Shown here in pieces: positions 1-64,000 of a DNA stretch of 64,000 nucleotides. The DNA lies in NCBI GenBank assembly GCA_947626495.1, contig CANQSJ010000007.1, positions 1-64,000 of the forward strand. The letters are read 5' to 3'. Position 1 is the stretch's first letter. Each line of letters begins with the position of its first letter. The DNA comes from an uncultured Oscillospiraceae bacterium (GTDB taxonomy: Bacteria; Bacillota; Clostridia; Oscillospirales; Oscillospiraceae). The notes under the pieces were generated by a model, which saw only the letters and a program-made list of their open reading frames with translations, did not search any database and was not told where the DNA came from. A program made the translations under genes and the position numbers.

Positions 1-1089
1 GCCGCCGTGCCCGGCCCCTTCGGCAGCGGCAAGACCGTGGTGCAGCACCAGCTGGCCAAGTGGTCCGACGTGGACATCGTGGTCTACATCGGCTGCGGCG
101 AGCGGGGCAATGAGATGACCGACGTGCTGATGGAGTTCCCCGAGCTGAAGGACCCCCGCTCCGGGGAGAGCCTGATGCAGCGGACCGTGCTCATCGCCAA
201 CACCTCCGATATGCCCGTGGCCGCCCGTGAGGCCAGCATCTACACCGGCATCACCATCGCCGAGTACTTCCGGGATATGGGCTACGACGTGGCGGTGCTG
301 GCCGACTCCACCTCCCGCTGGGCAGAGGCCCTGCGTGAGATGAGCGGCCGGCTGGAGGAGATGCCCGGCGAGGAGGGCTATCCCGCCTACCTGGCCAGCC
401 GTCTGGCTCAGTACTACGAGCGGGCCGGCGTGGTGGAATGCCTGGGCACCGACAGCCGCCAGGGCTCCATCACCGCCATCGGCGCCGTGTCCCCTCCGGG
501 CGGCGATACCTCCGAGCCTGTCAGCCAGTCCACCATGCGCATCGTCAAGGTGTTCTGGGGACTGGACAGCTCCCTGGCCTACGCCCGCCACTTCCCGGCC
601 ATCAACTGGCTGACCTCCTACAGCCTGTATGTGGACACCCTGAAGGACTGGTACGACAGCCAGTTCCCCGGCTTCATGGCCCTGCGTGACAAGGCCATGG
701 CCATCCTCCAGGAGGAGGAGAGCCTCAACGAGATCGTCAAGCTGGTGGGCCGGGACAGCCTGTCCGCCGCCGACCAGATGACCCTGGAGACCGCCAAGAT
801 GCTCCGGGAGGACTTTTTGCAGCAGAACGCCTTCGTGGACGAGGACGCCTACTCCTCTTACGACAAACAGTTCCGGCTGCTGGGACTCATCATCCGCTAC
901 GACGAGCTGTGCCGCGCGGCCATGGCCAAGGGCGCGGAGCTGGAGCCGCTGTTCGCCATTCCCGCCCGGGAGCGGGTGGGCCGCGCCAAGATGATCCTGC
1001 CGGGCAAGTACGAGAGCGAGTACGCCGAGATCGAGGACGAGATGAAACGGGAGATCCAGAAGCTTACCGAGGGAGGTGAGGACCAGTGA
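1..1089 (+). CDS. ntpA: V-type ATP synthase subunit A, C-terminal part (5' end outside window)
   Basis: Catalytic subunit of the V1 (A-type) head, which couples ATP synthesis or hydrolysis to ion movement through the membrane. The frame is open from the first base, so the N-terminal third is cut off. The Walker A loop GPFGSGKT lies right at the start, followed by a [11 protein letters not shown] segment and the Walker B region ([15 protein letters not shown]) typical of subunit A. About 363 residues of a family that is usually near 590 are present. The stop overlaps the start of subunit B (GTGA at 1086-1089). The order A-B-D matches clostridial ntp operons, so subunits I, K, E, C and F probably lie upstream. 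An alternative, F-type beta subunit, is unlikely because subunits B and D follow. Confidence 0.96.
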
Positions 1090-2468
1090 TCCGGGAATAT
1101 CAGACGATCAGCGAGATAGCGAGCCCTCTGATGATGGTCAAGAACGTGGAGGGCGTCACATTCGACGAGCTGGCGGAGATCGAGCTGCCCAGCGGCGAGA
1201 AGCGCCGCTGCAAGGTGCTGGAAGTGGACGGCGACGTGGCCGTGGTGCAGCTGTTTGAGAGCGCCCAGGGCATCAACCTGGCCGGCTCCAAGGTCCGTTT
1301 TTTGGGCCACCCCCTGCAGCTGGGCGTCAGCGAGGATATGCTGGGCCGGGTCTTCAACGGCATGGGCGAGCCCATCGACGGCGGCCCCGCCATCCTGCCG
1401 GAGAAGTACGAGGACATCAACGGCCTGCCCATGAACCCCTCCGCCCGGGCCTACCCCGCCGAGTTCATCCAGACCGGCGTGTCCACCATCGACGGGCTGA
1501 ACACCCTGGTCCGCGGCCAGAAGCTGCCCATCTTCTCCTGCTCCGGCCTGCCCCACGCGGCCCTGGCCGCCCAGATCGCCCGGCAGGCCAAGGTGCTGGG
1601 CACCGACGAGAGCTTCGCCGTGGTGTTCGCCGCCATCGGCATCACCTTCGAGGAGTCGGAGTATTTCATCAACGATTTCCGCCGCACCGGCGCCATCGAC
1701 CGGACCGTGGTCTTCTCCAACCTGGCCAACGACCCCGCTGTGGAGCGCATCTCCACCCCCCGTATGGCCCTGACCGCCGCGGAGTACCTGGCCTTTGAGA
1801 AGGACATGCACGTGCTGGTCATCCTCACCGACATCACCAACTACGCCGAGGCCCTGCGCGAGGTCTCCGCGGCCAAGAAAGAGGTCCCCGGCCGCCGTGG
1901 CTATCCGGGCTATATGTACACCGACCTGGCCACCATGTACGAGCGGGCCGGCCGGCGGGTGGGCAAGAAGGGCTCCATCACCATGATCCCCATCCTGACC
2001 ATGCCCGAGGACGACAAGACCCACCCCATCCCCGACCTGACCGGTTACATCACCGAGGGCCAGATCATCCTCTCCCGTGAGCTGCACCGCAAGGGCATCG
2101 TGCCCCCGGTGGACGTGCTGCCCAGCCTGAGCCGTCTGAAGGACAAGGGCGTAGGCGAGGGCCGGACCCGGGAGGACCACGCCGGCACCATGAACCAGCT
2201 GTTCTCCGCGTACGCCGCCGGCAAGGAGGCCAAGGAGCTGATGACCATTCTGGGCGAGGCGGCCCTGTCGGAGACGGACAAGAAGTTCGCCAAGTTCGCC
2301 GATGAGTTCGAGCAGCGCTACGTCAACCAGGGCAACCAGACCAACCGCTCCATCATCGAGACGCTGGATCTGGGTTGGGAGCTTCTCAGTCTGCTGCCCC
2401 GCAGTGAGCTCAAGCGCCTGAAGGTGGAACAGATCGAGAAGTATATGCCCAAGAAGGCAGAGGAATGA
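1086..2468 (+). CDS. ntpB: V-type ATP synthase subunit B
   Basis: Non-catalytic nucleotide-binding subunit that alternates with subunit A in the V1 hexamer. Its 460 residues are the normal family length. It begins [16 protein letters not shown], carries the [14 protein letters not shown] and [17 protein letters not shown] signatures of V/A-ATPase B subunits, and has no Walker A lysine motif, as expected. The start is a GTG overlapping the subunit A stop (GTGA), preceded by GAGGTGAGG at about 1074-1082, so translation is probably coupled. It is co-transcribed with A upstream and D downstream. Confidence 0.97.
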
Positions 2469-2501
2469 GCCGGGCAGAGTTCCGGATAGCGAGGTGATCT
2501 T

Positions 2502-3155
2502 ATGCCGAAAAGCGCTGTGACCCCCACAAGAATGGTGCTCAACCAGCTCAAAGGGCGTCTGCGCACCGCCAGCCGCGGCCACAAGCTCCTCAAGGACAAG
2601 CGGGACGAGGAGATGCGCCAGTTTATGGACATCGTCCGCCGCAACAAGGTCCTGCGGGAGAAGGTGGACCAGGGCCTTTCCGAGGCCTTCGCCGCCATGA
2701 GCATGGCCAGCGCGGTGATGAGCCCGGAGATGCTGGAGCAGAGCCTGCTCTATGCCCGGCAGCGGGTGGAGCTGGGGGTGAGCCATAAGAATATCATGAG
2801 CGTGAACGTGCCGGTCTACGACTTTCAGAGCCAGTCCCCGGATGAGACCGGCGAGCTGCCCTACGGCTTTGCCCAGACCAGCGGCGAGCTGGACGACGCC
2901 ATCAGCCGGCTGTACGCGGTGTTTGAGGACATGCTGGAGCTGGCCCAGGTGGAAAAGACCATGCAGCTGCTGGCGGAGGACATCGAGAAGACCCGCCGGC
3001 GGGTCAACGCCCTGGAGTACGTGATGATCCCGGAGCTGCAGGAGAACATCCGCTACATCACCATGAAGCTGGCGGAGAACGAGTCCTCCACCAAGGTGCG
3101 GCTGATGAAGGTGAAGGAGATGGTCCTGCAGCAGGCCCACCACTACGAGAGATAA
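2502..3155 (+). CDS. ntpD: V-type ATP synthase subunit D (central stalk)
   Basis: Rotor shaft subunit of the V1 head. It is a 217-residue, charged, mostly helical protein of usual length, with the family start (PTRMVLNQLKGRL) and two long predicted coiled-coil helices at the N- and C-termini that form the axle. A GAGGTGATCTT ribosome site sits just before the ATG. There are 33 bases between it and subunit B, so it is in the same operon. It appears to be the last gene, because hairpins and then a separately promoted tRNA follow. Confidence 0.96.
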   Translation: MPKSAVTPTRMVLNQLKGRLRTASRGHKLLKDKRDEEMRQFMDIVRRNKVLREKVDQGLSEAFAAMSMASAVMSPEMLEQSLLYARQRVELGVSHKNIMSVNVPVYDFQSQSPDETGELPYGFAQTSGELDDAISRLYAVFEDMLELAQVEKTMQLLAEDIEKTRRRVNALEYVMIPELQENIRYITMKLAENESSTKVRLMKVKEMVLQQAHHYER

Positions 3156-3159
3156 AATT

Positions 3160-3243
3160 CGTTTGAAAGGAGCAAGCTCCTTTCAAACGAGAAAGCTGCG
3201 GCATGCTGCAGCGCAAAGCGCCCCGTCCTTCGAGGACGGGGCG
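3160..3243 (+). terminator. Two hairpins after the V-ATPase operon
   Basis: Directly after ntpD a perfect 14-bp inverted repeat (3160-3173 with 3176-3189, arms CGTTTGAAAGGAGC) is followed by a second perfect 11-bp stem with a 3-nt loop (3219-3229 with 3233-3243, arms CGCCCCGTCCT). Neither has a long T-run, so termination efficiency is uncertain; the second is the better terminator candidate. A third stem, TTTGCGCC/GGCGCAAA, lies at 3312-3331. Apart from these hairpins and the tRNA promoter, I see no gene in 3156-3389. Confidence 0.55.
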
Positions 3244-3348
3244 TTCACGTTTGCATGCCGAGAAGTGTTTTTTCCGAGGTACACGCCCCCGAAAAAAACG
3301 ATCCCACTTTATTTGCGCCTGCGGGCGCAAACTCTGCGAGGCTTCTCC

Positions 3349-3377
3349 TTGACACCGGCCCGGTTTTCGTTTACAAT
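3349..3377 (+). promoter_or_regulatory. Sigma-A promoter of tRNA-Arg
   Basis: TTGACA (3349-3354), a 17-bp spacer and TACAAT (3372-3377) end 12 bases before the mature tRNA start. Spacing and sequence are near consensus. Confidence 0.8.
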
Positions 3378-3389
3378 GACACAGCACAT

Positions 3390-3466
3390 GCCCACGTAGC
3401 TCAGCAGGATAGAGCGACCGCCTCCTAAGCGGTAGGTCGGAGGTTCGAATCCCCTCGTGGGTGCCA
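3390..3466 (+). tRNA. tRNA-Arg (anticodon CCT)
   Basis: A 77-nt cloverleaf. The acceptor GCCCACG (3390-3396) pairs with CGTGGGT (3456-3462), the D arm is GCTC/GAGC, and the anticodon stem ACCGC/GCGGT encloses loop CTCCTAA with anticodon CCT at 3424-3426. The T loop is TTCGAAT and the 3' CCA is encoded (3464-3466). The T stem GGAGG/CCCCT holds an A-C mismatch (3441/3453) and a G-T pair, which is slightly unusual. The tRNA decodes AGG. It is a single-gene unit with its own promoter and terminator. Confidence 0.97.
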
Positions 3467-3471
3467 GAGAG

Positions 3472-3511
3472 AAAGCTGAAAGCCCTGTTTCACAGGGCTT
3501 TCAGCTTTTTG
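3472..3511 (+). terminator. Intrinsic terminator of tRNA-Arg
   Basis: A perfect 17-bp stem (3472-3488 with 3492-3508, core AGCTGAAAGCCCTGT), a 3-nt loop and a T-rich tail starting inside the stem. The 3512-3599 stretch beyond it holds no gene that I can see. Confidence 0.93.
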
Positions 3512-3599
3512 TGTTTTGGGATGCGGAAATAAAAAGGCCGGGCCCGCAGGGGAGGGTCGGTGGGGGGAGTAGACCCTGGGCCTGGGGCCCGGCCGGGGA

Positions 3600-4607
3600 T
3601 CAGGCTTTCAGCTTTTTGACCTCCGCGGTCAGCAGGGGCAGCACCTCAAAGAGGTTGCCTACGATGCCGTAGTGGGCGATCTCGAAGATGGGCGCCTCGG
3701 GGTCCTTGTTGATGGCCACGATGCAGTCCGCGCCGCTCATGCCGGCCTGGTGCTGGATGGCGCCGGAGATGCCGCAGGCGATGTACAGCTTGGGGGCCAC
3801 GGTCTTGCCGGTCTGGCCCACCTGGTGGGCATGGCTGATCCAGCCGGAGTCCACCGCCGCGCGGGATGCGCCCACGGTGGCGCCCAGGGCCTCCGCCAGG
3901 GGCTTGATGTGGGTCTCGAAGCCCTCCGGGCCGCCCACGCCCCGGCCGCCGGACACGATGATGTCCGCGCCCTCCAGGTCCACGATCTCCTCTGCCGCGT
4001 CATGGATGACGCGCAGCAGCTCCGTGCGGATCTCCTCGGGGGGAACGTGGTAGTCTTCTTTGATGATCTCGGCGTGGGGGGCCACCTCGGGGGCCTTCTT
4101 GAACACGCCGGGGCGCACCGTGCCGATCTGGGGCCGGGTGTTGGAGCACAGGATGGTGGCCATCAGGTTACCGCCGAAGGCGGGACGGGTCCAGGCGATG
4201 TCGCCGGTCTCCTCGTCGATGTCCAGACTGGTGCAGTCGGCGGTCAGGCCGGTGCCCAGCCGGCAGGATACCCGGGGGCCAAAGTCACGGCCGTTGGGGG
4301 TGGCGCCGATCATCAGCGTGGTGGGGCCATATTTCTCCACCAGGTGATACATGGCGTTGGCGTAGGCGTCGGTGGAGAAGAACTCGTACTCCGGTCCGTC
4401 CACCACGATGATCTTGTCCGCGTCGTGGGCCGCGGCCTGCTCCACGGCTTTATCCGTGTGGCAGCCGATGACCACGGCCACCAGAGCGCCGCCCTGCTTA
4501 TCCGCCAGCCGGCGGCCGGGATTGAGCAGCTCCAGTCCGACGTTCTTGGCGGAACCGTCCGCCTTGGCCTCTACGAATACCCACAGGTCTTTCGTCTTCG
4601 CTTCCAT
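3600..4607 (-). CDS. etfA: Electron transfer flavoprotein alpha subunit
   Basis: FAD-binding subunit of an electron transfer flavoprotein that takes electrons from, or gives them to, acyl-CoA dehydrogenases. The C-terminal FAD domain is intact: [45 protein letters not shown] and [13 protein letters not shown] prefer the ATG at 4607 (about 335 residues), which lies 8 nt from AGGAGGG; an in-frame ATG at 4613 sits almost on the ribosome site. It lies 15 bases after etfB at the end of the leftward acyl-CoA operon, so it probably serves the dehydrogenases at 8255 and/or 9467. It belongs to a different subgroup from the FixB-like protein at 15740. Confidence 0.95.
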
Positions 4608-4622
4608 TTTCATACCCTCCTG

Positions 4623-5435
4623 TCAGATCACATGGCTGTCGCTCAGAAGGGCGATCAGCTTGGCGGCGGACTGCTCCGCAGTCTCTTCGCTGACGATGAT
4701 GCCGCCGGCCTTTTTCTGGGGCACGAAGGACTTTTTCACGTGGGTGGGGGAGCCCTTCAGCCCGATGCGGGTCTTGTCCATCTCCTCGTCGCCGAAGTCG
4801 CCGTCACCCAGCGTAGGGATCTGGGCGCGGTTGGCGGCCAGCTTGCGCTTGATGGTGGGGAAGCGGGGATCGAAGCGGGGCTTGGTGAAGGTCACCAGGC
4901 AGGGGAACTTCACGCCGATGACCATGTTGGCGTCCTGGTCCTCCTTGAGGACCTCCAGGTGCTGCTCGTCGGACTCCAGCACCTCCAGCGCGCAGGTGAC
5001 CTGGGGATAGCCCAGGTGCTCGGCCAGCTCCGGGCCCACCTGAGCGGTGTCGCCGTCGATGGCCTGCTTGCCGCAGAAGATGGCGTCGAAGTGGCCCTCC
5101 ACGTCCTCCACCTTTTTCACGGCCTTGGACAGGATGTAGCTGGTGGCCAGGGTGTCGGAGCCGCCGAAGGCGCGGCCGGAGACCAGATACGCCTTGTCGG
5201 CGGCGATGGCCAGGCACTCCTTGAGGGCGTTCTTGGCGTTCTCCGGGCCCATGGACATGACCACGATCTTGGTGTCGGGGTGCTTGTCCTTGATGCGGGC
5301 GGCGGCCTCCAGGGCGAAGGCGTCGAAGGTGTTCACGATGGCGGGCACGCCCTCCCGGATCAGGGTGTTGGTCACCGGATCGATCTTGACCTGGGTCGTA
5401 TCCGGCACCTGCTTTACGCAGACAAGAATGTTCAT
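4623..5435 (-). CDS. etfB: Electron transfer flavoprotein beta subunit
   Basis: Partner of EtfA. The 270-residue protein has the family start MNILVCVKQVPDTTQVKID, a nucleotide-binding core (FCGKQAIDGDTAQVGPELAEHLGYPQVT) and the region before the ETF beta signature (VKFPCLVTFTKPRFDPRFPT). The resemblance to clostridial Bcd-associated EtfB, where the pair can be bifurcating, is noted but not proven here. It is translated just ahead of etfA; the ribosome site is GGAAGGAAGC. The gene lies downstream of the YitT and symporter genes with only 66 bases between it and YitT, so it is likely part of the same transcript. Confidence 0.95.
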   Translation of the reverse strand: MNILVCVKQVPDTTQVKIDPVTNTLIREGVPAIVNTFDAFALEAAARIKDKHPDTKIVVMSMGPENAKNALKECLAIAADKAYLVSGRAFGGSDTLATSYILSKAVKKVEDVEGHFDAIFCGKQAIDGDTAQVGPELAEHLGYPQVTCALEVLESDEQHLEVLKEDQDANMVIGVKFPCLVTFTKPRFDPRFPTIKRKLAANRAQIPTLGDGDFGDEEMDKTRIGLKGSPTHVKKSFVPQKKAGGIIVSEETAEQSAAKLIALLSDSHVI

Positions 5436-5501
5436 AGATTTGTGCTTCCTTCCAAATTAAGTTTTCCGAATCAATGGGATGCGGCTTTCGCGCCGCGGAT
5501 G

Positions 5502-6380
5502 TCAGGGCCGCCTGGTACGCAGCAGATGGGAGTGGAAATTGCCGCCCACCAGCTCGTTGGCGCCCAGCATCATCACGAAGGCGTCCCGGTCCAGGTCCTG
5601 GATGATGCTCTTGACCTTGAACAGCTCCTGGGGCCGCATGGCCACCAGCAGGACGCTGCGGGCGGTGTCGGAGTACATGCCGGTGCCGTTCAGCTCCGTC
5701 ACGCCCCGGCCCAGGGCCTTCATCAGCGGATCGGCCACCTCATGGGCGGGGTGGGAGGTGACGACGATGCACAGCGAGCCCCGCTTGAAGCCCGTCAGGA
5801 TGCGGTCGCACACGAACGAGCACACCATCAGGGTGATGATGGCGTACAGGCCCACCTCCACGTTGCCGAAGGAGATCATGGCCAGCACGATGACGCTGCC
5901 GTCGATGATGGCGCTCATCTTGCCCTGGCTGAAATTGGGGTGGCGCTTCACCAGCAGCCGCATGAGCAGATCCGTCCCGCCGGTGGAGCCGTTGCCCACC
6001 GTCAGCAGGGCCATCCCGGCGCCGTACATCACGCCGCCGAACAGCGCCGCCGCCAACGGGTCGGTGGTGAGGGTGGGCAAAAACGACAACAGGTCCGTGA
6101 CCACGGAGTACAGGACTGTGCCCACGACGGTGGCGAGGGTGTATTGCCAGCCGTTGAGGATCATGGCCGCGATCAGGATGGGCACGTTCATGATGAACAC
6201 CATCAGGCCCACGTTCAGGGGCAGATACTGCCGCAAAATCACCGCGATGCCGGACAGACCGCCGGCGGCGATGTCGTGGCCCACCAGAAACAGGTCCAGC
6301 GCCAGCGAGTACATCAGGATCCCGCCCAGATTGCACAGCTTTTGCAGAGCCACGTCGCTCAGATTTGCTTTGCCAAGCAT
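5502..6380 (-). CDS. YitT family membrane protein (DUF2179 C-terminus)
   Basis: The 292-residue membrane protein has five to six hydrophobic segments in its first ~190 residues (for example IAAGGLSGIAVIL, VGLMVFIMNVPILIAA, LLTVGNGSTGGTDLLMRLL) and a soluble C-terminal domain (TSHPAHEVADPLMKALGRG... VKSIIQDLDRDAFVMM), the layout of YitT/DUF2179 proteins. Their transport role is not established. The ATG follows GGAGGAAAAC. It lies 34 bases after the symporter gene and before etfB; a co-transcribed role in this pathway is possible but its substrate is unknown. Confidence 0.88.
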   Translation of the reverse strand: MLGKANLSDVALQKLCNLGGILMYSLALDLFLVGHDIAAGGLSGIAVILRQYLPLNVGLMVFIMNVPILIAAMILNGWQYTLATVVGTVLYSVVTDLLSFLPTLTTDPLAAALFGGVMYGAGMALLTVGNGSTGGTDLLMRLLVKRHPNFSQGKMSAIIDGSVIVLAMISFGNVEVGLYAIITLMVCSFVCDRILTGFKRGSLCIVVTSHPAHEVADPLMKALGRGVTELNGTGMYSDTARSVLLVAMRPQELFKVKSIIQDLDRDAFVMMLGANELVGGNFHSHLLRTRRP

Positions 6381-6414
6381 GTTTTCCTCCGTATTTCCTC
6401 CCGGCCGGCGGCCG

Positions 6415-8028
6415 TCAGATCAGCCCATTATAGGGCAGCGCCCAGCCGAACAGCAGGAACAGCGTGGTGAGGATGCCGGCCACGATGAGCACATAGCCGT
6501 ATACCCGGTCGCGCTTGTACTCCGCAGCCACGCACTCCGAGCGGGGGATGACCATCAGCCGGTTGCGGTAATCGGTCTCCGCCTGGGACACCGGGTGGAG
6601 CTTGGAGCCGATCACGGCGAACAGCAGGCTGAAGTAAAGTCCCAGGAAGAAGGGGTCCAGGAAGTTGATGAAGAGGGAGTTGAAGGGAGCCACGCCGAAG
6701 CCCACCAGGCACTTGGGGATGATGAAGCCCAGGAAGCCGGCCAGCATGGCCCAGCGGGCGCCGGTGGCGGACAGCTTCTTGCTCACTACGCTGCCCACGC
6801 CGGGCACCACCCAGCTGGCGGCGATGATGGTGGAGGCGAACCAGCTGATGACGCGCACGCCGCCCAGGCCCATGTAGGCCAGGATCAGGGCGATGACGCC
6901 CACCACCAGCATGACGATGCGGCTGGTGCGCAGCTGCTGCTTCTCCGAGGTGAACTTGGCGGGGAACAGGTCGGTGGTGACAGAGAAGCCCACCACAGAC
7001 AGGAACGTGGACGCGGAGGAGAGGCCCGCGGCCATGATGCCGGCCAGCACCATGGTGCCCACCAGCTTGGGCATCACGTTGAACGCGGCCCAGATCAGAA
7101 CCCGCTGGGAGTCCTCCAGGTTGGGGTTCAGATTCAGCACGGTGATGGACTGCAGGTTCAGGTACAGCAGGAACACCACGGTGCAGATGGCGGCGATGGC
7201 GCCGGAGCGGAAGGTGACGTGCTCGCTCTTGGCCATCAGGTTACGCCCCGCCTGCCAGGGGGACACCGCCACGGTGATGAGCCAGACGAGGCCCATGGAG
7301 ACGGCGTACATCACCGCGCCGAAGATGTCGGTGGCGCCGGTGCCGGGGATGTTGCCATAAAAGTCCAGCAGGTTGTCCGGGATGTTGGGGTTGTGCATCA
7401 GGTTGGTGAGCAGCTCCCCCAGACCGCCCTGGGCGTTGAAGATGTAGGGGCCGGCGATGATGGACGCCAGCAGGAACACCAGGAACATCATGGTGTCGGT
7501 GATCACCACGCCCTTGGAGCCGGAGTAGAAGGTGAAGGCCGTGAAGCACAGCCACGCCAAGAACAGGCACACCCCGTAGGAGAAGCCGGTCAGCTCCTGC
7601 ATCAGGATGCCCACGCCGGTGATGGACGCCAGCAGATAGGCCGTCAGGGAGATGATGGTGATGATACCGGCCAGACGCCGGTTGCGGAAGTCGTTATAGC
7701 GGGTGCCGAAAAACTCCGGCATGGTGGTGCACTCGCTCCGGCGCAGATACCGGCCGAACACCAGCGGGCCCACCACATAGCCCACGGCGCACAGGGAGTT
7801 GAGCAGCACCAGCGATGTGATGTTGCCCGTGTAGCAGAAGCCCTGGTCCCCCATAAAGCCGTTGACCGACAGCATGGAGGCGAACAGGGTGCCGGAGATC
7901 AGAAGGGTCGGTGCGTTGCGGCCGCTCACATAATAGTCATTGACGTCCTTGACCGAGCGGCCGGCGTACAGGCCCACCACCAGGTAGGCCAGGATACTGA
8001 CGATGACGCCGATCAAAAATATACTCAT
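6415..8028 (-). CDS. Sodium:solute symporter (SSS family)
   Basis: A 537-residue inner-membrane carrier with about 13 hydrophobic segments. The family motifs visible include the early YLVVGLYAGRSVKDVNDYYVSGRN segment, GTRY after TM3, and the conserved stretch AGIMAAGLSSASTFLSVVGFSVTTDLF (around residues 325-350). It is most like the PanF/PutP-type branch of cation-coupled uptake of organic acids or amino acids. It sits inside the acyl-CoA operon and probably imports the acid or betaine that the CoA enzymes process, taking the place of CaiT in E. coli. It is preceded by a small membrane peptide gene (8041-8178). The substrate is not predictable from sequence. Confidence 0.92.
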   Translation of the reverse strand: MSIFLIGVIVSILAYLVVGLYAGRSVKDVNDYYVSGRNAPTLLISGTLFASMLSVNGFMGDQGFCYTGNITSLVLLNSLCAVGYVVGPLVFGRYLRRSECTTMPEFFGTRYNDFRNRRLAGIITIISLTAYLLASITGVGILMQELTGFSYGVCLFLAWLCFTAFTFYSGSKGVVITDTMMFLVFLLASIIAGPYIFNAQGGLGELLTNLMHNPNIPDNLLDFYGNIPGTGATDIFGAVMYAVSMGLVWLITVAVSPWQAGRNLMAKSEHVTFRSGAIAAICTVVFLLYLNLQSITVLNLNPNLEDSQRVLIWAAFNVMPKLVGTMVLAGIMAAGLSSASTFLSVVGFSVTTDLFPAKFTSEKQQLRTSRIVMLVVGVIALILAYMGLGGVRVISWFASTIIAASWVVPGVGSVVSKKLSATGARWAMLAGFLGFIIPKCLVGFGVAPFNSLFINFLDPFFLGLYFSLLFAVIGSKLHPVSQAETDYRNRLMVIPRSECVAAEYKRDRVYGYVLIVAGILTTLFLLFGWALPYNGLI

Positions 8029-8040
8029 AATGCCTCCTTA

Positions 8041-8178
8041 TTACTCGTTGTCGCTTTTCTCCAACAGCTCATTCTTTTCCCTTAATTGCTTCTCTTCTCT
8101 GCGCAGGACGACATTCATCAATATGCCGGCTACCGCAAGAAAACCGCCGATGCAGACGGAAAAGATGATCTCCCCCAT
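8041..8178 (-). CDS. Small single-span membrane protein, 45 residues, beside the symporter
   Basis: A short gene with a strong ribosome site (AAGGAGGTGAGCTT before ATG at 8178) and stop at 8041, 12 bases ahead of the symporter start. The product begins MGEIIFSVCIGGFLAVAGI, forms one transmembrane helix (about residues 4-25), then a charged, Lys/Glu-rich tail (residues 26-45, predicted coiled coil). Small accessory peptides next to SSS carriers are known in Firmicutes; a role as a symporter subunit or stabiliser is inference from position. It reads as real because the SD, start, hydrophobic profile and spacing all agree. Confidence 0.72.
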   Translation of the reverse strand: MGEIIFSVCIGGFLAVAGILMNVVLRREEKQLREKNELLEKSDNE

Positions 8179-8213
8179 AAGCTCACCTCCTTAAAAGGGG
8201 TGGATAAATGAAC

Positions 8214-8245
8214 GCTGCCGGGCGGGGCATATCCGGCCCGGCAGC
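8214..8245 (-). other. GC-rich hairpin between dehydrogenase and transporter genes
   Basis: Inverted repeat GCTGCCGGGC (8214-8223) with GCCCGGCAGC (8236-8245) between the upstream dehydrogenase stop (8255) and the small peptide start. There is no T-run in the direction of transcription, so it may be an mRNA processing or stability element, or a weak terminator that lowers transporter and etf expression. Confidence 0.5.
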
Positions 8246-8254
8246 AACGAAAGG

Positions 8255-9397
<1,143 letters not shown>

Positions 9398-9466
9398 ATC
9401 GTTACTCCTTTTCAGTATTGATGTGTCTGCCCGGCGGCGGGAGGGCCCGCCGCCGGCGGTGGGGGA

Positions 9467-10603
9467 TCAGCGATACTTCTTCAGCACCTGACGGGCGGCG
9501 ATGACCGTCTGGATCTCGCCGGTACCGCCGGAGATGCGGGTGATGCGCAGGTCGCGGTAGATGCGGCTGACGCGGCTGCCGCAGTAGCCGATGCCGCCCA
9601 GGATCTGCAGGGCGTGGTCCACCACCTCATTGGCGGACTCGGAGCAGTACTGCTTGGCGATGGAGGCCTCGGCGCGGGTCAGGCAGCCGTTGTCCTTGTT
9701 CCAGGCGTAGTGCAGCAGCATGTTGCGCATGGCCTCAATGCGCATGGTCATCTCCATGATGTGGTTCTGGATCAGCTGCAGCCGGCCGATCTCCTGGCCC
9801 TTGACGATGCGTTGGTTGGCGTAGCGGCAGGCGTCCTCATAGGCGCACAGGGCCTGGCCGTAGGCGTTGAAGGCGTCGATCAGCCGCTCGTAGTCGAAGC
9901 CCTTGGAGGTGGCCATCAGGCCGTTGCCCTCGAAGGAGAACATGTCGGACTCGTCGATCTCCACGTCGTCAAACCACACGTCGTTGACGTTCTCCATGTT
10001 GATGCCCATCTTCTCCATGGGCTCCTTCTTGCAGCCGGGGACGTTGGTGGGCACGAACCACAGGGTCAGCTGCTCCGGGTTGTCGGCGTTCTTGGCCAGG
10101 GTCAGGCAGTAGTCGTTGTCCTGGGCGCCGGAGATGAAGTGCTTGTGGCCGTTGATATACACCTTGCCGTTGCGGCGGGTGTAGGTGGTGAGGATGGTGG
10201 CGGGGGACAGGTCGGTGCCGGCGGTGGGCTCGGAGAAGCCCTGGGCGAAGGCGCCGTTGCCCTCAAAGAACAGGGGCATGAACTTGTCGATCTGCTCCTT
10301 GGTGCCGTTCTCCAGCAGGGCGTCGGCCTTCACATGGTCCCAGAACAGGTAGATGGGGCCGCCGCAGCGTCCCAGCGCCTCCATGACCAGGAACATGGTC
10401 ACGGCGCCCTCGCCGTCGCCGCCCGCCTCTTCCGGCAGGAACATGCTGAAAAGACCCAGGTCCTTCATGATGTCCCACCACTTCTGGGGGTGCTTGTGCT
10501 CCCGGTCGCACTCCTGGAAATAGGTCTCCAGATTCTCCCGGGTCATGGCCTCTTCAATGGCCTGCACCATCAATTCCTGCTCTTCTGTGATGCGAAAATC
10601 CAT
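9467..10603 (-). CDS. CaiA-like acyl-CoA dehydrogenase / enoyl-CoA reductase
   Basis: A 378-residue acyl-CoA dehydrogenase family enzyme closest, by my recollection, to E. coli CaiA (crotonobetainyl-CoA reductase): start MDFRITEEQELMVQAI, YFQECDREHKHP, CAYEDACRYANQRI, and the end SGGTGEIQ...VLKKYR. The usual C-terminal catalytic Glu is Gly359 (SGG), while Glu239 (GFDYERL) occupies the helix G position used by isovaleryl- and long-chain dehydrogenases, so a base is still available. The predicted reaction is reduction of an enoyl-CoA with electrons from the FixAB-like ETF at 14955-16663. It follows the CaiD-like gene by 85 bases. The exact substrate is unknown. Confidence 0.88.
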   Translation of the reverse strand: MDFRITEEQELMVQAIEEAMTRENLETYFQECDREHKHPQKWWDIMKDLGLFSMFLPEEAGGDGEGAVTMFLVMEALGRCGGPIYLFWDHVKADALLENGTKEQIDKFMPLFFEGNGAFAQGFSEPTAGTDLSPATILTTYTRRNGKVYINGHKHFISGAQDNDYCLTLAKNADNPEQLTLWFVPTNVPGCKKEPMEKMGINMENVNDVWFDDVEIDESDMFSFEGNGLMATSKGFDYERLIDAFNAYGQALCAYEDACRYANQRIVKGQEIGRLQLIQNHIMEMTMRIEAMRNMLLHYAWNKDNGCLTRAEASIAKQYCSESANEVVDHALQILGGIGYCGSRVSRIYRDLRITRISGGTGEIQTVIAARQVLKKYR

Positions 10604-10688
10604 GATATTTCCTCCTTAAATTAAAACATTTTTCAAATCGGAACGGAGCGGCCGGCGCCGACCGGGCCGCATCCGGCGGGGAAACAAA

Positions 10689-11465
10689 TCAGCGGTTCTT
10701 CCACTGGGGCTTGCGCTTTTCCAGGAAGGCCTTGGGGCCCTCCACGGCGTCCTCGGTGCCCTCCACGTACTTCCAGGCCATGTAGCGGCACACCCGCATC
10801 CCGTCCTCCTCGGACAGATGGGGGGCCATGTGCAGCAGCTGCTTGGTCAGACGCAGGGAGATGGGGGCGTTGGCGGCCATCTGGCGGGCCAGCTCCATGG
10901 CCTTGTCCATCACCTGATCCGCCGGGACCACGTGGTTGACCAGGCCGATCTCATAGGCGCGCTGGGCGTTGATGAGGGTGCCGGTCAGGCACATCTCCGC
11001 GGCGATCTTGGCGGGGATCAGCTTGGGCAGCCGGATCAGACCGCCGCTGGTGGCCAGCAGGCCCACCTTTACCTCCGTCAGGCCGAAGCGGGCGTGCTCG
11101 GCGGCCACGATCACGTCGCAGGCCAGGGCGATCTCCAGACCGCCGGCCACGGCCGTGCCGTTGCAGGCGCATACGATGGGCTTGGCGCACAGCCGCTCGG
11201 TGATGCCCGCGAAGCCGTGCTCCGTCTCGGTGAGGCACTCGCCGTTCTCGCCCAGGGCGGCCAGGTCCTCGCCGGCGCAGAAGCTGCGGTCGCCGGCGCC
11301 GGTGAGCAGAATCGCGCCCACGGCGGGGTCCTTCTCCGCGTCGTTGAGGATCTGCTCCATCAGATTGGCGGTGTCGGGATCGATGGCGTTGCGCCGCTCG
11401 TTGCGGTTGATGGTGACGATCAGCACGCCGTCCCTCAGTTCGGTCAAAACGCTCTTGGTCTCCAT
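10689..11465 (-). CDS. Enoyl-CoA hydratase/isomerase, CaiD-like
   Basis: Crotonase-fold protein of 258 residues that hydrates or isomerises an enoyl-CoA. The oxyanion segment (SFCAGEDLAAL, NGTAVAGGLE) is intact, and both catalytic Glu residues, Glu111 (AGGLE) and Glu131 (GLTEVK), fall at the same positions as in E. coli CaiD as I recall it. The end (EDAVEGPKAFLEKRKPQWKNR) also matches CaiD style (EDAIEGPLAF...). The ATG follows AAAGGGAGTTGATCCA. It lies between the hydrolase gene and the CaiA-like gene in the leftward operon, so it supplies or consumes the enoyl-CoA of the reductase. Confidence 0.9.
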   Translation of the reverse strand: METKSVLTELRDGVLIVTINRNERRNAIDPDTANLMEQILNDAEKDPAVGAILLTGAGDRSFCAGEDLAALGENGECLTETEHGFAGITERLCAKPIVCACNGTAVAGGLEIALACDVIVAAEHARFGLTEVKVGLLATSGGLIRLPKLIPAKIAAEMCLTGTLINAQRAYEIGLVNHVVPADQVMDKAMELARQMAANAPISLRLTKQLLHMAPHLSEEDGMRVCRYMAWKYVEGTEDAVEGPKAFLEKRKPQWKNR

Positions 11466-11519
11466 TGGATCAACTCCCTTTCAGAAATGTTGTCGGTTTT
11501 TTCAGGCTGTGGTCGCGAT

Positions 11520-12146
11520 CTATGTCCGAAGATGCCGCAGATAGGGGTTGAAGAGCCTCTCCTGCGACAGTACGGTCGCCTCTTCGTGGCCGGGCAGCAC
11601 CCGGAAATCTCCCGGCAGGTCAGCCAGCCGCCGGAGGGAGGCCTCCATCTGCCTGTCGTCCCCGCCGGCAAAGTCGGTGCGCCCGATGTCGCGGCAGAAC
11701 AGGGTGTCCCCCGTGAACAGCACGTCCTCCACCATGAAGGTCACGGAGCCGGGGGTGTGTCCCGGGGTGTGGAGCACGCCGATTGGAAAGCCGGCCAGCT
11801 CCAGCTCCTGGCCGTCCTCCAGCGGCTGCAGGTTTTGAAACGCCGCCACCGTGGGGAACACCCGGCCCATGTCCCGCTCGGTCTTCTCCCCGGGGACGTC
11901 CAGCGGATGGCAGTATACCGGCAGATCCGGCCAGCGCTCCTGCAGCGCGGGCACCGCCAGGATGTGGTCATAGTGGCCGTGGGTCAGCAGCACGGCGGCG
12001 GGGGAGAGGCTCAGCTCCTCCAGCCGGCTGATGAGCTTCGGACCGCTGTCCGCCGGGTCTATCACCAGACAGGGTCCCGGCGCGGTCTTATATACGATAT
12101 AGCAGTTGGTGAAAAAATCACCCAAGACCATGGGCTCGATATGCAA
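11520..12146 (-). CDS. MBL-fold metal-dependent hydrolase (glyoxalase II-like)
   Basis: A 208-residue metallo-beta-lactamase-fold hydrolase. Metal ligands are visible in THGHYDH (about residues 55-61), HTPGHTPGS, GDTLF and the late LPGHE. The best-placed start is a TTG at 12146, 9 nt from AGGAGGA; the next in-frame ATG is at 12131. Relatives include hydroxyacylglutathione hydrolases and other thioesterases, so cleavage of a CoA thioester or another thioester in this pathway is plausible but unproven. It has tight spacing (19 bases) from the upstream CoA-transferase gene, so it is co-transcribed. Confidence 0.88.
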   Translation of the reverse strand: MHIEPMVLGDFFTNCYIVYKTAPGPCLVIDPADSGPKLISRLEELSLSPAAVLLTHGHYDHILAVPALQERWPDLPVYCHPLDVPGEKTERDMGRVFPTVAAFQNLQPLEDGQELELAGFPIGVLHTPGHTPGSVTFMVEDVLFTGDTLFCRDIGRTDFAGGDDRQMEASLRRLADLPGDFRVLPGHEEATVLSQERLFNPYLRHLRT

Positions 12147-12165
12147 TAGCCTGTCCTCCTTCCGG

Positions 12166-13386
12166 TCAGATCATGGTGCTGGCCACCACGCCATCGGCGT
12201 ATAGCTGGTCGATCTGCTCCGGGCTATAACCCACCTTCTCCAGCACAGAGCGGGTGTGCTGGCCCAGCAGCGGCGCGCCGCTGTGGATGGGGCACAGCTC
12301 CCCGTCGAAGCGCAGGGGGTTGTTGTAAAAGCGCATCATGCCCACCTTCTCCTGGTGCACCAGGGTGGTGGCATGGGTGGCGGCGGCGTGATCGGAGGTG
12401 TAGGCCTCGATGAAGGGGAGCACCTGGGAGGCGGGTACATCCGCCGCCAGGAGGGCCTTTTCCAGATCCGCCCGCTTCCAGGTGCGGGTGATGGCCTCCA
12501 GCCGGGCGGCCAGCTCGTCCCGGTGGGCGATGCGGCCGGCGTTGTCGGCATAGCGGGGATCGTCCTTCAGCTCAGACGCGCCCAGAACGTCGCACAGCGC
12601 GCCCCAGCGCGTCTGGGTGTCCGTGATGATGGCGGCCCAGCCGTCCCGGGTCTCGAACAGGCCATAGGGGGCGACGAACCGGTCGTGGTTGCCGAAGCGG
12701 GTCTGGGTGGCGCCGGAGCGGCCGTAGTCCATGATGGTCTCCGCACAGCTGAGCATGCCCACGTCGGTCATGCCGATGTCGATGTGGCAGCCCTGGCCCG
12801 TGCGGCGGGCCTCCACCAGGGCCATCAGGGCCGCGCCCAGGGCGTACACGCCGGTGAGGGTGTCGCCGTTGGCGTTGCCCGCCTTCATGGGGGCGCCGTC
12901 GGGCTCGCCGTTGCTGCCGGCAAAGCCGCTGCGGGCGGCGGCGATGGCGTCGTAGCAGGGATATTTCATCAGCGGGCCGGAGCCGCCGAAGCCGCTGAGG
13001 GAGACGAACACCAGCTTGGGGTTGATCTGGCTCAGCTTCTCATAGCCCAGGCCCAGCCGGTCGATGGAGCCGCTCTTGAAGTTCTCCAGCACCACGTCGG
13101 CCTGCTTGGCCATCTCGTAGATGATGGCCTTGCCCTCCGGCTTGGCCAGGTTGATCTCGATGCTCTCTTTGTTTTTATTGTAGGCGATGAACAGGGTGCT
13201 CTGGTTGCCGAACTCCGGCACGCAGGGGTCCCAGTACCGGGCCTGGTCGCCGGAGCCGAACCGCTCCACCTTCCAGACCTCCGCGCCCATGTCGGCAAAC
13301 TGCCAGGCGGTATACGCCCCGGCCAGGGCGATGGTGAAGTCCAGCACCTTCAGGCCGCTGAGCACGCCGGTTTTCTTTTCAGACAT
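12166..13386 (-). CDS. Family III CoA-transferase (CaiB/BaiF), catalytic Asp present
   Basis: Moves CoA between acyl donors and a carboxylic acid, through an aspartyl-CoA intermediate. With the ATG at 13386 (9 nt from AGGAGGT; a GTG six bases further out is less well spaced) it has about 406 residues. Family features: GLKVLDFTIALAGAYTAWQFADMGAEVWKVE at the start, and the nucleophile Asp175 in GNANGDTLTGVYALG. It is paired with a second family III protein immediately upstream (28 bases), which lacks this Asp, so the two may form a heteromer or act on different substrates. Confidence 0.93.
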   Translation of the reverse strand: MSEKKTGVLSGLKVLDFTIALAGAYTAWQFADMGAEVWKVERFGSGDQARYWDPCVPEFGNQSTLFIAYNKNKESIEINLAKPEGKAIIYEMAKQADVVLENFKSGSIDRLGLGYEKLSQINPKLVFVSLSGFGGSGPLMKYPCYDAIAAARSGFAGSNGEPDGAPMKAGNANGDTLTGVYALGAALMALVEARRTGQGCHIDIGMTDVGMLSCAETIMDYGRSGATQTRFGNHDRFVAPYGLFETRDGWAAIITDTQTRWGALCDVLGASELKDDPRYADNAGRIAHRDELAARLEAITRTWKRADLEKALLAADVPASQVLPFIEAYTSDHAAATHATTLVHQEKVGMMRFYNNPLRFDGELCPIHSGAPLLGQHTRSVLEKVGYSPEQIDQLYADGVVASTMI

Positions 13387-13414
13387 TGTCACAGACCTCC
13401 TTTCACCGTCCGCG

Positions 13415-14593
13415 TCAGACCACGCCGCCGGCCTTCAGACCGGCCAGCTCCTCCTCCGTGAGCCCCAGGACGGACGCGGTGTCCGCGCCCAGGGGAGAGG
13501 CGGGCGTGATGTCGTCGTCATGTTCGTCGTCCCGCAGGAACTTGGCGGGCAGCCCCACCTGGAGGGTGTCGCCGTGGACGGGATCAGCCACGTGCACCAG
13601 CATGTGCCGCGCCTGGACCTGCTCGTTGCCCTCCACCAGCTCCTTGACGGTGTTGCAGGGGCCGCCGGGCACCATGGCCTGCTGGCAGATGCGGTCCGCC
13701 TCCTCGATGGTGATGCCGGCGAAATAGTCCCGCAGCTGCTGGTCCAGATCACCGAAGTAGTGCTTCATGGACCGGTCCGGGTCGTGGGCGTAGACCGTGC
13801 CCTCGCCCCAGTCGGGCCGGCCGGCGCTGGCGGCAAAGCTGAGCCACTGGTCGTCGCTGCCGATGCTCAGGGAGAACCAGCCGTTGCGGCACTTGAAGGT
13901 GTCGGTGGGGTTGGTGGTGGGGAAGCCGTTGCCCAGCCGCTGGGGCAGGGTGTTCAGTCCCTGCAGGCACTCGGCGAAGGTGTCGTCCAGGGAGAACACG
14001 GTGTGCCATGTGCTGGTGGACACCTTGCATCCCTCGCCGGTGTCGCAGGCGCGCAGATAGGCCGCCAGCATGCCGGAGGCCAGGTGCCAGCTGGCATAAA
14101 AATAGCCCAGGGGGAAGCCAAATTTGGTGGGCCGCTCGGGGAAGCCGGTCTTCTCCAGCAGCCCGGACCGGGCCATGGCCAGCAGATCGTAGTCCGGTAC
14201 GTCCTTCCAGGGGCCCTCCTCCCCGAAGGGGGTGAGCACCCCGTATACCAGACGGGGGTTGAGCGCCTTCAGCTGTTCGTAGCCCAGGCCGCGCTCCGCC
14301 GCGTACGCCTCCGAGCGGTTGAACACGATCATGTCCGCGTCGGGAATCAGCCGGCGGACAATCTCCGCGCCCCGGGGGTCGGACCAGTTCACGGTCACGC
14401 TCTTCTTGCCGCGGCCGTAATAGGCGTAGTACAGGCTGTCCGGCCGGCCGTCGGTGCCGCGGCTGCGCATGCTGTCGCCGGCGCCGGGCTGCTCGATCTT
14501 GATCACCTCCGCGCCGTAATCGGCGAACATGGAGGTGATGTACGGACATCCGTCCGTGAGATCCAGGACCTTCAGATTGACAAGCGGTTTCAT
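13415..14593 (-). CDS. Family III CoA-transferase homologue lacking the catalytic Asp
   Basis: First gene of the leftward operon; 392 residues of CaiB/BaiF fold (NLKVLDLTDGCPYITSMFADYGAEVIKIEQPG at the N-terminus; GEGCKVSTSTWHT in the middle). Where family members carry the nucleophilic Asp, this protein reads FGFPLGYFYASWHLASG (residues ~158-174), with Gly163/Tyr164 and no Asp. It may be a non-catalytic partner of the transferase at 12166, as in two-subunit family III enzymes, or have a changed mechanism. The ATG follows AAAAGGAGCTTCCCT. The promoter and operator-like site lie at 14705-14733. Confidence 0.9.
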   Translation of the reverse strand: MKPLVNLKVLDLTDGCPYITSMFADYGAEVIKIEQPGAGDSMRSRGTDGRPDSLYYAYYGRGKKSVTVNWSDPRGAEIVRRLIPDADMIVFNRSEAYAAERGLGYEQLKALNPRLVYGVLTPFGEEGPWKDVPDYDLLAMARSGLLEKTGFPERPTKFGFPLGYFYASWHLASGMLAAYLRACDTGEGCKVSTSTWHTVFSLDDTFAECLQGLNTLPQRLGNGFPTTNPTDTFKCRNGWFSLSIGSDDQWLSFAASAGRPDWGEGTVYAHDPDRSMKHYFGDLDQQLRDYFAGITIEEADRICQQAMVPGGPCNTVKELVEGNEQVQARHMLVHVADPVHGDTLQVGLPAKFLRDDEHDDDITPASPLGADTASVLGLTEEELAGLKAGGVV

Positions 14594-14704
14594 AGGGAAG
14601 CTCCTTTTCCAAAACTGGCCGTTGCCGCGGCCCGGAGGCCGTCCCTCCGCCCGCGGACGGCGGCTCTGAGGTGAACGATTCGATTCCTATACTTATCTAT
14701 TATT

Positions 14705-14733
14705 AATATATCAAACGTTTCACTTATCTTCAA
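14705..14733 (-). promoter_or_regulatory. Leftward operon promoter with operator-like site in the spacer
   Basis: On the minus strand: TTGAAG (14728-14733), a 17-bp spacer and TATATT (14705-14710). The spacer contains TCAAACGTTTCAC (14711-14723), a CG-centred near-palindrome like LacI/GalR-family operators. The 10-bp string AACGTTTCAC recurs at 14889-14898 beyond the rightward promoter. I infer repression of both operons by the LacI-type regulator at 18428. Confidence 0.7.
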
Positions 14734-14800
14734 CTATAATTTGTCACATAAATAACAGGCTGGTTTTGTGGATAAATTACATAAACGCAAAATCAGAGAC

Positions 14801-14890
14801 TTAAAATTTGGATTCTATGTTGACATTGTCAAAGATATCAATTAAAATATAGAATGTCTGTACACCATATCTTTGCAGTCCAAATTTTAA
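14801..14890. repeat. 12-bp inverted repeat flanking the rightward promoter
   Basis: TTAAAATTTGGA (14801-14812) and its exact complement TCCAAATTTTAA (14879-14890) bracket the promoter at 14820-14848 with 66 bases between the arms. The right arm overlaps the start of the operator-like AACGTTTCAC (14889-14898). It could be a paired regulator site or a DNA/RNA looping element. The rest of the AT-rich 14594-14954 region holds no gene. Confidence 0.6.
14820..14848 (+). promoter_or_regulatory. Sigma-A promoter of the FixAB-ligase operon
   Basis: TTGACA (14820-14825), 17-bp spacer, TAAAAT (14843-14848). The -35 box is half of the perfect palindrome TTGACATTGTCAA (14820-14832), a possible activator or repressor site. 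An AACGTTTCAC site at 14889-14898 sits about 35 bases after the expected start of transcription, where a LacI-type repressor would block elongation. Confidence 0.75.
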
Positions 14891-14954
14891 CGTTTCACAT
14901 CCCATCCCTGTCGCACGTCTCAAGGCAAAATACATTAAGGAATAAGGTGGTTAT

Positions 14955-15719
14955 ATGAAAATTATCGTATGCTGCAAGATCGTCCCCAATGAGGAGGAGA
15001 TCACGGTCCAGGGTGACCGGAAGCTGGATCTGTCGGCCGCTTCCTGGAAGATCGGCCAGTATGACCTGAACGCGCTGGAGAGCGGCAAGCAGCTTGCCGC
15101 GGCCACCGGCGGGACCATGACCGCGCTGAGCGTGGGCGGCCCCTCCGCGCTGGACGCCAGCAAGATCCGCAAGGACGTGCTGTCCCGCGGCCCGGATGAT
15201 CTGAAGCTGGTGATCGACGGCACCCGTGATTTCTCCGACTCCCTCCAGACCGCCAAGGCCCTGGCCGGCGCGCTGAAGACCATCGGCGATTACGACGTGG
15301 TCCTGTGCGGCATGGGTTCCAGCGACCTGTATCTGCAGGAGGTGGGCATCCAGACCGGCGCGCTGCTGGGCCTGCCCGTGCTCAACAACGTCACCGACAT
15401 CCAGCCCGCCGGAGACGGCCTGCTGCGGGTGGAGCGCACGCTGGAGAACGAGGTAGAGGTCATGGAGGTCACGCTGCCGGCGGTGCTCAGCGTCTCCTCG
15501 GAGATCAATATCCCCTCCGTGCCCGCCATGCGGGAGATCATGAAGGCCGGCAAAAAGCCGGTGGAGGTACTGGGCGAGGCCGACGGCGCCGACGCCAATC
15601 TGACCACGCTGTCCGAGCTGGCGCCCGAGCAGCAGGATCGCCGCCAGCACATCATCGAGGGCGACGGCGAGGAAGCCGTGGAGGCCCTGGTGCAGTTCCT
15701 GAAAAAAGAGTGTCTTTAA
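14955..15719 (+). CDS. fixA: FixA-like electron transfer flavoprotein beta subunit
   Basis: The 254-residue protein begins MKIIVCCKIVPNEEEITVQ and contains SQYDLNAIE-like (GQYDLNALESG), SVGG, RKDVLSRGPDDL, CGMGSSDLYLQEVG and the late IIEGDGEEAVEAL. All are features I recognise from E. coli FixA (the ETF beta of carnitine reduction). It probably carries electrons to the CaiA-like reductase at 9467. First gene of the rightward operon, with GGTGGTTAT before the ATG and FixB following 20 bases later. FixC and FixX, which feed electrons to FixAB in E. coli, are not in this window. Confidence 0.9.
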   Translation: MKIIVCCKIVPNEEEITVQGDRKLDLSAASWKIGQYDLNALESGKQLAAATGGTMTALSVGGPSALDASKIRKDVLSRGPDDLKLVIDGTRDFSDSLQTAKALAGALKTIGDYDVVLCGMGSSDLYLQEVGIQTGALLGLPVLNNVTDIQPAGDGLLRVERTLENEVEVMEVTLPAVLSVSSEINIPSVPAMREIMKAGKKPVEVLGEADGADANLTTLSELAPEQQDRRQHIIEGDGEEAVEALVQFLKKECL

Positions 15720-15739
15720 TCGATAGGGAGGACGACGAG

Positions 15740-16663
15740 ATGAGCATTCAGTCTGTATTTGTGATCAGTGACGATCTTGGCGCTCTGAACGAGCTTTGCG
15801 GCGGCGTGAAGGCCATGGCGGACAAGGTGACCGCCATCGTGTTCGGCGGCCGGGACACGGCGGACGAGGCCGCTGCCTGCGGCGCGGACAAGCTGCTGTA
15901 CTGCCCCCTGGACGAGAACGGCGCCCCCGAGAATTACGCCGGCCCCATCGCCGAGGAGATCAAGAAGACCGGCGGCGCCGCCGTGCTTTTCAACAACTCC
16001 ATCCGCAGCCGCTGCCTGGCCGGCATGCTGGGCGTGCTGCTGGACACCTGCGTCCTCACCAGCGTCAACGAGCTGACCGAGCAGGACGGGGAGCTGATCT
16101 ACCGCCGCATGGTATACGGCGGCACCGCCCAGCGCCACGAGCGCTTTGCCAAGCCCTACGGCGTGGCCACCCTGTCCGGCGGCATCTTTGAGCCCGTGAC
16201 TCTGCCCGCCACCACCGACATCGCCCCCATCGAGGGCGCTCCCGCCGCGGGGATCAAGCGCATCGCCCGCACCGAGAAGAAGGAGGGTGGGACCAACCTG
16301 GTGGCCGCCAAGCGCGTCCTGGACGTGGGCCGCGGTCTGGCGGCGCAGGAGGATCTGGAGATGATCCGCGCCCTGGCGAAGGTCATCGGCGCCGAGGTGG
16401 GCTGCTCCCGCCCCGTGGCGGAGAACAACAAGTGGCTGCCCAAGGCCAACTACATGGGCATCACCGGCGTGCAGGTCAAGCCCGACTTTATCATCACCCT
16501 GGGCGTGTCCGGCCAGGTGCAGCACATCGGCGGCATCAACAAGTCCAAGGTCATCATCTCCGTGAACAAGGACAAGGCCGCGCCGATCTTCAAAAACTGC
16601 GACTTCGGCCTGGTGGGCGATATCTACAAGATCGTTCCGGCGCTGATCGAGAAACTCTCCTGA
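15740..16663 (+). CDS. fixB: FixB-like electron transfer flavoprotein alpha subunit
   Basis: The 307-residue FAD subunit starts at the ATG of MSIQSVFVISDDLG (AGGGAGGACGACGAG ahead). The C-terminal FAD domain reads VGRGLAAQEDLEM, GCSRPVAENNKWL, GVSGQVQHIGGIN, SVNKDKAAPIFKNCDFGLVGDIYKI. The CSRP.AE..KW and VQH.GG spellings are those of the FixB branch rather than of the EtfA at 3600. With FixA it forms the second ETF of the locus, giving two separate electron-transfer routes for two dehydrogenases. Confidence 0.92.
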   Translation: MSIQSVFVISDDLGALNELCGGVKAMADKVTAIVFGGRDTADEAAACGADKLLYCPLDENGAPENYAGPIAEEIKKTGGAAVLFNNSIRSRCLAGMLGVLLDTCVLTSVNELTEQDGELIYRRMVYGGTAQRHERFAKPYGVATLSGGIFEPVTLPATTDIAPIEGAPAAGIKRIARTEKKEGGTNLVAAKRVLDVGRGLAAQEDLEMIRALAKVIGAEVGCSRPVAENNKWLPKANYMGITGVQVKPDFIITLGVSGQVQHIGGINKSKVIISVNKDKAAPIFKNCDFGLVGDIYKIVPALIEKLS

Positions 16664-16717
16664 TTCGATCCGCGCGTCTGTTCGACCGGAAGGGGGGCGG
16701 TCATCATAGCCGATATC

Positions 16718-18253
16718 GTGGGCAGCCGCACGCTGGCGAGCCAGTGGGACGAGACGGTGCGGTACTATGCGGACAGCGTCTTCCTGGAGTACATCTCCGT
16801 TGAGGATGAGGTCTGCCGCTACACATACGGACAGTTCGACCGGCTGGTGAAGCAGGCGGCCAACTACTTCCTGTCGCTGGGCATCCAAAAGGGCGAGCTG
16901 GTGGCGATGCACATGCACAACACGCCTGAGTACGTCGTCTGCTGGCTGGCCCTGGCCCAGATCGGCGCCGTCTCGGCGCCGCTGAATGAATATTACCGCG
17001 TGGGCGAGAGCGGGGAGATCCTCCGCTGGAACGGCATCCGGCGCATCATCGTGGAGCCCCGGTCCGAGGGCATGTACGTGCGCGGCCGGGCGGAGCTGGG
17101 GCTGGATACCATCATCCGCAGCCGCGGCGTCAGCGACTGCGGGGACGTGCTCAGCCTGGAGCAGGGGATGGCCGGCCAGCCGACGGAGCTGACGGAAAAG
17201 CGTCCCATCTCCTCCGACGACATGGCCGTCATCCTGTTCACCTCCGGCACCACCCGGTTCCCCAAGGGGGCCATCTATACCCACTGCAACGTGGTCTACG
17301 GCGGGATCTTCCATGTGCATCAGCTGGGCATGGGCCCGGGCGACCGGTTTTTGTCCGCCATGCCCTGCTACCACATGGACTTCCAGGAGATGGCGATCAT
17401 GCCCGTCATCTGCGCGGGGGGCACCCTCATCATGGTGGAGCACTACAGCGCCCGCCGCTTCTGGCACCAGATCTGCCGGCACAGGGCCAACTTCACCGAC
17501 ACCATGTCCGTGATGAACCGCACTATGCTCCTGCAGCCGGAGCAGCCCTGGGAAAAGGAGCACTGCCTGAAGCAGATCTATTTCTCCATGGGCCTGAGCG
17601 TGGAGGAGAAGGAGGCGTTCGAAAAACGCTTCCGCGTCCGCCTGCTCAATACATACGGCATGACGGAGACGGCCACCGCGGTGACATGCGTGCCGCTCAC
17701 CGGTGACCAGCACTGGCCGTCGGTGGGTCGGCCGGCCCTGTCCTACGAGATCCGGATCCGGCGGGAGGATGGCTCTGAGGCGGCCCCCGGCGAGGTGGGA
17801 GAGATCTGCATCGGCGGCGTGCCGGGCCGGTCCCTGTGCCCCGGGTATTACCACAACGAGAAGGCCACCCGGGCCCTGTATGAGGACGGAAAGTGGCTGC
17901 GCTCCGGGGACAAGGGCTATCTGGACGAGGACGGCTGGCTCTATTTCCTGGGCCGGGACGGGGACATGATCAAGCGTTCCGGGGAAAATGTCAGCGCCCT
18001 GGAGGTGGAGTGCATCCTCACCTCCCACCCCGACATCGCCGACGCGGCGGTGATCGGCGTGCCCGACCCCCTGCGGGACTATATGATCAAGGCGTTCGTC
18101 CAGCTCCGGGAGGGAGCGAGCCTGACATCGGAGGAGGTCCTCGCCCACTGCGACAGCCACCTGGCGAAATTCAAGGTCCCGTCCCAGGTGGAATTTGTCA
18201 GCGGCTTTGCGCGCACCTCCACCGGGAAGATCAAGAAAAACCTGTTGCACTGA
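16718..18253 (+). CDS. Acyl-CoA ligase, CaiC-like (AMP-forming)
   Basis: Activates a carboxylic acid with ATP and CoA. It has the ANL-family motifs: ILFTSGTTRFPKGAIYTH (P-loop), YGMTETATAV, SGDKGYLDEDG, RDGDMIKRSGENVSALEVE and a C-terminal Lys in STGKIKKNL. The pattern throughout follows E. coli CaiC (carnitine-CoA ligase) as I recall it, including EKYSARAFW-like EHYSARRFW. The only standard in-frame start after the FixB stop is GTG 16718 (511 residues), yet the ribosome site (GGAAGGGGGGCGG, 16688-16700) is better placed for ATC 16703 or ATA 16706. Third gene of the rightward operon; it primes the pathway that the CoA-transferases then keep cycling. Confidence 0.9.
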   Translation: MGSRTLASQWDETVRYYADSVFLEYISVEDEVCRYTYGQFDRLVKQAANYFLSLGIQKGELVAMHMHNTPEYVVCWLALAQIGAVSAPLNEYYRVGESGEILRWNGIRRIIVEPRSEGMYVRGRAELGLDTIIRSRGVSDCGDVLSLEQGMAGQPTELTEKRPISSDDMAVILFTSGTTRFPKGAIYTHCNVVYGGIFHVHQLGMGPGDRFLSAMPCYHMDFQEMAIMPVICAGGTLIMVEHYSARRFWHQICRHRANFTDTMSVMNRTMLLQPEQPWEKEHCLKQIYFSMGLSVEEKEAFEKRFRVRLLNTYGMTETATAVTCVPLTGDQHWPSVGRPALSYEIRIRREDGSEAAPGEVGEICIGGVPGRSLCPGYYHNEKATRALYEDGKWLRSGDKGYLDEDGWLYFLGRDGDMIKRSGENVSALEVECILTSHPDIADAAVIGVPDPLRDYMIKAFVQLREGASLTSEEVLAHCDSHLAKFKVPSQVEFVSGFARTSTGKIKKNLLH

Positions 18254-18265
18254 ACAAACCATGGG

Positions 18266-18312
18266 AAAAGCCTGTCCGAGCGGCGCGGGGCGCCGTCCAG
18301 ACAGGCTTTTCA
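18266..18312 (+). terminator. Intrinsic terminator of the FixAB-ligase operon
   Basis: Outer arms AAAAGCCTGTC (18266-18276) and GACAGGCTTTT (18300-18310) enclose an inner GC-rich stem (CGGCGC/GCGCCG region). The T-run is short but the stem is strong. It separates the operon from the regulator gene. Confidence 0.8.
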
Positions 18313-18331
18313 CTGTTCCAAGGAAAAACCG

Positions 18332-18407
18332 TTGACTTTTGTGAACGCATCTGCTATATTAAACCGACATGCAGCGGAATTTTTTCAAATCCGGTGAATT
18401 TTTCACC
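18332..18407 (+). promoter_or_regulatory. Promoter of the LacI-type regulator with a palindrome behind it
   Basis: TTGACT (18332-18337), 17-bp spacer, TATATT (18355-18360). Downstream is the palindrome GGTGAATTTTTCACC (18393-18407), which shares GTGAA/TTCAC half-sites with the two AACGTTTCAC sites in the divergent promoter region. It may be an autoregulatory operator. Confidence 0.65.
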
Positions 18408-18427
18408 AAATGGATGGAGTTTGGATC

Positions 18428-19480
18428 ATGAAAGCACGTCCTACGATCAAGGATATCGCCGCCCTGGTGGGGGTATCGCCCTCCACGGTGTCCTATGTGC
18501 TGAACGACAGCGCCAACCACAAGATCTCGGAGGGGACCCGGCAGGCGATCCTGCAGGCGGCGAAAACGCTGCAGTACATCCCCAACGGCGCGGCGCGGGC
18601 TCTGCGCAACAACAGCAGCCACTGCGTCAGCGTCGCCCTGGAGAAGACGGTGACCCAGACCCGGTTCGGCACCCTCCTGCAGGGCATCCGCAACGGCCTG
18701 CGGTCCGAGGGGTACTGGCTCATGCTCTTCGACTTCGACAGCCGGGGCCAGCTGTACCCGGAATTCATCGAGAGCGTCCTGCAGAGCCGCAGCGAGGGCA
18801 TCATCTACATCTCCTCGGACGGCACGGACCCGAAGCAGGAGTGGCGGGAGAGCATCCTCGCCAACAATCTGCCCTTCGTGGCCTGCGACTGCTGCCCGCC
18901 GGAGGAGGATCTGGCGTCGGTGAGCTTTGACTACGAGCGGGGCGCCTTTGAGGTGGGCTGCCGTCTGCTGGGGGAGGGAGCCCGCAGGATCCTCTATTGG
19001 CGCCCCAGCATCCAGACGGATCAGGAGCATTACCGCGAGGCCGGGCTGCGCCAGGCCGCCGCCCTGTATCCCGGCGCGGAGGTGATCATCTCCATGCTCC
19101 CCTATGAGGCGGCGGAGGACGGCGCGGACGTGGAGCGCCACTCCCGGCTCAGCCAGATCTGCAAGCAGTATCTGGTGCAGGACATCCTTCCCCGGATCGC
19201 CCAGTTCCAGGCGGGGGACGCGGTGGTGTGCTCCTGGGGCGTCATGGCTCGGCACCTGGGCTCGGCGATGAGCGGCGCCCGCCGGTCCATCAAGACCGCC
19301 ACCCTCTCCGCGGGGGAGATCCCGCTGCTGCCGGAGTCCCGCGTGCTCATCAGCCGCCCCCGGTTCCTTTGCGGCGGCGAGGTGGCCGCCCGGCTGCTCC
19401 TGCAGCAGATCCGGGGGGAGAGGCCGGAGAGCAACCGGATCGTGATCCCGCCGGAGTCGCCCCAGTACGTGGAGCTGTGA
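18428..19480 (+). CDS. LacI/GalR-family transcriptional regulator
   Basis: DNA-binding repressor or activator of 351 residues. The N-terminal helix-turn-helix (TIKDIAALVGVSPSTVSYVLND, residues 6-27) and hinge (IPNGAARALRNNSSH) are standard, followed by a periplasmic-binding-protein-like effector domain. I chose the ATG at 18428, just after ATGGAGTTTGG, over an in-frame ATG at 18410. It stands alone between terminators, directly after the FixAB-ligase operon. The most likely targets are the two divergent promoters at 14705-14848, with a CoA ester, acid or related compound as effector; that is inference from position and operator-like sequence. Confidence 0.92.
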   Translation: MKARPTIKDIAALVGVSPSTVSYVLNDSANHKISEGTRQAILQAAKTLQYIPNGAARALRNNSSHCVSVALEKTVTQTRFGTLLQGIRNGLRSEGYWLMLFDFDSRGQLYPEFIESVLQSRSEGIIYISSDGTDPKQEWRESILANNLPFVACDCCPPEEDLASVSFDYERGAFEVGCRLLGEGARRILYWRPSIQTDQEHYREAGLRQAAALYPGAEVIISMLPYEAAEDGADVERHSRLSQICKQYLVQDILPRIAQFQAGDAVVCSWGVMARHLGSAMSGARRSIKTATLSAGEIPLLPESRVLISRPRFLCGGEVAARLLLQQIRGERPESNRIVIPPESPQYVEL

Positions 19481-19511
19481 GCGGGGCCGGTCCGGCCTGA
19501 CAGACAAAAAG

Positions 19512-19558
19512 ACCGCGGGTATGCGACGCGTCGCGTACCCGCGGTTTTCCTTTTTTTC
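19512..19558. terminator. Terminator between the regulator and patB genes
   Basis: Stem ACCGCGGGTA (19512-19521) with TACCCGCGGT (19536-19545), continued by an inner TGCGA/TCGCG pairing, then TTTTCC and a run of seven T. A-rich sequence on the other side means it could also end the leftward gene that stops at 19561. Confidence 0.88.
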
Positions 19559-19560
19559 TC

Positions 19561-20727
19561 TCAGAGGGCGTCCACCGCCGCCTTGAACCGGTCCAGGGCG
19601 TCGGCCAGCACCTTGCGGGGACAGGCCAGATTGATGCGCTCGAAGCCGTCGCCCGCCGGGCCGAAGATGAAGCCGTCGTCAAAATAGAGCTTGGCCTTTT
19701 CCTGGAGGAATTTGGCCAGCTCCTCGCCGGGCATACCCAGACAGCGGCAGTCGAACCAGCACAGATACGTGCCCTCCAGGTCCGCCACCCAGATGTCGGG
19801 GAAGTGCTGGGCCATGAAGGCTTTGAAGTACTGGTAGTTGCCCCAGATGTGCTCGTTGAGCTGATCCACCCAGTCGGCGCACTGCATATAGCCGGTCTCC
19901 AGGGCCCGGAGGCCGAAGGTGCTGTAGCTGTAGCAGCCGGAGACGTTGACTTCGTCGTCCAGCTTTTTGCGCAGATCGGGGTCGGGGATGATGGCGTTGC
20001 CCACGCACAGGCCCGCCAGGGAGAAGGTCTTGCTGGCGGCGGTGAACAGCACACAGCGGCTGGCGTATTTCTCCCCCAGGGTGGGGTAGCTGGTGTGCTT
20101 GTAGCCGGGCATGATGATGTCGAAGTGGATCTCGTCGCTGACCACCAGCAGGCCGTGGGCCAGGCAGATGTCCCCCACCCGGCGCAGCTCCTCCGCCGTC
20201 CACACCCGGCCCACCGGGTTGTGGGGGTTGCACAGGATCAGCATCTTGCAGCCCTCCGCCTTCCGGTCCAGATCCTCGAAGTCGATCTCATACCGGCCGT
20301 CCGCCAGCTTCAGCGGGCTCTCCACCACGGTGCGGCCGTTGAGCTTTACCGCCCGGTAGAAGGGGTAGTACACCGGGGTGATCAGCAGCACCTTGTCGCC
20401 GGGATCGGTGTAGGCCCGCACGGCGGCATAGAGCCCCTGGACCACGCCGTTGGTCTGCACGATCCAGTCCGACTGGATGGCCCAGCCGTGGCGGGTCTGC
20501 ATCCAGTGCTTCACCGCGGCGGCGTATTTCTCGTTCCACCAGGTGTAGCCCCACATGCCGAACGCGGCGGTCTTTTTCAGTTCCTCAATAATCTCCGGCG
20601 GGCTGAGCAGCTCCATGTCCGCCACGGACAGGGGCACGATGCCCTTTTCGGCGTCCTCTCCCAGGGCGTCCCACTTGAACGCCTCCATCCCCGCCCGGGG
20701 ATGGAAGGTCTCGAAATCGTATTGCAT
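19561..20727 (-). CDS. PatB/MalY-family PLP-dependent C-S lyase or aminotransferase
   Basis: Fold type I PLP enzyme of 388 residues, normal for the family. MQYDFETFHPR...KWD at the start and VPLSVADMEL are MalY/PatB signatures. The PLP lysine is in the FTAASKTFSLAGLCVGN segment (SKTF, about residue 236), with NPHNPVGRVW and SDEIHFDII further up. Typical activities are cystathionine beta-lyase or cleavage of other S-conjugated amino acids. It is downstream of an MFS transporter gene on the same strand, so it may act on the imported compound. The ATG follows AGGAGGAACCGCCG. Confidence 0.9.
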   Translation of the reverse strand: MQYDFETFHPRAGMEAFKWDALGEDAEKGIVPLSVADMELLSPPEIIEELKKTAAFGMWGYTWWNEKYAAAVKHWMQTRHGWAIQSDWIVQTNGVVQGLYAAVRAYTDPGDKVLLITPVYYPFYRAVKLNGRTVVESPLKLADGRYEIDFEDLDRKAEGCKMLILCNPHNPVGRVWTAEELRRVGDICLAHGLLVVSDEIHFDIIMPGYKHTSYPTLGEKYASRCVLFTAASKTFSLAGLCVGNAIIPDPDLRKKLDDEVNVSGCYSYSTFGLRALETGYMQCADWVDQLNEHIWGNYQYFKAFMAQHFPDIWVADLEGTYLCWFDCRCLGMPGEELAKFLQEKAKLYFDDGFIFGPAGDGFERINLACPRKVLADALDRFKAAVDAL

Positions 20728-20757
20728 CGGCGGTTCCTCCTTTTCCGATATGACAGA

Positions 20758-20784
20758 GGGCCCCCTTCGGGAGGAAGGGGGCCC
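20758..20784 (-). other. Hairpin between MFS and patB genes
   Basis: Perfect 11-bp stem GGGCCCCCTTC (20758-20768) with GAAGGGGGCCC (20774-20784) and a 5-nt loop, in the gap between the MFS stop and the patB ribosome site. There is no T-run, so mRNA processing or stability is more likely than full termination. Confidence 0.55.
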
Positions 20785-20805
20785 CGATCCGTTGATAGGT
20801 TGTTA

Positions 20806-22083
20806 TCAGTCCGCGGACTCTTCCAGGGGATGATCCTTGCGGTACTTTATGATCATCCGGTCGCTGATGAAGGAGCAGACCAGGCCCAGCGCGGCGGAGG
20901 CGATGCAGGCCATGAAGATGTACTTGAAGCCGCCCACGCCGTACTTGTCCAGCCAGCCGCCGGCCGTGGAGGTGTAGAAGGTGTCGGGCAGGAAGCCCAG
21001 GATGGAGGCGATGCCGATCAGGCTGCCCACCATGTTCTTGGGCACGCCGGACTCGTCGATGGTGGCGTAGTACAGAGCGCGGTACACGGAGGTGCCCAGA
21101 GAGGCCAGGACCATGATGATCAGCAGCGGCCACATCACCGCGGCGGAGCCGGGGATGAGAAGCAGCAGCACAAAGCAGGCGATCAGCATGATGCCGGCGC
21201 CGATCATGGGGGCGGAGGAGCGCTTCATCTTCACCGCCAGCACAGTGGCGGCGGAGGCGCCGATCAGGCCGCTGAACACGGAGCGGTAGTTGGCGAATAC
21301 GGAGGTGATGGTGGAGCTCATGCCGCAGACCTGCTCCAGATAGGGGGCATAGTAGGAGGCGGAGGCCAGGGTCAGGCTGCCGCAGAAGATCATGCCGGCC
21401 AGCAGGTAGGTGGAGGGGTGCTTGAAGGCGTGGCCCATGGCCTTGAAGGTGTCGGCGATGCTGGCGTTGGTGGTGTTCTCCACCTTGGCCCGGGGCAGGA
21501 ACAGGGCCATCAGCACGCCCACGATGATCATGATCACGCTGATGCCGGCAATGAGCACGGTCATGGCCAGCTTGCTGTTGGCGGCCAGAGAGGTGAACAC
21601 AGCCACAGCGGCGGTGGTGATCAGCAGGCCCACGACGCCGCGCCCGGCCTCCAGGGTGCCGAACATGCTGCCCTGCTCATCGGAACCGGCCACCACGTTG
21701 ATGATCTTGATGGAGGCGGACCAGTAGGTCAGCACGGTGGTGACAGCGTACAGCATGAAGATCACTACCAACATGGTGTAGCTGGGGAACATGGACTCCC
21801 ACAGGCCCAGCAGGCCGGTGCCGATCATGGAGACGACCAGCAGCTTCTTGGAGTCGTACTTGTCGGCGATCCATCCGCCGGGCAGATACAGGATGACGTT
21901 GGCGATGCCGTACATGTTCAGCAGCCGGCCGTAGTCGGCGTCGCGCCCTACCAACCCCATGGCTTCCTGCAGGGGGGTGTAGTAGTAATACATCAGATAG
22001 GGCAGCTGGTAGATCGTGTTCAGGCTCAGCATCATCAGCACGAGCGTCACGATCTGGTTTCTTCTGCTTTTGTGGATCGACAT
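20806..22083 (-). CDS. Major facilitator superfamily transporter
   Basis: The 425-residue carrier has about 12 membrane segments. The TM2-3 loop reads PGGWIADKYDSKKLL, the classical MFS loop motif (G..aD...rk), and the second half begins after a central loop with RAKVENTTNASIADTFKAMG. I start it at the ATG 22083 (AAAAAAGGAGGAAAACC ahead), giving MSIHKSRRNQIVTLV; the open frame extends further upstream through the promoter and is not coding. The substrate is unknown. First gene of a probable MFS-patB pair. Confidence 0.9.
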   Translation of the reverse strand: MSIHKSRRNQIVTLVLMMLSLNTIYQLPYLMYYYYTPLQEAMGLVGRDADYGRLLNMYGIANVILYLPGGWIADKYDSKKLLVVSMIGTGLLGLWESMFPSYTMLVVIFMLYAVTTVLTYWSASIKIINVVAGSDEQGSMFGTLEAGRGVVGLLITTAAVAVFTSLAANSKLAMTVLIAGISVIMIIVGVLMALFLPRAKVENTTNASIADTFKAMGHAFKHPSTYLLAGMIFCGSLTLASASYYAPYLEQVCGMSSTITSVFANYRSVFSGLIGASAATVLAVKMKRSSAPMIGAGIMLIACFVLLLLIPGSAAVMWPLLIIMVLASLGTSVYRALYYATIDESGVPKNMVGSLIGIASILGFLPDTFYTSTAGGWLDKYGVGGFKYIFMACIASAALGLVCSFISDRMIIKYRKDHPLEESAD

Positions 22084-22218
22084 GGTTTTCCTCCTTTTTT
22101 GTTGCAGGAAGGTTCTCCTCCCCGGATAAGTTTGGGAGGCGACGGCTCGCCTCCGCTTGACAGGGGGCGCGATGACCTGCGGGCGGATCCCTGATACAGG
22201 TCGGTTATACGTATGTCT

Positions 22219-22264
22219 AGTATAACAGATTGTGCAGGGAAGTGCAAATGTCATATTGACATTT
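22219..22264 (-). promoter_or_regulatory. MFS promoter overlapped by an 8-bp palindrome
   Basis: Minus-strand TTGCAC (22242-22247), 17-bp spacer, TATACT (22219-22224). The perfect inverted repeat AAATGTCA-TAT-TGACATTT (22246-22264) overlaps the -35 box and is a good operator candidate. TGTCA/TGACA half-sites also occur, in the other orientation, at 14820-14832. The rest of 22084-22480 contains this promoter, a palindrome TTTAACGTTAAA at 22393-22404 and the terminator at 22422, but no gene. Confidence 0.7.
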
Positions 22265-22416
22265 TTGTGACGGTATATTTAGCTATTTTGCATATAATTT
22301 AACGGGATTTATGGAAACTCTCATAACTTTTACGTAAAAATCTGCCTGGATTGGAAAACTTTTGGAAGCCATTTTCCGGGACCGAGAGGCGATTTAACGT
22401 TAAAACTGCCGGGGAG

Positions 22417-22453
22417 AAAATCGCCCGTACGGCGGCGCCGCACGGGCGTTTTT
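22417..22453. terminator. Terminator downstream of the esterase gene
   Basis: Arms CGCCCGT (22422-22428) and ACGGGCG (22442-22448) with an inner CGGCG/CGCCG stem. T5 follows on the plus strand and ATTTTC on the minus strand, so it can end the leftward esterase gene that stops at 22481. Confidence 0.75.
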
Positions 22454-22480
22454 GTGGAATTTTCACAAGGGAAGGGAGCT

Positions 22481-23488
22481 TCAGCCCTCCAGCACAGACT
22501 TATAGAACTCGCCGCTGCGCTGCAGGCACTGCACCGCCTCGTCCATCATGCGGCCGTAGTGCATGAACGCGTGCAGGGCGCCGGGGACGATGTCGAACTG
22601 GGTGCGCACGCCGTGCACCCGCAGAATGTGCTCCAGGGCGCGGGAGTCGTCCAGCAGGGGATCCAGGTCGCCGCAGCAGAGATAGGTGGCGGGGATGCCG
22701 TGGGTCAGGTCGTTGTTCAGGGTGACGAAATAGGGGTTCTCCTCGTCGTGGGCCTCCGGGTCCAGATAGCAGGAGATGTAGTAGGCCATGTCCGCCTTGC
22801 GCATGCCGTCCAGCTCCGTGCCGAACAGCCGGTAGGAGGCGGAGTCCATCATGCCGTAGGAGCCGTAGTACAGCAGCAGCGCCGCGATGTAGTCGTTGCC
22901 GCCGAACACGTCCCGCAGATACAGGTTCACCGCCAGGGCCAGGTTGCCGCCGCCGGAGTCGCCGCCGATGGCCATCTTGTCGGGCAGGATGCCGAATTTC
23001 TCTCCGTGCTCATGGAAGTAGCGGGTCACCGCCGCCGACTCGTACAGGGGGATGGGGAACTTGGCCTCCGGGGCCAGGTGGTAGTCCACGCCGATGACGG
23101 CGCAGCCGCTGGAGGCCATGACCGAGCGCATCATCCGGTCGTGGGTGTCCACGCTGCCCACGGTGAAGCCGCCGCCGTGGATGAACACCAGGCCGTGATG
23201 GACGGGGGCGTCGTCGGGATAATAGATGCGTACCGGCACCGGGCCGATGGGACCCTCCACCGTGGTCTCCACGGTCTTGTAGGCCTCCGGGCCGCCCTCG
23301 TTCCAGAAGCGGCGCTCCTGGACGTACTTCTCCCGCAGCTCGTCCCAGGAGCAGTCGGTGACGAAGGCGTCCTTGGCATTCTCCGCCTGATAGTCGATCA
23401 CCCGGCGCATCCCCTCGCTCAGCAGGGGATAGGGGTCCTGCTTGTTGATCTCATAGTTGATCGTGTATTCCGGCATACGAAATTCCAT
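22481..23488 (-). CDS. Alpha/beta hydrolase (hormone-sensitive-lipase-type esterase)
   Basis: The 335-residue serine hydrolase has the oxyanion motif HGGGFTVGS (about residues 116-124) and the nucleophile elbow GGDSGGGNLA (about residues 188-197), with a late His near GALHAFMHY, which together define the HSL-family catalytic triad. It is cytoplasmic (no signal peptide) and probably cleaves short-chain esters. I use the ATG at 23488, 10 nt from GGAGG; a GTG nine bases earlier sits on the ribosome site. It is a single-gene unit with its own promoter and terminator. Any link to neighbouring genes is unclear. Confidence 0.92.
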   Translation of the reverse strand: MEFRMPEYTINYEINKQDPYPLLSEGMRRVIDYQAENAKDAFVTDCSWDELREKYVQERRFWNEGGPEAYKTVETTVEGPIGPVPVRIYYPDDAPVHHGLVFIHGGGFTVGSVDTHDRMMRSVMASSGCAVIGVDYHLAPEAKFPIPLYESAAVTRYFHEHGEKFGILPDKMAIGGDSGGGNLALAVNLYLRDVFGGNDYIAALLLYYGSYGMMDSASYRLFGTELDGMRKADMAYYISCYLDPEAHDEENPYFVTLNNDLTHGIPATYLCCGDLDPLLDDSRALEHILRVHGVRTQFDIVPGALHAFMHYGRMMDEAVQCLQRSGEFYKSVLEG

Positions 23489-23529
23489 TGTGATCACACC
23501 TCCAGTGTTTTTGCATAATTGCTTCCTCT

Positions 23530-23558
23530 ATATTAACGCATTTCTTTGACTTTTTCAA
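23530..23558 (-). promoter_or_regulatory. Promoter of the esterase gene
   Basis: Minus-strand TTGAAA (23553-23558), 17-bp spacer, TAATAT (23530-23535), about 40 bases ahead of the ATG. Confidence 0.75.
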
Positions 23559-23597
23559 TAGTTTTTCGTTTAACCAATGCAAATCGGCGGCGCCCAT

Positions 23598-23629
23598 AAA
23601 AAACGGCCCGGTCCGGGGACCGGGTCCGT
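23598..23629 (-). terminator. Terminator of the asparaginase gene
   Basis: Stem ACGGCCCGGTCC/GGACCGGGTCCGT (23603-23629, one mismatch), followed on the minus strand by six T, three bases after the asparaginase stop. Confidence 0.85.
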
Positions 23630-23631
23630 AT

Positions 23632-24636
23632 TCAAGCTTGCTTCTGGGGCAGCTGGGGGAACATGTCCATGGCCACGGGGGTGTAGAACCGCTCCGCCAC
23701 CTCTGCCGGGTCCCGGGTTATGGCCAGGATCCACATCAGCTTGGCCAGCACCGCCTCGCAGGTCATGTCGTAGGCCTCCAGTACGCCCAGATCGTTTTTC
23801 AGCCGGTGGCCCACGTGGTACACGCCCAGATCGCTGCCCTCATTCTCCACCTGGGTGGTGAGCACGGTGATGCGCCCCCGCTCCTTCCACTGGCGGATGC
23901 AGTCATAAAATCCGCCGGCCTCCGGCACGCCGCCCACGCCGAAGCTCTCGATGATCACGGCGTCGTTGCGCTGATAGAGGAAGTCCAGCGTCTCCCGGTC
24001 CATGCCCGGGACCAGCTTCAGCAGCGCCACCCGGGTGTCCAGGTCCTCGTAGAACCGGGGCTCGTCGGCGCAGCGCTGGCGGATGAACCGGACCAGGGAC
24101 CCGTCCCGGATCACGCCCAGCTCTGGGTAGTTGATGCTGGAGAAGGCGCTGAAGCTCTTGGAGCGGGTCTTTTTGGCCCGGGTGCCCAGAATGACCTTGT
24201 GGTCGAACACGATGGACACCCCCGGCAGATCCCCCGCGGCGCAGGAGAACGCGTCGGTCAGGTTGATCTTGGAGTCGGTGGAGTCGAAGCCGATGGGCTT
24301 CTGGGCGCCGGTGAGGACGATGGGCTTGGGGCAGTCCTGGATCATGTAGCTGAGAGCGGCGGCGGTATAGGCCAGGGTGTCGGTGCCGTGGGTGATGACG
24401 AAGCCGTCGTAATTCCCGTACCGCTCCCGGATGCACCGGACGATCATCTGCCAGTGGGCGGGGGTGATGTTGGTGCTGTCCAGGGCCAGCAGCTGCACGC
24501 AGTCGGTCCGGCACAGCCGGGTGATGCTGGGGGTGTAGCGCAGCAGCTGCTCGGTGGTCAGCCCCGGGGCCAGGCCGCTGTCGGTGGGCTGTGAGGCGAT
24601 GGTCCCGCCGGTGCCGATGAGAAGGATGTTTTTCAT
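23632..24636 (-). CDS. ansA: Type I L-asparaginase
   Basis: Hydrolyses L-asparagine to aspartate and ammonia in the cytoplasm. The 334-residue protein has the two threonine signatures: ILLIGTGGTIASQ (residues ~4-16) with the nucleophile Thr, and the second catalytic Thr/Asp/Lys set in GFVITHGTDTLAYTA and PIVLTGAQKPIG. No signal peptide is present, so it is the cytoplasmic type. It starts at ATG 24636, 5 bases after the stop of the dCMP deaminase gene, so translation is probably coupled. Confidence 0.94.
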   Translation of the reverse strand: MKNILLIGTGGTIASQPTDSGLAPGLTTEQLLRYTPSITRLCRTDCVQLLALDSTNITPAHWQMIVRCIRERYGNYDGFVITHGTDTLAYTAAALSYMIQDCPKPIVLTGAQKPIGFDSTDSKINLTDAFSCAAGDLPGVSIVFDHKVILGTRAKKTRSKSFSAFSSINYPELGVIRDGSLVRFIRQRCADEPRFYEDLDTRVALLKLVPGMDRETLDFLYQRNDAVIIESFGVGGVPEAGGFYDCIRQWKERGRITVLTTQVENEGSDLGVYHVGHRLKNDLGVLEAYDMTCEAVLAKLMWILAITRDPAEVAERFYTPVAMDMFPQLPQKQA

Positions 24637-24641
24637 GTCCC

Positions 24642-25118
24642 TCAGCTCACCACCGTGTCGTCCTGGTAGATCCACTCGTTGACGTCGGTGACGCGGATGT
24701 CGTCCTCGCCCAGACGGGCGATGACCTTCGCGATGCCCGCGTTGATGATCAGCCGCCGGCACATGGAGCAGGAGGTGGTGTCCGTCAGGTACTCTCCCGT
24801 CTTGGCGTCCCGGCCCACCAGATACATGGTGGCGCCGATCATGTCCCGCCGGGCGGCGGAGATGATGGCGTTGGCCTCGGCGTGGACGCTCCGGCACAGC
24901 TCGTACCGCTCCCCGGAGGGGATCTGCAGTTCCTCCCGGTGGCACACCCCCAGATCCACGCAGTTGCACCGGCCCCGGGGCGCGCCGTTGTAGCCCGTGG
25001 CCAGGATCTCGTCGTTTTTCACGATGATGGCCCCGTAGGTCCGCCGCAGGCAGGTGGACCGCTCCCGGGCCGCGTCGGCGATGTCCAGATAGTAATTCAG
25101 CTTGTCCCGTCGTTCCAT
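24642..25118 (-). CDS. Deoxycytidylate deaminase (ComEB/dCMP deaminase type)
   Basis: Zinc-dependent deaminase of 158 residues, probably dCMP to dUMP. Zinc site: HAEANAI (His plus catalytic Glu) and the two-cysteine site in TTSCSMCRRLI. The expected Pro before the first Cys is Ser here. Extra Cys residues in GRCNCVDLGVCHR form the second metal site typical of ComEB. ATG at 25118, preceded by AAAGGGGGAAACGGCC; the frame is open further upstream but that stretch contains hairpins, not coding sequence. Operon with the asparaginase gene. Confidence 0.92.
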   Translation of the reverse strand: MERRDKLNYYLDIADAARERSTCLRRTYGAIIVKNDEILATGYNGAPRGRCNCVDLGVCHREELQIPSGERYELCRSVHAEANAIISAARRDMIGATMYLVGRDAKTGEYLTDTTSCSMCRRLIINAGIAKVIARLGEDDIRVTDVNEWIYQDDTVVS

Positions 25119-25167
25119 GGCCGTTTCCCCCTTTTTGTTTGGCCAAGTCTGAGAAGAAAAGAAGTTT

Positions 25168-25302
25168 AATAGCTGCTTTCGGCTATTATAGCATATCCGC
25201 GCAAGCGGGATGCTATAATGTGGCACGTTTTGCGGTTCCGGCGTCAGCCGGGAGCAAAACGCCTTAAAACAAAAATATAATGACTGCATCGCAGTCATTA
25301 TA
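25168..25302. repeat. Array of hairpins upstream of the dCMP deaminase gene
   Basis: Four inverted repeats in 135 bases: TAATAGC/GCTATTA (25167-25188), overlapping ATTATAGCAT (25185-25194) with ATGCTATAAT (25210-25219) plus an inner CCGC/GCGG; then CGTTTTGC (25226-25233) with GCAAAACG (25254-25261) around CCGGC/GCCGG; then a perfect 12-bp stem TATAATGACTGC (25276-25287) with its complement (25291-25302) and a 3-nt loop. The first two are mutually exclusive. They could form an mRNA leader switch for the leftward genes or an intergenic repeat element. No gene is visible between 25119 and 25412. Confidence 0.65.
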
Positions 25303-25412
25303 GCACAGGTTTAACCGATTAGTAACCACTTTTGCCCAAAAACAACTTATAATATATCGAAAAGAACGCATGACCACAAGAGCCGGAACGGCAAACAGAC
25401 GGGGGTGGCATC

Positions 25413-25880
25413 ATGTCCATTGACATTTATTCCAAGGGCGAATATCCATCCGGCGCGCTGTCCAATTTTGCGGAGCATCATTTCATCATGGACGGGATCG
25501 CGTGCGGGTCGATGGAGGGCTTTTTGCAGTCTCTGAAGGTCCGCTCTCCCCGCAAGCAGGCGGAGGTCTGCGCCCTCGTGGGGAAGGACGCGAAAGAGGC
25601 CGGCGGACGCAGGCGCTTTTGGAAGCTTGCCAAAACCGTCTGGTGGCAGGGAAAGGCCTACGGCCTTTTCTCCGACGAGCTGCAGATGCTGATCGACCGG
25701 GCGTATCAGGAGATGTACGAGCAGTGCCCGCCGTTTCGGCAGGCACTGGCAGACACGGCGGGCCAGACCCTTGTCCACAGCATCGGGAAGAGAGACATGC
25801 GGGAGACCATTCTGACGGAGTACCAGTTTATCAGGCGACTGGACCATCTGCGGGAGGCCGCGGACCGGCGGCAGGGATGA
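25413..25880 (+). CDS. NADAR-like (YbiA-type) protein
   Basis: A 155-residue cytoplasmic protein. The segment GALSNFAEHHFIMDGIACGSMEGFLQSLKV (residues ~12-41) resembles the NADAR/YbiA pattern SNF...F..DG....S.E...Q..K, with Glu at about residue 33 and a later W..K..W region (FWKLAKTVWW) that fits as well. NADAR-family proteins act on N-glycosidic bonds of riboflavin intermediates or of ADP-ribosylated bases; which one applies here is unknown. The ribosome site is GGGGGTGG. It is followed 4 bases later by queH, so it is co-translated with it. The family call is by pattern only. Confidence 0.6.
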   Translation: MSIDIYSKGEYPSGALSNFAEHHFIMDGIACGSMEGFLQSLKVRSPRKQAEVCALVGKDAKEAGGRRRFWKLAKTVWWQGKAYGLFSDELQMLIDRAYQEMYEQCPPFRQALADTAGQTLVHSIGKRDMRETILTEYQFIRRLDHLREAADRRQG

Positions 25881-25884
25881 CGGC

Positions 25885-26493
25885 ATGGAAAAGGTGAACT
25901 ATCAAAAAGAGCTGGACGCCCTCATAGACGGCCTGGCGGGTCGGCCCCGGCTGCTGCTGCAGGCGTGCTGCGGGCCCTGCTCCAGCTATGTGCTGGAGTA
26001 CCTGACGGCGTATTTCGACGTGACGGTGCTGTTTTATAACCCCAACATCCGCCCGGAGGCGGAGTATGAAAAGCGGCTGGTCACCTTGAAGCAGCTGCTG
26101 GCCGCCATGCCCATGGACCATCCGCCCGCCCTCATCGAGCCCGGCTGGCGGGGGGAGGCGTTTCTCGCCGCCGCGAGGGGGCTGGAGGCCGAGCCGGAGG
26201 GGGGCGCCCGGTGCGCGGTGTGCTTCCGGCTGCGGCTGGCCGAGACGGCCCGCATGGCCGCGGAGGGCGGCTACGACTTTTTCGGCACCACCCTCACCGT
26301 CAGCCCTCACAAAAACGTGCCGCTCATCAACGACATCGGCTTCGCCCTGCAGGAGGAATACGGCGTGCGGTGGCTGCCGTCGGATTTCAAAAAGCGAAAC
26401 GGCTATCTGCGCTCCATCCAACTGTCCAGGGAGTATGGCCTGTACCGGCAGGAGTACTGCGGCTGCGGCTGGCCGGAAAACAAGGACCAATAA
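25885..26493 (+). CDS. queH: Epoxyqueuosine reductase QueH
   Basis: Last step of queuosine tRNA modification, reduction of epoxyqueuosine to queuosine. The 202-residue protein (formerly DUF208) has the metal-site cysteines LLLQACCGPCSSYVLEYL (residues ~30-45), CAVCFRLRL (about 111-119) and EYCGCGW at the end, and FYNPNIRP.AEYEKR. It acts in the cytoplasm. Between a NADAR-like gene and a GNAT gene in a small rightward operon. Confidence 0.94.
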   Translation: MEKVNYQKELDALIDGLAGRPRLLLQACCGPCSSYVLEYLTAYFDVTVLFYNPNIRPEAEYEKRLVTLKQLLAAMPMDHPPALIEPGWRGEAFLAAARGLEAEPEGGARCAVCFRLRLAETARMAAEGGYDFFGTTLTVSPHKNVPLINDIGFALQEEYGVRWLPSDFKKRNGYLRSIQLSREYGLYRQEYCGCGWPENKDQ

Positions 26494-26507
26494 AGAGGAG
26501 CGAAGAA

Positions 26508-27089
26508 ATGTCAGACGAGCTGCAGGTGTATATCCCCCGCCCGGAGGACGGATGGTTCTACTGCAAAATGATGTCCGACCCGGAGACGATGGCCTACAAC
26601 GCGCCCTGGTTCCCGCCGGACGGGTGCATCCCCGCGCCGGAGGAGGAGTGGCGGGAAATGCAGAAGTATTGGATTGGGAAAGAGCCGGAGCGGTTTTACG
26701 CCTTCCTGCGGCGGAAAGGGGACGGCGCCTTTGTGGGGGATGTGAACTATCATTTTAATCGGTCGCACGGCTGGCATGACATGGGGATCGTAATCTACGC
26801 CCCGGAGCGGGGAAAGGGATACGGCGGACAGGGACTTCGCCTGCTGCTGGACCGGGCGTTCCGGGTGGACGGCATCGGGTGTCTGCACAACGATTTTGAG
26901 ACCACCCGGGACGCGGCGTATCACATCCATCGGGCGGCCGGCTTTTGGCAGACGGACACGGCCGGCGGTTTCGTTCGGCTGGAATTGACGCGGGAGGATT
27001 ACCTGCGGGGGACGGGAGGCCCCCTGCGGGAGCGGCTGCACGGCGGCGCGGGAATGGCGCTTGACAAGGGGGGACAAGGGGTTGTATAA
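26508..27089 (+). CDS. GNAT-family N-acetyltransferase
   Basis: The 193-residue protein has the acetyl-CoA loop in YAPERGKGYGGQGLRLLLDRAF (residues ~100-121; R-G-K-G-Y-G) and the usual late motif HNDFETTRDAAYHIHRAAGFWQT. The substrate is unknown. ATG at 26508 after AAGAGGAGCGAAGAA, 14 bases after queH. Its last ~30 codons contain the thiT promoter (27061-27090), so the 3' end does double duty; the product tail (GGAGMALDKGGQGVV) is low complexity. Confidence 0.85.
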   Translation: MSDELQVYIPRPEDGWFYCKMMSDPETMAYNAPWFPPDGCIPAPEEEWREMQKYWIGKEPERFYAFLRRKGDGAFVGDVNYHFNRSHGWHDMGIVIYAPERGKGYGGQGLRLLLDRAFRVDGIGCLHNDFETTRDAAYHIHRAAGFWQTDTAGGFVRLELTREDYLRGTGGPLRERLHGGAGMALDKGGQGVV

Positions 27090-27090
27090 T
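27061..27090 (+). promoter_or_regulatory. Consensus promoter of the TPP riboswitch-thiT unit
   Basis: TTGACA (27061-27066), 18-bp spacer and TATAAT (27085-27090), both perfect hexamers, lying inside the end of the GNAT coding region. Confidence 0.85.
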
Positions 27091-27106
27091 GGCCCCGCAA
27101 AACTGA

Positions 27107-27197
27107 AAAGGGGCGCTGGGCACGGCCCGGCTGAGACGGCGCCAGGCGCCGGACCCTGGAACCTGATCCGGATAATACCGGCGTAGGAAACCGCGGC
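27107..27197 (+). promoter_or_regulatory. TPP riboswitch (THI element)
   Basis: Conserved THI-box strings in the right order: GGGGCGCTGGG, CTGAGA (27131-27136), ACCCTGGAACCTGATCCGG and ATAATACCGGCGTAGGAA (27172-27189). It binds thiamine pyrophosphate. It lies 10-20 bases after the expected transcription start and ahead of a thiamine uptake gene, which fits shut-off when thiamine is plentiful. Confidence 0.96.
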
Positions 27198-27214
27198 GAG
27201 AGCCGCATTGTTGA

Positions 27215-27248
27215 CGCCGGCAGGGAATACCCGCCGGCGGATTCTTTT
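27215..27248 (+). terminator. Expression-platform terminator of the TPP riboswitch
   Basis: CGCCGGC (27215-27221) pairs with GCCGGCG (27233-27239), extended by GGG/CCC inside; it is followed by ATTCTTTT. It lies between the aptamer and the thiT ribosome site, consistent with ligand-induced termination. Confidence 0.75.
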
Positions 27249-27262
27249 CGGGAGGGAGAGCT

Positions 27263-27847
27263 ATGAAAAAGATCAACACGAGAAAACTGGTGGAGAGCGC
27301 CATGCTCATTGCGGTGGGGACCGTGCTGAGCATGCTCAAGTTCGACATGCCCATGGGCGGCGGGCTGACCCTGTGCAGCATGCTGCCGCTGGTGCTCCTC
27401 AGCCACCGCTACGGCTGGAAGTGGGGCCTGGTCAGCGCGGCGGTCTACAGCGTTTTGCAGCTGGTGCTGGGGCTGGACAACGTGCGCTATGCCACCAGCT
27501 TCATCATGGCGGTGGGCGTGGTGATGCTGGACTACATCGTGGCCTACACGGTCATCGGCCTGTCCGGATTTTTCGATACGGTCATCAAGGACCGGCGCGC
27601 CGCCCTGGCGGTGGGCATTGCCGTGACCTTCTGCCTGCGGTTCGTCTGCCATTTCATCACCGGCGTGTGGATCTGGGACGCCCTGTGGCCCAATGAGTAC
27701 GGCATGACCAGCGTGGTGTACTCCCTGGTCTACAACGGCTGGTACATGGGCGCGGAGCTGGTGCTCACGGAGATCGTGGCCATGCTCATCTATAAGCCCC
27801 TGGGCAAATACTTCCGGGGCGAGGATCTGCAGACCGAGAAGGCCTGA
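27263..27847 (+). CDS. thiT: ECF transporter thiamine S-component ThiT
   Basis: Substrate-binding membrane subunit for thiamine that works with a shared ECF energizing module encoded elsewhere. The 194 residues form about six hydrophobic segments (for example GGGLTLCSMLPLVLLSHRYGWKWGLVSAAVYSVLQL). The W/Y/H-rich loop residues near HFITGVWIWDALWPNEYG match the ThiT binding site region. The TPP riboswitch directly upstream supports the thiamine assignment strongly. GGGAGGGAGAGCT precedes the ATG. Confidence 0.95.
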   Translation: MKKINTRKLVESAMLIAVGTVLSMLKFDMPMGGGLTLCSMLPLVLLSHRYGWKWGLVSAAVYSVLQLVLGLDNVRYATSFIMAVGVVMLDYIVAYTVIGLSGFFDTVIKDRRAALAVGIAVTFCLRFVCHFITGVWIWDALWPNEYGMTSVVYSLVYNGWYMGAELVLTEIVAMLIYKPLGKYFRGEDLQTEKA

Positions 27848-27863
27848 CGCGGAAAAAGGACAT

Positions 27864-27898
27864 AAAAAAGGGACGCTTTTCAAAGCGTCCCTTTTTTT
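27864..27898. terminator. Bidirectional terminator between thiT and aroQ
   Basis: Perfect 16-bp stem (27864-27879 with 27882-27897, core AAGGGACGCTTT) with A6 on one side and T7 on the other, so it works for both converging units. The aroQ stop codon (27897-27899) lies in its edge. Confidence 0.95.
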
Positions 27899-28328
27899 AT
27901 CCCCGGTGTTCCAGCAGGTACTCCACCGCCATTCGGTAGCCGTCAAAGCCGTAGCCGGCGAAGGTGGCCTGGCAGGCCATGCCGGCGTAGGAGACGTGGC
28001 GGAATTCCTCCCGGGCGGACACGTCGCTCAGGTGTACCTCCACCGCCGGGATCGCCACCGCTTTCAGCGCGTCCAGGATGGCCACGCTGGTGTGGGTGTA
28101 GGCGGCGGGGTTGATGACGATGCCGTCCATGACCCCGTAGGCCTCCTGGATGGCGTCCACGATGGCGCCCTCGTGGTTGGACTGGAAGAACGTCGCCTCC
28201 ACGCCGTGGCTCTCGCACACGCCGCGCACGAAATCCACCAGCGCCTCATAGCTCCGCTCGCCGTAGATGCCCGGCTCCCGGATGCCCAGCATGTTCAGAT
28301 TCGGACCGTTGATCACCAGAATCTTCAT
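27897..28328 (-). CDS. aroQ: Type II 3-dehydroquinate dehydratase
   Basis: Converts 3-dehydroquinate to 3-dehydroshikimate in the shikimate pathway. The 143-residue protein starts MKILVINGPNLNMLG, with the flexible-loop Arg and Tyr in REPGIYGERSY, then FQSNHEGAIVD, INPAAYTHTSVA and EVHLSDVSAREEFRH, all as in type II enzymes. The ATG at 28328 overlaps the stop of the upstream aroE-aroK gene (ATGA). Last gene of the aromatic operon. Confidence 0.96.
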   Translation of the reverse strand: MKILVINGPNLNMLGIREPGIYGERSYEALVDFVRGVCESHGVEATFFQSNHEGAIVDAIQEAYGVMDGIVINPAAYTHTSVAILDALKAVAIPAVEVHLSDVSAREEFRHVSYAGMACQATFAGYGFDGYRMAVEYLLEHRG

Positions 28329-29545
28329 TGTACAGCCTCCCAAATGGTGTCGATGGCGGCCTGGCGGGGACCGTTGTTGTCCACGGTCAGGTCCGCGAAG
28401 GCGGCGTATTTTTCCCGCCGCTGTTCATAGAGGGTCCGGGCAGGGGTGGCCAGGGACAGGGGCCGGCCCTTCTTTGCCAGCTTGTCCAGATCCCGCAGGA
28501 GCAGCACGATGAACCCGTTTTGGTGCAGGAGGGGGTAGTTCGACCGCCGGGTCACGCACCCGCCCCCGGTGGCGATCACCGCCCCGGAGAGCTTTCCCAG
28601 CCGGGCCAGCACCGCCGTCTCCCGGGCGCGGAAGCCCGCCTCGCCCTCGGCGGCGAAGATCTCCGGGATGGGCATGCCCGCCTCCTTCTCAATCTCGGTG
28701 TCCGCGTCCCAAAAGGGCCGGCCCAGCCGCGCCGCCAGCGCCCGGCCCACCGTGGTCTTGCCGCAGCCGGGCATGCCGATGAGGACGATGTTGGACATCT
28801 GGTGGGATAAGGTTGACATAATTTCTTCTATTCGCCCGTCGGGGATGCTGTGGCCGCAAAACTGCTCGGCGCTGTATTTCGCCTGGGCCACCAGCATGCC
28901 GAGGCCGCCGGCACAGGGGATGCCCAACGTCTCCGCTTCCATCAAAAATGCGGTGCGCTGGGGGTTGTACACCACATCCAGCACGCCCTCACACCGGGGA
29001 AAATCCCCGGGATGGGCGGGGAGAGAGCCGGTGTCCGGCACCATGCCCAGGGGGGTGGCGTTCACTAGCAGCTGGGCGTCCCGGTGGAGATATAGGTTGT
29101 CATAATTATTTTCTCCCTTCCGGGAGACGGACACGATCTCTCCCGCGCCCAGGTCCTCCAGCACCGCCTTCACCGCCAGGGAGGCACCGCCGGTGCCGAA
29201 CAGGAGGACCTTTTTTCCCGCCGGGTCGATGCCGGCGGCGCGGACGATGTAGCGGAAGCCGGCGTAATCGGTGTTGTCCCCGCGCCAGCCGTCGGCCGTG
29301 CGCACCAGGGTGTTGACGCTGCCCACCCGCCGGGCGGCGTCGGACAGCGCGGTGCAGTAGGGCACCACGGCCTTCTTGTAGGGGATGGTCACGTTCATCC
29401 CCGCCAGAGGCGTGGAGCGCAAAAAGCGGTCCAGATCCTCCGGCTGCGTCTCATAGAGCTTGTATTCGTAGTCCGCCAGCGCGGCGTGCAGCTGGGGGGA
29501 CCAGCTGTGGCCCAGCGTCCGGCCCAGCAGGCCGAATTTATCCAT
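28325..29545 (-). CDS. aroEK: Fused shikimate dehydrogenase - shikimate kinase
   Basis: One 406-residue chain with two enzymes. Residues 1 to about 246 are shikimate dehydrogenase (LLGRTLGHSWSPQLH; catalytic Lys in NVTIPYKK; Asp93 in GDNTDYAG; NADP loop LFGTGGASLAVKAVL). Residues about 250-406 are shikimate kinase (Walker A GMPGCGKTT at 257-265; FWDADTEIEKEAG; ATGGGCVTR). No stop or frameshift separates them, and both active sites are complete. It makes two consecutive steps, dehydroshikimate to shikimate 3-phosphate. The start overlaps the chorismate mutase gene by 8 bases, and the stop overlaps aroQ. Confidence 0.95.
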   Translation of the reverse strand: MDKFGLLGRTLGHSWSPQLHAALADYEYKLYETQPEDLDRFLRSTPLAGMNVTIPYKKAVVPYCTALSDAARRVGSVNTLVRTADGWRGDNTDYAGFRYIVRAAGIDPAGKKVLLFGTGGASLAVKAVLEDLGAGEIVSVSRKGENNYDNLYLHRDAQLLVNATPLGMVPDTGSLPAHPGDFPRCEGVLDVVYNPQRTAFLMEAETLGIPCAGGLGMLVAQAKYSAEQFCGHSIPDGRIEEIMSTLSHQMSNIVLIGMPGCGKTTVGRALAARLGRPFWDADTEIEKEAGMPIPEIFAAEGEAGFRARETAVLARLGKLSGAVIATGGGCVTRRSNYPLLHQNGFIVLLLRDLDKLAKKGRPLSLATPARTLYEQRREKYAAFADLTVDNNGPRQAAIDTIWEAVQ

Positions 29546-29813
29546 TGTCCGCCTCCATGCAGCGGGCCTGCCAGGCGCGGCTGGCGGCCATGATGGGCCC
29601 GTAGAGCCCGGCGATGAGGTCCGCCGTCTCCGGCCGGCAGCGGTCCCGGACGGCGGAGAGCTTTTCCGCCTCCCGGCCCGGGTCCAGCACCGGCAGACCG
29701 TGGTCCTTTTTGTAGGCGGCGATGGCGGCGGACACGTCCAGCCGCCGCTCCAGAAGGGCGATGAGCTGTCCGTCCACCCCGTCGATCTCCTGGCGAAGTT
29801 CCTTCAGATCCAT
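29538..29813 (-). CDS. Chorismate mutase (AroQ class, monofunctional)
   Basis: Rearranges chorismate to prephenate. The 91-residue, all-helical domain has ELRQEIDGVDGQLIALLERRLDVSAAIAAYK at the N-terminus (the Arg-containing active-site helix), then LDPGREAEKL and DLIAGLYGPIMAASRAWQ. It is not fused to a dehydratase or dehydrogenase. With TyrA in the same operon it feeds tyrosine synthesis; prephenate dehydratase is not in this window. Confidence 0.93.
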   Translation of the reverse strand: MDLKELRQEIDGVDGQLIALLERRLDVSAAIAAYKKDHGLPVLDPGREAEKLSAVRDRCRPETADLIAGLYGPIMAASRAWQARCMEADNG

Positions 29814-29814
29814 A

Positions 29815-30819
29815 TCAGTACCCGCTTTCCAGATAGGCGTCGTAGAGGGCCGCGGCGGCGGCCGCCTCCACGCAGGGGACCGCCCGCAGCACGATGCAGG
29901 GGTCGTGGCGACCGCGGACGGAGAGCTTCACGTTCTCATGGCGGCGCAGATTTACGCTGTCCTGCTCCATGGCGATGGAGGGGGTGGGCTTGAAGGCGGC
30001 CCGGAACACGATGGGCATGCCGCTGGTGATGCCCCCCAGGATGCCGCCGTGGTGGTTGGTCCGGGTGCGGACCACGCCCTGGGCGTCGAAGTAAAAGGGG
30101 TCGTTGTTCTCGCTGCCCCGCATGCCGGCGGCGGCGAAGCCCGCGCCGAACTCCACGCCCTTCACGGCGGGGATGGCGAACACCGCCTGGGCGATGCGGT
30201 TTTCCATGCCCCCGAACATGGGCTCGCCCATGCCGGGGAGGATGCCCTCGCAGACGCATTCGATGACGCCGCCCACCGAGTCGCCCGCCTCCTTGGCGGC
30301 GGCCAGGGCGGCCTGGATGGCGGGCCCTTCGGTCTGGCCGCCGATGGATACGATCCGGGCGGAGACGGTCATGCCCGCCTCCTCCAGCAGCTGCAGCGCC
30401 AGGCCCCCGGCGATGCACAGCGGCGCGGTGAGCCGGCCGGAGAACTGGCCGCCCCCGGCCACGTCCCGGGCCAGGCCGTATTTCACCGCCGCGGCAAAGT
30501 CCGCATGACCGGGCCGGGGCACGTCCCGGAGATCGTCATAGTCCCCGGAGCGGGCGTTGGTGTTGCGGATGATGGCTGTCACCGGCGCGCCGCAGGTGTG
30601 GCCGTCCACCAGGCCGGAGACGAATTCCGGCGCGTCGGCCTCCCTGCGGGTGGTGGAGTACGGGCCGTTTCCCGGGGCCCGGCGGGCGAGGAAAGCGGCC
30701 AGCTTTTCCATGTCCGGCGCAAAGCCGGCGGGCAGGCCCTCGATGGTCACGCCGATGGCGGGGGCGTGGCTCTGGCCGAAGATGGTGAAGCGGAAGCGCT
30801 CACCGAAGCTGTTGCTCAT
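29815..30819 (-). CDS. aroC: Chorismate synthase
   Basis: Converts EPSP to chorismate using reduced FMN. The product starts MSNSFGERFRFTIFGQSHAPAIG, with RREADAPEFVSGL, RPGHADFAAAVKYG and GRHDPCIVLRAVPCVEA at the expected places. It is about 334 residues, slightly shorter than many homologues but complete at both ends. Start at ATG 30819 (overlapping the aroA stop as ATGA); the open frame upstream of it is aroA read in another frame. Confidence 0.96.
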   Translation of the reverse strand: MSNSFGERFRFTIFGQSHAPAIGVTIEGLPAGFAPDMEKLAAFLARRAPGNGPYSTTRREADAPEFVSGLVDGHTCGAPVTAIIRNTNARSGDYDDLRDVPRPGHADFAAAVKYGLARDVAGGGQFSGRLTAPLCIAGGLALQLLEEAGMTVSARIVSIGGQTEGPAIQAALAAAKEAGDSVGGVIECVCEGILPGMGEPMFGGMENRIAQAVFAIPAVKGVEFGAGFAAAGMRGSENNDPFYFDAQGVVRTRTNHHGGILGGITSGMPIVFRAAFKPTPSIAMEQDSVNLRRHENVKLSVRGRHDPCIVLRAVPCVEAAAAAALYDAYLESGY

Positions 30820-32039
30820 GGGTCCTCCTCCAGTGTGACCCGGCCGCCCAGGGCGGCGTAATCCGCCCAGAAGCCGGGGTATGATTTGTTCACAGCCTGG
30901 GCCCCGGTCAGGACCACAGGCCCGTCGCAGACGATGGCGGCCACGGCGGCGCTCATGGCGATGCGGTGGTCGTTGGCGCTGGCCACTTCGCCGCCGGCCA
31001 GCCGCTCCCGGCCGGTGATCTCCAGCCCCTCGGGAAGCTCCCGGGCCTGGCCGCCCAGAGCCCGGATGAGCCCGGCGGTGGTGGCCAGACGGTCGCTCTC
31101 CTTGATGCGCAGCCGTCCGGCGTTGACGAACCGGGTCACGCCCGGGACGGCGGCGGCCAGCACGCTGAGCACCGGCACCAGATCCGGCACGTTCTGGCAG
31201 TCCACCACCGCGCCGCCTGCGGCGATGGCCTCCGCCAGGGCCGCGACCGCCCGGTCCCCCTGGGGGGAGTCCGGGTCCAAACCTGTGACGGCGACGGTCC
31301 CGCCGGACAGCTTGTCCGCCACGATCCAGAAGGCGGCGTTGGACCAGTCGCCCTCCACCCGGACGGCGCCGGGGGAGACATGGGGCCGGCCGCCGGGGAG
31401 GGAGAAGACCCCGTCCTCCAGGGGGCAGGCCACCCCGAACAGGTCCAGCGCCCGCACGGTCATGGCGAGATAGGCCGCGGACTCCAGATGCCCGGTGAGG
31501 CGGACGGTGCTGCGCCCCTCCAGCAGGGGCAGGGCGAAGAGGAGCCCGCTGATGAACTGGGAGGAGATGTTGGCGGCGATGGCGTACTCTCCCGCCGCCA
31601 GCGCGCCCTCCACCGCGACGGTGTCCGGATCGGGCTTGGTGAGGACGGCTCCATGGGCAATCAGCTCCTCCCACAAAGGGGACAGGGGCCGCGCTCCCAG
31701 CCGGCCGTGCATTTTTATCGTGGCCTTCGCCCCCAGGGCGCACACCACCGGCAGCAGAAACCGCAGCGTGGAGCCGCTCTCTCCGCAGTCCAGCACGGGC
31801 CGGGCCGGCACGTGGGCGATGGGCTTTACGGTGAAAAGGCCGTTTTCGTAGGCGATGTCCGCTCCCAGCGCCCGCAGACAGTCCGCCGTGGCGGTGATGT
31901 CCGCGGAGAGGGTGGGGCAGGCGATGGTGGTCTCCCGATCCGCCAGGGCGGCGCAGATGAGAAGCCGGTGGGCCTGGCTCTTGGAGGCGATGGCCGGGAC
32001 GGTCCCGGCCAGGGGGGATGGCTCTATGATGGCTTTCAT
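30816..32039 (-). CDS. aroA: 3-phosphoshikimate 1-carboxyvinyltransferase (EPSP synthase)
   Basis: Joins shikimate 3-phosphate and PEP to make EPSP. The 407-residue protein has PSPLAGTVPAIASKSQAHR at the start (phosphate-binding Lys/Ser), LDCGESGSTLRFLLPV (signature 1), and RLRIKESDRLATT (signature 2). The Gly-Ala type at the glyphosate site cannot be classed from reading alone. It lies 1 base after aroB and overlaps aroC by ATGA. Confidence 0.96.
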   Translation of the reverse strand: MKAIIEPSPLAGTVPAIASKSQAHRLLICAALADRETTIACPTLSADITATADCLRALGADIAYENGLFTVKPIAHVPARPVLDCGESGSTLRFLLPVVCALGAKATIKMHGRLGARPLSPLWEELIAHGAVLTKPDPDTVAVEGALAAGEYAIAANISSQFISGLLFALPLLEGRSTVRLTGHLESAAYLAMTVRALDLFGVACPLEDGVFSLPGGRPHVSPGAVRVEGDWSNAAFWIVADKLSGGTVAVTGLDPDSPQGDRAVAALAEAIAAGGAVVDCQNVPDLVPVLSVLAAAVPGVTRFVNAGRLRIKESDRLATTAGLIRALGGQARELPEGLEITGRERLAGGEVASANDHRIAMSAAVAAIVCDGPVVLTGAQAVNKSYPGFWADYAALGGRVTLEEDP

Positions 32040-32040
32040 C

Positions 32041-33117
32041 TCACAGCCCCGCTTTCATGAACGCCGCCGCTCCGTCCGTGCCCATGGGCCGTATTGCACA
32101 GCGGCCTATCGCCTCCGGCACGATGACGTTGATCGTGCCCCCAATGACATTGATCGTGCCCCCAGAGCGCTTTTTGTCCGAGAGCATCCGCTCCATGAGT
32201 GCAGGGAAGGGCGCGTCCGTCCGGATGGGCAGGCCGAACTTTTCCAAAATGGCGTCTACCCGCGCGGCTACGTCGGCGGCGCAGACGCCGGTTTTTGCCG
32301 CCGCACGGCAGACTACGGCCAGCCCGATGGCCACGGCCTGGCCGTGGGACAGGGAATAATTGCTCTCCGCCTCCACCGCGTGGCCCAGGGTGTGGCCCAG
32401 GTTGAGAAGGGCCCGGCGGCCCGTGTCGAACTCGTCCTCCGCCACCACGTCCCGCTTGTGGCCCACGCACCGGGCGATCAGATCCTCCCGGTCAAAGTCC
32501 CGGCCGGTCCGCTCCAGTTGGGCGAACAGGGGCTCGTCGAAGAGCACGGCGGTCTTGATGACCTCCGCGCAGCCGGAGATAAAGTCGGCCTGAGGCAGGG
32601 TGGAGAGAGTGTCTGTGTCGCACACCACCGCCCGGGGCTGCCAGAAGGCCCCCATCAGGTTCTTGCCGGCAGGCAGGTCCACAGCGGTCTTGCCCCCCAC
32701 GGAGGAGTCGATGGCCGCCAGGAGGGTGGTGGGCAGCTGGACGTAGGCCACGCCCCGCATGTAACAGGCCGCGGCGAAGCCGGTGAGATCCCCCACCATG
32801 CCGCCGCCCAGGGCGAGAAACACGTCGGAGCGGGTAAAATGCTCCGCGGCGGCGAAGTTGAGGATGTCCACCAGCTTTTCCGCCGTCTTGCTGGCCTCCC
32901 CGTGGGGGAGGGTGTATACGGAGAAGGGCAGATCCGCGGCGGAGAGCGGGCATACGACCTTCTGCAGCCACAGGGGCCCCACCTGATCGTCCGTCACCAC
33001 CAGGTACCGGCCGGCCCTGGGGAAGAGGGCCCTGAGGGTGTCCCCCAACCCGGCCAGCAGGCCTGGGCCGATCTGCACGTCGTAGGGCACGGAGGCGGGC
33101 ACATGCACCGTCCTCAT
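32041..33117 (-). CDS. aroB: 3-dehydroquinate synthase
   Basis: Closes the ring of DAHP to dehydroquinate using NAD and a divalent metal. The 358-residue protein has ALGGGMVGDLTGFAAACYMRG, PTTLLAAIDSSVGGKTAVDLPAGKN (NAD/metal region), EVIKTAV and LNLGHTLGHAVEA (metal His). Near the C-terminus the strand after SDKKRSG reads GTINVIGGTINVI, an in-frame 7-residue tandem copy caused by a 21-bp duplication. Start overlaps the tyrA stop (ATGA). Confidence 0.95.
   Translation of the reverse strand: MRTVHVPASVPYDVQIGPGLLAGLGDTLRALFPRAGRYLVVTDDQVGPLWLQKVVCPLSAADLPFSVYTLPHGEASKTAEKLVDILNFAAAEHFTRSDVFLALGGGMVGDLTGFAAACYMRGVAYVQLPTTLLAAIDSSVGGKTAVDLPAGKNLMGAFWQPRAVVCDTDTLSTLPQADFISGCAEVIKTAVLFDEPLFAQLERTGRDFDREDLIARCVGHKRDVVAEDEFDTGRRALLNLGHTLGHAVEAESNYSLSHGQAVAIGLAVVCRAAAKTGVCAADVAARVDAILEKFGLPIRTDAPFPALMERMLSDKKRSGGTINVIGGTINVIVPEAIGRCAIRPMGTDGAAAFMKAGL
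32123..32164. repeat. 21-bp tandem duplication inside aroB
   Basis: Units 32123-32143 and 32144-32164 match at 20 of 21 bases and repeat the residues GGTINVI once. The frame is kept. Such near-identical copies indicate a recent slip or duplication event. Confidence 0.9.
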
Positions 33118-33947
33118 CCGTCGATCTCCTCCTTCCGGCGCTTGCCCTCCTCCAGGAGGGCGCAGAGCACGTCAAAATCGCCGGCGGCGATGGCCTGCCG
33201 GTAGGCGGCCATGCTGGCGATGAAGGCGTCCAGCTCGGTGAGCATATTGTCCCGGTTGTCCAGGATCAGCTCGCTCCACATGGGGGCGTTCAGCCAGGCC
33301 ACCCGGGTCAGATCCTTATAGCTGCCGGCGGAGAAGCCCTTGTGCCGGGCGGCGGTGGGGCTCTTGATGTAGCCGTTGGACACCACGTGGGCCATCTGGG
33401 AGGTGAAGGCGATCATCTCGTCGTGCTCCTCCGCGGTGGTGACGCTGATGCGGCCGAAGCCGGCGGGCCTGAGAAGCTCCTTCACCCGCTGGAGGAAATC
33501 CGGGTCGTCGTACCGGGGGGGCACGATCACCATGGGCGCCCGGTCATAGAGGTTGGCCCGGGCGTATTTGTAACCGGAGAACTGGGTGCCCGCCATGGGG
33601 TGGCCGCCCACGAAGGTGAAGCCGTGCGCCTCGGCCAGGGGGAAGGCGAAGGCGCAGATCTGGCGCTTGACGCCGGAGCAGTCCATGACGATGCCGGTCT
33701 TGGAAAAATCATCGGCGTGCTCGCTCATATAATCCATGGCGGCCTGGGGATACAGGGAGATGAGCACCAGCTCGCAGTCCTTGAGATTCTCCCCGGTGAG
33801 GATGCCGTCGATGGACCCGTCCAGCAGGGCGAACTCCGCCGTGGAGGCGGTGCGGTTCCAGCCCAGCACGGTGACGGAGGGGTCCCGTTTGTATGCCTTG
33901 GCCAGGGACCCGCCGATGAGTCCCAGCCCCACGATGCCAACGGTCAT
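33114..33947 (-). CDS. tyrA: Prephenate dehydrogenase
   Basis: Oxidative decarboxylation of prephenate to 4-hydroxyphenylpyruvate, the tyrosine branch. The 277-residue protein has the NAD loop GIVGLGLIGGSLAKAYKR at residues 4-21, GGHPMAGTQFSGY (catalytic His), and FTSQMAHVVSNGY and GSYKDLTRVA from the helical dimerization domain. No ACT domain is present, so feedback control is not built into this chain. ATG at 33947 overlaps the aroF stop (ATGA). Confidence 0.95.
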   Translation of the reverse strand: MTVGIVGLGLIGGSLAKAYKRDPSVTVLGWNRTASTAEFALLDGSIDGILTGENLKDCELVLISLYPQAAMDYMSEHADDFSKTGIVMDCSGVKRQICAFAFPLAEAHGFTFVGGHPMAGTQFSGYKYARANLYDRAPMVIVPPRYDDPDFLQRVKELLRPAGFGRISVTTAEEHDEMIAFTSQMAHVVSNGYIKSPTAARHKGFSAGSYKDLTRVAWLNAPMWSELILDNRDNMLTELDAFIASMAAYRQAIAAGDFDVLCALLEEGKRRKEEIDG

Positions 33948-34948
33948 CCTCTCACGACCTCCAGGATCCGGTCCATCTGCCGCATCAGCGCCTCGAACTG
34001 TGCCGGCGTCAGGCTCTGGGCCCCGTCGCACAGGGCGTGCAGCGGGTCGTTGTGCACCTCCACCATGATGCCGTCCGCGCCGGCGGCGGCCGCCGCCAGA
34101 GCCATGGAGGGCACCAGACTGGAGTGGCCGGTGGCGTGGCTGGGGTCCACCACCACGGGCAGATGGCTCAGCTCGTGGAGCACCGGCACGGCGGAGAGGT
34201 CCAGGGTGTTGCGGGTGTAGGTCTCGTAGGTGCGGATGCCCCGCTCGCACAGGATCACGTTCTCGTTGCCGCCGGCCATGATGTACTCGGCGCTCATGAG
34301 GAGCTCCTTCAGGGTGTTGGCCAGGCCCCGCTTGAGCAGCACGGTCTTGTTGGTCCGGCCCAGACCCTTGAGCAGCTCGAAATTCTGCATGTTCCGGGCG
34401 CCCACCTGGATCACGTCCACATCCTGGAAGATGTCCAGATCCCGGATGTCCATGATCTCCGACACGATGGGCAGGCCCGTGGCCTTTTTCGCCTCGCTGA
34501 GAAGCTCCAGGCCTGTGGCGTGCAGGCCCTGGAAGTCGTAGGGGCTGGTGCGGGGCTTGAAGGCGCCGCCCCGGAGGAGCTTCGCGCCGCTGGCCTTCAC
34601 GGCCTCGGCGATGCCGATGATCTGGTCGTGGTTCTCCACGGAGCAGGGGCCGGCGATGACGGCAAAGTGGCCGCCGCCCACGGGCACGCCGCCCGCGTCG
34701 ATCACCGAGTCCTCCGGATGGAACTTCCGGTTGCATTTTTTAAAGGGCTCGCTGACCCGCTTCACGGACTGGACGATCTCCAGGCTCTCCAGAAGCTCCA
34801 TGTCGATGTGGGCGGTGTCGCCCACCAGGCCCAGGATGGTATACTCCGCGCCCTGGGAGATGTGGACCTGGACGCCCTGGGTCTCCAGCCAGTGGATGAG
34901 GTGGTCCCGCTGCTCGGCGGTGGCGCTGGGTTTCAAAACGGTGATCAT
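33944..34948 (-). CDS. aroF: 3-deoxy-7-phosphoheptulonate (DAHP) synthase, AroF/AroG-II (Thermotoga/Bacillus) type
   Basis: First step of the shikimate pathway, PEP plus erythrose 4-phosphate. The 334-residue protein has an N-terminal ~70-residue ferredoxin-like regulatory domain (MITVLKPSATAEQRDHLIHWLE...) then the TIM-barrel with AVIAGPCSVEN, RGGAFKPRTSPYDFQG, LLKRG and VDPSHATG. The N-terminal domain in this type gives allosteric control by Tyr or Phe. First gene of the operon; AAAGGAGAG lies directly behind the attenuator T-run, 9 nt before the ATG. Confidence 0.95.
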   Translation of the reverse strand: MITVLKPSATAEQRDHLIHWLETQGVQVHISQGAEYTILGLVGDTAHIDMELLESLEIVQSVKRVSEPFKKCNRKFHPEDSVIDAGGVPVGGGHFAVIAGPCSVENHDQIIGIAEAVKASGAKLLRGGAFKPRTSPYDFQGLHATGLELLSEAKKATGLPIVSEIMDIRDLDIFQDVDVIQVGARNMQNFELLKGLGRTNKTVLLKRGLANTLKELLMSAEYIMAGGNENVILCERGIRTYETYTRNTLDLSAVPVLHELSHLPVVVDPSHATGHSSLVPSMALAAAAAGADGIMVEVHNDPLHALCDGAQSLTPAQFEALMRQMDRILEVVRG

Positions 34949-34965
34949 GGCTCAAAACTCTCCTT

Positions 34966-35002
34966 TGCAAAAAAAGCTGTGCGGCAATGTGCCGCACAGC
35001 TT
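34966..35002 (-). terminator. Attenuator terminator ahead of aroF
   Basis: Perfect 13-bp stem (34974-34986 with 34990-35002, core AGCTGTGCGGCA), 3-nt loop and seven T on the minus strand, lying between the leader peptide and aroF. Together with the leader peptide it forms a classical transcription attenuator for the whole aromatic operon. Confidence 0.9.
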
Positions 35003-35046
35003 CGTGGTCTGGTTCTTACAACGCTTTTTCGCAGCACAGATCGCTA

Positions 35047-35100
35047 TTACTTCGTAAAAAAGTAATAGGAATAGTAGCCGGCGAAAAAGTAACGGTTCAT
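35047..35100 (-). CDS. Aromatic operon leader peptide, 17 residues (Tyr/Phe-rich)
   Basis: The short frame from ATG 35100 to TAA 35047 encodes MNRYFFAGYYSYYFFTK: five Tyr and four Phe in 17 residues. AAGGAGC sits 8-9 nt before the ATG. The consensus promoter is 30 bases upstream and a strong terminator follows 45 bases downstream. The Tyr/Phe codon region itself contains CTATTACTT, which pairs with AAGTAATAG over the stop codon, giving a hairpin that a stalled ribosome would melt. The inferred role is ribosome-mediated sensing of charged tRNA-Tyr and tRNA-Phe. It is not a metabolic protein. Confidence 0.88.
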   Translation of the reverse strand: MNRYFFAGYYSYYFFTK

Positions 35101-35129
35101 TCGGATACGCTCCTTGGTAAGATGGTGGC

Positions 35130-35158
35130 ATTATATAACCAAATCAAACGCTTGTCAA
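35130..35158 (-). promoter_or_regulatory. Consensus promoter of the aromatic operon
   Basis: Minus-strand TTGACA (35153-35158), 17-bp spacer, TATAAT (35130-35135): both hexamers perfect. It drives the leader peptide and aroF-tyrA-aroB-aroA-aroC-mutase-aroEK-aroQ. Confidence 0.92.
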
Positions 35159-35257
35159 TGTCCCGGGCCGCAAAAAACGGGAAAAAAGAGGCCGGCGCGG
35201 AGGTTTTCCGCGCCGGTCTCCCGCAAAAGGAAGGAGGACAAAGCAGGGTAAAGCGTT

Positions 35258-36382
35258 TCAGGCGGACAGAGGGGTGTCCGCGCCGTCCCCGGAGGCTGCG
35301 GGCAGCCGCACCGGCGCGGGGGCGGGGGCGGGTTCCCGGCGGCGGCGCAGGGTGGTGTACCGGTCCCGGGCGGCCATGAACATCCGCTCCGCCAGCCGGT
35401 ACAGCCGGTAGACCAGGGGCCGGTAGGCAAAGCATACCTCCCCGATGAAGGCGGTGAGGGTGCCGCCGAAGCGGCTTTTGAACAGGTACAGCCCGTTGCT
35501 GGCGTCGGTGCTCTCCAGCGCGCCCCGCATGTCGTATATGGCGTCGCCCCGGGCCGCGGCGGCGCGGATGATCTCCCACTGGAGCAGATAGTTGGGCATC
35601 AGATCCCGGTGCTGGCCGCTGCTGGCGCCGAACACATACCAGGTCTTGTTGCCGTAGTGCACCGGGATGGCCCCGGCGATGGGCGTGCCGCCGGACCAGG
35701 CCAGCAGCAGCGAGATATGCTCCGGCCCCAGCTCGTCCCACATCCGCTGCAGATACGCCAGCGGCCGCACGAGAAAGCCGCACCGGCGCCCGGTCTCCGT
35801 CAGAAGATCGTGGAAGAGCGCCAGATCCTCCCGGCTGCCCCGGCGGATCTCCACGCCCCGGCGCTGGGCCAGATGGATGTTGTAGCGCACCTTCCGGTTG
35901 AAGCCGGCCATCAGCTCCTCCTCGCTCTTTCCGCCGATGTCCAGGCGGAACACCTGCCGGGGCTGGATCGTGCTCCCCGCCGGGCCGCCGGTGCGGACCC
36001 GGGCGCCCAGCCCCTCCATGATGGCGCGGAAATCCCCGTCGTCCTCGGGTACGTCCGGCTCCATCCGCAGGGCCATGGCGTTGTACCGCATGGCCAGCAG
36101 CTCCGCGCCCTCGGCGATCTGGCGCAGAGAATCGGCGTCGTCCGTGGCGCACACCGGGCCCCGGGGGCTGTACATCAGGCTGCCAAAGAAGGGGATCTTC
36201 CGGATCAGCACGCTCAGCCCGCCGGTGATGTTCCCCTCGGCGTCCTCGGCCAGGATGATCTCGTTTTTCCATCCGGACTTCACCCGGGCCCACTCCGGGG
36301 ACTGCTGGAAGTTGCACCGCTCGTGGCGGGTCAGAAACGCCGTATAGAGGCGTATGTCTTTTTCATCTTTTGCGTATCGCAT
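35258..36382 (-). CDS. FemX/FemAB-type peptidoglycan bridge aminoacyltransferase
   Basis: Probable non-ribosomal aminoacyl transfer from tRNA to the lipid II stem peptide at the cytoplasmic membrane face. The 374-residue protein shows the two-GNAT Fem layout: NFQQSPEWARVK near the start, SPRGPVC, a middle segment FNRKVRYNIHLAQRRGVEI, and YVFGASSGQHRDLMPNYLLQWEIIR with DMRG in the second domain. The C-terminal 30 residues are Pro/Ala/Arg-rich (RRRREPAPAPAPVRL). No operon partner is evident. The amino acid added is unknown. Confidence 0.88.
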   Translation of the reverse strand: MRYAKDEKDIRLYTAFLTRHERCNFQQSPEWARVKSGWKNEIILAEDAEGNITGGLSVLIRKIPFFGSLMYSPRGPVCATDDADSLRQIAEGAELLAMRYNAMALRMEPDVPEDDGDFRAIMEGLGARVRTGGPAGSTIQPRQVFRLDIGGKSEEELMAGFNRKVRYNIHLAQRRGVEIRRGSREDLALFHDLLTETGRRCGFLVRPLAYLQRMWDELGPEHISLLLAWSGGTPIAGAIPVHYGNKTWYVFGASSGQHRDLMPNYLLQWEIIRAAAARGDAIYDMRGALESTDASNGLYLFKSRFGGTLTAFIGEVCFAYRPLVYRLYRLAERMFMAARDRYTTLRRRREPAPAPAPVRLPAASGDGADTPLSA

Positions 36383-36571
36383 ATCCCGTCCTCCTTGCTC
36401 CGTTGGACTGCGGCCCTCTCCGGGGCTGAGGCCACTATAGACGGGCGCTGCTTCAAAACGGCATAGATTCCTTTAAGATTTGTTTAATTTGCTTCTCTTT
36501 TGTAACCCCCGCCTTGCGTGACGCGTCTGTCCTATACGTCCGCCGGGGCGGCGATTTTTTTCAAGGGACGC

Positions 36572-36601
36572 AAAAAGCCCCGCTTCCGGCGGAAGCGGGG
36601 C
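36572..36601 (-). terminator. Terminator of the TSUP gene
   Basis: Perfect 11-bp stem GCCCCGCTTCC (36577-36587) with GGAAGCGGGGC (36591-36601), followed by five T on the minus strand, 20 bases after the gene stop. A second small hairpin with T7 on the plus strand (36540-36561) lies next to it without an upstream rightward gene. Confidence 0.9.
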
Positions 36602-36620
36602 GAGGGGAGACGGCGTGTTT

Positions 36621-37382
36621 TCAGAGGAAGGTGTCGTATAGGATCTTGACGAAGAAGACGGCCAGCACGGTGACGATGAGGGGTCTGACGATCTTCGCGC
36701 CCCGGGCGGTGAAGGAGCGGGCGCCCAGGTAATTGCCCGCGATGCCGAAAAGACCGGCGGTGAGGCCCAGGGGCAGCAGCACCTGGCCGTTTAGGAGATA
36801 GGTGATGAGCGCGGCGACGTTGGTGGCGAGGTTGATGGCCTTGGTGGTGCCGGCGGCGTCATTGAGGCTCATGTGCCCCAGACCGGTGAGCAGCAGCAGC
36901 AAAAACGTGCCGGTGCCGGGGCCGTAAAAGCCGTCGTACACGCCGATCAGCAGCGCCAGCGTACAGGCGACGGCCAGCGTCCTGCCGGGGGAGAGGGGTT
37001 CCTTGCCGCCGGCGTCCAGACTCTTGCTCCGGAACACATATACCGCCGTCAGCGGCAGCACGACGAGCAGAAAGATGCGGAACACGTAGTCGTCCACCCG
37101 CAGGGCCAGATTGGCGCCGGCGGTGGAGCCGGCCAGGGCGAACACCGCGCAGGGCAGGCACAGCTTGAGCCGGATATAGCCCTGCCGCCAGAACTTGGCC
37201 GTGGTCAGGGCGGTGCCCATGGCGGCGCTGGTCTTGTTGGTGGCGATGCTTATATGCACCGGCAGACCGGCGATCAGGTACGCCGGCAGACTGATCAGTC
37301 CGCCGCCGCCGGCGATGGCGTCTACGTACCCGCCCAGAAAGACGAGCGGGCAGACGATGAGATATTGCGTCCAGCTTGCCAT
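36621..37382 (-). CDS. TSUP-family (TauE/SafE) transporter
   Basis: The 253-residue membrane protein has about eight hydrophobic segments. The two family motifs are visible as GGYVDAIAGGGGLISLPAYL (residues ~18-37) and the second-half counterpart GVYDGFYGPGTGTFLLLLL (~residues 146-164). Members export sulfite, sulfoacetate or other small organosulfur anions, and the direction and substrate here are unknown. It is a single-gene leftward unit, divergent from the carbonic anhydrase gene. Confidence 0.9.
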   Translation of the reverse strand: MASWTQYLIVCPLVFLGGYVDAIAGGGGLISLPAYLIAGLPVHISIATNKTSAAMGTALTTAKFWRQGYIRLKLCLPCAVFALAGSTAGANLALRVDDYVFRIFLLVVLPLTAVYVFRSKSLDAGGKEPLSPGRTLAVACTLALLIGVYDGFYGPGTGTFLLLLLTGLGHMSLNDAAGTTKAINLATNVAALITYLLNGQVLLPLGLTAGLFGIAGNYLGARSFTARGAKIVRPLIVTVLAVFFVKILYDTFL

Positions 37383-37400
37383 GGAAGCCCCTTGCCGCGG

Positions 37401-37429
37401 TTGACAGGAACCGTCATTTTCATTATAAT
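37401..37429 (+). promoter_or_regulatory. Consensus promoter of the carbonic anhydrase-rfbA unit
   Basis: TTGACA (37401-37406), 17-bp spacer, TATAAT (37424-37429). Both hexamers are perfect; it lies 50 bases before the ATG at 37479. Confidence 0.9.
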
Positions 37430-37478
37430 TTCCTTAAGAATATACCCGCTCCGTGGGGAAATTGCAAGGAGAAAGAAT

Positions 37479-37988
37479 ATGATCGTCACCTATAAGGGAA
37501 AGACCCCTGTGGTGGACCCCACCGCCTTCGTGGCGCCCAACGCCACCCTCATCGGGGATGTGACCGTGGGACCGGACGCGTCGGTCTGGTTCGGGGCGGT
37601 GCTCCGGGGGGACAACGGCCCCATCCGGGTGGGCCGGGGCAGCAACATCCAGGACAACGCCACCCTCCACAGCGAGCCGGGCCGCTGCCTGGACATCGGC
37701 GAGTACGTGACCGTGGGCCATAACGCGGTGGTCCACTGCGGCCGGGTGGGCGACGGCGCCCTCGTCGGCATGGGCGCGGTGCTGCTGGACGAGGCCCAGG
37801 TGGGCCGGTATGCCGTCGTGGGGGCCGGGGCGCTGGTGACCCAGCGGTTCGAGGCGCCCGACTTCTCCCTGGTGGTGGGCGTGCCCGGAAAGGTGATCCG
37901 CACCGACCGGCTGGACCAGAAGCAGACCAATCTGGCCAACGCCGAGGGCTATGTGGCCCGCAAAAACGCCTATATGGCGGAGGAGTGA
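37479..37988 (+). CDS. Gamma-type carbonic anhydrase family protein
   Basis: Left-handed beta-helix protein of 169 residues built of hexapeptide repeats ([28 protein letters not shown]...). The zinc-type His residues stand in [22 protein letters not shown] as in gamma-carbonic anhydrases and the related CaiE/PaaY proteins. Gln in NIQD is present. ATG 37479 follows AAGGAGAAAGAAT. Probable role is CO2 hydration or acyl/metal-related chemistry; family members often lack tested activity. It is translated just before rfbA. Confidence 0.9.
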
Positions 37989-37992
37989 GCGC

Positions 37993-38862
37993 ATGAAAGG
38001 CATCATCCTGGCCGGGGGCATGGGCACCCGGCTGTATCCCATGACCAAGGTCACCAGCAAGCAGCTGCTGCCCATCTACGACAAGCCCATGGTGTACTAT
38101 CCCATGAGCGTGCTGATGCTGGCGGGCATCCGGGAGGTGCTGCTGATCTCCACGCCGGTGGATCTGCCCCGGTACCAGGAGCTGCTGGGGGACGGGTCCC
38201 GCCTGGGGATGGAGATCCGCTATGTGGCCCAGGAGCGGCCCCGGGGGCTGGCGGAGGCCTTCATCCTGGGGGAGGAGTTCATCGGCTCCGACACGGTCTG
38301 CCTCATCCTGGGGGACAACGTGTTCTACGGCCAGGCGCTCAGCAGCTATCTGGCCCGGGGCGCGGCCCTCACCGAGGGGGCCATGGTGTTCGGCTATCCG
38401 GTGAAGGACCCCAGCCAGTTCGGCGTGGTGGAGTTCGATCGGGACGGGAAGGTGGTCTCTCTGGAGGAGAAGCCTGCCCGGCCCCGGAGCCGCTACGCCG
38501 TGCCGGGACTGTATTTCTACGACAGCGCCGTGGTGGACATCGCCAAGGGCGTGCGGCCCTCCGACCGGGGGGAGGTGGAGATCACCTCCGTGAACAACGC
38601 CTACCTGGCCATGGGGAAGCTGAAGGTGATCCAGGTGGGCCGGGGCATGGCCTGGCTGGACACCGGCTCGCCGGAGGGGCTGCTCAGCGCCGCCCAGTTC
38701 GTCCAGACGGTCCAGGAGCGCCAGGGGTTTTACATCGCCTGCCTGGAGGAGATCGCCTGGCGGCAGGGGTGGATCGACACCCGCCGGCTGCTGGAGCTGG
38801 GCCACGAGCTGCGCATGACCGACTACGGCCAGTACCTGATCAGCCTGCCCAGCGAGCTGTAA
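37993..38862 (+). CDS. rfbA: Glucose-1-phosphate thymidylyltransferase
   Basis: Makes dTDP-glucose from glucose 1-phosphate and dTTP, first step towards dTDP-rhamnose. The 289-residue enzyme has the nucleotide loop [25 protein letters not shown] and KPMVYYP at the N-terminus, LGDNVFYG (catalytic Asp/metal) and [11 protein letters not shown], and ends DYGQYLISL. The ATG at 37993 comes 4 bases after the preceding stop. The partner genes rfbB, rfbC and rfbD are not in this window, so it is isolated from the rest of the pathway. Confidence 0.95.
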
Positions 38863-38993
38863 AAGCACCGTCGCCGGGCGATCTGCCCGCGCTTGAGGGT
38901 CCGATTGTCGGCTTTCGGGAGGAAGCTCTCGATCCGCCGGAGACATATCATGTCCTCGGCGAAGAATGGACGTGCAGAGAGATGGTTATCATG

Positions 38994-39023
38994 AACGCCC
39001 CGCGCTGAGCGGGGCGTTTTTTT
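38994..39023 (+). terminator. Intrinsic terminator after rfbA
   Basis: Perfect 10-bp stem AACGCCCCGC (38994-39003) with GCGGGGCGTT (39009-39018), 5-nt loop and T7. Between rfbA and this terminator (38863-38993) I see only a short open stretch, no clear gene. Confidence 0.93.
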
Positions 39024-39032
39024 CTGCGGTTT

Positions 39033-40391
39033 TCATTGCCGGTGGCCGGCGTGGGCATGCTGCCGGACCGGGCGGCGGTTGACGGCGCCGGTCAGACGCC
39101 TGCGGGGCCGGTCGGATGTGCCGGCGGCGGCCAGCTTCCGGGCCCGGCGCTGGGTGACCTCCTCGCTCTTGGGCTGGATGTCCCCGGCGGCCTGCAGGGC
39201 CGCTTTCGTCAGCATGGGGCCGACGAGCTCGTAGATGAGCACGGCGAACAGGGTGATGTTGCGGATGAGGGCGCCATCATCCCCCAGCTGCATGGCGGTG
39301 GTGCACATGCCCAATGCCACGCCCGCCTGGGGCAGCAGCGTCACGCCCAGATATTTCTGAATCTCCGGGGAGCAGTGGGTGAGCCGGGCGGAGAACCGGG
39401 CGCCCAGATACTTGCCCGCGGACCGGGCGAGGATGTATACCAGCCCCACCAGGATGATGGCCCCGGAGGCGAACACCCCCAGGTCCAGCTCCGCGCCGCA
39501 CAGCACGAAAAACAGCGCCAGCACCGGCGAGGACCACTTGTCCGCCAGGTTCATCAGATCGTGGCTCAGGGGGCAGAGGTTGCAGAACACCGCCCCCAGC
39601 ATCATGCACACCAGCAGAGAGGAGAAGCCCACCGTCACGGGCCCCACGTGAAACTCCGCCATGGACAGCGCCACCGTCAGGAACACGAAGGCGATGGTCA
39701 TGTTCAGCCGGTTGGTGTTGGAGTTGAAAAGCCGCTCCAGCTCGGTGAGCAGCCAGCCCATGGCCGCGCCCAGCACCAGGGAGGCGGCGATCTCCACCAG
39801 GGGGTCCACCAGGATGGACACCAGGTCCGTGCTGCCCAGAGCCAGGGTCTTGGCCAGGCCGAAGGACACCGCGAACACCACCAGGCCCACCGCGTCGTCC
39901 AGGGCCACCACCGGCAGCAGCAGGCTGGTCAGCGGGCCCTTGGCCTTATACTGGCGCACCACCATCAGCGTGGCCGCCGGGGCGGTGGCCGTGGCGATGG
40001 CACCCAGCGTGAGCACCTGGGCGGCGGAGAGGATGTCCGGCCGGAGCAGGTGGAATACATACAGCGACACGTCCACGAACAGGGTGGCGGTCAGCGCCTG
40101 GAGCACGCCCACCACAAAGGTCTGCCGGCCGATGGCCTTCAGGTCCTTCATGCGGAACTCGCTTCCGATGGAGAAGGCGATGAAGCCCAGGGCGATCTCC
40201 GAGGCCAGGTCCAGGCTCTCCGCCACGCCGGTGGAGGTGTAGCCGAAACCCAGCGCGCCGAGACCGAAGGGGCCGATCAGCACGCCGGAGACCAAATAGG
40301 CGGTCACGGTGGGCAGATTCGCCAGCCGGGACAGACGGGTCATGAGCAGCCCGGCCAGGATGGCGAGGGATACGAGAAGAAGGGTCTCCAT
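39033..40391 (-). CDS. Cation:proton antiporter (CPA2/Kef-type)
   Basis: The 452-residue membrane protein has 12-13 hydrophobic segments, without a C-terminal TrkA-N or TrkA-C domain; the ~40-residue tail is Arg-rich (RRARKLAAAGTSDRPRRR). Transport-site residues are in VVALDDAVGLVVF (Asp-Asp) near residue 165, as in CPA2 exchangers. The ATG at 40391 (METLLLVSLAILAG) is chosen over a TTG 51 bases upstream that lacks a ribosome site. It probably exchanges Na+ or K+ for protons. Confidence 0.9.
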   Translation of the reverse strand: METLLLVSLAILAGLLMTRLSRLANLPTVTAYLVSGVLIGPFGLGALGFGYTSTGVAESLDLASEIALGFIAFSIGSEFRMKDLKAIGRQTFVVGVLQALTATLFVDVSLYVFHLLRPDILSAAQVLTLGAIATATAPAATLMVVRQYKAKGPLTSLLLPVVALDDAVGLVVFAVSFGLAKTLALGSTDLVSILVDPLVEIAASLVLGAAMGWLLTELERLFNSNTNRLNMTIAFVFLTVALSMAEFHVGPVTVGFSSLLVCMMLGAVFCNLCPLSHDLMNLADKWSSPVLALFFVLCGAELDLGVFASGAIILVGLVYILARSAGKYLGARFSARLTHCSPEIQKYLGVTLLPQAGVALGMCTTAMQLGDDGALIRNITLFAVLIYELVGPMLTKAALQAAGDIQPKSEEVTQRRARKLAAAGTSDRPRRRLTGAVNRRPVRQHAHAGHRQ

Positions 40392-40584
40392 TTTCGATAT
40401 TACCTGATTTCGCTGAAGAATTGTCGCCCGCCCTTTGGGCAAGGCATTAGTTTAGCACCGCCGGAAATGAAAAACAAGGGCAATCCTTCACAATTTTACG
40501 CGCATATACCATATCTTGTGCGCAAAAATGCCGAAGAAGGGGCGCGCCACCCATGTTCTGGCGGCGCGCCGGCAGAAAAACCGC

Positions 40585-40613
40585 TTGCGTGCGGACGGCT
40601 CGCACAGTATAAT
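40585..40613 (+). promoter_or_regulatory. Promoter of the surface protein gene
   Basis: TTGCGT (40585-40590), 17-bp spacer, TATAAT (40608-40613). The 40392-40680 gap has this promoter and GC-rich inverted repeats (GGCGCGCC twice near 40541 and 40564), but no gene. Confidence 0.7.
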
Positions 40614-40655
40614 GAACCCGCGGGATATAAGCAGCGCGGTTTCGCGCCGCGAAGG

Positions 40656-43151
40656 AAAACGAAGAGAGGACGGATCGACCATGAAAAGACGTGCTTTGAG
40701 TTTGCTTCTGGCGCTGGCGATGGCGCTGGGGCTGTGCGTTTCGGCCTTCGCGGCGGAGGAAGAGAGCGCGGCGGCCGAGCCCGCCGCCCAGGAGGAGACA
40801 GTCCCCGCGGAGGGAGCGGAGGAGACCGCTCCGGAGCCGGAGACCCCGGCAGAGGCGGATACTCCGGCGGAGCCCGGAGAGCCGGCCCCTGCGGAGCCGG
40901 AGGAGGACAAAGCGGACGCGGCGGCGGACGAGCCGGATACCGCATCCGTTTCCGGCAGCTGCGGCGCTAACGGCGGCCATGTGACATGGAGGTACGCCGA
41001 CGGCACCCTTACCATCTCCGGGACCGGGGCGATGAAGGATTATAAGCGGCCGGAGGATGCGCCGTGGGCCTATGAGGAGTGGCTGTTCGATATAGCGCGG
41101 GTCGTGGTCCAGGGAAGGGTGACCCACATCGGCGATTACGCGTTTTATATGCTGGGCCGGGTGGGCGTGCCGTTTTCCGTCACGTTGGAGGAGGGCATCA
41201 CCAGCATAGGGAAAATGGCCTTCTTTTGCTGCGAGGTGGTTTCGGACATGACCCTCCCCGCCAGCCTGACGGAGATCGGCGAAGACGCCCTTTTTCTGGT
41301 CGCTACGCCTGCGTTTCATGTCGCGAGCGGCAACCGGTTTTTCAAAGCGGTGGACGGGGTGCTGTTTGACAACTCCGGACGGACGCTTTTGCAGTATCCC
41401 GATGGGAAGAAGGATCTCTCGTACACGGTGCCTGCCGGCGTGACGACGATCGCGTCCGGCGCCTTGTACGGCGCGGCGTTCACCAGCGTAACCTTCCCGG
41501 ATACGCTTACGGCGATTGGCGATTATGCCTTCCAGTTCTCCGAGATCTGCAGCCTCGATCTCCCCAGTGGGCTGAAGACCCTGGGGGTATGCGCATTCTG
41601 GGGCTGCGACAGTCTGCAGGAGGTGACGATTCCCGCCAGTGTGACGAAGATCGACGCAGGGGCGTTCGGTCTGATGTCCCCATCCGATGTGACGGTCCTC
41701 AGTCCGTATTGTCAGATCGCGGAAGGAAGCGACTACGGAACCACAACGCTGGGCGACCCGGAGGTGACCGTTATCCACGGCTATGACGGCTCCACGGCGG
41801 AAAGCCACGCGAGACAGTATGGTTTCCGCTTTGAGTCCCTGGGTCCGGCACCCTCCGCGCCGCCGCAGACGGACCCGCCCGTCTCCCAGAACACCGGCTG
41901 GGCCAAGGAAAACGGGAAGTGGTATTATTACCGCGGCGGCACGAAGGTCCGGGACGAGTGGATCGAGGACGGCGGAAAGGAATATTATCTGGGCTCCTCC
42001 GGCGCCATGCGCACCGGCTGGATCCAGTCCGGCGACGTGTGGTACTATGCCAACAGCAAGGGGGAGCGCCAGTACGGCTGGAAGCAGATCGACAGAAAGT
42101 GGTATTATCTCAATCCCGTCACCGGCCAGATGCGGACCGGCTTTTATGACGACGGCGGAAAACGGTATTACAGCACCTCCAACGGCGTCATGAGCACCGG
42201 ATGGATCAAGGTGAACGGGATCTGGTACTACGCGGACAAGAGCGGCGCGCTGCAGACCGGATGGAAGAAGGTCGGCGGGGTGTGGTACTACTTTGACCCG
42301 GCGGACTACGAAATGCTCACCGGCCGCATAGACGTGGATGGAGCGTCCTATTATTTGAACGCCAGCGGCGCCATGAAGACCGGCTGGGTCAGCCTGCCCA
42401 ACGGCGATTACTACTATGCCAGTCAGTCGGGCGCGCTGATCAAGGACGATTGGGTGAAGTACAGGGGCAGCTGGTATTGGCTCAAAGCCGACGGCCTCAT
42501 GGCAAGGAACGAGACGCTTTCCATAGGCGGAAAGAATTACAGGTTTAGCGATTCCGGGATCGCAACGGAGGTCACGGACCTCTATCCTGCGATCTCCCTT
42601 CAGGTCCCCCTCTATAAGCAGGCAGATCCGGCGTGGGCCAATGTGCATCTCGGCAGCTCCGGCAAAACGATGAAATCGTCCGGCTGCCTGGTGACGTCGT
42701 TTGCAATGGCGGAAAGCTATCGTACCGGGCAGACGATATACCCTGACGCCATGGAGAAGATGTGCTCCTTTGGCAGCAATGGCAACATGAACGGCTTCCC
42801 CAAGGGCTATACATACACCTCCGGCGGGGAAATCGACCTTGAATTTGTATATGAGCTGCTCCGGCAGAATAAGCCGGTCATCGTCGGCGCCAACGGAGGG
42901 GGAGAGCATTGGGTCGTGGTGACAGGCTTCACCGGGGGAGATGTCCTCACGGCGGAGGGCTTTACGATCAACGATCCGGGCGCCAGCCGCCGCACGCTGC
43001 AGGATCTGTTCAATTACCGTCCCAACTATATCCGCTGCCGCTACTATAAGTGACGGATCCGCGTGTCGGGACAGCCTATTACAAAAACGAAGAGAGGACG
43101 GAGCGACCATGAAAAGACGTGTTTTGAGTTTGCTTCTGGCGCTGGCGATGG
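40656..43151 (+). repeat. Duplicated 68-bp leader (ribosome site plus signal-peptide start)
   Basis: Positions 40656-40723 and 43084-43151 match at 66 of 68 bases. Each copy covers the ribosome site (AAGAGAGGACGGA), the ATG, and the first 14 codons of a signal peptide (MKRR.LSLLLALAM). The genes differ completely afterwards, which points to reuse of a leader module by recombination or duplication. Confidence 0.9.
40681..43053 (+). CDS. Secreted protein: BspA-like LRR, wall-binding repeats and C39-like peptidase domain
   Basis: The 790-residue exported protein. Residues 1-24 form a signal peptide (cleavage likely after AFA), then a Glu/Pro/Ala-rich linker to about 90. Residues about 92-395 carry BspA/LRR_5-type repeats (SLTEIGEDAL, GLKTLGVCAFWGCDSLQEVTIP). 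Residues about 404-640 are choline-binding-like wall repeats (GWAKENGKWYYY, MRTGWIQSGDVWYY). Residues about 641-790 resemble a C39_2/papain-fold domain with Cys669 (SSGCLVTS), His743 (EHWVVVTG) and Asp765 (INDPG), a plausible complete catalytic triad. The role is likely at the cell surface, in adhesion and cleavage of peptides or peptidoglycan cross-links. I start at ATG 40681 because of the signal peptide and ribosome site. Confidence 0.85.
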   Translation: MKRRALSLLLALAMALGLCVSAFAAEEESAAAEPAAQEETVPAEGAEETAPEPETPAEADTPAEPGEPAPAEPEEDKADAAADEPDTASVSGSCGANGGHVTWRYADGTLTISGTGAMKDYKRPEDAPWAYEEWLFDIARVVVQGRVTHIGDYAFYMLGRVGVPFSVTLEEGITSIGKMAFFCCEVVSDMTLPASLTEIGEDALFLVATPAFHVASGNRFFKAVDGVLFDNSGRTLLQYPDGKKDLSYTVPAGVTTIASGALYGAAFTSVTFPDTLTAIGDYAFQFSEICSLDLPSGLKTLGVCAFWGCDSLQEVTIPASVTKIDAGAFGLMSPSDVTVLSPYCQIAEGSDYGTTTLGDPEVTVIHGYDGSTAESHARQYGFRFESLGPAPSAPPQTDPPVSQNTGWAKENGKWYYYRGGTKVRDEWIEDGGKEYYLGSSGAMRTGWIQSGDVWYYANSKGERQYGWKQIDRKWYYLNPVTGQMRTGFYDDGGKRYYSTSNGVMSTGWIKVNGIWYYADKSGALQTGWKKVGGVWYYFDPADYEMLTGRIDVDGASYYLNASGAMKTGWVSLPNGDYYYASQSGALIKDDWVKYRGSWYWLKADGLMARNETLSIGGKNYRFSDSGIATEVTDLYPAISLQVPLYKQADPAWANVHLGSSGKTMKSSGCLVTSFAMAESYRTGQTIYPDAMEKMCSFGSNGNMNGFPKGYTYTSGGEIDLEFVYELLRQNKPVIVGANGGGEHWVVVTGFTGGDVLTAEGFTINDPGASRRTLQDLFNYRPNYIRCRYYK

Positions 43152-44905
43152 TGGCGGCCCTGGCGGGCTGCGGCGGCGGTTCCGCCGCGTCCCAGCAGCC
43201 CGCTTCCGACGGATCGGACGAGACGCCGGAGGCCGTGGCGGAACCCACGGCGGAACCCACCCCGCCGCCGGAATACCGGCTCGTGGGAGCCGCCCGGTAC
43301 GAGGAGGGGGAGCTGACCGTGCAGTACGCCCTGACCTATGCCGCGGCCGGCGACAGCCTGCCCTCCGCGGTCCGGGAGACGCGGCCGGATGAGGAATATG
43401 AGACCGCCTATACCTATCTGGCGGACGGGCGCATCGCGACCAGCGCCGCAGAGGGCGACCAGCGGAGCAGCCGGATCGAACGCTATTACGACGAGGCCGG
43501 GCAGCTGGTCTGGCAGGCAGAGGTCATGCGGGGCATGTACTATGATGCGAACAACGAGCCGGCGGGGTGGTATACCGACCGGGAGTACAGCGATTATGCC
43601 TATGACGAGGCCGGGCAGCTGATCGCCGTCACAACGGTGAACGGCAGCGGCGAGCGCCGGACCGCCCAGGAGTATACCTACACCGACGGGCAGCGGACCG
43701 GGGAGAAGAACATCTATTATTATATGAATTACGATATCGATCCCAACGATCCCACATCGGTGGAGGATGTGACCGAGTATACCTACGCCTACGACGGCGA
43801 GGGACGCCTGGCGAGGCGGGAGAGCTACACGGACGGGGAGATGACCTCCGCCGTGGACTATACCTACACCGGCCCGATGCGCCTGGGCAGATACGCCAGC
43901 GGCGCCGTGAACGCCGCCCTGCTGGCCGGCGGGGACGAACAGCTCCTCAGCCTGAGCGTGCCCGCGGAGGCGGGCGAGCCGACGGTCGAGTACGACGACG
44001 CCGGATGCCCGGTCCGGATCGGGGCGGGGGAGAGCACGTACGCCGAATTCACTTATGAACCTTACGCCCCGGCGCCCATGGCGGCGGCGGAGGCGCCTGC
44101 CGCAGTGGCGCTGGACACGGTCATGCTGGACAACGAATACTGCACCCTCACCCTGAAGGACTACTTTGCCCCTTACGCGGTGGTGGAATTTGAGAATAAG
44201 TCCGCCGACGCCATCTATCAGCTGGCCGCCTACAGCATCGAACTGAACGGGGTGGGCGTTCCGATCGGGCTCCGGACGGCGTACACGGATCCGGGCCAGA
44301 CCTCGAAGCAGGTCGTGTACCTGGACCCGGACGTCCTGGCCCGGTTTGGGATCCTGTATCCGGAGACCATCTCCGCGACGGCCTCTCTGGGCCAGGAAGA
44401 GCCGTCCGACAGCGGCACCTCCTACTTCACGGTGGAGGAGGGACTGACCATCTCCGCCGAACTGCCGGTCCCCGCAGGGGCGGAGGGTCCCTCCACGGTG
44501 GAGCCGACGTTCGGCCGGGAGCCGGTGGTGGTCGCGGCGACGGATGAGTACAAGATCACGCTGGTGGACGGCTACATAAAGGATGACCAGCTGCGCCTGA
44601 CCGTCCTGGCTGAGAACTATACGGGCCGCTACATGGCGGTGAGCGTCCGGGGACTCAGCGTCAACGGCACGGAGCTGCCGGTGTCGGAATACGGCAACAA
44701 TCTGGGCTACTCGTATTGGGAAAAGGGATATATGGAGAGCGCCGTGGGCTACCTGGACGGCGATATGATCAGAAGCGACCTGAGCCCAATCATAGAGCAA
44801 ATGGGCCCGATCCAGACCGTGGATGTGACTTTGTCGGTGTATCTGCGGGCGGAGACAGGTTATGCGGAGCCGGAGCTGTACCCCACGGTGACCCTCTCCT
44901 TCTGA
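43109..44905 (+). CDS. Secreted lipoprotein with YD-type repeats
   Basis: The 598-residue lipoprotein has a signal peptide and lipobox LAGC with Cys21, then a Ser/Glu/Pro-rich stretch. Residues about 60-310 contain Tyr-Asp repeats similar to RHS/YD units (YDEAGQLVWQAEV, YDEAGQLIAVTTV, YDGEGRLARRESY). The C-terminal half (about 330-598) forms beta-rich segments without a motif that I recognise. Shares its leader with the gene before it, 55 bases upstream, so it may be co-expressed. Function unknown. Confidence 0.75.
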   Translation: MKRRVLSLLLALAMVAALAGCGGGSAASQQPASDGSDETPEAVAEPTAEPTPPPEYRLVGAARYEEGELTVQYALTYAAAGDSLPSAVRETRPDEEYETAYTYLADGRIATSAAEGDQRSSRIERYYDEAGQLVWQAEVMRGMYYDANNEPAGWYTDREYSDYAYDEAGQLIAVTTVNGSGERRTAQEYTYTDGQRTGEKNIYYYMNYDIDPNDPTSVEDVTEYTYAYDGEGRLARRESYTDGEMTSAVDYTYTGPMRLGRYASGAVNAALLAGGDEQLLSLSVPAEAGEPTVEYDDAGCPVRIGAGESTYAEFTYEPYAPAPMAAAEAPAAVALDTVMLDNEYCTLTLKDYFAPYAVVEFENKSADAIYQLAAYSIELNGVGVPIGLRTAYTDPGQTSKQVVYLDPDVLARFGILYPETISATASLGQEEPSDSGTSYFTVEEGLTISAELPVPAGAEGPSTVEPTFGREPVVVAATDEYKITLVDGYIKDDQLRLTVLAENYTGRYMAVSVRGLSVNGTELPVSEYGNNLGYSYWEKGYMESAVGYLDGDMIRSDLSPIIEQMGPIQTVDVTLSVYLRAETGYAEPELYPTVTLSF

Positions 44906-45001
44906 GCGGGCAAAACAGACAAAAACGCCGGGGGCGGGAGACCGCCTCCGGCCCCTTTATAGGGAAGAAATGACAAATTTCATACAATTTTAAGGTTGCC
45001 C

Positions 45002-45030
45002 TTGACAGGGGGCGGCAACGCTGATAGAAT
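45002..45030 (+). promoter_or_regulatory. Promoter of the pot operon
   Basis: TTGACA (45002-45007), 17-bp spacer, TAGAAT (45025-45030). The ATG of potA is 390 bases further down, leaving a very long leader. Confidence 0.8.
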
Positions 45031-45036
45031 GTGTGC

Positions 45037-45393
45037 CGTCTCAATTGGAAAGGACCTTTCCAAAGCAAGATGCGACCGCCGTCCTCCGGGGCGGCCAAGG
45101 CCACACGGACAGCCGGGTCGAATGCCGAACGCCGCGAAAGCGGCCGGCAGCGCAAGCTGCCTTATTGATTGAGTTGGGCCGCCATGGCCCAGGGCTCAAG
45201 TTTTATAAGTTGGTTACTTTATAACCGGTGCCGGGCGGCACACAAACTTGTAAAATGGTCAGTAAGAGTAGGGCAAGGCATTTTGCTTTCAGAAAACTCT
45301 CAAATCCATTGGGACGGGGTCCGTTTTTTTCAGACGGGAGACCGTAACATCGATGCAAGTGGAATGTGCCGGGCATATTCCGCTTGTTTTTTT
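45037..45393 (+). ncRNA. Structured 5' leader of the polyamine transporter operon, ending in a terminator (riboswitch candidate)
   Basis: From the predicted transcription start to potA almost every segment folds. CTCAAT (45039-45044) pairs with ATTGAG (45167-45172) around TTGGAAAGG/CCTTTCCAA, CGACC/GGTCG, a GAAA-capped GCCGC/GCGGC stem and a GCAA-capped GGCAGC/GCTGCC stem. Next come TGGGCC/GGCCCA (45175-45191), CAAGTTT (45198-45204) with AAACTTG (45244-45250) around GTGCC/GGCAC, ACGG-GAGA-CCGT (near 45334), and finally a perfect 14-bp stem (45356-45386) with T7. This terminator lies 28 bases ahead of potA. No T-box, TPP, SAM, lysine, cobalamin or other riboswitch signature that I know is present. 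A ligand-sensing role (polyamine?) is inference. Confidence 0.65.
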
Positions 45394-45420
45394 ATTTTTC
45401 GTCAAAAGGGAGATCGCGCC

Positions 45421-46539
45421 ATGGACAAGATCATCGAGCTGAGAAACATCACCAAATCCTTCGACGGAGAGGTGGTGCTGGACAACATCAGTCTGGACAT
45501 CTACGACAACGAGTTCATCACGCTCCTGGGACCCTCCGGCTGCGGCAAGACCACCACTTTGCGGCTCATCGGCGGGTTCGAGACCCCCGACTCCGGCGAC
45601 GTGCTGTTCATGGGAGAGCGGATCAACGACGTGCCGCCCCACAAGCGGAACGTGAACACGGTCTTCCAGCGCTACGCCCTGTTCCCCCATCTGAACGTGT
45701 TCGAGAACGTGGCCTTCCCCCTGCGGGAGCGGAAGGTGCCCCGGGCCGAGATCGAGGAGCGGGTGGAGGAAATGCTCGCCATGGTGGCGCTGAAGGGCTT
45801 CGAGCACCGCTCCGTCACCAGCCTGTCCGGCGGCCAGCAGCAGCGGGTGGCCATCGCCCGCGCCCTGGTGGGAAAGCCCCGGGTGCTGCTGCTGGACGAG
45901 CCGCTGGCGGCGCTGGATCTGAAGCTGCGCAAGGACATGCAGCAGGAGCTGAAGAACATCCAGAAGGCCACCGGCATCACCTTCGTGTTCGTCACCCACG
46001 ACCAGGAGGAGGCCCTTTCCATGTCCGACACCATCGTGGTCATGAGCGAGGGGCGCATCCAGCAGATCGGCACCAGCCTGGACGTCTACAACGAGCCGCA
46101 GAACGCCTTCGTGGCGGATTTCATCGGCGAGAGCAACATCGTGGACGGCGTCATGCTGGCCGACCGGTCCGTGTCCTTCTCCGGCCACACCTTCCAGTGC
46201 GTGGACGGCGGCTTCGGCAAGAACGAGCCGGTGGACGTGGTGGTCCGGCCGGAGGACGTGGACATCGTGCCGGAGGAGAAGGGAATGCTCCGGGGCGTGG
46301 TCACCTCCGTCACCTTCATGGGGGTGCACTATGAGGTGATCGTGGACATCGGCGGGTTCAAGTGGATGATCCAGACCACCGATTTCGTGGACGTGGACGA
46401 GCACATCGGCCTTTTCATCGAGCCGGACGCCATCCACATCATGAAAAAGAGCGAGTATTCCGGCCTTTACGGCGACTACGCCAGCTTCTCCAACGAATTT
46501 GACGAGCTCAGCGACGCGGAAAGCGAGGGGGCGGAATGA
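45421..46539 (+). CDS. potA: Spermidine/putrescine ABC transporter ATP-binding protein
   Basis: ATPase of a polyamine importer, 372 residues. Walker [10 protein letters not shown] (residues 37-45), signature [15 protein letters not shown], Walker [13 protein letters not shown] and the switch His in [10 protein letters not shown], then a C-terminal TOBE-type domain (residues ~290-350; [15 protein letters not shown]). ATG at 45421 after AAAAGGGAGATCGCGCC, following the long leader terminator. Overlaps potB by ATGA. Confidence 0.96.
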
Positions 46540-47417
46540 CGAAGAAAAAGACCCGTTCCTCTCTGGTCACCGGTCTGGCCGGCGGACCCTACGAGGTCTG
46601 GGCGGTGCTGTTCATTCTGGTGCCGCTGGCCTTCGTGGCCTATTACGCCTTCACGGACAACGATTTCCGCTTCACCACCGCCAACATCGTCCGGTTTTTC
46701 ACCGACACCTCTCCCGCCGCCGACGGCGCGGGGGGCACCTCCATGGTGCGGACCTATCTGGTGATCAGCTGGCGCAGTTTGAAGCTGGCGGCGATCTCCA
46801 CGGCGGTGTGTCTGGTGCTGGGCTACCCGTTGGCCTATATCATCTCCCGGGCCAGCCCCAAGGCGCAGAAGACCATGATGACCCTCATCATGATCCCCAT
46901 GTGGATGAACTTCCTCATCCGCACCTACGCCTGGATGACCATTCTGCAGGACACCGGCATCCTCAACAACTTCCTTGCGAAGCTGCACCTGGGCCGGATC
47001 CACATCATCGGCACCGAGACCGCCGTCATCATCGGCATGGTGTACGACTATCTGCCCTATATGATCCTGCCGCTGTATTCCATCATGGCGAAGATGGACT
47101 TCAAGCTCATCGAGGCGGCCCGGGATCTGGGCTGCGCCCCGGCGGGGGTGCTGCGGCGGGTGATATTGCCCCTGAGCATGCCCGGCGTGGTCAACGGCAT
47201 CACCATGGTGCTGATCCCCTCCATCAGCACGTTCTATATCTCCCAGAAGCTGGGCGACGGCATGTTCTTCCTGCTGGGCGACGCCATCGAGGGGCAGTAT
47301 GTGGCCAACAATCTCCACTTCGCCGCGGCCATCGCCTTCATCCTGATGGTGGCGCTGCTGGCGGCCATGGCGGTGATGCGCGTCGTCACCGACCGGCACA
47401 CCTACGGAGGGCAGTGA
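46536..47417 (+). CDS. potB: Spermidine/putrescine ABC transporter permease PotB
   Basis: The 293-residue inner-membrane permease has six hydrophobic segments. The EAA-loop [25 protein letters not shown] (about residues 189-213), which contacts PotA, is intact. The start overlaps the potA stop as ATGA, and potCD follows after one base. It forms the channel together with the PotC part of the next gene. Confidence 0.95.
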
Positions 47418-47418
47418 G

Positions 47419-49398
47419 ATGAAAAAAGCTTCCAAGATCTTTACCGCCCTGATGTTCCTGTTCCTGTTCGCGCCGCTGGTGATCCTGCTGGTGTTCTCCT
47501 TCAACGAGGCCAGAAGTCTCTCGGTATTCTCCGGCTTCTCCCTGAAGTGGTACCGGGAGCTGTTCCGGGACACGGAGACCCTCAAGGCCGTGCGCAACAC
47601 CCTGGTGCTGGCGGTGTGCGCCGCCGGCGTGTCCACCGTCATGGGCACCGCCGCCGCCGTGGGCATCCACCGGATGCGCTCGAAATATCTGCGCTCGGCG
47701 CTGGACATGGTCACCAACATCCCCATGATCAACCCGGACATCATCACCGGTATCTCCATGATGCTGATGTTCGTGTTCGCCAGCCATCTGTTCGGCCTGG
47801 CCAACAGTCTGAGCTTCATCACCCTGCTCATCGCCCACATCACCTTCTGCCTGCCCTACGTGATACTGCAGGTGCTGCCCCGGCTGCGGCAGATGGATAA
47901 ATCCCTGCCGGAGGCAGCCATGGATCTGGGCTGCACCCCCTGGGGGGCCTTCTGGAAGGTGGAGCTGCCGGAGATCATGCCCGCCATCGTCACCGGCATG
48001 ATCATGGCCTTTACCCTGAGCCTGGACGACTTCGTCATCAGCTACTTCACCACCGGAACCGGCTTTCAGACTCTGCCCATCCGCATCTACAACATGACGA
48101 AAAAGACGGTCACGCCGGACATGTACGCCCTGGCCACGCTGATCTTCTTCGTCATCCTGGCGCTGCTGCTGCTGTCCAACCTCACCGACAGCGAGGACAA
48201 CCAAAAGCTGCGGGCCGCCCGGAAGGCCAAGCGGGCCGCCTCCGGCAGGCCGCCCATGGACCCCAGACGCCGGCGGATCCTCTATACCTGCGGCGGGTCG
48301 CTGGCGGTAATCGCCCTGGCGGCGACGGTGGTGCTGGCCGTCACCGAGACGGACAACAAGCCCCAGGTGCTCAACGTCTACAACTGGGGCGAGTATATCT
48401 CCGACGGCTCCGAGGGCTCCATGGACGTGGTGAAGGAGTTCGCCGCCTGGTATGAGGAGGAATACGGCCGGCCGGTGCAGGTCAACTACGAGACCTTTGC
48501 CAGCAACGAGGACATGTACGCGAAGCTGTCTAAAAACGCCATCAGCTACGACGTGATCATTCCCTCCGACTACATGATCGCCCGCATGATCGACGAGGAT
48601 ATGCTCCTGCCTCTGGACTTTGACAACATCCCCAACTACCAGTATATCGACGAGGATTTCCGGGGCCTTTACTACGACCCGGATAACCTGTACTCCGTGC
48701 CCTACGCCTACGGCATCGTGGGCGTCATCTACAACGCCAACGTGGTGGACGAGGCGGACACCGGCGGATGGGACCTGATGTGGAACGAGAAATACGCCGG
48801 CCAGGTGCTCCAGTTCAACAACTCCCGGGACGCCTTCGGCACCGCCATGTACCGGGCGGGCATCGACGTGAACACCACCGACCGGAGCCTCTGGGACCAG
48901 GCGCTGGAGTCCCTGCTGGAGCAGCGCCGCAGCGGCGTGGTGCGCAGCTATGTCATGGACGAGGTGTACAACATGATGGAGTCCGGCGAGGGGGCCATTG
49001 CCGCCTATTACGCCGGGGACTACTTCACCATGCTGGACGCCCAGGCCGACAACGTGGATCTGCGGTTCTACTATCCGGAGCGGACCAACTTCTACATCGA
49101 CGCCATGTGCATCCCCACCTGCTGCCAGAACAAGGAGGTGGCGGAGATCTTCATCAACTACATGCTCTCCCGGGAGCCCGCCATCGCCAACGCCGAGTAC
49201 ACCTATTACGCCTCCCCCAACCGGCTGGTGTATGAGGACCCGGACTACATCGAGGAGATGGGCGAGGAGACCATGGACATCCTCTATCCCGATTGGGGCG
49301 ACTTTTCCGAGCAGTACAACACCTACGCCTACCGGAATCTGGACAACGATCTGCTCAGCTATATCAACTCCCTCTGGGAGACGCTGAAGATCAACTGA
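47419..49398 (+). CDS. potCD: PotC-PotD fusion: polyamine permease joined to its binding protein
   Basis: A single 659-residue chain. Residues 1-255 are the permease PotC with six membrane segments and the EAA loop EAAMDLGCTPWGAFWKVELP (165-184). A basic linker (about 262-286, KLRAARKAKRAASG..DPRRRR) leads to an extra transmembrane helix (287-308). Residues 316-659 are a PotD-like polyamine-binding domain (LNVYNWGEYI, SYDVIIPSDYMIARMI, YAYGIVGVIYN, YWWGTAYIA-type GEGAIAAYYAGDY region), which would face outside, tethered beside the channel. No stop separates the parts. Encoded just after potB, so the operon makes a complete ABC importer. Confidence 0.95.
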   Translation: MKKASKIFTALMFLFLFAPLVILLVFSFNEARSLSVFSGFSLKWYRELFRDTETLKAVRNTLVLAVCAAGVSTVMGTAAAVGIHRMRSKYLRSALDMVTNIPMINPDIITGISMMLMFVFASHLFGLANSLSFITLLIAHITFCLPYVILQVLPRLRQMDKSLPEAAMDLGCTPWGAFWKVELPEIMPAIVTGMIMAFTLSLDDFVISYFTTGTGFQTLPIRIYNMTKKTVTPDMYALATLIFFVILALLLLSNLTDSEDNQKLRAARKAKRAASGRPPMDPRRRRILYTCGGSLAVIALAATVVLAVTETDNKPQVLNVYNWGEYISDGSEGSMDVVKEFAAWYEEEYGRPVQVNYETFASNEDMYAKLSKNAISYDVIIPSDYMIARMIDEDMLLPLDFDNIPNYQYIDEDFRGLYYDPDNLYSVPYAYGIVGVIYNANVVDEADTGGWDLMWNEKYAGQVLQFNNSRDAFGTAMYRAGIDVNTTDRSLWDQALESLLEQRRSGVVRSYVMDEVYNMMESGEGAIAAYYAGDYFTMLDAQADNVDLRFYYPERTNFYIDAMCIPTCCQNKEVAEIFINYMLSREPAIANAEYTYYASPNRLVYEDPDYIEEMGEETMDILYPDWGDFSEQYNTYAYRNLDNDLLSYINSLWETLKIN

Positions 49399-49407
49399 CG
49401 CCGGCAT

Positions 49408-49443
49408 AAAAATACCGCCGCGGCCTGGCCGCGGCGGTATTTG
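49408..49443. terminator. Terminator between potCD and the wall-binding protein gene
   Basis: AATACCGCCGCGGCC (49411-49425) pairs with its exact complement (49427-49441), with A-rich and T-rich flanks, so it serves both converging genes. Confidence 0.93.
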
Positions 49444-49452
49444 CTTTGCCTG

Positions 49453-50454
49453 TCAGAAGCACTTCTGGCAGAGCTTGTAGCCCCGGCTCAGAGCCCGGGC
49501 CAGGGTCATGGAGGACCAGTGCTTCATGCCGGAGCAGTCGCTGGTCCGGTGGATCTTGCCGGCGTTGCTGACATAGACGGTGGTGTGGTCGTACATGCCG
49601 CATTCGCTGTTCCAGGTGCCGACCCAGGCGCCGGAGCCGTTTACCCAGTACCGGTCCACTGCCTCGCTGCGGGCCATGAGGCCGTCGGACTTCAGATAAT
49701 AGCTTTTGCCGCCGGACTTGATCCAGGCGTCCCGGATGAGGGCGCCGCTCTTGTCGGCGTAGCGGTAATCGCCGCCGCCCAGGCTGATCCAGCCGGTGCG
49801 CATGGCGCCGGAGGCGGTGAACAGGTACTCCTTTCCATCCACGGAGAAGGTGCCGTCCCGGGCCATGAGCCCGTCGGCCTGCAGATAGTACCAGCTCTTG
49901 CCGGACTTGATCCAGGCGTCCCGGATGAGGGCGCCGCTCTTGTCGGCATAGCGGTAATCGCCGCCGCCCAGGCTGATCCAGCCGGTGCGCATGGCGCCGG
50001 AGGCGGCGAACAGGTATTCCTTCCCGCCGATGGCATAGATCCCGTCCTCGGCCATGGCGCCGGTCTCCGGGTCCAGGTAATACCAGCTCCTGCCGCTCTT
50101 CAGCCAGCCGGTCTGGAGAGTGCCGCTCTTGCTGGCGTAGTAATAGACTCCGTCCACCGTGAACCAGCCGGTGCGCATGACGCCCGCGCTGTCCACATAA
50201 TAGGTGCTGCTGCCGTCCGTGATCCACTGGGCGGTGAGCTTTTCGCCGTTTTCATACCAGTACCACTTGCCGTCCTCCTTCTGCCAGCCGGAGGGGCCGG
50301 CGGGCTCTTCCGGAGGCGCGGGATCGGGGGAACTGTCCGGCGCTTCGGCGGCCGCCTCCGGGGAACCGGCGGGCTCACCGGCGGCATAGGCCGGGACCAG
50401 CAGGCCCGTCAGCGCCGCCAGCGCCAGCAGCAGGCAGATCATGCGTCTTTTCAT
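49453..50454 (-). CDS. Secreted wall-binding repeat protein with C-terminal Cys-rich domain
   Basis: The 333-residue exported protein has a signal peptide (MKRRMICLLLALAALTGLLVPAYA), a Pro/Glu/Ala-rich stretch and about ten choline-binding-like repeats (GWQKEDGKWYWYENG, MRTGWFTVDGVYYYASK). Two successive repeat blocks are nearly identical at the DNA level (49711-49833 and 49900-50022). The C-terminal ~50 residues (KIHRTSDCSGMKHWSSMTLARALSRGYKLCQKC) carry three Cys and a His like a small metal-binding or cross-linking domain found at the end of surface proteins. Likely anchored to wall teichoic acid or related polymers; the function is unknown. Confidence 0.85.
   Translation of the reverse strand: MKRRMICLLLALAALTGLLVPAYAAGEPAGSPEAAAEAPDSSPDPAPPEEPAGPSGWQKEDGKWYWYENGEKLTAQWITDGSSTYYVDSAGVMRTGWFTVDGVYYYASKSGTLQTGWLKSGRSWYYLDPETGAMAEDGIYAIGGKEYLFAASGAMRTGWISLGGGDYRYADKSGALIRDAWIKSGKSWYYLQADGLMARDGTFSVDGKEYLFTASGAMRTGWISLGGGDYRYADKSGALIRDAWIKSGGKSYYLKSDGLMARSEAVDRYWVNGSGAWVGTWNSECGMYDHTTVYVSNAGKIHRTSDCSGMKHWSSMTLARALSRGYKLCQKCF
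49711..50022. repeat. Near-identical 123-bp repeat pair inside the wall-binding gene
   Basis: Blocks 49711-49833 and 49900-50022 are 189 bases apart start to start (63 residues) and differ at only a few bases, encoding WIKSG...LIRDA..GGGDYRYADKSGALI. The similarity shows recent repeat homogenisation or expansion. Confidence 0.85.
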
Positions 50455-50513
50455 GGTGTCTCATCCTTTCTGTATGGGATAAAATCGAGCGTGGTAAATT
50501 ATGGGATGAGACC

Positions 50514-50542
50514 ATTATAACGGCTGCGGGGATCGGTGGCAA
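50514..50542 (-). promoter_or_regulatory. Promoter of the wall-binding protein gene
   Basis: Minus-strand TTGCCA (50537-50542), 17-bp spacer, TATAAT (50514-50519). A 9-bp inverted repeat GTCTCATCC/GGATGAGAC (50458-50466, 50504-50512) flanks the transcript start. Confidence 0.75.
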
Positions 50543-50556
50543 GAAAATTCTTCCAA

Positions 50557-50587
50557 ATAAAAAAGCGCCCCCGGCGGGAGCCGGGGG
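50557..50587 (-). terminator. Terminator of the pseudouridine synthase gene
   Basis: CCCCCGGC (50568-50575) with GCCGGGGG (50580-50587), 4-nt loop, followed by a U-rich run on the minus strand. Confidence 0.85.
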
Positions 50588-50607
50588 AGGGAACAGCGGT
50601 GTTCGAC

Positions 50608-51588
50608 TCAGAGCGCCGTCGTGAGGACAAAGCCGGGGAAGTATTTTTCCACGAAGGGCACATCCTTCACGGTGAAGGACTGGCCCCGGAGGTACTCCAG
50701 CTCCCCGGCGGGGGAGGTGAAGTCGAAGCCCAGCCGCCAGCTCCACAGAAGCTGCCGGTCCTCGCCGTATTTCCGGTTGATCCGCTCCCGGCCGTATTTC
50801 CCGTCTCCCAGCAGGGGCCAGCCGGCGTGGGCCATCTGGACCCGGATCTGGTGGGTGCGGCCGGTGTGCAGCCGGCAGGCCGTCAGGCTCAGCCCGTCCC
50901 GGTGGGCCAGCAGCCGGTAATCGGTGGCGGCGAAGCTGGTCCCCGGCTCCTGCCGGGGCTTGACGTAGACCTGGTTTTTGGCCGCGTCCTTGAACAGCCA
51001 GCCCTCCATCCGCCCCTGGGGCGGGTCCGGCCGGCCCACGCACACGCACAGATACTCCTTCGTCACCTCCCGGGCGCGGATCTTCTCGTCCAGCACCCGC
51101 AGGGCGGCGGCGTTTTTCGCCGCGATGACGATGCCGCCGGTGCCCCGGTCGATGCGGTTGCACAGGGCGGGGGCGAAGCTGTTCTCCCGGGAGGGGTCCC
51201 AGCCGCCGGCCTGGTAGACATAGGCCTGGATGCGGGCGATGAGGGTGTCCGCCGCCCAGCCCTCGGCGGCGTGGCACAGCACGCCCGGTCGCTTGGACAC
51301 CAGCAGGATGTTTTCGTCCTCATAGACGATGTCCAGCTCCGGCCGCACGCTCTCCAGCCACCCGGGCCCCGCCGCCTTCTGGACGAAGAAATCCTCGGGG
51401 ATATACAGGCGCACGCTGTCGCCCTCCGCCAGCCGTACGTCGGGCCGCGCCCAGTGGCCGTTGACCTTGATGTCCTTGCGGCGGAAGTGCTTTTGCAGCA
51501 GGGAGGAGGGGATGGACGGGGCCATCTTGGCCGCGAAGCGGTCCAGGCGCTGGCCGGCGTCGTTTTTTCCAACGGTAAATTCTCTCAT
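50608..51588 (-). CDS. RluA-family 23S rRNA/tRNA pseudouridine synthase
   Basis: Isomerises uridine in RNA. The 326-residue enzyme has an N-terminal S4 domain (MREFTVGKNDAGQRLDRFAAKM..., about residues 1-60) and the catalytic Asp in NRIDRGTGGIVIAAKN (RxD), then HTGRTHQIRVQMAHAGWPLLGDGKYG. I start at ATG 51588 because the frame upstream (MCYYPP) holds no ribosome site. The ribosome site for this ATG is also weak. Divergent from the yceD promoter. The exact RluB/C/D substrate cannot be told from sequence. Confidence 0.92.
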   Translation of the reverse strand: MREFTVGKNDAGQRLDRFAAKMAPSIPSSLLQKHFRRKDIKVNGHWARPDVRLAEGDSVRLYIPEDFFVQKAAGPGWLESVRPELDIVYEDENILLVSKRPGVLCHAAEGWAADTLIARIQAYVYQAGGWDPSRENSFAPALCNRIDRGTGGIVIAAKNAAALRVLDEKIRAREVTKEYLCVCVGRPDPPQGRMEGWLFKDAAKNQVYVKPRQEPGTSFAATDYRLLAHRDGLSLTACRLHTGRTHQIRVQMAHAGWPLLGDGKYGRERINRKYGEDRQLLWSWRLGFDFTSPAGELEYLRGQSFTVKDVPFVEKYFPGFVLTTAL

Positions 51589-51616
51589 AGGTGGATAGTA
51601 ACACAAAAATTATTTG

Positions 51617-51645
51617 TTGACAACGGCCGGGGATTAATTTATAAT
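51617..51645 (+). promoter_or_regulatory. Consensus promoter of yceD-rpmF
   Basis: TTGACA (51617-51622), 17-bp spacer, TATAAT (51640-51645). Both hexamers are perfect. Confidence 0.9.
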
Positions 51646-51673
51646 ACTTTGGCGACTGTATGAGGTTTGTCCT

Positions 51674-52180
51674 ATGCTCTTAGATCTGCACGAAATCATC
51701 GAGATGCCGGGCCGGAGCCTCCCTTTCCGGTGCGAACTGGACCGGGAGAGGCTGCGCTTCCCCTCGCTGGTATCCTTTGACGGGCCGGTGACGGCGGAGG
51801 GACTGGTGAAGAACACCGCCGGCGTGCTGGAGCTGACCGCCGATGTGAAGGCGGACATGACCGTCCGGTGCGACCGGTGCGGAAAGCCGTTCCAGCGCCA
51901 TCTGACGCCCCGCTACACCGCCACGCTCCAGGCCGACGCGCCGGACGCGGACAGCGAGGACGTCTTCCCCCTGGCGGGGGACGAGGCGGACGTGTCCGAT
52001 GTGCTGGAGACCTGCTTCATCCTGGGGATGGACCAGCGGTTTTTGTGCCGGGAGGACTGCAGGGGGCTGTGCCCCGTCTGCGGGAAGGATTTGAACGACG
52101 GACCCTGCGGCTGCGGGAAAGAAATCGATCCGAGAATGGCGGCCCTCGGGCAGCTTTTGGATGATATACAGGAGGTGTGA
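51674..52180 (+). CDS. yceD: YceD family protein (DUF177)
   Basis: The 168-residue protein has the family layout: MLLDLHEIIEMPGRSLPF... and the four-cysteine pair CDRCGKPF and CPVCGKDLNDGPCGCG near the C-terminus. YceD is required for normal 23S rRNA accumulation in E. coli and sits before rpmF in most bacteria, as here (3 bases between genes). GAGGTTTGTCCT precedes the ATG. Confidence 0.92.
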   Translation: MLLDLHEIIEMPGRSLPFRCELDRERLRFPSLVSFDGPVTAEGLVKNTAGVLELTADVKADMTVRCDRCGKPFQRHLTPRYTATLQADAPDADSEDVFPLAGDEADVSDVLETCFILGMDQRFLCREDCRGLCPVCGKDLNDGPCGCGKEIDPRMAALGQLLDDIQEV

Positions 52181-52183
52181 ACA

Positions 52184-52372
52184 ATGGCGGTCCCTAAAAG
52201 AAAACAGTCCCACGCCAGAAAGAGCAAGCGCCGTTCCAGCGTTTGGAAGCTGCGTCTGCCCAAGCTGGTTGCCTGCCCCAACTGCGGCGAGTACCATCTG
52301 CCTCACCGCGCCTGCCCGGCCTGCGGCCAGTATGATGGGCGCACTGTGATCGCTGTGGGCGAGGACAAGTGA
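52184..52372 (+). CDS. rpmF: 50S ribosomal protein L32
   Basis: The 62-residue protein MAVPKRKQSHARKSKRRSSV... ends in the zinc ribbon CPNCGEYHLPHRACPACGQY (four Cys). This is the zinc-binding form. It follows yceD by 3 bases with GGAGGTGTGAACA before the ATG, and a terminator lies just after it. Confidence 0.98.
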   Translation: MAVPKRKQSHARKSKRRSSVWKLRLPKLVACPNCGEYHLPHRACPACGQYDGRTVIAVGEDK

Positions 52373-52384
52373 GCTTTCAGCAAT

Positions 52385-52411
52385 AAGGGAGGCGTTGCGC
52401 CTCCCTTTTTT
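52385..52411 (+). terminator. Intrinsic terminator after rpmF
   Basis: AAGGGAGGCG (52385-52394) with CGCCTCCCTT (52398-52407), 3-nt loop, T6 tail. A GGGACGGC/GCCGTCCC hairpin and TATACT (52459-52464), a probable -10 box for der, follow. Confidence 0.93.
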
Positions 52412-52487
52412 GCTGCATACATCCATCGGGGACGGCATGAGGGCCGTCCCAAATGTGCTATACTTACGGGAAAGGAGGCATAGAGCC

Positions 52488-53813
52488 ATGGCAAGACCCC
52501 TCGTGGCCATCGTGGGCCGGCCCAACGTGGGCAAGAGTATGCTGTTCAACCGGCTGGCGGGCCGGCGTCTGTCCATCGTGGAGGACACCCCCGGCGTAAC
52601 CCGGGACCGGCTTTACGCCCCCTGCGAGTGGACGGGCCGGCGGTTCGACATCGTGGACACCGGCGGCATCGAGCCCAACACCGCCGACGAGATCCTGCTG
52701 TTCATGCGGGAGCAGGCCATGCTGGCCATCGACAGCGCGGACGTGATCGTCATGGTGACGGAGATCGGCACCGGCATCACCGCCGCGGACCAGGAGGTGG
52801 CCGGGATGCTCCTGCGCAGCGGAAAGCCCGTGGTGCTGGCGGTGAACAAGATGGACGCCATCGGTCCGAACGACGCGGGCATCTATGAGTTTTATAACCT
52901 GGGCCTGGGCGACCCCATCGCCGTGTCCGCCGTCCACGGCCACGGCACCGGCGACCTGCTGGACGCCTGCGTGGCCCACTTTCCCCCGCCCGAGGCGGAG
53001 GAGGCGGACGACGGCCGCATCCATGTGGCGGTGATCGGCAAGCCCAACGTGGGCAAGAGCAGCCTCATCAACGCCATCCTGGGCGAGAAGCGGGTGATCG
53101 TGGCGGACATGCCCGGCACCACACGGGACGCGGTGGACACCCCCGTGGACAACGCCTCGGGAAGCTATCTGTTTATCGACACCGCCGGCATCCGCCGCAA
53201 ATCCAAGGTCAACGACCGGGTGGAGCGGTTCTCCGTCATGCGGGCCCAGCTGGCGGTGGAGCGCAGCGATGTGTGTCTCATCATGCTGGACGCCCGGGAG
53301 GGGGTCACCGAGCAGGACACCAAGATCGCGGGCCTGGCCCACGAGGCGGGCAAGGCCAGCATCATCGTGGTCAACAAGTGGGACCTGGTGGAGAAGGACA
53401 CCGGCACCATGGACCGGATGCGCCGGCAGGTGAAACAGGACCTCAGTTTCATGGATTATGCGCCGGTGGTATTCATCTCCTGCTTGACGGGACAGCGAAC
53501 TGAGCGTATATTTGATATGATAAACGCCGCCAACGAGCAGGCGTCTCTGCGCATCTCCACGGGCCGGCTCAACAACCTGCTGGCCGACGCCCAGGCCCGG
53601 CAGCAGCCGCCCACGGACAAGGGCCGGCGGCTGAAGGTGTTCTATATGACCCAGACCGGCGTCAAGCCGCCCCATTTCGTGATCTTCTGCAACAGTCGGG
53701 AGCTGTTTCACTTCTCCTACCAGAGATACATTGAGAACCGCATCCGGGCGACCTTCGGACTGGAGGGGACCCCCATCAGGCTGACGATCCGTCAGAAAGG
53801 AGAAAACGAATGA
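52488..53813 (+). CDS. der: GTPase Der (EngA), ribosome assembly
   Basis: Assembles the 50S subunit. The 441-residue protein has two G domains in tandem: GRPNVGKSMLFN (residues ~9-20), DTPGVTRD, NKMDA and then GKPNVGKSSLIN (~184-195), DMPGTTRD, NKWDL, followed by the KH-like C-terminal domain (FVIFCNSRELFHFSYQRYIENRIR). ATG 52488 follows AAAGGAGGCATAGAGCC; the frame extends upstream but has no ribosome site. Overlaps plsY by ATGA. Confidence 0.97.
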   Translation: MARPLVAIVGRPNVGKSMLFNRLAGRRLSIVEDTPGVTRDRLYAPCEWTGRRFDIVDTGGIEPNTADEILLFMREQAMLAIDSADVIVMVTEIGTGITAADQEVAGMLLRSGKPVVLAVNKMDAIGPNDAGIYEFYNLGLGDPIAVSAVHGHGTGDLLDACVAHFPPPEAEEADDGRIHVAVIGKPNVGKSSLINAILGEKRVIVADMPGTTRDAVDTPVDNASGSYLFIDTAGIRRKSKVNDRVERFSVMRAQLAVERSDVCLIMLDAREGVTEQDTKIAGLAHEAGKASIIVVNKWDLVEKDTGTMDRMRRQVKQDLSFMDYAPVVFISCLTGQRTERIFDMINAANEQASLRISTGRLNNLLADAQARQQPPTDKGRRLKVFYMTQTGVKPPHFVIFCNSRELFHFSYQRYIENRIRATFGLEGTPIRLTIRQKGENE

Positions 53814-54481
53814 AAGTAACGCTGCTGCTCATCCTCATCGCCGTGATCAGCTACGCTCTGGGCGCGCTCAACAGCGCCGTGCTTCTGAGCCGTTTCGTCT
53901 TTCACAAGGATCTGACGAAGCAGGGCAACCACAGGGCCAACTATGCCAACTTCGTGAAGGTATACGGCAGCACCTGGGGTTACGCCTGCATCGCGGTGGA
54001 CGTGCTGAAGGCGGCCATCGCCGTGCTGGCCGGCGGGCTGCTGATGCTGCCCGTGGGGGACAGCTATGTCACCGTGGGCAAGCTGTTTGCCGGCTTCTGC
54101 CTCACCCTGGGCAACGTCTATCCCGTCCATCACCAGTTCCGGGGCAACAAGGGCGTGGTGGCCTGCATGACCGCCATGTGGCTGGCGGACTGGCGGGTGG
54201 GCCTGGTGGCCACGGCCGCGTTCGTGATCGTGGTGGCGTTCTCCCAGTATGTCTCCCTGGCGGGGATGGCGGCGCCGGTGCTGGGCGCCGTGGCCGCGTG
54301 GCTGTGCGTGCCCAAGGAGGAGCTGAAGGGCCTGGCCGGCACGCTGGTGCTGCTGATGGCACTGGTCGTTCTCTGGCGCCACCGGGGGAACATCTTCCGG
54401 ATCCTGGATAAGAAGGAGCCCCGGGTGAAGTGGGGCAGCAAGACCTCCGCCGACCGCCGTGTCCGCGGCGACCGGTTCTGA
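53810..54481 (+). CDS. plsY: Glycerol-3-phosphate acyltransferase PlsY
   Basis: Membrane enzyme that acylates glycerol 3-phosphate with acyl-phosphate, first step of phospholipid synthesis. The 223-residue protein has about five hydrophobic segments. The PlsY motifs in altered form are FHKDLTKQGNHRANYANFVKVYGSTWGY (motif 1) and YPVHHQFRGNKGVVACMTAMW (motif 2, His/Gly/Lys). The GSGN seen in motif 1 of many PlsY proteins is replaced here by GNHRAN, a minor oddity. The ATG overlaps der. Confidence 0.9.
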   Translation: MKVTLLLILIAVISYALGALNSAVLLSRFVFHKDLTKQGNHRANYANFVKVYGSTWGYACIAVDVLKAAIAVLAGGLLMLPVGDSYVTVGKLFAGFCLTLGNVYPVHHQFRGNKGVVACMTAMWLADWRVGLVATAAFVIVVAFSQYVSLAGMAAPVLGAVAAWLCVPKEELKGLAGTLVLLMALVVLWRHRGNIFRILDKKEPRVKWGSKTSADRRVRGDRF

Positions 54482-54503
54482 GCGGATAAAATGACCTGCA
54501 GCG

Positions 54504-54532
54504 CGCCCCGGCTCTGAGCCGGGGCGTTTTTT
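54504..54532 (+). terminator. Intrinsic terminator after plsY
   Basis: CGCCCCGGCTC (54504-54514) with GAGCCGGGGCG (54516-54526) and T6. The 1-nt gap means the real loop opens to a few bases. Confidence 0.93.
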
Positions 54533-54536
54533 CCCC

Positions 54537-54565
54537 TTTTCATCCCGGGCGATCTATGTTATAAT
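54537..54565 (+). promoter_or_regulatory. Promoter of secA
   Basis: TATAAT (54560-54565) is perfect; the -35 (TTTTCA, 54537-54542) is weak at 17-bp spacing. Confidence 0.55.
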
Positions 54566-54623
54566 AAGCTATTAAAAAGTATAGTTACGCGCCCGCAAGG
54601 GCGCTGGGAGAAAGGCACAGCAA

Positions 54624-57404
54624 ATGATCCTGGATAAAATATTCGGCAGCCATTCGGCCCGGGAGGTCAAAAAGCTCCAGCCGCTGGCGGACAAGATCGA
54701 GGCCCTGGAGGACGAATACCGGGCCCTGACCGACGAGGAGCTGAAGGCCAAGACCGGCCAGTTCAAGGCCCGCCTGGCGGCGGGGGAGACCACCGACGAC
54801 ATCCTGCCCGAGGCCTTCGCCACCGTGCGGGAGGCGGCGGACCGGGTGCTGGGCATGCGCCCGTTCCGGGTCCAGCTCATCGGCGGCATCGTGCTGCACC
54901 AGGGGCGCATCGCCGAGATGAAGACCGGCGAGGGCAAGACCCTGGTGGCCGTGCTGCCCAGCTACCTCAACGCCCTGGAGGGCAAGGGCGTGCACGTGGT
55001 CACAGTGAACGACTACCTGGCCCGGCGCGACAGCGAGTGGATGGGCAAGGTCCACCGGTTTTTGGGCCTGGAGGTGGGGCTCATCGTCCACGGCCTGACC
55101 CGTGCCGAGCGGCAGAAGGCCTATAACGCCGACATCACCTACGGCACCAACAACGAGCTGGGCTTCGATTACCTGCGGGACAACATGGCCCTGTATAAAA
55201 AGGACATGGTCCAGCGGGGCCACCACTTCGCCATCGTGGACGAGGTGGACTCCATCCTGATCGACGAGGCCAGAACGCCCCTGATCATCTCCGGCCAGGG
55301 GGACGAGAGCACGGACCTGTACCGCCAGGTGGACGATTTCGTCCGCCGGCTGCGCCGGGGTGTGGTGGCCTCCGTGGAGGAGAAGGAGGAGTTCGAGCAG
55401 GCGGACGAGAACGCCGATTATCTGGTGGACGAGAAGGCCCGCACCGCCACCCTCACCGCCAGCGGCATCGCCAAGGCGGAGCAGTATTTCGGCGTGGAGA
55501 ACCTGTCCGACCTGGAGAACACCACTCTCAGCCACCACATCAACCAGGCCATCAAGGCCCACGGCGTGATGAAGCGGGACATCGACTACGTGGTCAAGGA
55601 CAACGAGGTCATCATCGTGGACGAGTTCACCGGCCGGCTCATGCTGGGCCGCCGCTACTCCGAGGGCCTGCACCAGGCCATCGAGGCCAAGGAGAACGTG
55701 GAGGTCCAGCGGGAGAACAAGACCCTGGCCACCATCACCTTCCAGAATTACTTCCGCCTGTACGGCAAGCTGTCCGGCATGACCGGCACGGCCCTCACCG
55801 AGGAGGAGGAGTTCCAGTCCATCTATAACCTGGACATCATCGAGGTGCCCACCAACAAGCCCGTCATCCGCATCGACAGCCCGGACGCGGTGTACAAAAA
55901 CGAGGCGGGCAAGAACCGGGCCATCATCCGGCAGATCATCGAGTGCCACGAAAAGGGCCAGCCGGTGCTGGTGGGCACGGTGAGCATCGAGAAGAGCGAG
56001 TATCTGTCCGGCCTTTTGAAAAAGCAGGGCGTGCCCCACAACGTGCTCAACGCCAAGCACCATGAGAAGGAAGCGGAGATCGTGGCCCAGGCGGGCAAGC
56101 TGGGGGCGGTGACCATCGCCACCAACATGGCCGGCCGCGGCACGGATATCATGCTGGGCGGCAACGCGGAGTATCTGGCCCGGCAGGATCTGAAGAAGGC
56201 GGGCTATGAGGAGGACGTGATCGCCGAGGCCACCGGCTACGCCGAGACCGAGGACCCCACCATCCTGGAGGCCCGGAAGCTGTTCGCCGAGCGGCAGGCG
56301 GAGCACAGGAAGGTCACCTCCGCCGAGGCAGAGCAGGTGCGGGCCGCGGGAGGCCTGTTCATTCTGGGCACCGAGCGGCACGACGCCCGGCGCATCGACA
56401 ACCAGCTGCGGGGCCGTTCCGGCCGCCAGGGCGACCCGGGCCAGAGCCGGTTTTTCATCGCCATGACCGACGACGTGATGCGGCTGTTCGGCTCCCAGCG
56501 GGTCATGGGCATGATGGAGGCCCTGGGCCTGGACGAGGACACCCCCATCGACAACAAGATGCTCTCCAACGCCATCGAGCAGGCCCAGAAGACCGTGGAG
56601 AGCCGCAACTTCCAGGCCCGGAAGAACACCCTGGAATACGACGACGTGATGAACGTGCAGCGCAACATCATCTACGAACAGCGCCGGAAGGTGCTGGACG
56701 GGGAGGATCTGCGCAGCTATGTGGGCAATATGATCACCGATGTGATCGACACCGACGTGACCAGCGCCCTCGGCCCGGTGGGCCATCCCGAGACGGCCGA
56801 GCAGCTGGAGGAGGCGCTGGAGCCCTTCTACCGGATCTTCCTCACCAAGGGCCAGATCACGCCCCCCGCCGGGGGGCTGGAGAGCCTGACGGCGCAGGCG
56901 CTGTCCGAAAAGCTCCAGGGCATCGCCGAGCAGGTCTATGCCCGCCGGGAGGCGGAATTCGGCGCCCTGCCCGACGGCACCCCCGTCATGCGGGAGCTGG
57001 AGCGGGTGGTCATGCTCCGGGTGGTGGACGAGTACTGGATGGAGCACATCGACGCCATGGACGATCTGCGCCAGGGCATCGGCCTGCGGGCTTACGGCAA
57101 CGTGAAGCCCGTGGACGCCTATAAGCAGGAGGGCTTCGAGATGTTCGAGGCCATGATCCAGGGCATCAAGAACGAGGTGGTCCGCCGGATCTTCACCGTC
57201 CGGGTCCGCAAGGAGCAGACCATCGAGCGCAAGGCCGCCGCCAAGGCCAACGTGAACAACGTGGGCGGGGACGGCACCGTCAAGCGCATCCCCATCAAGA
57301 AGGTCAAAAAGCCCGGCCGGAACGATCCCTGCCCCTGCGGCAAGTGGAAGGCCGACGGCAGCCGGCCGCTGAAGTATAAGGAATGCTGCGGCCGCAACGA
57401 ATAG
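54624..57404 (+). CDS. secA: Preprotein translocase ATPase SecA
   Basis: Drives secretion through SecYEG. The 926-residue protein has Walker [12 protein letters not shown] (residues ~107-117), [19 protein letters not shown] (Walker B/DEAD region), [16 protein letters not shown] and [15 protein letters not shown] (motor 2), and a C-terminal SEC-C metal domain [23 protein letters not shown] with an insert between the Cys pairs. It is slightly longer than the ~840 residues typical for Firmicutes. GGGAGAAAGGCACAGCAA precedes the ATG. Confidence 0.98.
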
Positions 57405-57408
57405 GGAA

Positions 57409-58188
57409 ATGGACGGGACGACGGTCATAAAATCGAAGCTGCTCACCTGCCGGCACGGGTTTTCCACCCGGCTGGGGGGCGTGAGCGGCGGGGACTTCGC
57501 CACGCTGAACCTGAGCGGCACCCGGGGCGACCGGATGGAGAACGTCCGGGAGAACTGGCGGCGCTTCGGTCTCGCGGTGGGCGTGGACGCCGGGCGCACC
57601 GTCCATGGCCGGCAGGTCCACGGCGCCGCCGTGCGCATCGCCGGCAGGGAGGACGCCCATTCCATCGACGAGCCCGCCCCCTGGGGCGAGGCGGACGGCT
57701 ATGTCACCGCCGTGCCGGATCTGCCCCTGGTGGTGTTCACCGCCGACTGCGCGCCGCTGCTCATGGAGGACCCCCGGGCCGGGGTGGTCGCCGCGGTCCA
57801 CTGCGGCTGGCGCAGCACGGTGGCGGACATCGAAAAAAACGCCGTGGACGCCATGGTCTCCCTGGGCGCCCGGCGGCAGGACATCCGGGCGGCCATCGGC
57901 CCCGGCATCCGCCGGTGCTGCTTTCAGACCGGACCGGAGGTGCCCGCCGCCATCGACGAGCTGCTGGGCGGCGACAGCGCGGGACTGTACGCCCCGGATG
58001 AGAGCGAGGCGGGCAAGTTCCGGACGGATCTGCCCGGCGCCGTGAAGCGCCGGCTGATGCAGCTGGGGCTGGCGGAGGAAAACATCGACGAGCTGGGGAT
58101 CTGCACCATGTGCCATCCGGACCGCTTCTGGTCCCACCGGTCCATGGGCGCGGCCCGGGGCTCCCAGGCCAATATGATTGCGTTATGA
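57409..58188 (+). CDS. pgeF: PgeF/YfiH-type laccase-domain protein
   Basis: The 259-residue protein of the peptidoglycan-editing-factor/purine nucleoside phosphorylase family. Metal ligands stand in GRQVHGAAV, FTADCAPLLM and AVHCGWRSTV, the expected H...C...H set; CTMCHPDRFWSHR is the C-terminal family segment. Members release adenine or inosine from nucleosides and edit faulty muropeptide precursors. It is 4 bases after secA, in the same operon. Confidence 0.93.
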   Translation: MDGTTVIKSKLLTCRHGFSTRLGGVSGGDFATLNLSGTRGDRMENVRENWRRFGLAVGVDAGRTVHGRQVHGAAVRIAGREDAHSIDEPAPWGEADGYVTAVPDLPLVVFTADCAPLLMEDPRAGVVAAVHCGWRSTVADIEKNAVDAMVSLGARRQDIRAAIGPGIRRCCFQTGPEVPAAIDELLGGDSAGLYAPDESEAGKFRTDLPGAVKRRLMQLGLAEENIDELGICTMCHPDRFWSHRSMGAARGSQANMIAL

Positions 58189-59777
58189 GAAAGACAGCAT
58201 ACAAGCTCATCTCCCTTGCGCTGGCGGCGGTCCTGTGTCTGACCGGCTGCCAGACACAGCCCGAGGCGGCCGCCGAGGCCGATCCCACCCCCACCCCCCT
58301 GGTGGTGGAGGGCAGCAACACCGGCCAGGCCCTGGCGGATACCTATAAGGCGGACCATATCTTCTCGCTGAACACGGCGGAGGGGGACACCTTCAATCCC
58401 TATACCTGCACCAGCGTCTGGAATCTGCTGGTCACCATGCTGGCCTTCGAGCCGCTGGTGAAGACCAACGGGAATTTTGAGGCGCAGCCCAATCTGATCA
58501 CCGCCTGGGAGAGCACCGACGGGCAGAATTGGGTGTTCTATGTGGACACCAGCCGCAAGTTCCACGACGGCGGGTCCATGACCCCCAGCGACGCGGTGTT
58601 CTCCCTGGAGGCCGCCCGCAACTCTTACGGCGCGCGCTACGCCCGCCGGTTCGTCCATGTGACGGGGGTGGCCATCCGGGACGAGAATTCCTTTACCGTC
58701 ACGCTGGACAGCGTCAACTGGCGGTTCTACGAGCTGATGAACATCCCCTGCGTGGAGGTGGGCACCGGCTATTCCAACGCCCCCTCCGGCACGGGGCCCT
58801 ATCAGTTCAACGCCAATCTGACGGCCATGGAGCTGAACGAGAATTATCCCGGCGCCGAGAACATGACGCTGAAGAAGATCTATCTGAAGCGCTTCGTGGC
58901 GCCGGAGGATATTCTGCAGGCGTTCGAGGACTCCCTGCTGGACCTGGTGATCAACAACCCCACCGATATGTCCAGTCTGGGCTATTCCAGCTCCAACCTG
59001 AAAAAATACGTGGACACCTCCAATCTCCACTTCATCGGCTATAACGTGTACAGCAACGTCTTCAGCCAGCCCGCCTGCCGGGCGCTGGTGACTTATGCCA
59101 TCGACCGGGACGGCATCATCTCCACCTCTCTGCAAAATGCCGCCCAGGCGGCCACGCTGCCCATTCACCCCAACAGTTCCCTCTATCCCACGGACCTGGC
59201 CCGGAGTCTGGAGTATTCTCCGGAGGCGGCTCAGGCGGCGCTGGGAGCGGCCGGGGCCCTGGACGCGGACTACGACGGGGTGCTGGAGTTGAACGGCACC
59301 CGGGCGGAGGTGGTGTTCCTCGTGTGCTCCAGCAGCACCGCCAAGGTGGCTGCCGCCCGCCAGATCGCCACCAAGCTGCGGGAGTTGGGCTTCATGGTCA
59401 CCATGAAAGAGGTGGACTACAACAGCTACCTGGACGCCCTGCAGAAGGGGGAGTACGACCTGTACTACGGCGAGGTGCGCCTGTGCAACGACTGGGATCT
59501 GACCTGCCTTCTCAGCGAGAACGGCGAGCTGAACTACAGCGGCATCCGGGACCCCAGCCTGACGGGCTATATCCAGTCCTTCCTGTCCAGCAACGGGGAC
59601 ACCCTCCAGGCCAATACCCAGACCCTGTGCGAGTATCTGGCCCAGACCGCGCCCATCACCGCCGTCTGCTTCGAGCGGACGGAGGTGCTGTACCACCGGG
59701 GCGTGCTGTCCACCATCAACCCCATCCAGGAGAACATCTTCAACGACATGGACAAGTGGAAAGTGGATCTGAGCTGA
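58185..59777 (+). CDS. ABC transporter substrate-binding lipoprotein (family 5, peptide type)
   Basis: The 530-residue lipoprotein has the lipobox LTGC with Cys22 and the SBP_bac_5 fold: NLITAWESTDGQNWVFYV, KFHDGGSMTPSDAVFSLE, and a C-terminal lobe with LRELGFMVTMKEVDYNSYLDALQKGEYDLYYGE. It probably binds oligopeptides or nickel/small peptides outside the membrane. No permease or ATPase genes adjoin it, so its partners are elsewhere or it is an orphan sensor. ATG overlaps the pgeF stop (ATGA), with no ribosome site of its own, so it depends on coupling. Confidence 0.9.
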   Translation: MRKTAYKLISLALAAVLCLTGCQTQPEAAAEADPTPTPLVVEGSNTGQALADTYKADHIFSLNTAEGDTFNPYTCTSVWNLLVTMLAFEPLVKTNGNFEAQPNLITAWESTDGQNWVFYVDTSRKFHDGGSMTPSDAVFSLEAARNSYGARYARRFVHVTGVAIRDENSFTVTLDSVNWRFYELMNIPCVEVGTGYSNAPSGTGPYQFNANLTAMELNENYPGAENMTLKKIYLKRFVAPEDILQAFEDSLLDLVINNPTDMSSLGYSSSNLKKYVDTSNLHFIGYNVYSNVFSQPACRALVTYAIDRDGIISTSLQNAAQAATLPIHPNSSLYPTDLARSLEYSPEAAQAALGAAGALDADYDGVLELNGTRAEVVFLVCSSSTAKVAAARQIATKLRELGFMVTMKEVDYNSYLDALQKGEYDLYYGEVRLCNDWDLTCLLSENGELNYSGIRDPSLTGYIQSFLSSNGDTLQANTQTLCEYLAQTAPITAVCFERTEVLYHRGVLSTINPIQENIFNDMDKWKVDLS

Positions 59778-59837
59778 CACATACATAATAAATATACCGC
59801 CCACGGGCGGAAACAGATACAGGAGGGGTGAAAGGAT

Positions 59838-60224
59838 ATGACTGACCGGGCTCTGCTCAACAAAGCGCGGGAGGCCGCCGACAATGCGTATGTGCCCTAT
59901 TCCCGCTTCCCCGTGGGGGCGGCGCTGGAGTGCGCCGACGGGACGGTGTACACCGGCTGCAACGTGGAGAACGCGGCCCTGGGCTCCACCATCTGCGCCG
60001 AGCGCACCGCCATCGTCAAGGCCGTCAGCGAGGGCCGGCGGAAATTCGTGCGCCTGGCCATCTACGGGGAGGGGGACAATTACTGCTTCCCCTGCGGCGC
60101 CTGCCGGCAGGTGCTGGCGGAGTTCGTGGGCGGGGGAGACATGGAGATCCTCTGCACCCGCTCCGGCGGCCGGTATGTGAGCTACAAGTTCAGCGACCTG
60201 ATGCCGCACCGCTTCGAATTCTGA
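59838..60224 (+). CDS. cdd: Cytidine deaminase
   Basis: Deaminates cytidine and deoxycytidine. The 128-residue protein is the tetrameric type with zinc ligands in STICAERTAI (Cys and catalytic Glu) and CFPCGACRQVL (two Cys), and N-terminal VPYSRFPVGAAL. AGGAGGGGTGAAAGGAT precedes the ATG. No operon with the next (S10) genes; a terminator/promoter overlap follows. Confidence 0.96.
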   Translation: MTDRALLNKAREAADNAYVPYSRFPVGAALECADGTVYTGCNVENAALGSTICAERTAIVKAVSEGRRKFVRLAIYGEGDNYCFPCGACRQVLAEFVGGGDMEILCTRSGGRYVSYKFSDLMPHRFEF

Positions 60225-60319
60225 CCGCGCCCGGGCGAAGAAGGGCGAAATGAGGCCTTTTTCCGTCTCGCCGGGGGCCGGAAAAAGTGAATATTCAAAA
60301 ATATTTTCAAAATTGCAAG

Positions 60320-60356
60320 AATCCCCCTTGACGCAAAGGGGGATTTTTGTTATAGT
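60320..60356 (+). promoter_or_regulatory. S10 operon promoter overlapping a cdd terminator hairpin
   Basis: TTGACG (60328-60333), 17-bp spacer, TATAGT (60351-60356). The same bases form the terminator AATCCCCCTT (60320-60329), loop, AAAGGGGGATTTTT, so the end of the cdd unit and the start of the ribosomal operon share one sequence. Confidence 0.7.
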
Positions 60357-60638
60357 ATCAAAGCGCGCCGCCCCGGCGGGGGCAGTGCGTCATGCGATGA
60401 ACCGGGAGATTGCGCCGACGGGCGGGAACTTCCGGGGAGCAGGTCCGGGGGTCCGAGGCAAAGGGCCCTGGAATCGGACGGAACGGTCTTCTGTACCGCG
60501 TATATCGTCTGTTCAAAAAAGCCGGCCGCGCCGGTATGTTTTTTGGGACAGAGCCTGATACGCACGGAACAGTGTACAGAATTCCGTGACCCGTGCGGGA
60601 AAACGTAAAACTCGTACAAAAAATTCGGAGGAAAGTCA
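60357..60638 (+). promoter_or_regulatory. S10 operon leader with a terminator-like hairpin
   Basis: About 280 bases of untranslated leader before rpsJ. CAAAAAA-GCCGGCCGCGCCGG-TATG-TTTTTTG (60514-60546) is a terminator-like stem with T6; GCACGGAACAG/TTCCGTG and CCCGTGCGGG pairings follow. S10 operon leaders are often bound by a ribosomal protein (L4 in enterics); this may be an attenuator of that kind. No gene is visible. Confidence 0.5.
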
Positions 60639-60950
60639 ATGGCAGCGAAGAAAATGATCCGCATCCGGCTGAAGGCTTACGACCATCAGCTCATCGACAA
60701 GGCGGCCGAGACCATCGTGGAGACCGCCAAGCGCACCGAGGCCCGGGTATCCGGCCCCATCCCCCTGCCCACGAAGAAGGAGGTCGTCACCATCCTGCGC
60801 GCTGTGCACAAAGATAAGGACAGCCGTGAGCAGTTTGAGCGCCGCACCCATAAGCGGCTGATCGACATCATGAACCCCACCCAGAAGACGGTCGAGGCCC
60901 TGATGAGCCTGGAGCTGCCCGCCGGCGTGGAGATCGAGATCAAGCTCTGA
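60639..60950 (+). CDS. rpsJ: 30S ribosomal protein S10
   Basis: The 103-residue protein has [25 protein letters not shown] and the S10 signature [16 protein letters not shown] and [12 protein letters not shown]. First gene of the S10 operon; AGGAGGAAAGTCA region precedes the ATG. It also takes part in NusB/NusE antitermination in bacteria. Confidence 0.99.
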
Positions 60951-61056
60951 GACCTATTATAATTTAGTAAACCACCCGCAGTCTGCATGAGCAGACGGGT
61001 CATGTTGCGCGGTCGCCGTTACCGGCCGCCCAACCAATAACCGAAGGAGGAAAGAT

Positions 61057-61779
61057 ATGAACAAAGCCATCATTGGCAAGAAGGTCGGGATGACCCAGAT
61101 CTTCGACGAGACGGGCAAGGTCGTCCCCGTCACGGTCATCGAGGCCGGCCCCTGCGTGGTCGCCCAGAAGAAGACCGTGGAGAAGGAGGGCTACGATTCC
61201 GTCCAGCTCGGCTTTGAGGACATCGCCGAGAAGAAGCTCACCAAGCCCGAGAAGGGCCACTTTGAAAAAGCGGGCGTGGAGCCCAAGAAGCACCTGCATG
61301 AGTTCCGGCTGGACAACGCCGCCGAGATGAACGTGGGCGACGTGCTCAAGGCGGACGTGTTCGCCGAGGGCGACCACGTGGACGTCACCGGCGTTAGCAA
61401 GGGCAAGGGCTATGCCGGCGTCATCAAGCGCTGGGGCGCCCAGCGTACCCCCACCAGCCACGGCGGCGGCCCGGTTCACCGGCACGCCGGTTCCATGGGC
61501 TCGTCCACCGATCCCTCCCGGATCTTCAAGGGCAAGATCGGCGCCGGCCACATGGGCGTGGAGCAGGTCACCGTCCAGAACCTGGACGTGGTGAAGGTGG
61601 ATCCCGAGATGAACATGATCGTGCTGCGGGGCGCGGTTCCCGGCCCCAAGGGCGGCATCGTCTACATCAAGTCCACCGCCAAGAAGATCGTTGAGAAGCA
61701 CGCCGCCGCTGCCGTCAGCGTCAACCCGCAGAAGCAGTCCGGCCGCAACCCGCAGAAGGCCTCTGCGAGGAACCACTAA
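61057..61779 (+). CDS. rplC: 50S ribosomal protein L3
   Basis: The 240-residue protein starts [16 protein letters not shown] and has [21 protein letters not shown] and the loop [27 protein letters not shown]. The C-terminus is extended with a Lys/Arg/Gln-rich tail ([18 protein letters not shown]). The 106-nt gap from rpsJ contains ACCCG/CGGGT hairpin (near 60974-61000) and TTATAAT-like sequence. Confidence 0.99.
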
Positions 61780-61797
61780 TAGAAAGGAGAGATCGAA

Positions 61798-62421
61798 ATG
61801 CCCAAAGCGAAAATGGTCAATATGGCCGGCCAGCAGATCGGCGAGTACGAGCTCTCCGAGGCCGTTTTCGGCATCGAGCCGAATACTGCCGTGCTGCATG
61901 AAAGCGTAGTCAACTATCTCGCCAACCAGCGGCAGGGCACCCAGAGCGCCCTGACCAAGGGCGAGGTCTCCTACACCACCAAGAAGCCCTGGCGGCAGAA
62001 GGACACCGGCCGTGCCCGCGCCGGTTACGCCGGCTCCCCCGTGTGGCGTCACGGCGGTGTGGCCTTTGCGCCCAAGCCCCGGGATTACAGCTACAGCCTG
62101 AACAAGAAGGTCAAACGGCTGGCCCTCAAGAGCGCCCTGTCCAGCAAGGCGGCCGAGAACGCCATCGTGGTGGTGGACGGTCTGCACATGGACGAGATCA
62201 AGACCAAGACCTTCCAGCAGTTCCTGCAGGCCGCCGGCATCACCGGCAAGGCCATGGTCATTACGGAGAATGTGGATGAGAACGTGCTGAAGTCCGCCCG
62301 CAACATCGCCGGCGTGTCCGTCACCACCGCCACCATCCTCTCCCCCTACACGGTCCTCTGCGGCGGCACCCTTGTGGTGGACAAAGCGGCGGTCCAGAAA
62401 ATCGAGGAGGTGTTCGCCTGA
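61798..62421 (+). CDS. rplD: 50S ribosomal protein L4
   Basis: The 207-residue protein has VVNYLANQRQGTQSALTKGEVSYTTKKPWRQKDTGRARAGYAGSPVWRHGGVAF, the RNA-binding loop typical of L4, and ends in VQKIEEVF. L4 represses its own operon in several bacteria. TGATG links it to rplW by a one-base overlap. Confidence 0.99.
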   Translation: MPKAKMVNMAGQQIGEYELSEAVFGIEPNTAVLHESVVNYLANQRQGTQSALTKGEVSYTTKKPWRQKDTGRARAGYAGSPVWRHGGVAFAPKPRDYSYSLNKKVKRLALKSALSSKAAENAIVVVDGLHMDEIKTKTFQQFLQAAGITGKAMVITENVDENVLKSARNIAGVSVTTATILSPYTVLCGGTLVVDKAAVQKIEEVFA

Positions 62422-62717
62422 TGAAATCCGCTTATGATGTCATCATCAGCCCGGTCATCACCGAGCAGTCCATGGAAGACCTGGACATCAAGAAGTACGC
62501 CTTCAAGGTGGCCAAGGACGCCAACAAGATCGAGATCAAGAAGGCCATCGAGGAGATCTTCGGCGTGACCGTCATCAAGGTCACCACCACCCACATGCGC
62601 GGCAAGACCCGCCGCCAGGGCCGGTTCCCCGAGGGCACCAGCGCCAGCTGGAAAAAGGCGGTCGTGAAGCTCTCCGCCGACTCGAAGAACATTGAGATCT
62701 TCGAAGGCATGGCGTAA
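62421..62717 (+). CDS. rplW: 50S ribosomal protein L23
   Basis: The 98-residue protein starts [19 protein letters not shown] and contains [29 protein letters not shown], the L23 core around the exit tunnel. Overlaps rplD by one base. Confidence 0.99.
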
Positions 62718-62731
62718 GGGAGGAAGAAGAA

Positions 62732-63568
62732 ATGGCTATCAAGACTTATAAACCCGTAACGCCGTCCCGCCGTCACATGACGGTGTCCGGCTTCGAGGGC
62801 GTCGACAAGCACGCTCGTCCCGAGCGCGGCCTGACCGAGACCGTCAAGAAGCACGCCGGCCGCAACAGCTACGGCCGCATCACCGTCCGCCACCACGGCG
62901 GCGGCAACAAGCAGAAGTACCGCGTCATCGACTTCAAGCGCGCCCGGGAGGGCGATGCCGCCACGGTCCAGCGCCTGGAGTACGATCCCAACCGGTCCGC
63001 GTTCATCGCCCTGCTCCAGTACGCCGATGGCGAGAAGGCCTATATCCTGGCGCCCGCCGGTCTGAAGGCCGGGGACACCGTGGTGGCCGGTCCCGCCGCC
63101 GACATCAAGCCGGGCAACTGCCTGCCTCTGGCCAACATCCCCGTGGGTACCGTGATCCACAACGTGGAGATGTACCCCGGCAAGGGCGCCCAGCTGGTCC
63201 GCGCGGCCGGCAACGCCGCCCAGCTGATGGCCAAGGAAGGCGATATGGCCACCATCCGTATGCCCTCCGGCGAGATGCGCAAGATCCGCCTGGAGTGCCG
63301 CGCCACCATCGGCCAGGTCGGCAACAGCGACCACGCCAACGTGGCCATCGGCAAGGCCGGCCGCAAGCGCCACATGGGCTGGCGGCCCACCGTCCGCGGC
63401 TCCGTCATGAACCCTGTGGACCACCCCCACGGCGGCGGCGAGGGCAAGGCCCCCATCGGCCGGCCCGGCCCTGTGACTCCCTGGGGCAAGCCCACTCTCG
63501 GCTACAAGACGCGCAAGAAGAAGAACGCTTCCGACAAGTTCATCGTCAAGCGCCGCAACGCCAAATAA
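62732..63568 (+). CDS. rplB: 50S ribosomal protein L2
   Basis: The 278-residue protein has the core signatures [21 protein letters not shown] and [15 protein letters not shown] (catalytic-region His), and the basic C-terminus. GGGAGGAAGAA before the ATG. Confidence 0.99.
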
Positions 63569-63580
63569 GGAGGGAAGAAC

Positions 63581-63850
63581 ATGAGCAGAAGCATCAAGAA
63601 AGGCCCGTTCGCCGCGCCCGAGCTTTTGAAGCGGGTCGACGAGCTGAACAAGACTGGCGAAAAGAAGGTCCTGAAGACCTGGAGCCGCGCTTCCACCATC
63701 TTCCCCTCCTTCGTCGGTCACACCATCGCCGTCCACGACGGCCGCCGTCATGTCCCCGTGTACGTCACGGAGGATATGGTGGGCCACAAGCTGGGCGAGT
63801 TTGCTCCCACGCGGACCTTCCGGGGCCACGCTGGCAGCAAGACCAAGTAA
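63581..63850 (+). CDS. rpsS: 30S ribosomal protein S19
   Basis: The 89-residue protein starts [23 protein letters not shown] and contains [42 protein letters not shown]. Follows rplB by 12 bases. Confidence 0.99.
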
Positions 63851-63862
63851 GGGGGAGCAGAC

Positions 63863-64000
63863 ATGGAAGCAACTGCGAAAGCGAAATATATCCGCATTTC
63901 TCCCCGCAAGGTGCAGATCGTGTGCGAGCTCATCAAGGGCAAGCCCACCAAGTACGCCGAGGCCATCCTGAAGGCGACCCCCAAGTCCGCCAGCGAGCCG
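63863..64000 (+). CDS. rplV: 50S ribosomal protein L22 (5' part, cut by window end)
   Basis: First 46 codons only: MEATAKAKYIRISPRKVQIVC..LIKGKPTKYAEAIL, the L22 N-terminus. GGGGGAGCAG precedes the ATG. The gene continues past 64000. Confidence 0.97.
   Translation, partial: MEATAKAKYIRISPRKVQIVCELIKGKPTKYAEAILKATPKSASEP

Follow-up and report, generated by a model that had tools for sequence, protein, structure and literature searches.

Riboswitches that respond to polyamines have long been sought. According to the excerpted introduction of PMC10853860, earlier claims of such elements were unconvincing; the same excerpts describe a spermidine riboswitch that is a variant SAM-I aptamer, located upstream of ldcC of Trichococcus ilyis and of speE and speB, in a rare class of 13 representatives. 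The leader RNA that we describe here, located ahead of potA in an uncultured Oscillospiraceae bacterium, would resemble that class, as the excerpts present it, in being an OFF switch that acts by transcription termination ahead of polyamine synthesis genes. It differs in its fold, which is not that of SAM-I (no match by cmscan at E values up to 1). Two further structured RNA candidates adjoining polyamine genes, the potE and odc1 motifs, appear in the excerpted part of PMC8632094, and their descriptions there set them apart: odc1, listed among uORF-type elements, consists of a short stem-loop and a pseudoknot, and potE has no clear expression platform.

A part of the leader RNA is present in Rfam as the 54-nt family RF02440, "Streptococcus sRNA SpF59 (ldcC RNA)". 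The source of this name is the Streptococcus pneumoniae transcript F59, also called srn235, SN20 or Spd_sr49, which is studied as an sRNA in the excerpted texts of PMC3395615, PMC12323649 and PMC4387999. In these texts F59 has the direction of SP0916; PMC3395615 places it between SP0915 and SP0916 and reports that insertions in srn235 and SN20, which are overlapping names, have a lung fitness of 0.05. The listed length of the RNA reaches 327 nt (PMC12323649). From the Rfam wording "ldcC RNA" it follows that the motif has already been named by someone; the family is still typed as sRNA. In their excerpted parts, PMC6296669 and PMC10942264 do not mention SP_0916, polyamine or lysine decarboxylase, PMC11109978 contains none of the polyamine terms, and PMC2864571 has potC as a table entry only. 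In the open-licence literature we found no paper naming the leader RNA a riboswitch; the Rfam label shows that part of it was named before.

The DNA analyzed here, referred to as the window, is a stretch of 64,000 nucleotides, and all features of the locus lie on its forward strand. Along positions 45002-45423 the order is promoter, leader RNA, terminator, ribosome site and potA. The promoter (45002-45030) is near-consensus, TTGACA-17-TAGAAT with TG ahead of the -10 element and 11 of 12 consensus matches. The complete conserved leader RNA, a candidate aptamer domain closed by the helix P0, spans 282 nt (45036-45317) and is separated by a linker from an intrinsic terminator of 15 bp followed by TTTTTTT (45355-45387; -21.7 kcal/mol). 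Within this linker, at 45319-45330, a small GC hairpin runs into a TTTTTTT tract and might act as a weak additional site of pausing or termination. The gene potA (45421-46539), for a polyamine transporter ATPase, was assigned by NF043075 (564.8 bits, cut-off 550) and TIGR01187 (367.6 bits, above cut-off). It is followed in the list of open reading frames by a potB-like ORF (46536-47417) and a fused potC-potD-like ORF (47419-49398), both named from their translations; the 659-aa product of the latter reads as a permease and then a substrate-binding domain (PotC-PotD fusion). The minimum free energy (MFE) of the leader (45036-45402) is -157.9 kcal/mol, compared with -120.8 +/- 6.2 kcal/mol for 100 dinucleotide shuffles (z -6.0), none of which reaches an energy as low. 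An earlier note, made from the sequence alone, had described a leader of about 385 nt between promoter and gene, filled with stems that include hairpins with GAAA and GCAA tetraloops, and a strong terminator ahead of the ribosome site of a polyamine transporter gene. All of this was borne out, with the two tetraloop hairpins at 45131-45144 and 45146-45161.

A cmscan of the window gave three gathering-level matches, namely a tRNA, a TPP riboswitch and RF02440. The last matches 45073-45128 with 64.7 bits (gathering score 37.2) and covers the helices H1, H2 and H3 and the conserved AAGGCCACACGGACAGCC and TGCCGA. At E values up to 1, the leader matched no Rfam family besides RF02440 and no riboswitch family. 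The statement of the earlier note that no known signature is present thus stands for riboswitch families and fails for this sRNA-typed family. Likewise, "undescribed" has to be narrowed, since 54 nt of the RNA are in Rfam; a match to an existing family was among the refuting outcomes that the earlier note had listed, but the riboswitch reading is not thereby refuted, because the family is a fragment typed as sRNA with no stated regulatory function. RF02440 resembles the leader RNA in its 5′ part (H1, H2, AAGGCCAUACGGACAGCCGGGUC..UGCCGA) and differs from it in type, in length (54 of about 282 nt) and in reach, as described below. Above its cut-off it occurs once in the genome of the window and in 49 of the 99 relatives searched (own genome included); among genomes of the genus, 34 of 35 carry it. 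In an alignment of 30 oriented leaders, conservation extends about 200 nt past the 54-nt model, and among the matches listed nearly all loci share downstream blocks including TTATTGATTGAG, TTTTATAAGTTGGTTAC, CTTGTGAAA, GGTCAATAAGAGT and TTTGCTATATAGACTCT.

We describe the RNA by a covariance model, R1, with 197 positions and 59 pairs, built from the alignment A2 (MAFFT, 45 sequences). R1 matches the window leader at 45073-45300 with 152.1 bits, and P0 and the inner closing helix P1 lengthen the leader RNA at either end. In a sample of 398 genomes drawn across the phylum, R1 matches 25, in a single place in each. RF02440 matches 19 of the same 398 genomes, 18 of them above its cut-off, and all 18 are within the 25 of R1; the remaining seven therefore lack a good 5′ motif. 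Rfam scans of six of these seven loci returned only tRNAs and one sub-threshold sRNA match, and in scans of three full members the 54-nt piece alone was recognized.

The phylum sample is a less selected test of gene association than loci fetched by pattern, and in it the next gene is a polyamine gene in all 25 genomes: SpeD in 10, a decarboxylase in 7, carboxynorspermidine synthase in 7 and PotA in 1. The degenerate pattern search retrieved at least 118 stretches from named genomes, in which the pattern bases are invariant by selection. Among the pattern matches listed are Paenibacillus, Bacillus, Neobacillus, Blautia, Acidaminococcus, Phascolarctobacterium and Erysipelotrichaceae, many Oscillospiraceae and Lachnospiraceae, and one MAG labelled Spirochaetes. 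In this MAG (L097) the RNA stands ahead of speD, decarboxylase, speE, speB and carboxynorspermidine synthase genes, and its presence may reflect transfer or a binning error. The 148 pattern matches in fetched loci gave 133 distinct loci with sufficient downstream DNA (28 from the search of relatives), and polyamine genes lie downstream in 127 of the 133 among the matches listed. The RNA is thus consistently associated with the genes of one metabolite. Among these listed matches, the first clustered ORF within 700 nt is PotA in 50 loci, SpeD in 34, an Orn/Lys/Arg decarboxylase in 28, carboxynorspermidine synthase-like in 15, peptidase-like in 3 and none of these in 3. Two of the last three end too early (L039, L056), and the neighbours of the third (L054) are unrelated. 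Protein names were tested on one representative per cluster: PotA, SpeE, SpeD, agmatinase and NspC passed NCBIfam cut-offs, whereas the carboxynorspermidine synthase (418.9 of 800), the decarboxylase (98.6 bits of 968, with LdcC as best hit) and the PotB-like protein stayed below the cut-off and carry family-level names. In the three loci of the peptidase-like group (L033, L079, L116), a peptidase-like lipoprotein gene follows the RNA, with no polyamine gene; the one that was scanned gave a weak M36-type NCBIfam hit only. In viral contigs, no exact match was found to one 22-base pattern from the 3′ core.

The earlier note had proposed that a long-range CTCAAT/ATTGAG pairing closes the structure. 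For pairs of segments we calculated the duplex energy within each locus and set it against the energies obtained when the partners were exchanged among loci. By this measure the pairing of the 5′ region with the TTATTGATTGAG region does not exceed that of swapped pairs (z +0.4, 88 loci), so the proposed closure is unsupported. Instead, CTCAATTGG (45040-45048) pairs with CCATTGGGA (45306-45314) in the MFE fold, within the helix P0 (45036-45048/45306-45317), whose 12 pairs, interrupted by one bulged T, are all canonical and present in that fold. For P0 the within-locus fit reaches z -9.7, with 0 of 5000 swaps as good. The inner helix P1, formed by AAAGCAAGATG (45062-45072), the strand directly before H1, and CATTTTGCTTT (45279-45289), the TTTGCT strand, has 11 pairs, all of them canonical and present in the MFE fold, and a within-locus fit of z -11.6 (0 of 5000 swaps). 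These values come from 92 non-redundant loci, of 99 usable among 100; three control segment pairs gave z -0.1, +1.3 and -0.8, and earlier runs with broader segments (96 of 116 and 95 of 114 loci) were concordant.

R1 itself contains a hairpin, H11 (AGTAAA/TTTGCT), that uses the same 3′ strand as P1. Its within-locus fit is z -0.7, with no double changes in A2. In A3, an alignment of 100 loci fitted to R1 that leans towards the model, 5 of 6 H11 pairs have a double change, each in only 2-4 loci, and RNAalifold also draws a hairpin there. Since the 3′ strand is common to both and P1 is supported at z -11.6, we favour P1, with H11 as a possible alternative state.

Within the closing helices, H1 (45073-45077/45116-45120) and H2 (45078-45084/45089-45095) covary in both A2 and A3; H2 is in the MFE fold and H1 is not. 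H3 (45099-45101/45112-45114), also outside the MFE fold, has some support from sequence variants among 100 loci (C.A to U.G in 5, G-C to A-U in 2). A possible loop pairing of CGG (45106-45108) with CCG (45125-45127) is canonical, and the bases of the CGG or GGC pairings with the TGCCGA loop are almost invariant across loci, so covariation has nothing to test there. The GAAA-loop hairpin is missing from many relatives, and H4, the GCAA-loop hairpin GGCAGC-GCAA-GCTGCC, has changes on both sides in 6 of 6 pairs and is in the MFE fold. The long-range helix H5 (TTATTGA/TCAGTAA, 45162-45168/45259-45265) is in the MFE fold; 97.1% of its cells are paired in A2, yet without any double change, and 4 of 7 pairs show double changes in A3. 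It encloses H6 (TTGAG/CTCAA, 45169-45173/45195-45199), with double changes in 5 of 6 pairs in A2 and 4 of 5 pairs in the MFE fold, and H7 (TTTTATAAGTT/AACTTGTAAAA, 45201-45211/45245-45255), with mostly one-sided covariation. H7 in turn encloses H8 (45212-45226) and H9 (45228-45241), and these three helices are in the MFE fold. H10 (GAGT/ACTC, 45266-45269/45296-45299), not in the MFE fold, changes from UA to CG at its last pair in 3 of 100 loci and would be a pseudoknot if P1 is formed.

Covariation in homologous leaders, which the earlier note had named as a check, supports most of this predicted fold. In A2, 91.7% of cells pair, compared with 86.6% in shuffled alignments and 34-48% with strands slid; 24 of 59 pairs are changed on both sides (13.7 expected), and the covariation score is 0.204 vs 0.109 +/- 0.005 (0 of 500 shuffles). 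Support in A2 is strong for H2, H4, H6 and the outer pair of H1 and mostly one-sided for H7, whereas H5, H10 and H11 have little or none. In the model-leaning A3, double changes occur in 46 of 59 pairs, with covariation of 0.254 vs 0.115 +/- 0.003. An unguided mutual-information ranking of 89 sequences placed pairs of H1, H2, H4, H6 and H8 near the top, with some non-complementary pairs mixed in, and RNAalifold on the same sequences gave local hairpins only; this alignment omits 23 of the 133 loci, which have no recognized 3′-hairpin end, and loci of unusual length. The RNA is thus a conserved, structured 5′ leader with covariation. Several loci depart from the full form. Four short forms (L177-L180) consist of the CTTGTGAAA...GACTC core and a terminator with little else, their 5′ domain lost, and have speD or a decarboxylase gene downstream. 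H4-H9 are absent or replaced in L139 and L146, which keep the 5′ motif and the 3′ core, and this core is missing from L054 and L052, the latter still with a decarboxylase operon downstream.

Terminator-like hairpins of -9 kcal/mol or lower were found in 113 of the 124 distinct loci that have the 3′ core (strict detection passed 62 of 124, the looser one 113), and 110 distinct loci were used, among them at least one whose arm is apparently misplaced (L037, -5.4 kcal/mol). In the window, the 5′ arm of the terminator can pair with aptamer strands to form an antiterminator (45236-45242/45365-45371 and 45246-45252/45354-45360), with 14 of 14 pairs canonical and an energy of -20.7 kcal/mol, vs -21.7 kcal/mol for the terminator. 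Across the 110 loci, a 20-nt aptamer segment around CTTGTGAAA pairs with its own terminator 5′ arm at a mean of -13.2 kcal/mol, compared with -11.0 kcal/mol for swapped arms (permutation sd 0.20; 0 of 5000) and -5.9 kcal/mol for shuffled segments; the own pairing beats its shuffles in 109 of 110 loci. When the aptamer segment was slid, offsets from -10 to +5 alone reached 0 of 1000, with a peak of z -10.6; of the other eleven offsets, ten gave z -1.1 to +1.6 and one, +60, gave z -2.2 (15 of 1000). Base composition is therefore an unlikely cause of the fit. Because one aptamer strand serves both H9/H7 and the antiterminator, the folded aptamer and the antiterminator are predicted, at the level of sequence, to be mutually exclusive; these within-locus tests measure pairing and give no sign of which state a ligand favours.

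Based on these comparisons, the leader is probably an OFF riboswitch that terminates transcription in response to a polyamine, with spermidine as the most likely ligand. The ligand would hold the aptamer together, so that H7 and H9 retain the shared strand, no antiterminator is formed, the terminator forms and potA is left untranscribed. When the ligand is scarce, the strand made up of the 3′ arms of H9 and H7 would shift to the antiterminator, with the terminator 5′ arm, and the operon would be read. The direction of control follows if the ligand stabilizes the aptamer, a step that we infer. The polyamine-controlled riboswitch before potA that the earlier note had suggested gains support from the gene association, the covariation and the coevolving antiterminator.

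SpeD/SpeE synthesis, the carboxynorspermidine-type route and PotABC(D) have spermidine in common, as product or as cargo, and from these downstream genes we take spermidine to be the likely ligand. Synthesis operons with the RNA contain SpeD, decarboxylase, SpeE and SpeB. In the genome of the window (89.8% complete), no match to speE or nspC models was found; import would thus be its likely source of spermidine, which fits the control of an import operon. A riboswitch of the same build could instead sense putrescine, agmatine, cadaverine, decarboxylated SAM or a cation such as Mg2+, given that a decarboxylase comes first in 28 of the 133 loci (among the matches listed) and many operons include agmatinase, so that putrescine and cadaverine are also products. 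However, in 12 of the 133 loci (again among the matches listed) the only genes observed are the pair of carboxynorspermidine synthase and decarboxylase, and since this route takes in a diamine and gives out a triamine, those loci favour a triamine as the common end product; we consider another ligand unlikely.

We give a still smaller chance to the possibility that a protein or the translation apparatus reads the leader and thereby controls the same terminator. What the data reveal is an RNA switch with its genes and not the trigger, and large conserved leaders can bind proteins; nevertheless, in an unsystematic look, no partner gene was noticed travelling with the RNA, and its occurrence in many families and ahead of three kinds of operon fits a metabolite sensor.

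A trans-acting small RNA, as the type of RF02440 (Gene; sRNA) implies, would agree with the detection of the pneumococcal F59/srn235 transcript as an sRNA in the excerpted texts of PMC3395615 and PMC12323649. The layout of the window places the RNA in the potA transcript as a leader and not as a free-standing sRNA gene, polyamine genes follow the RNA in 25 of 25 genomes and in 127 of 133 loci among the matches listed, it pairs with the terminator in cis, and a terminated leader would resemble an sRNA in RNA-seq; a role in trans is thus highly improbable. Leader-peptide attenuation, which would suit a long leader with a terminator, is hardly credible, as a start codon with an SD-like site and at least five codons occurs at one place in at most 5 of 100 aligned loci, with no conserved short ORF with a ribosome site in these loci.

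A terminated polyamine-operon leader would explain both the fitness effect and the 327-nt length of pneumococcal F59, as given in the excerpted sources. On balance, we favour a broader view in which the RNA forms its own class of spermidine riboswitch, not related to the SAM-I variant and occurring far more widely, with a large, pseudoknotted, P0/P1-closed aptamer whose 5′ domain is lost in some lineages (the short forms L177-L180). This class would control two synthesis routes and import across Bacillota by one strand-exchange mechanism, its terminated product having been catalogued as an sRNA. With the RNA in 25 of 398 genomes sampled across the phylum and 34 of 35 of the genus, it could be a main route of spermidine homeostasis in gut and soil Bacillota. 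It offers a testable aptamer and strand exchange along with an explanation of a pneumococcal "sRNA", and since so large an aptamer would here serve to bind a small, flexible cation, its mode of recognition is of interest.

Elsewhere in the window, the TPP riboswitch found by cmscan lies at 27109-27189 (60.3 bits). On both flanks of the pot operon, at 40516-43053 and 49453-50454 (minus strand), secreted-looking proteins with repeats of the W-Y-Y...G-x-M-x-T-G-W type are encoded.
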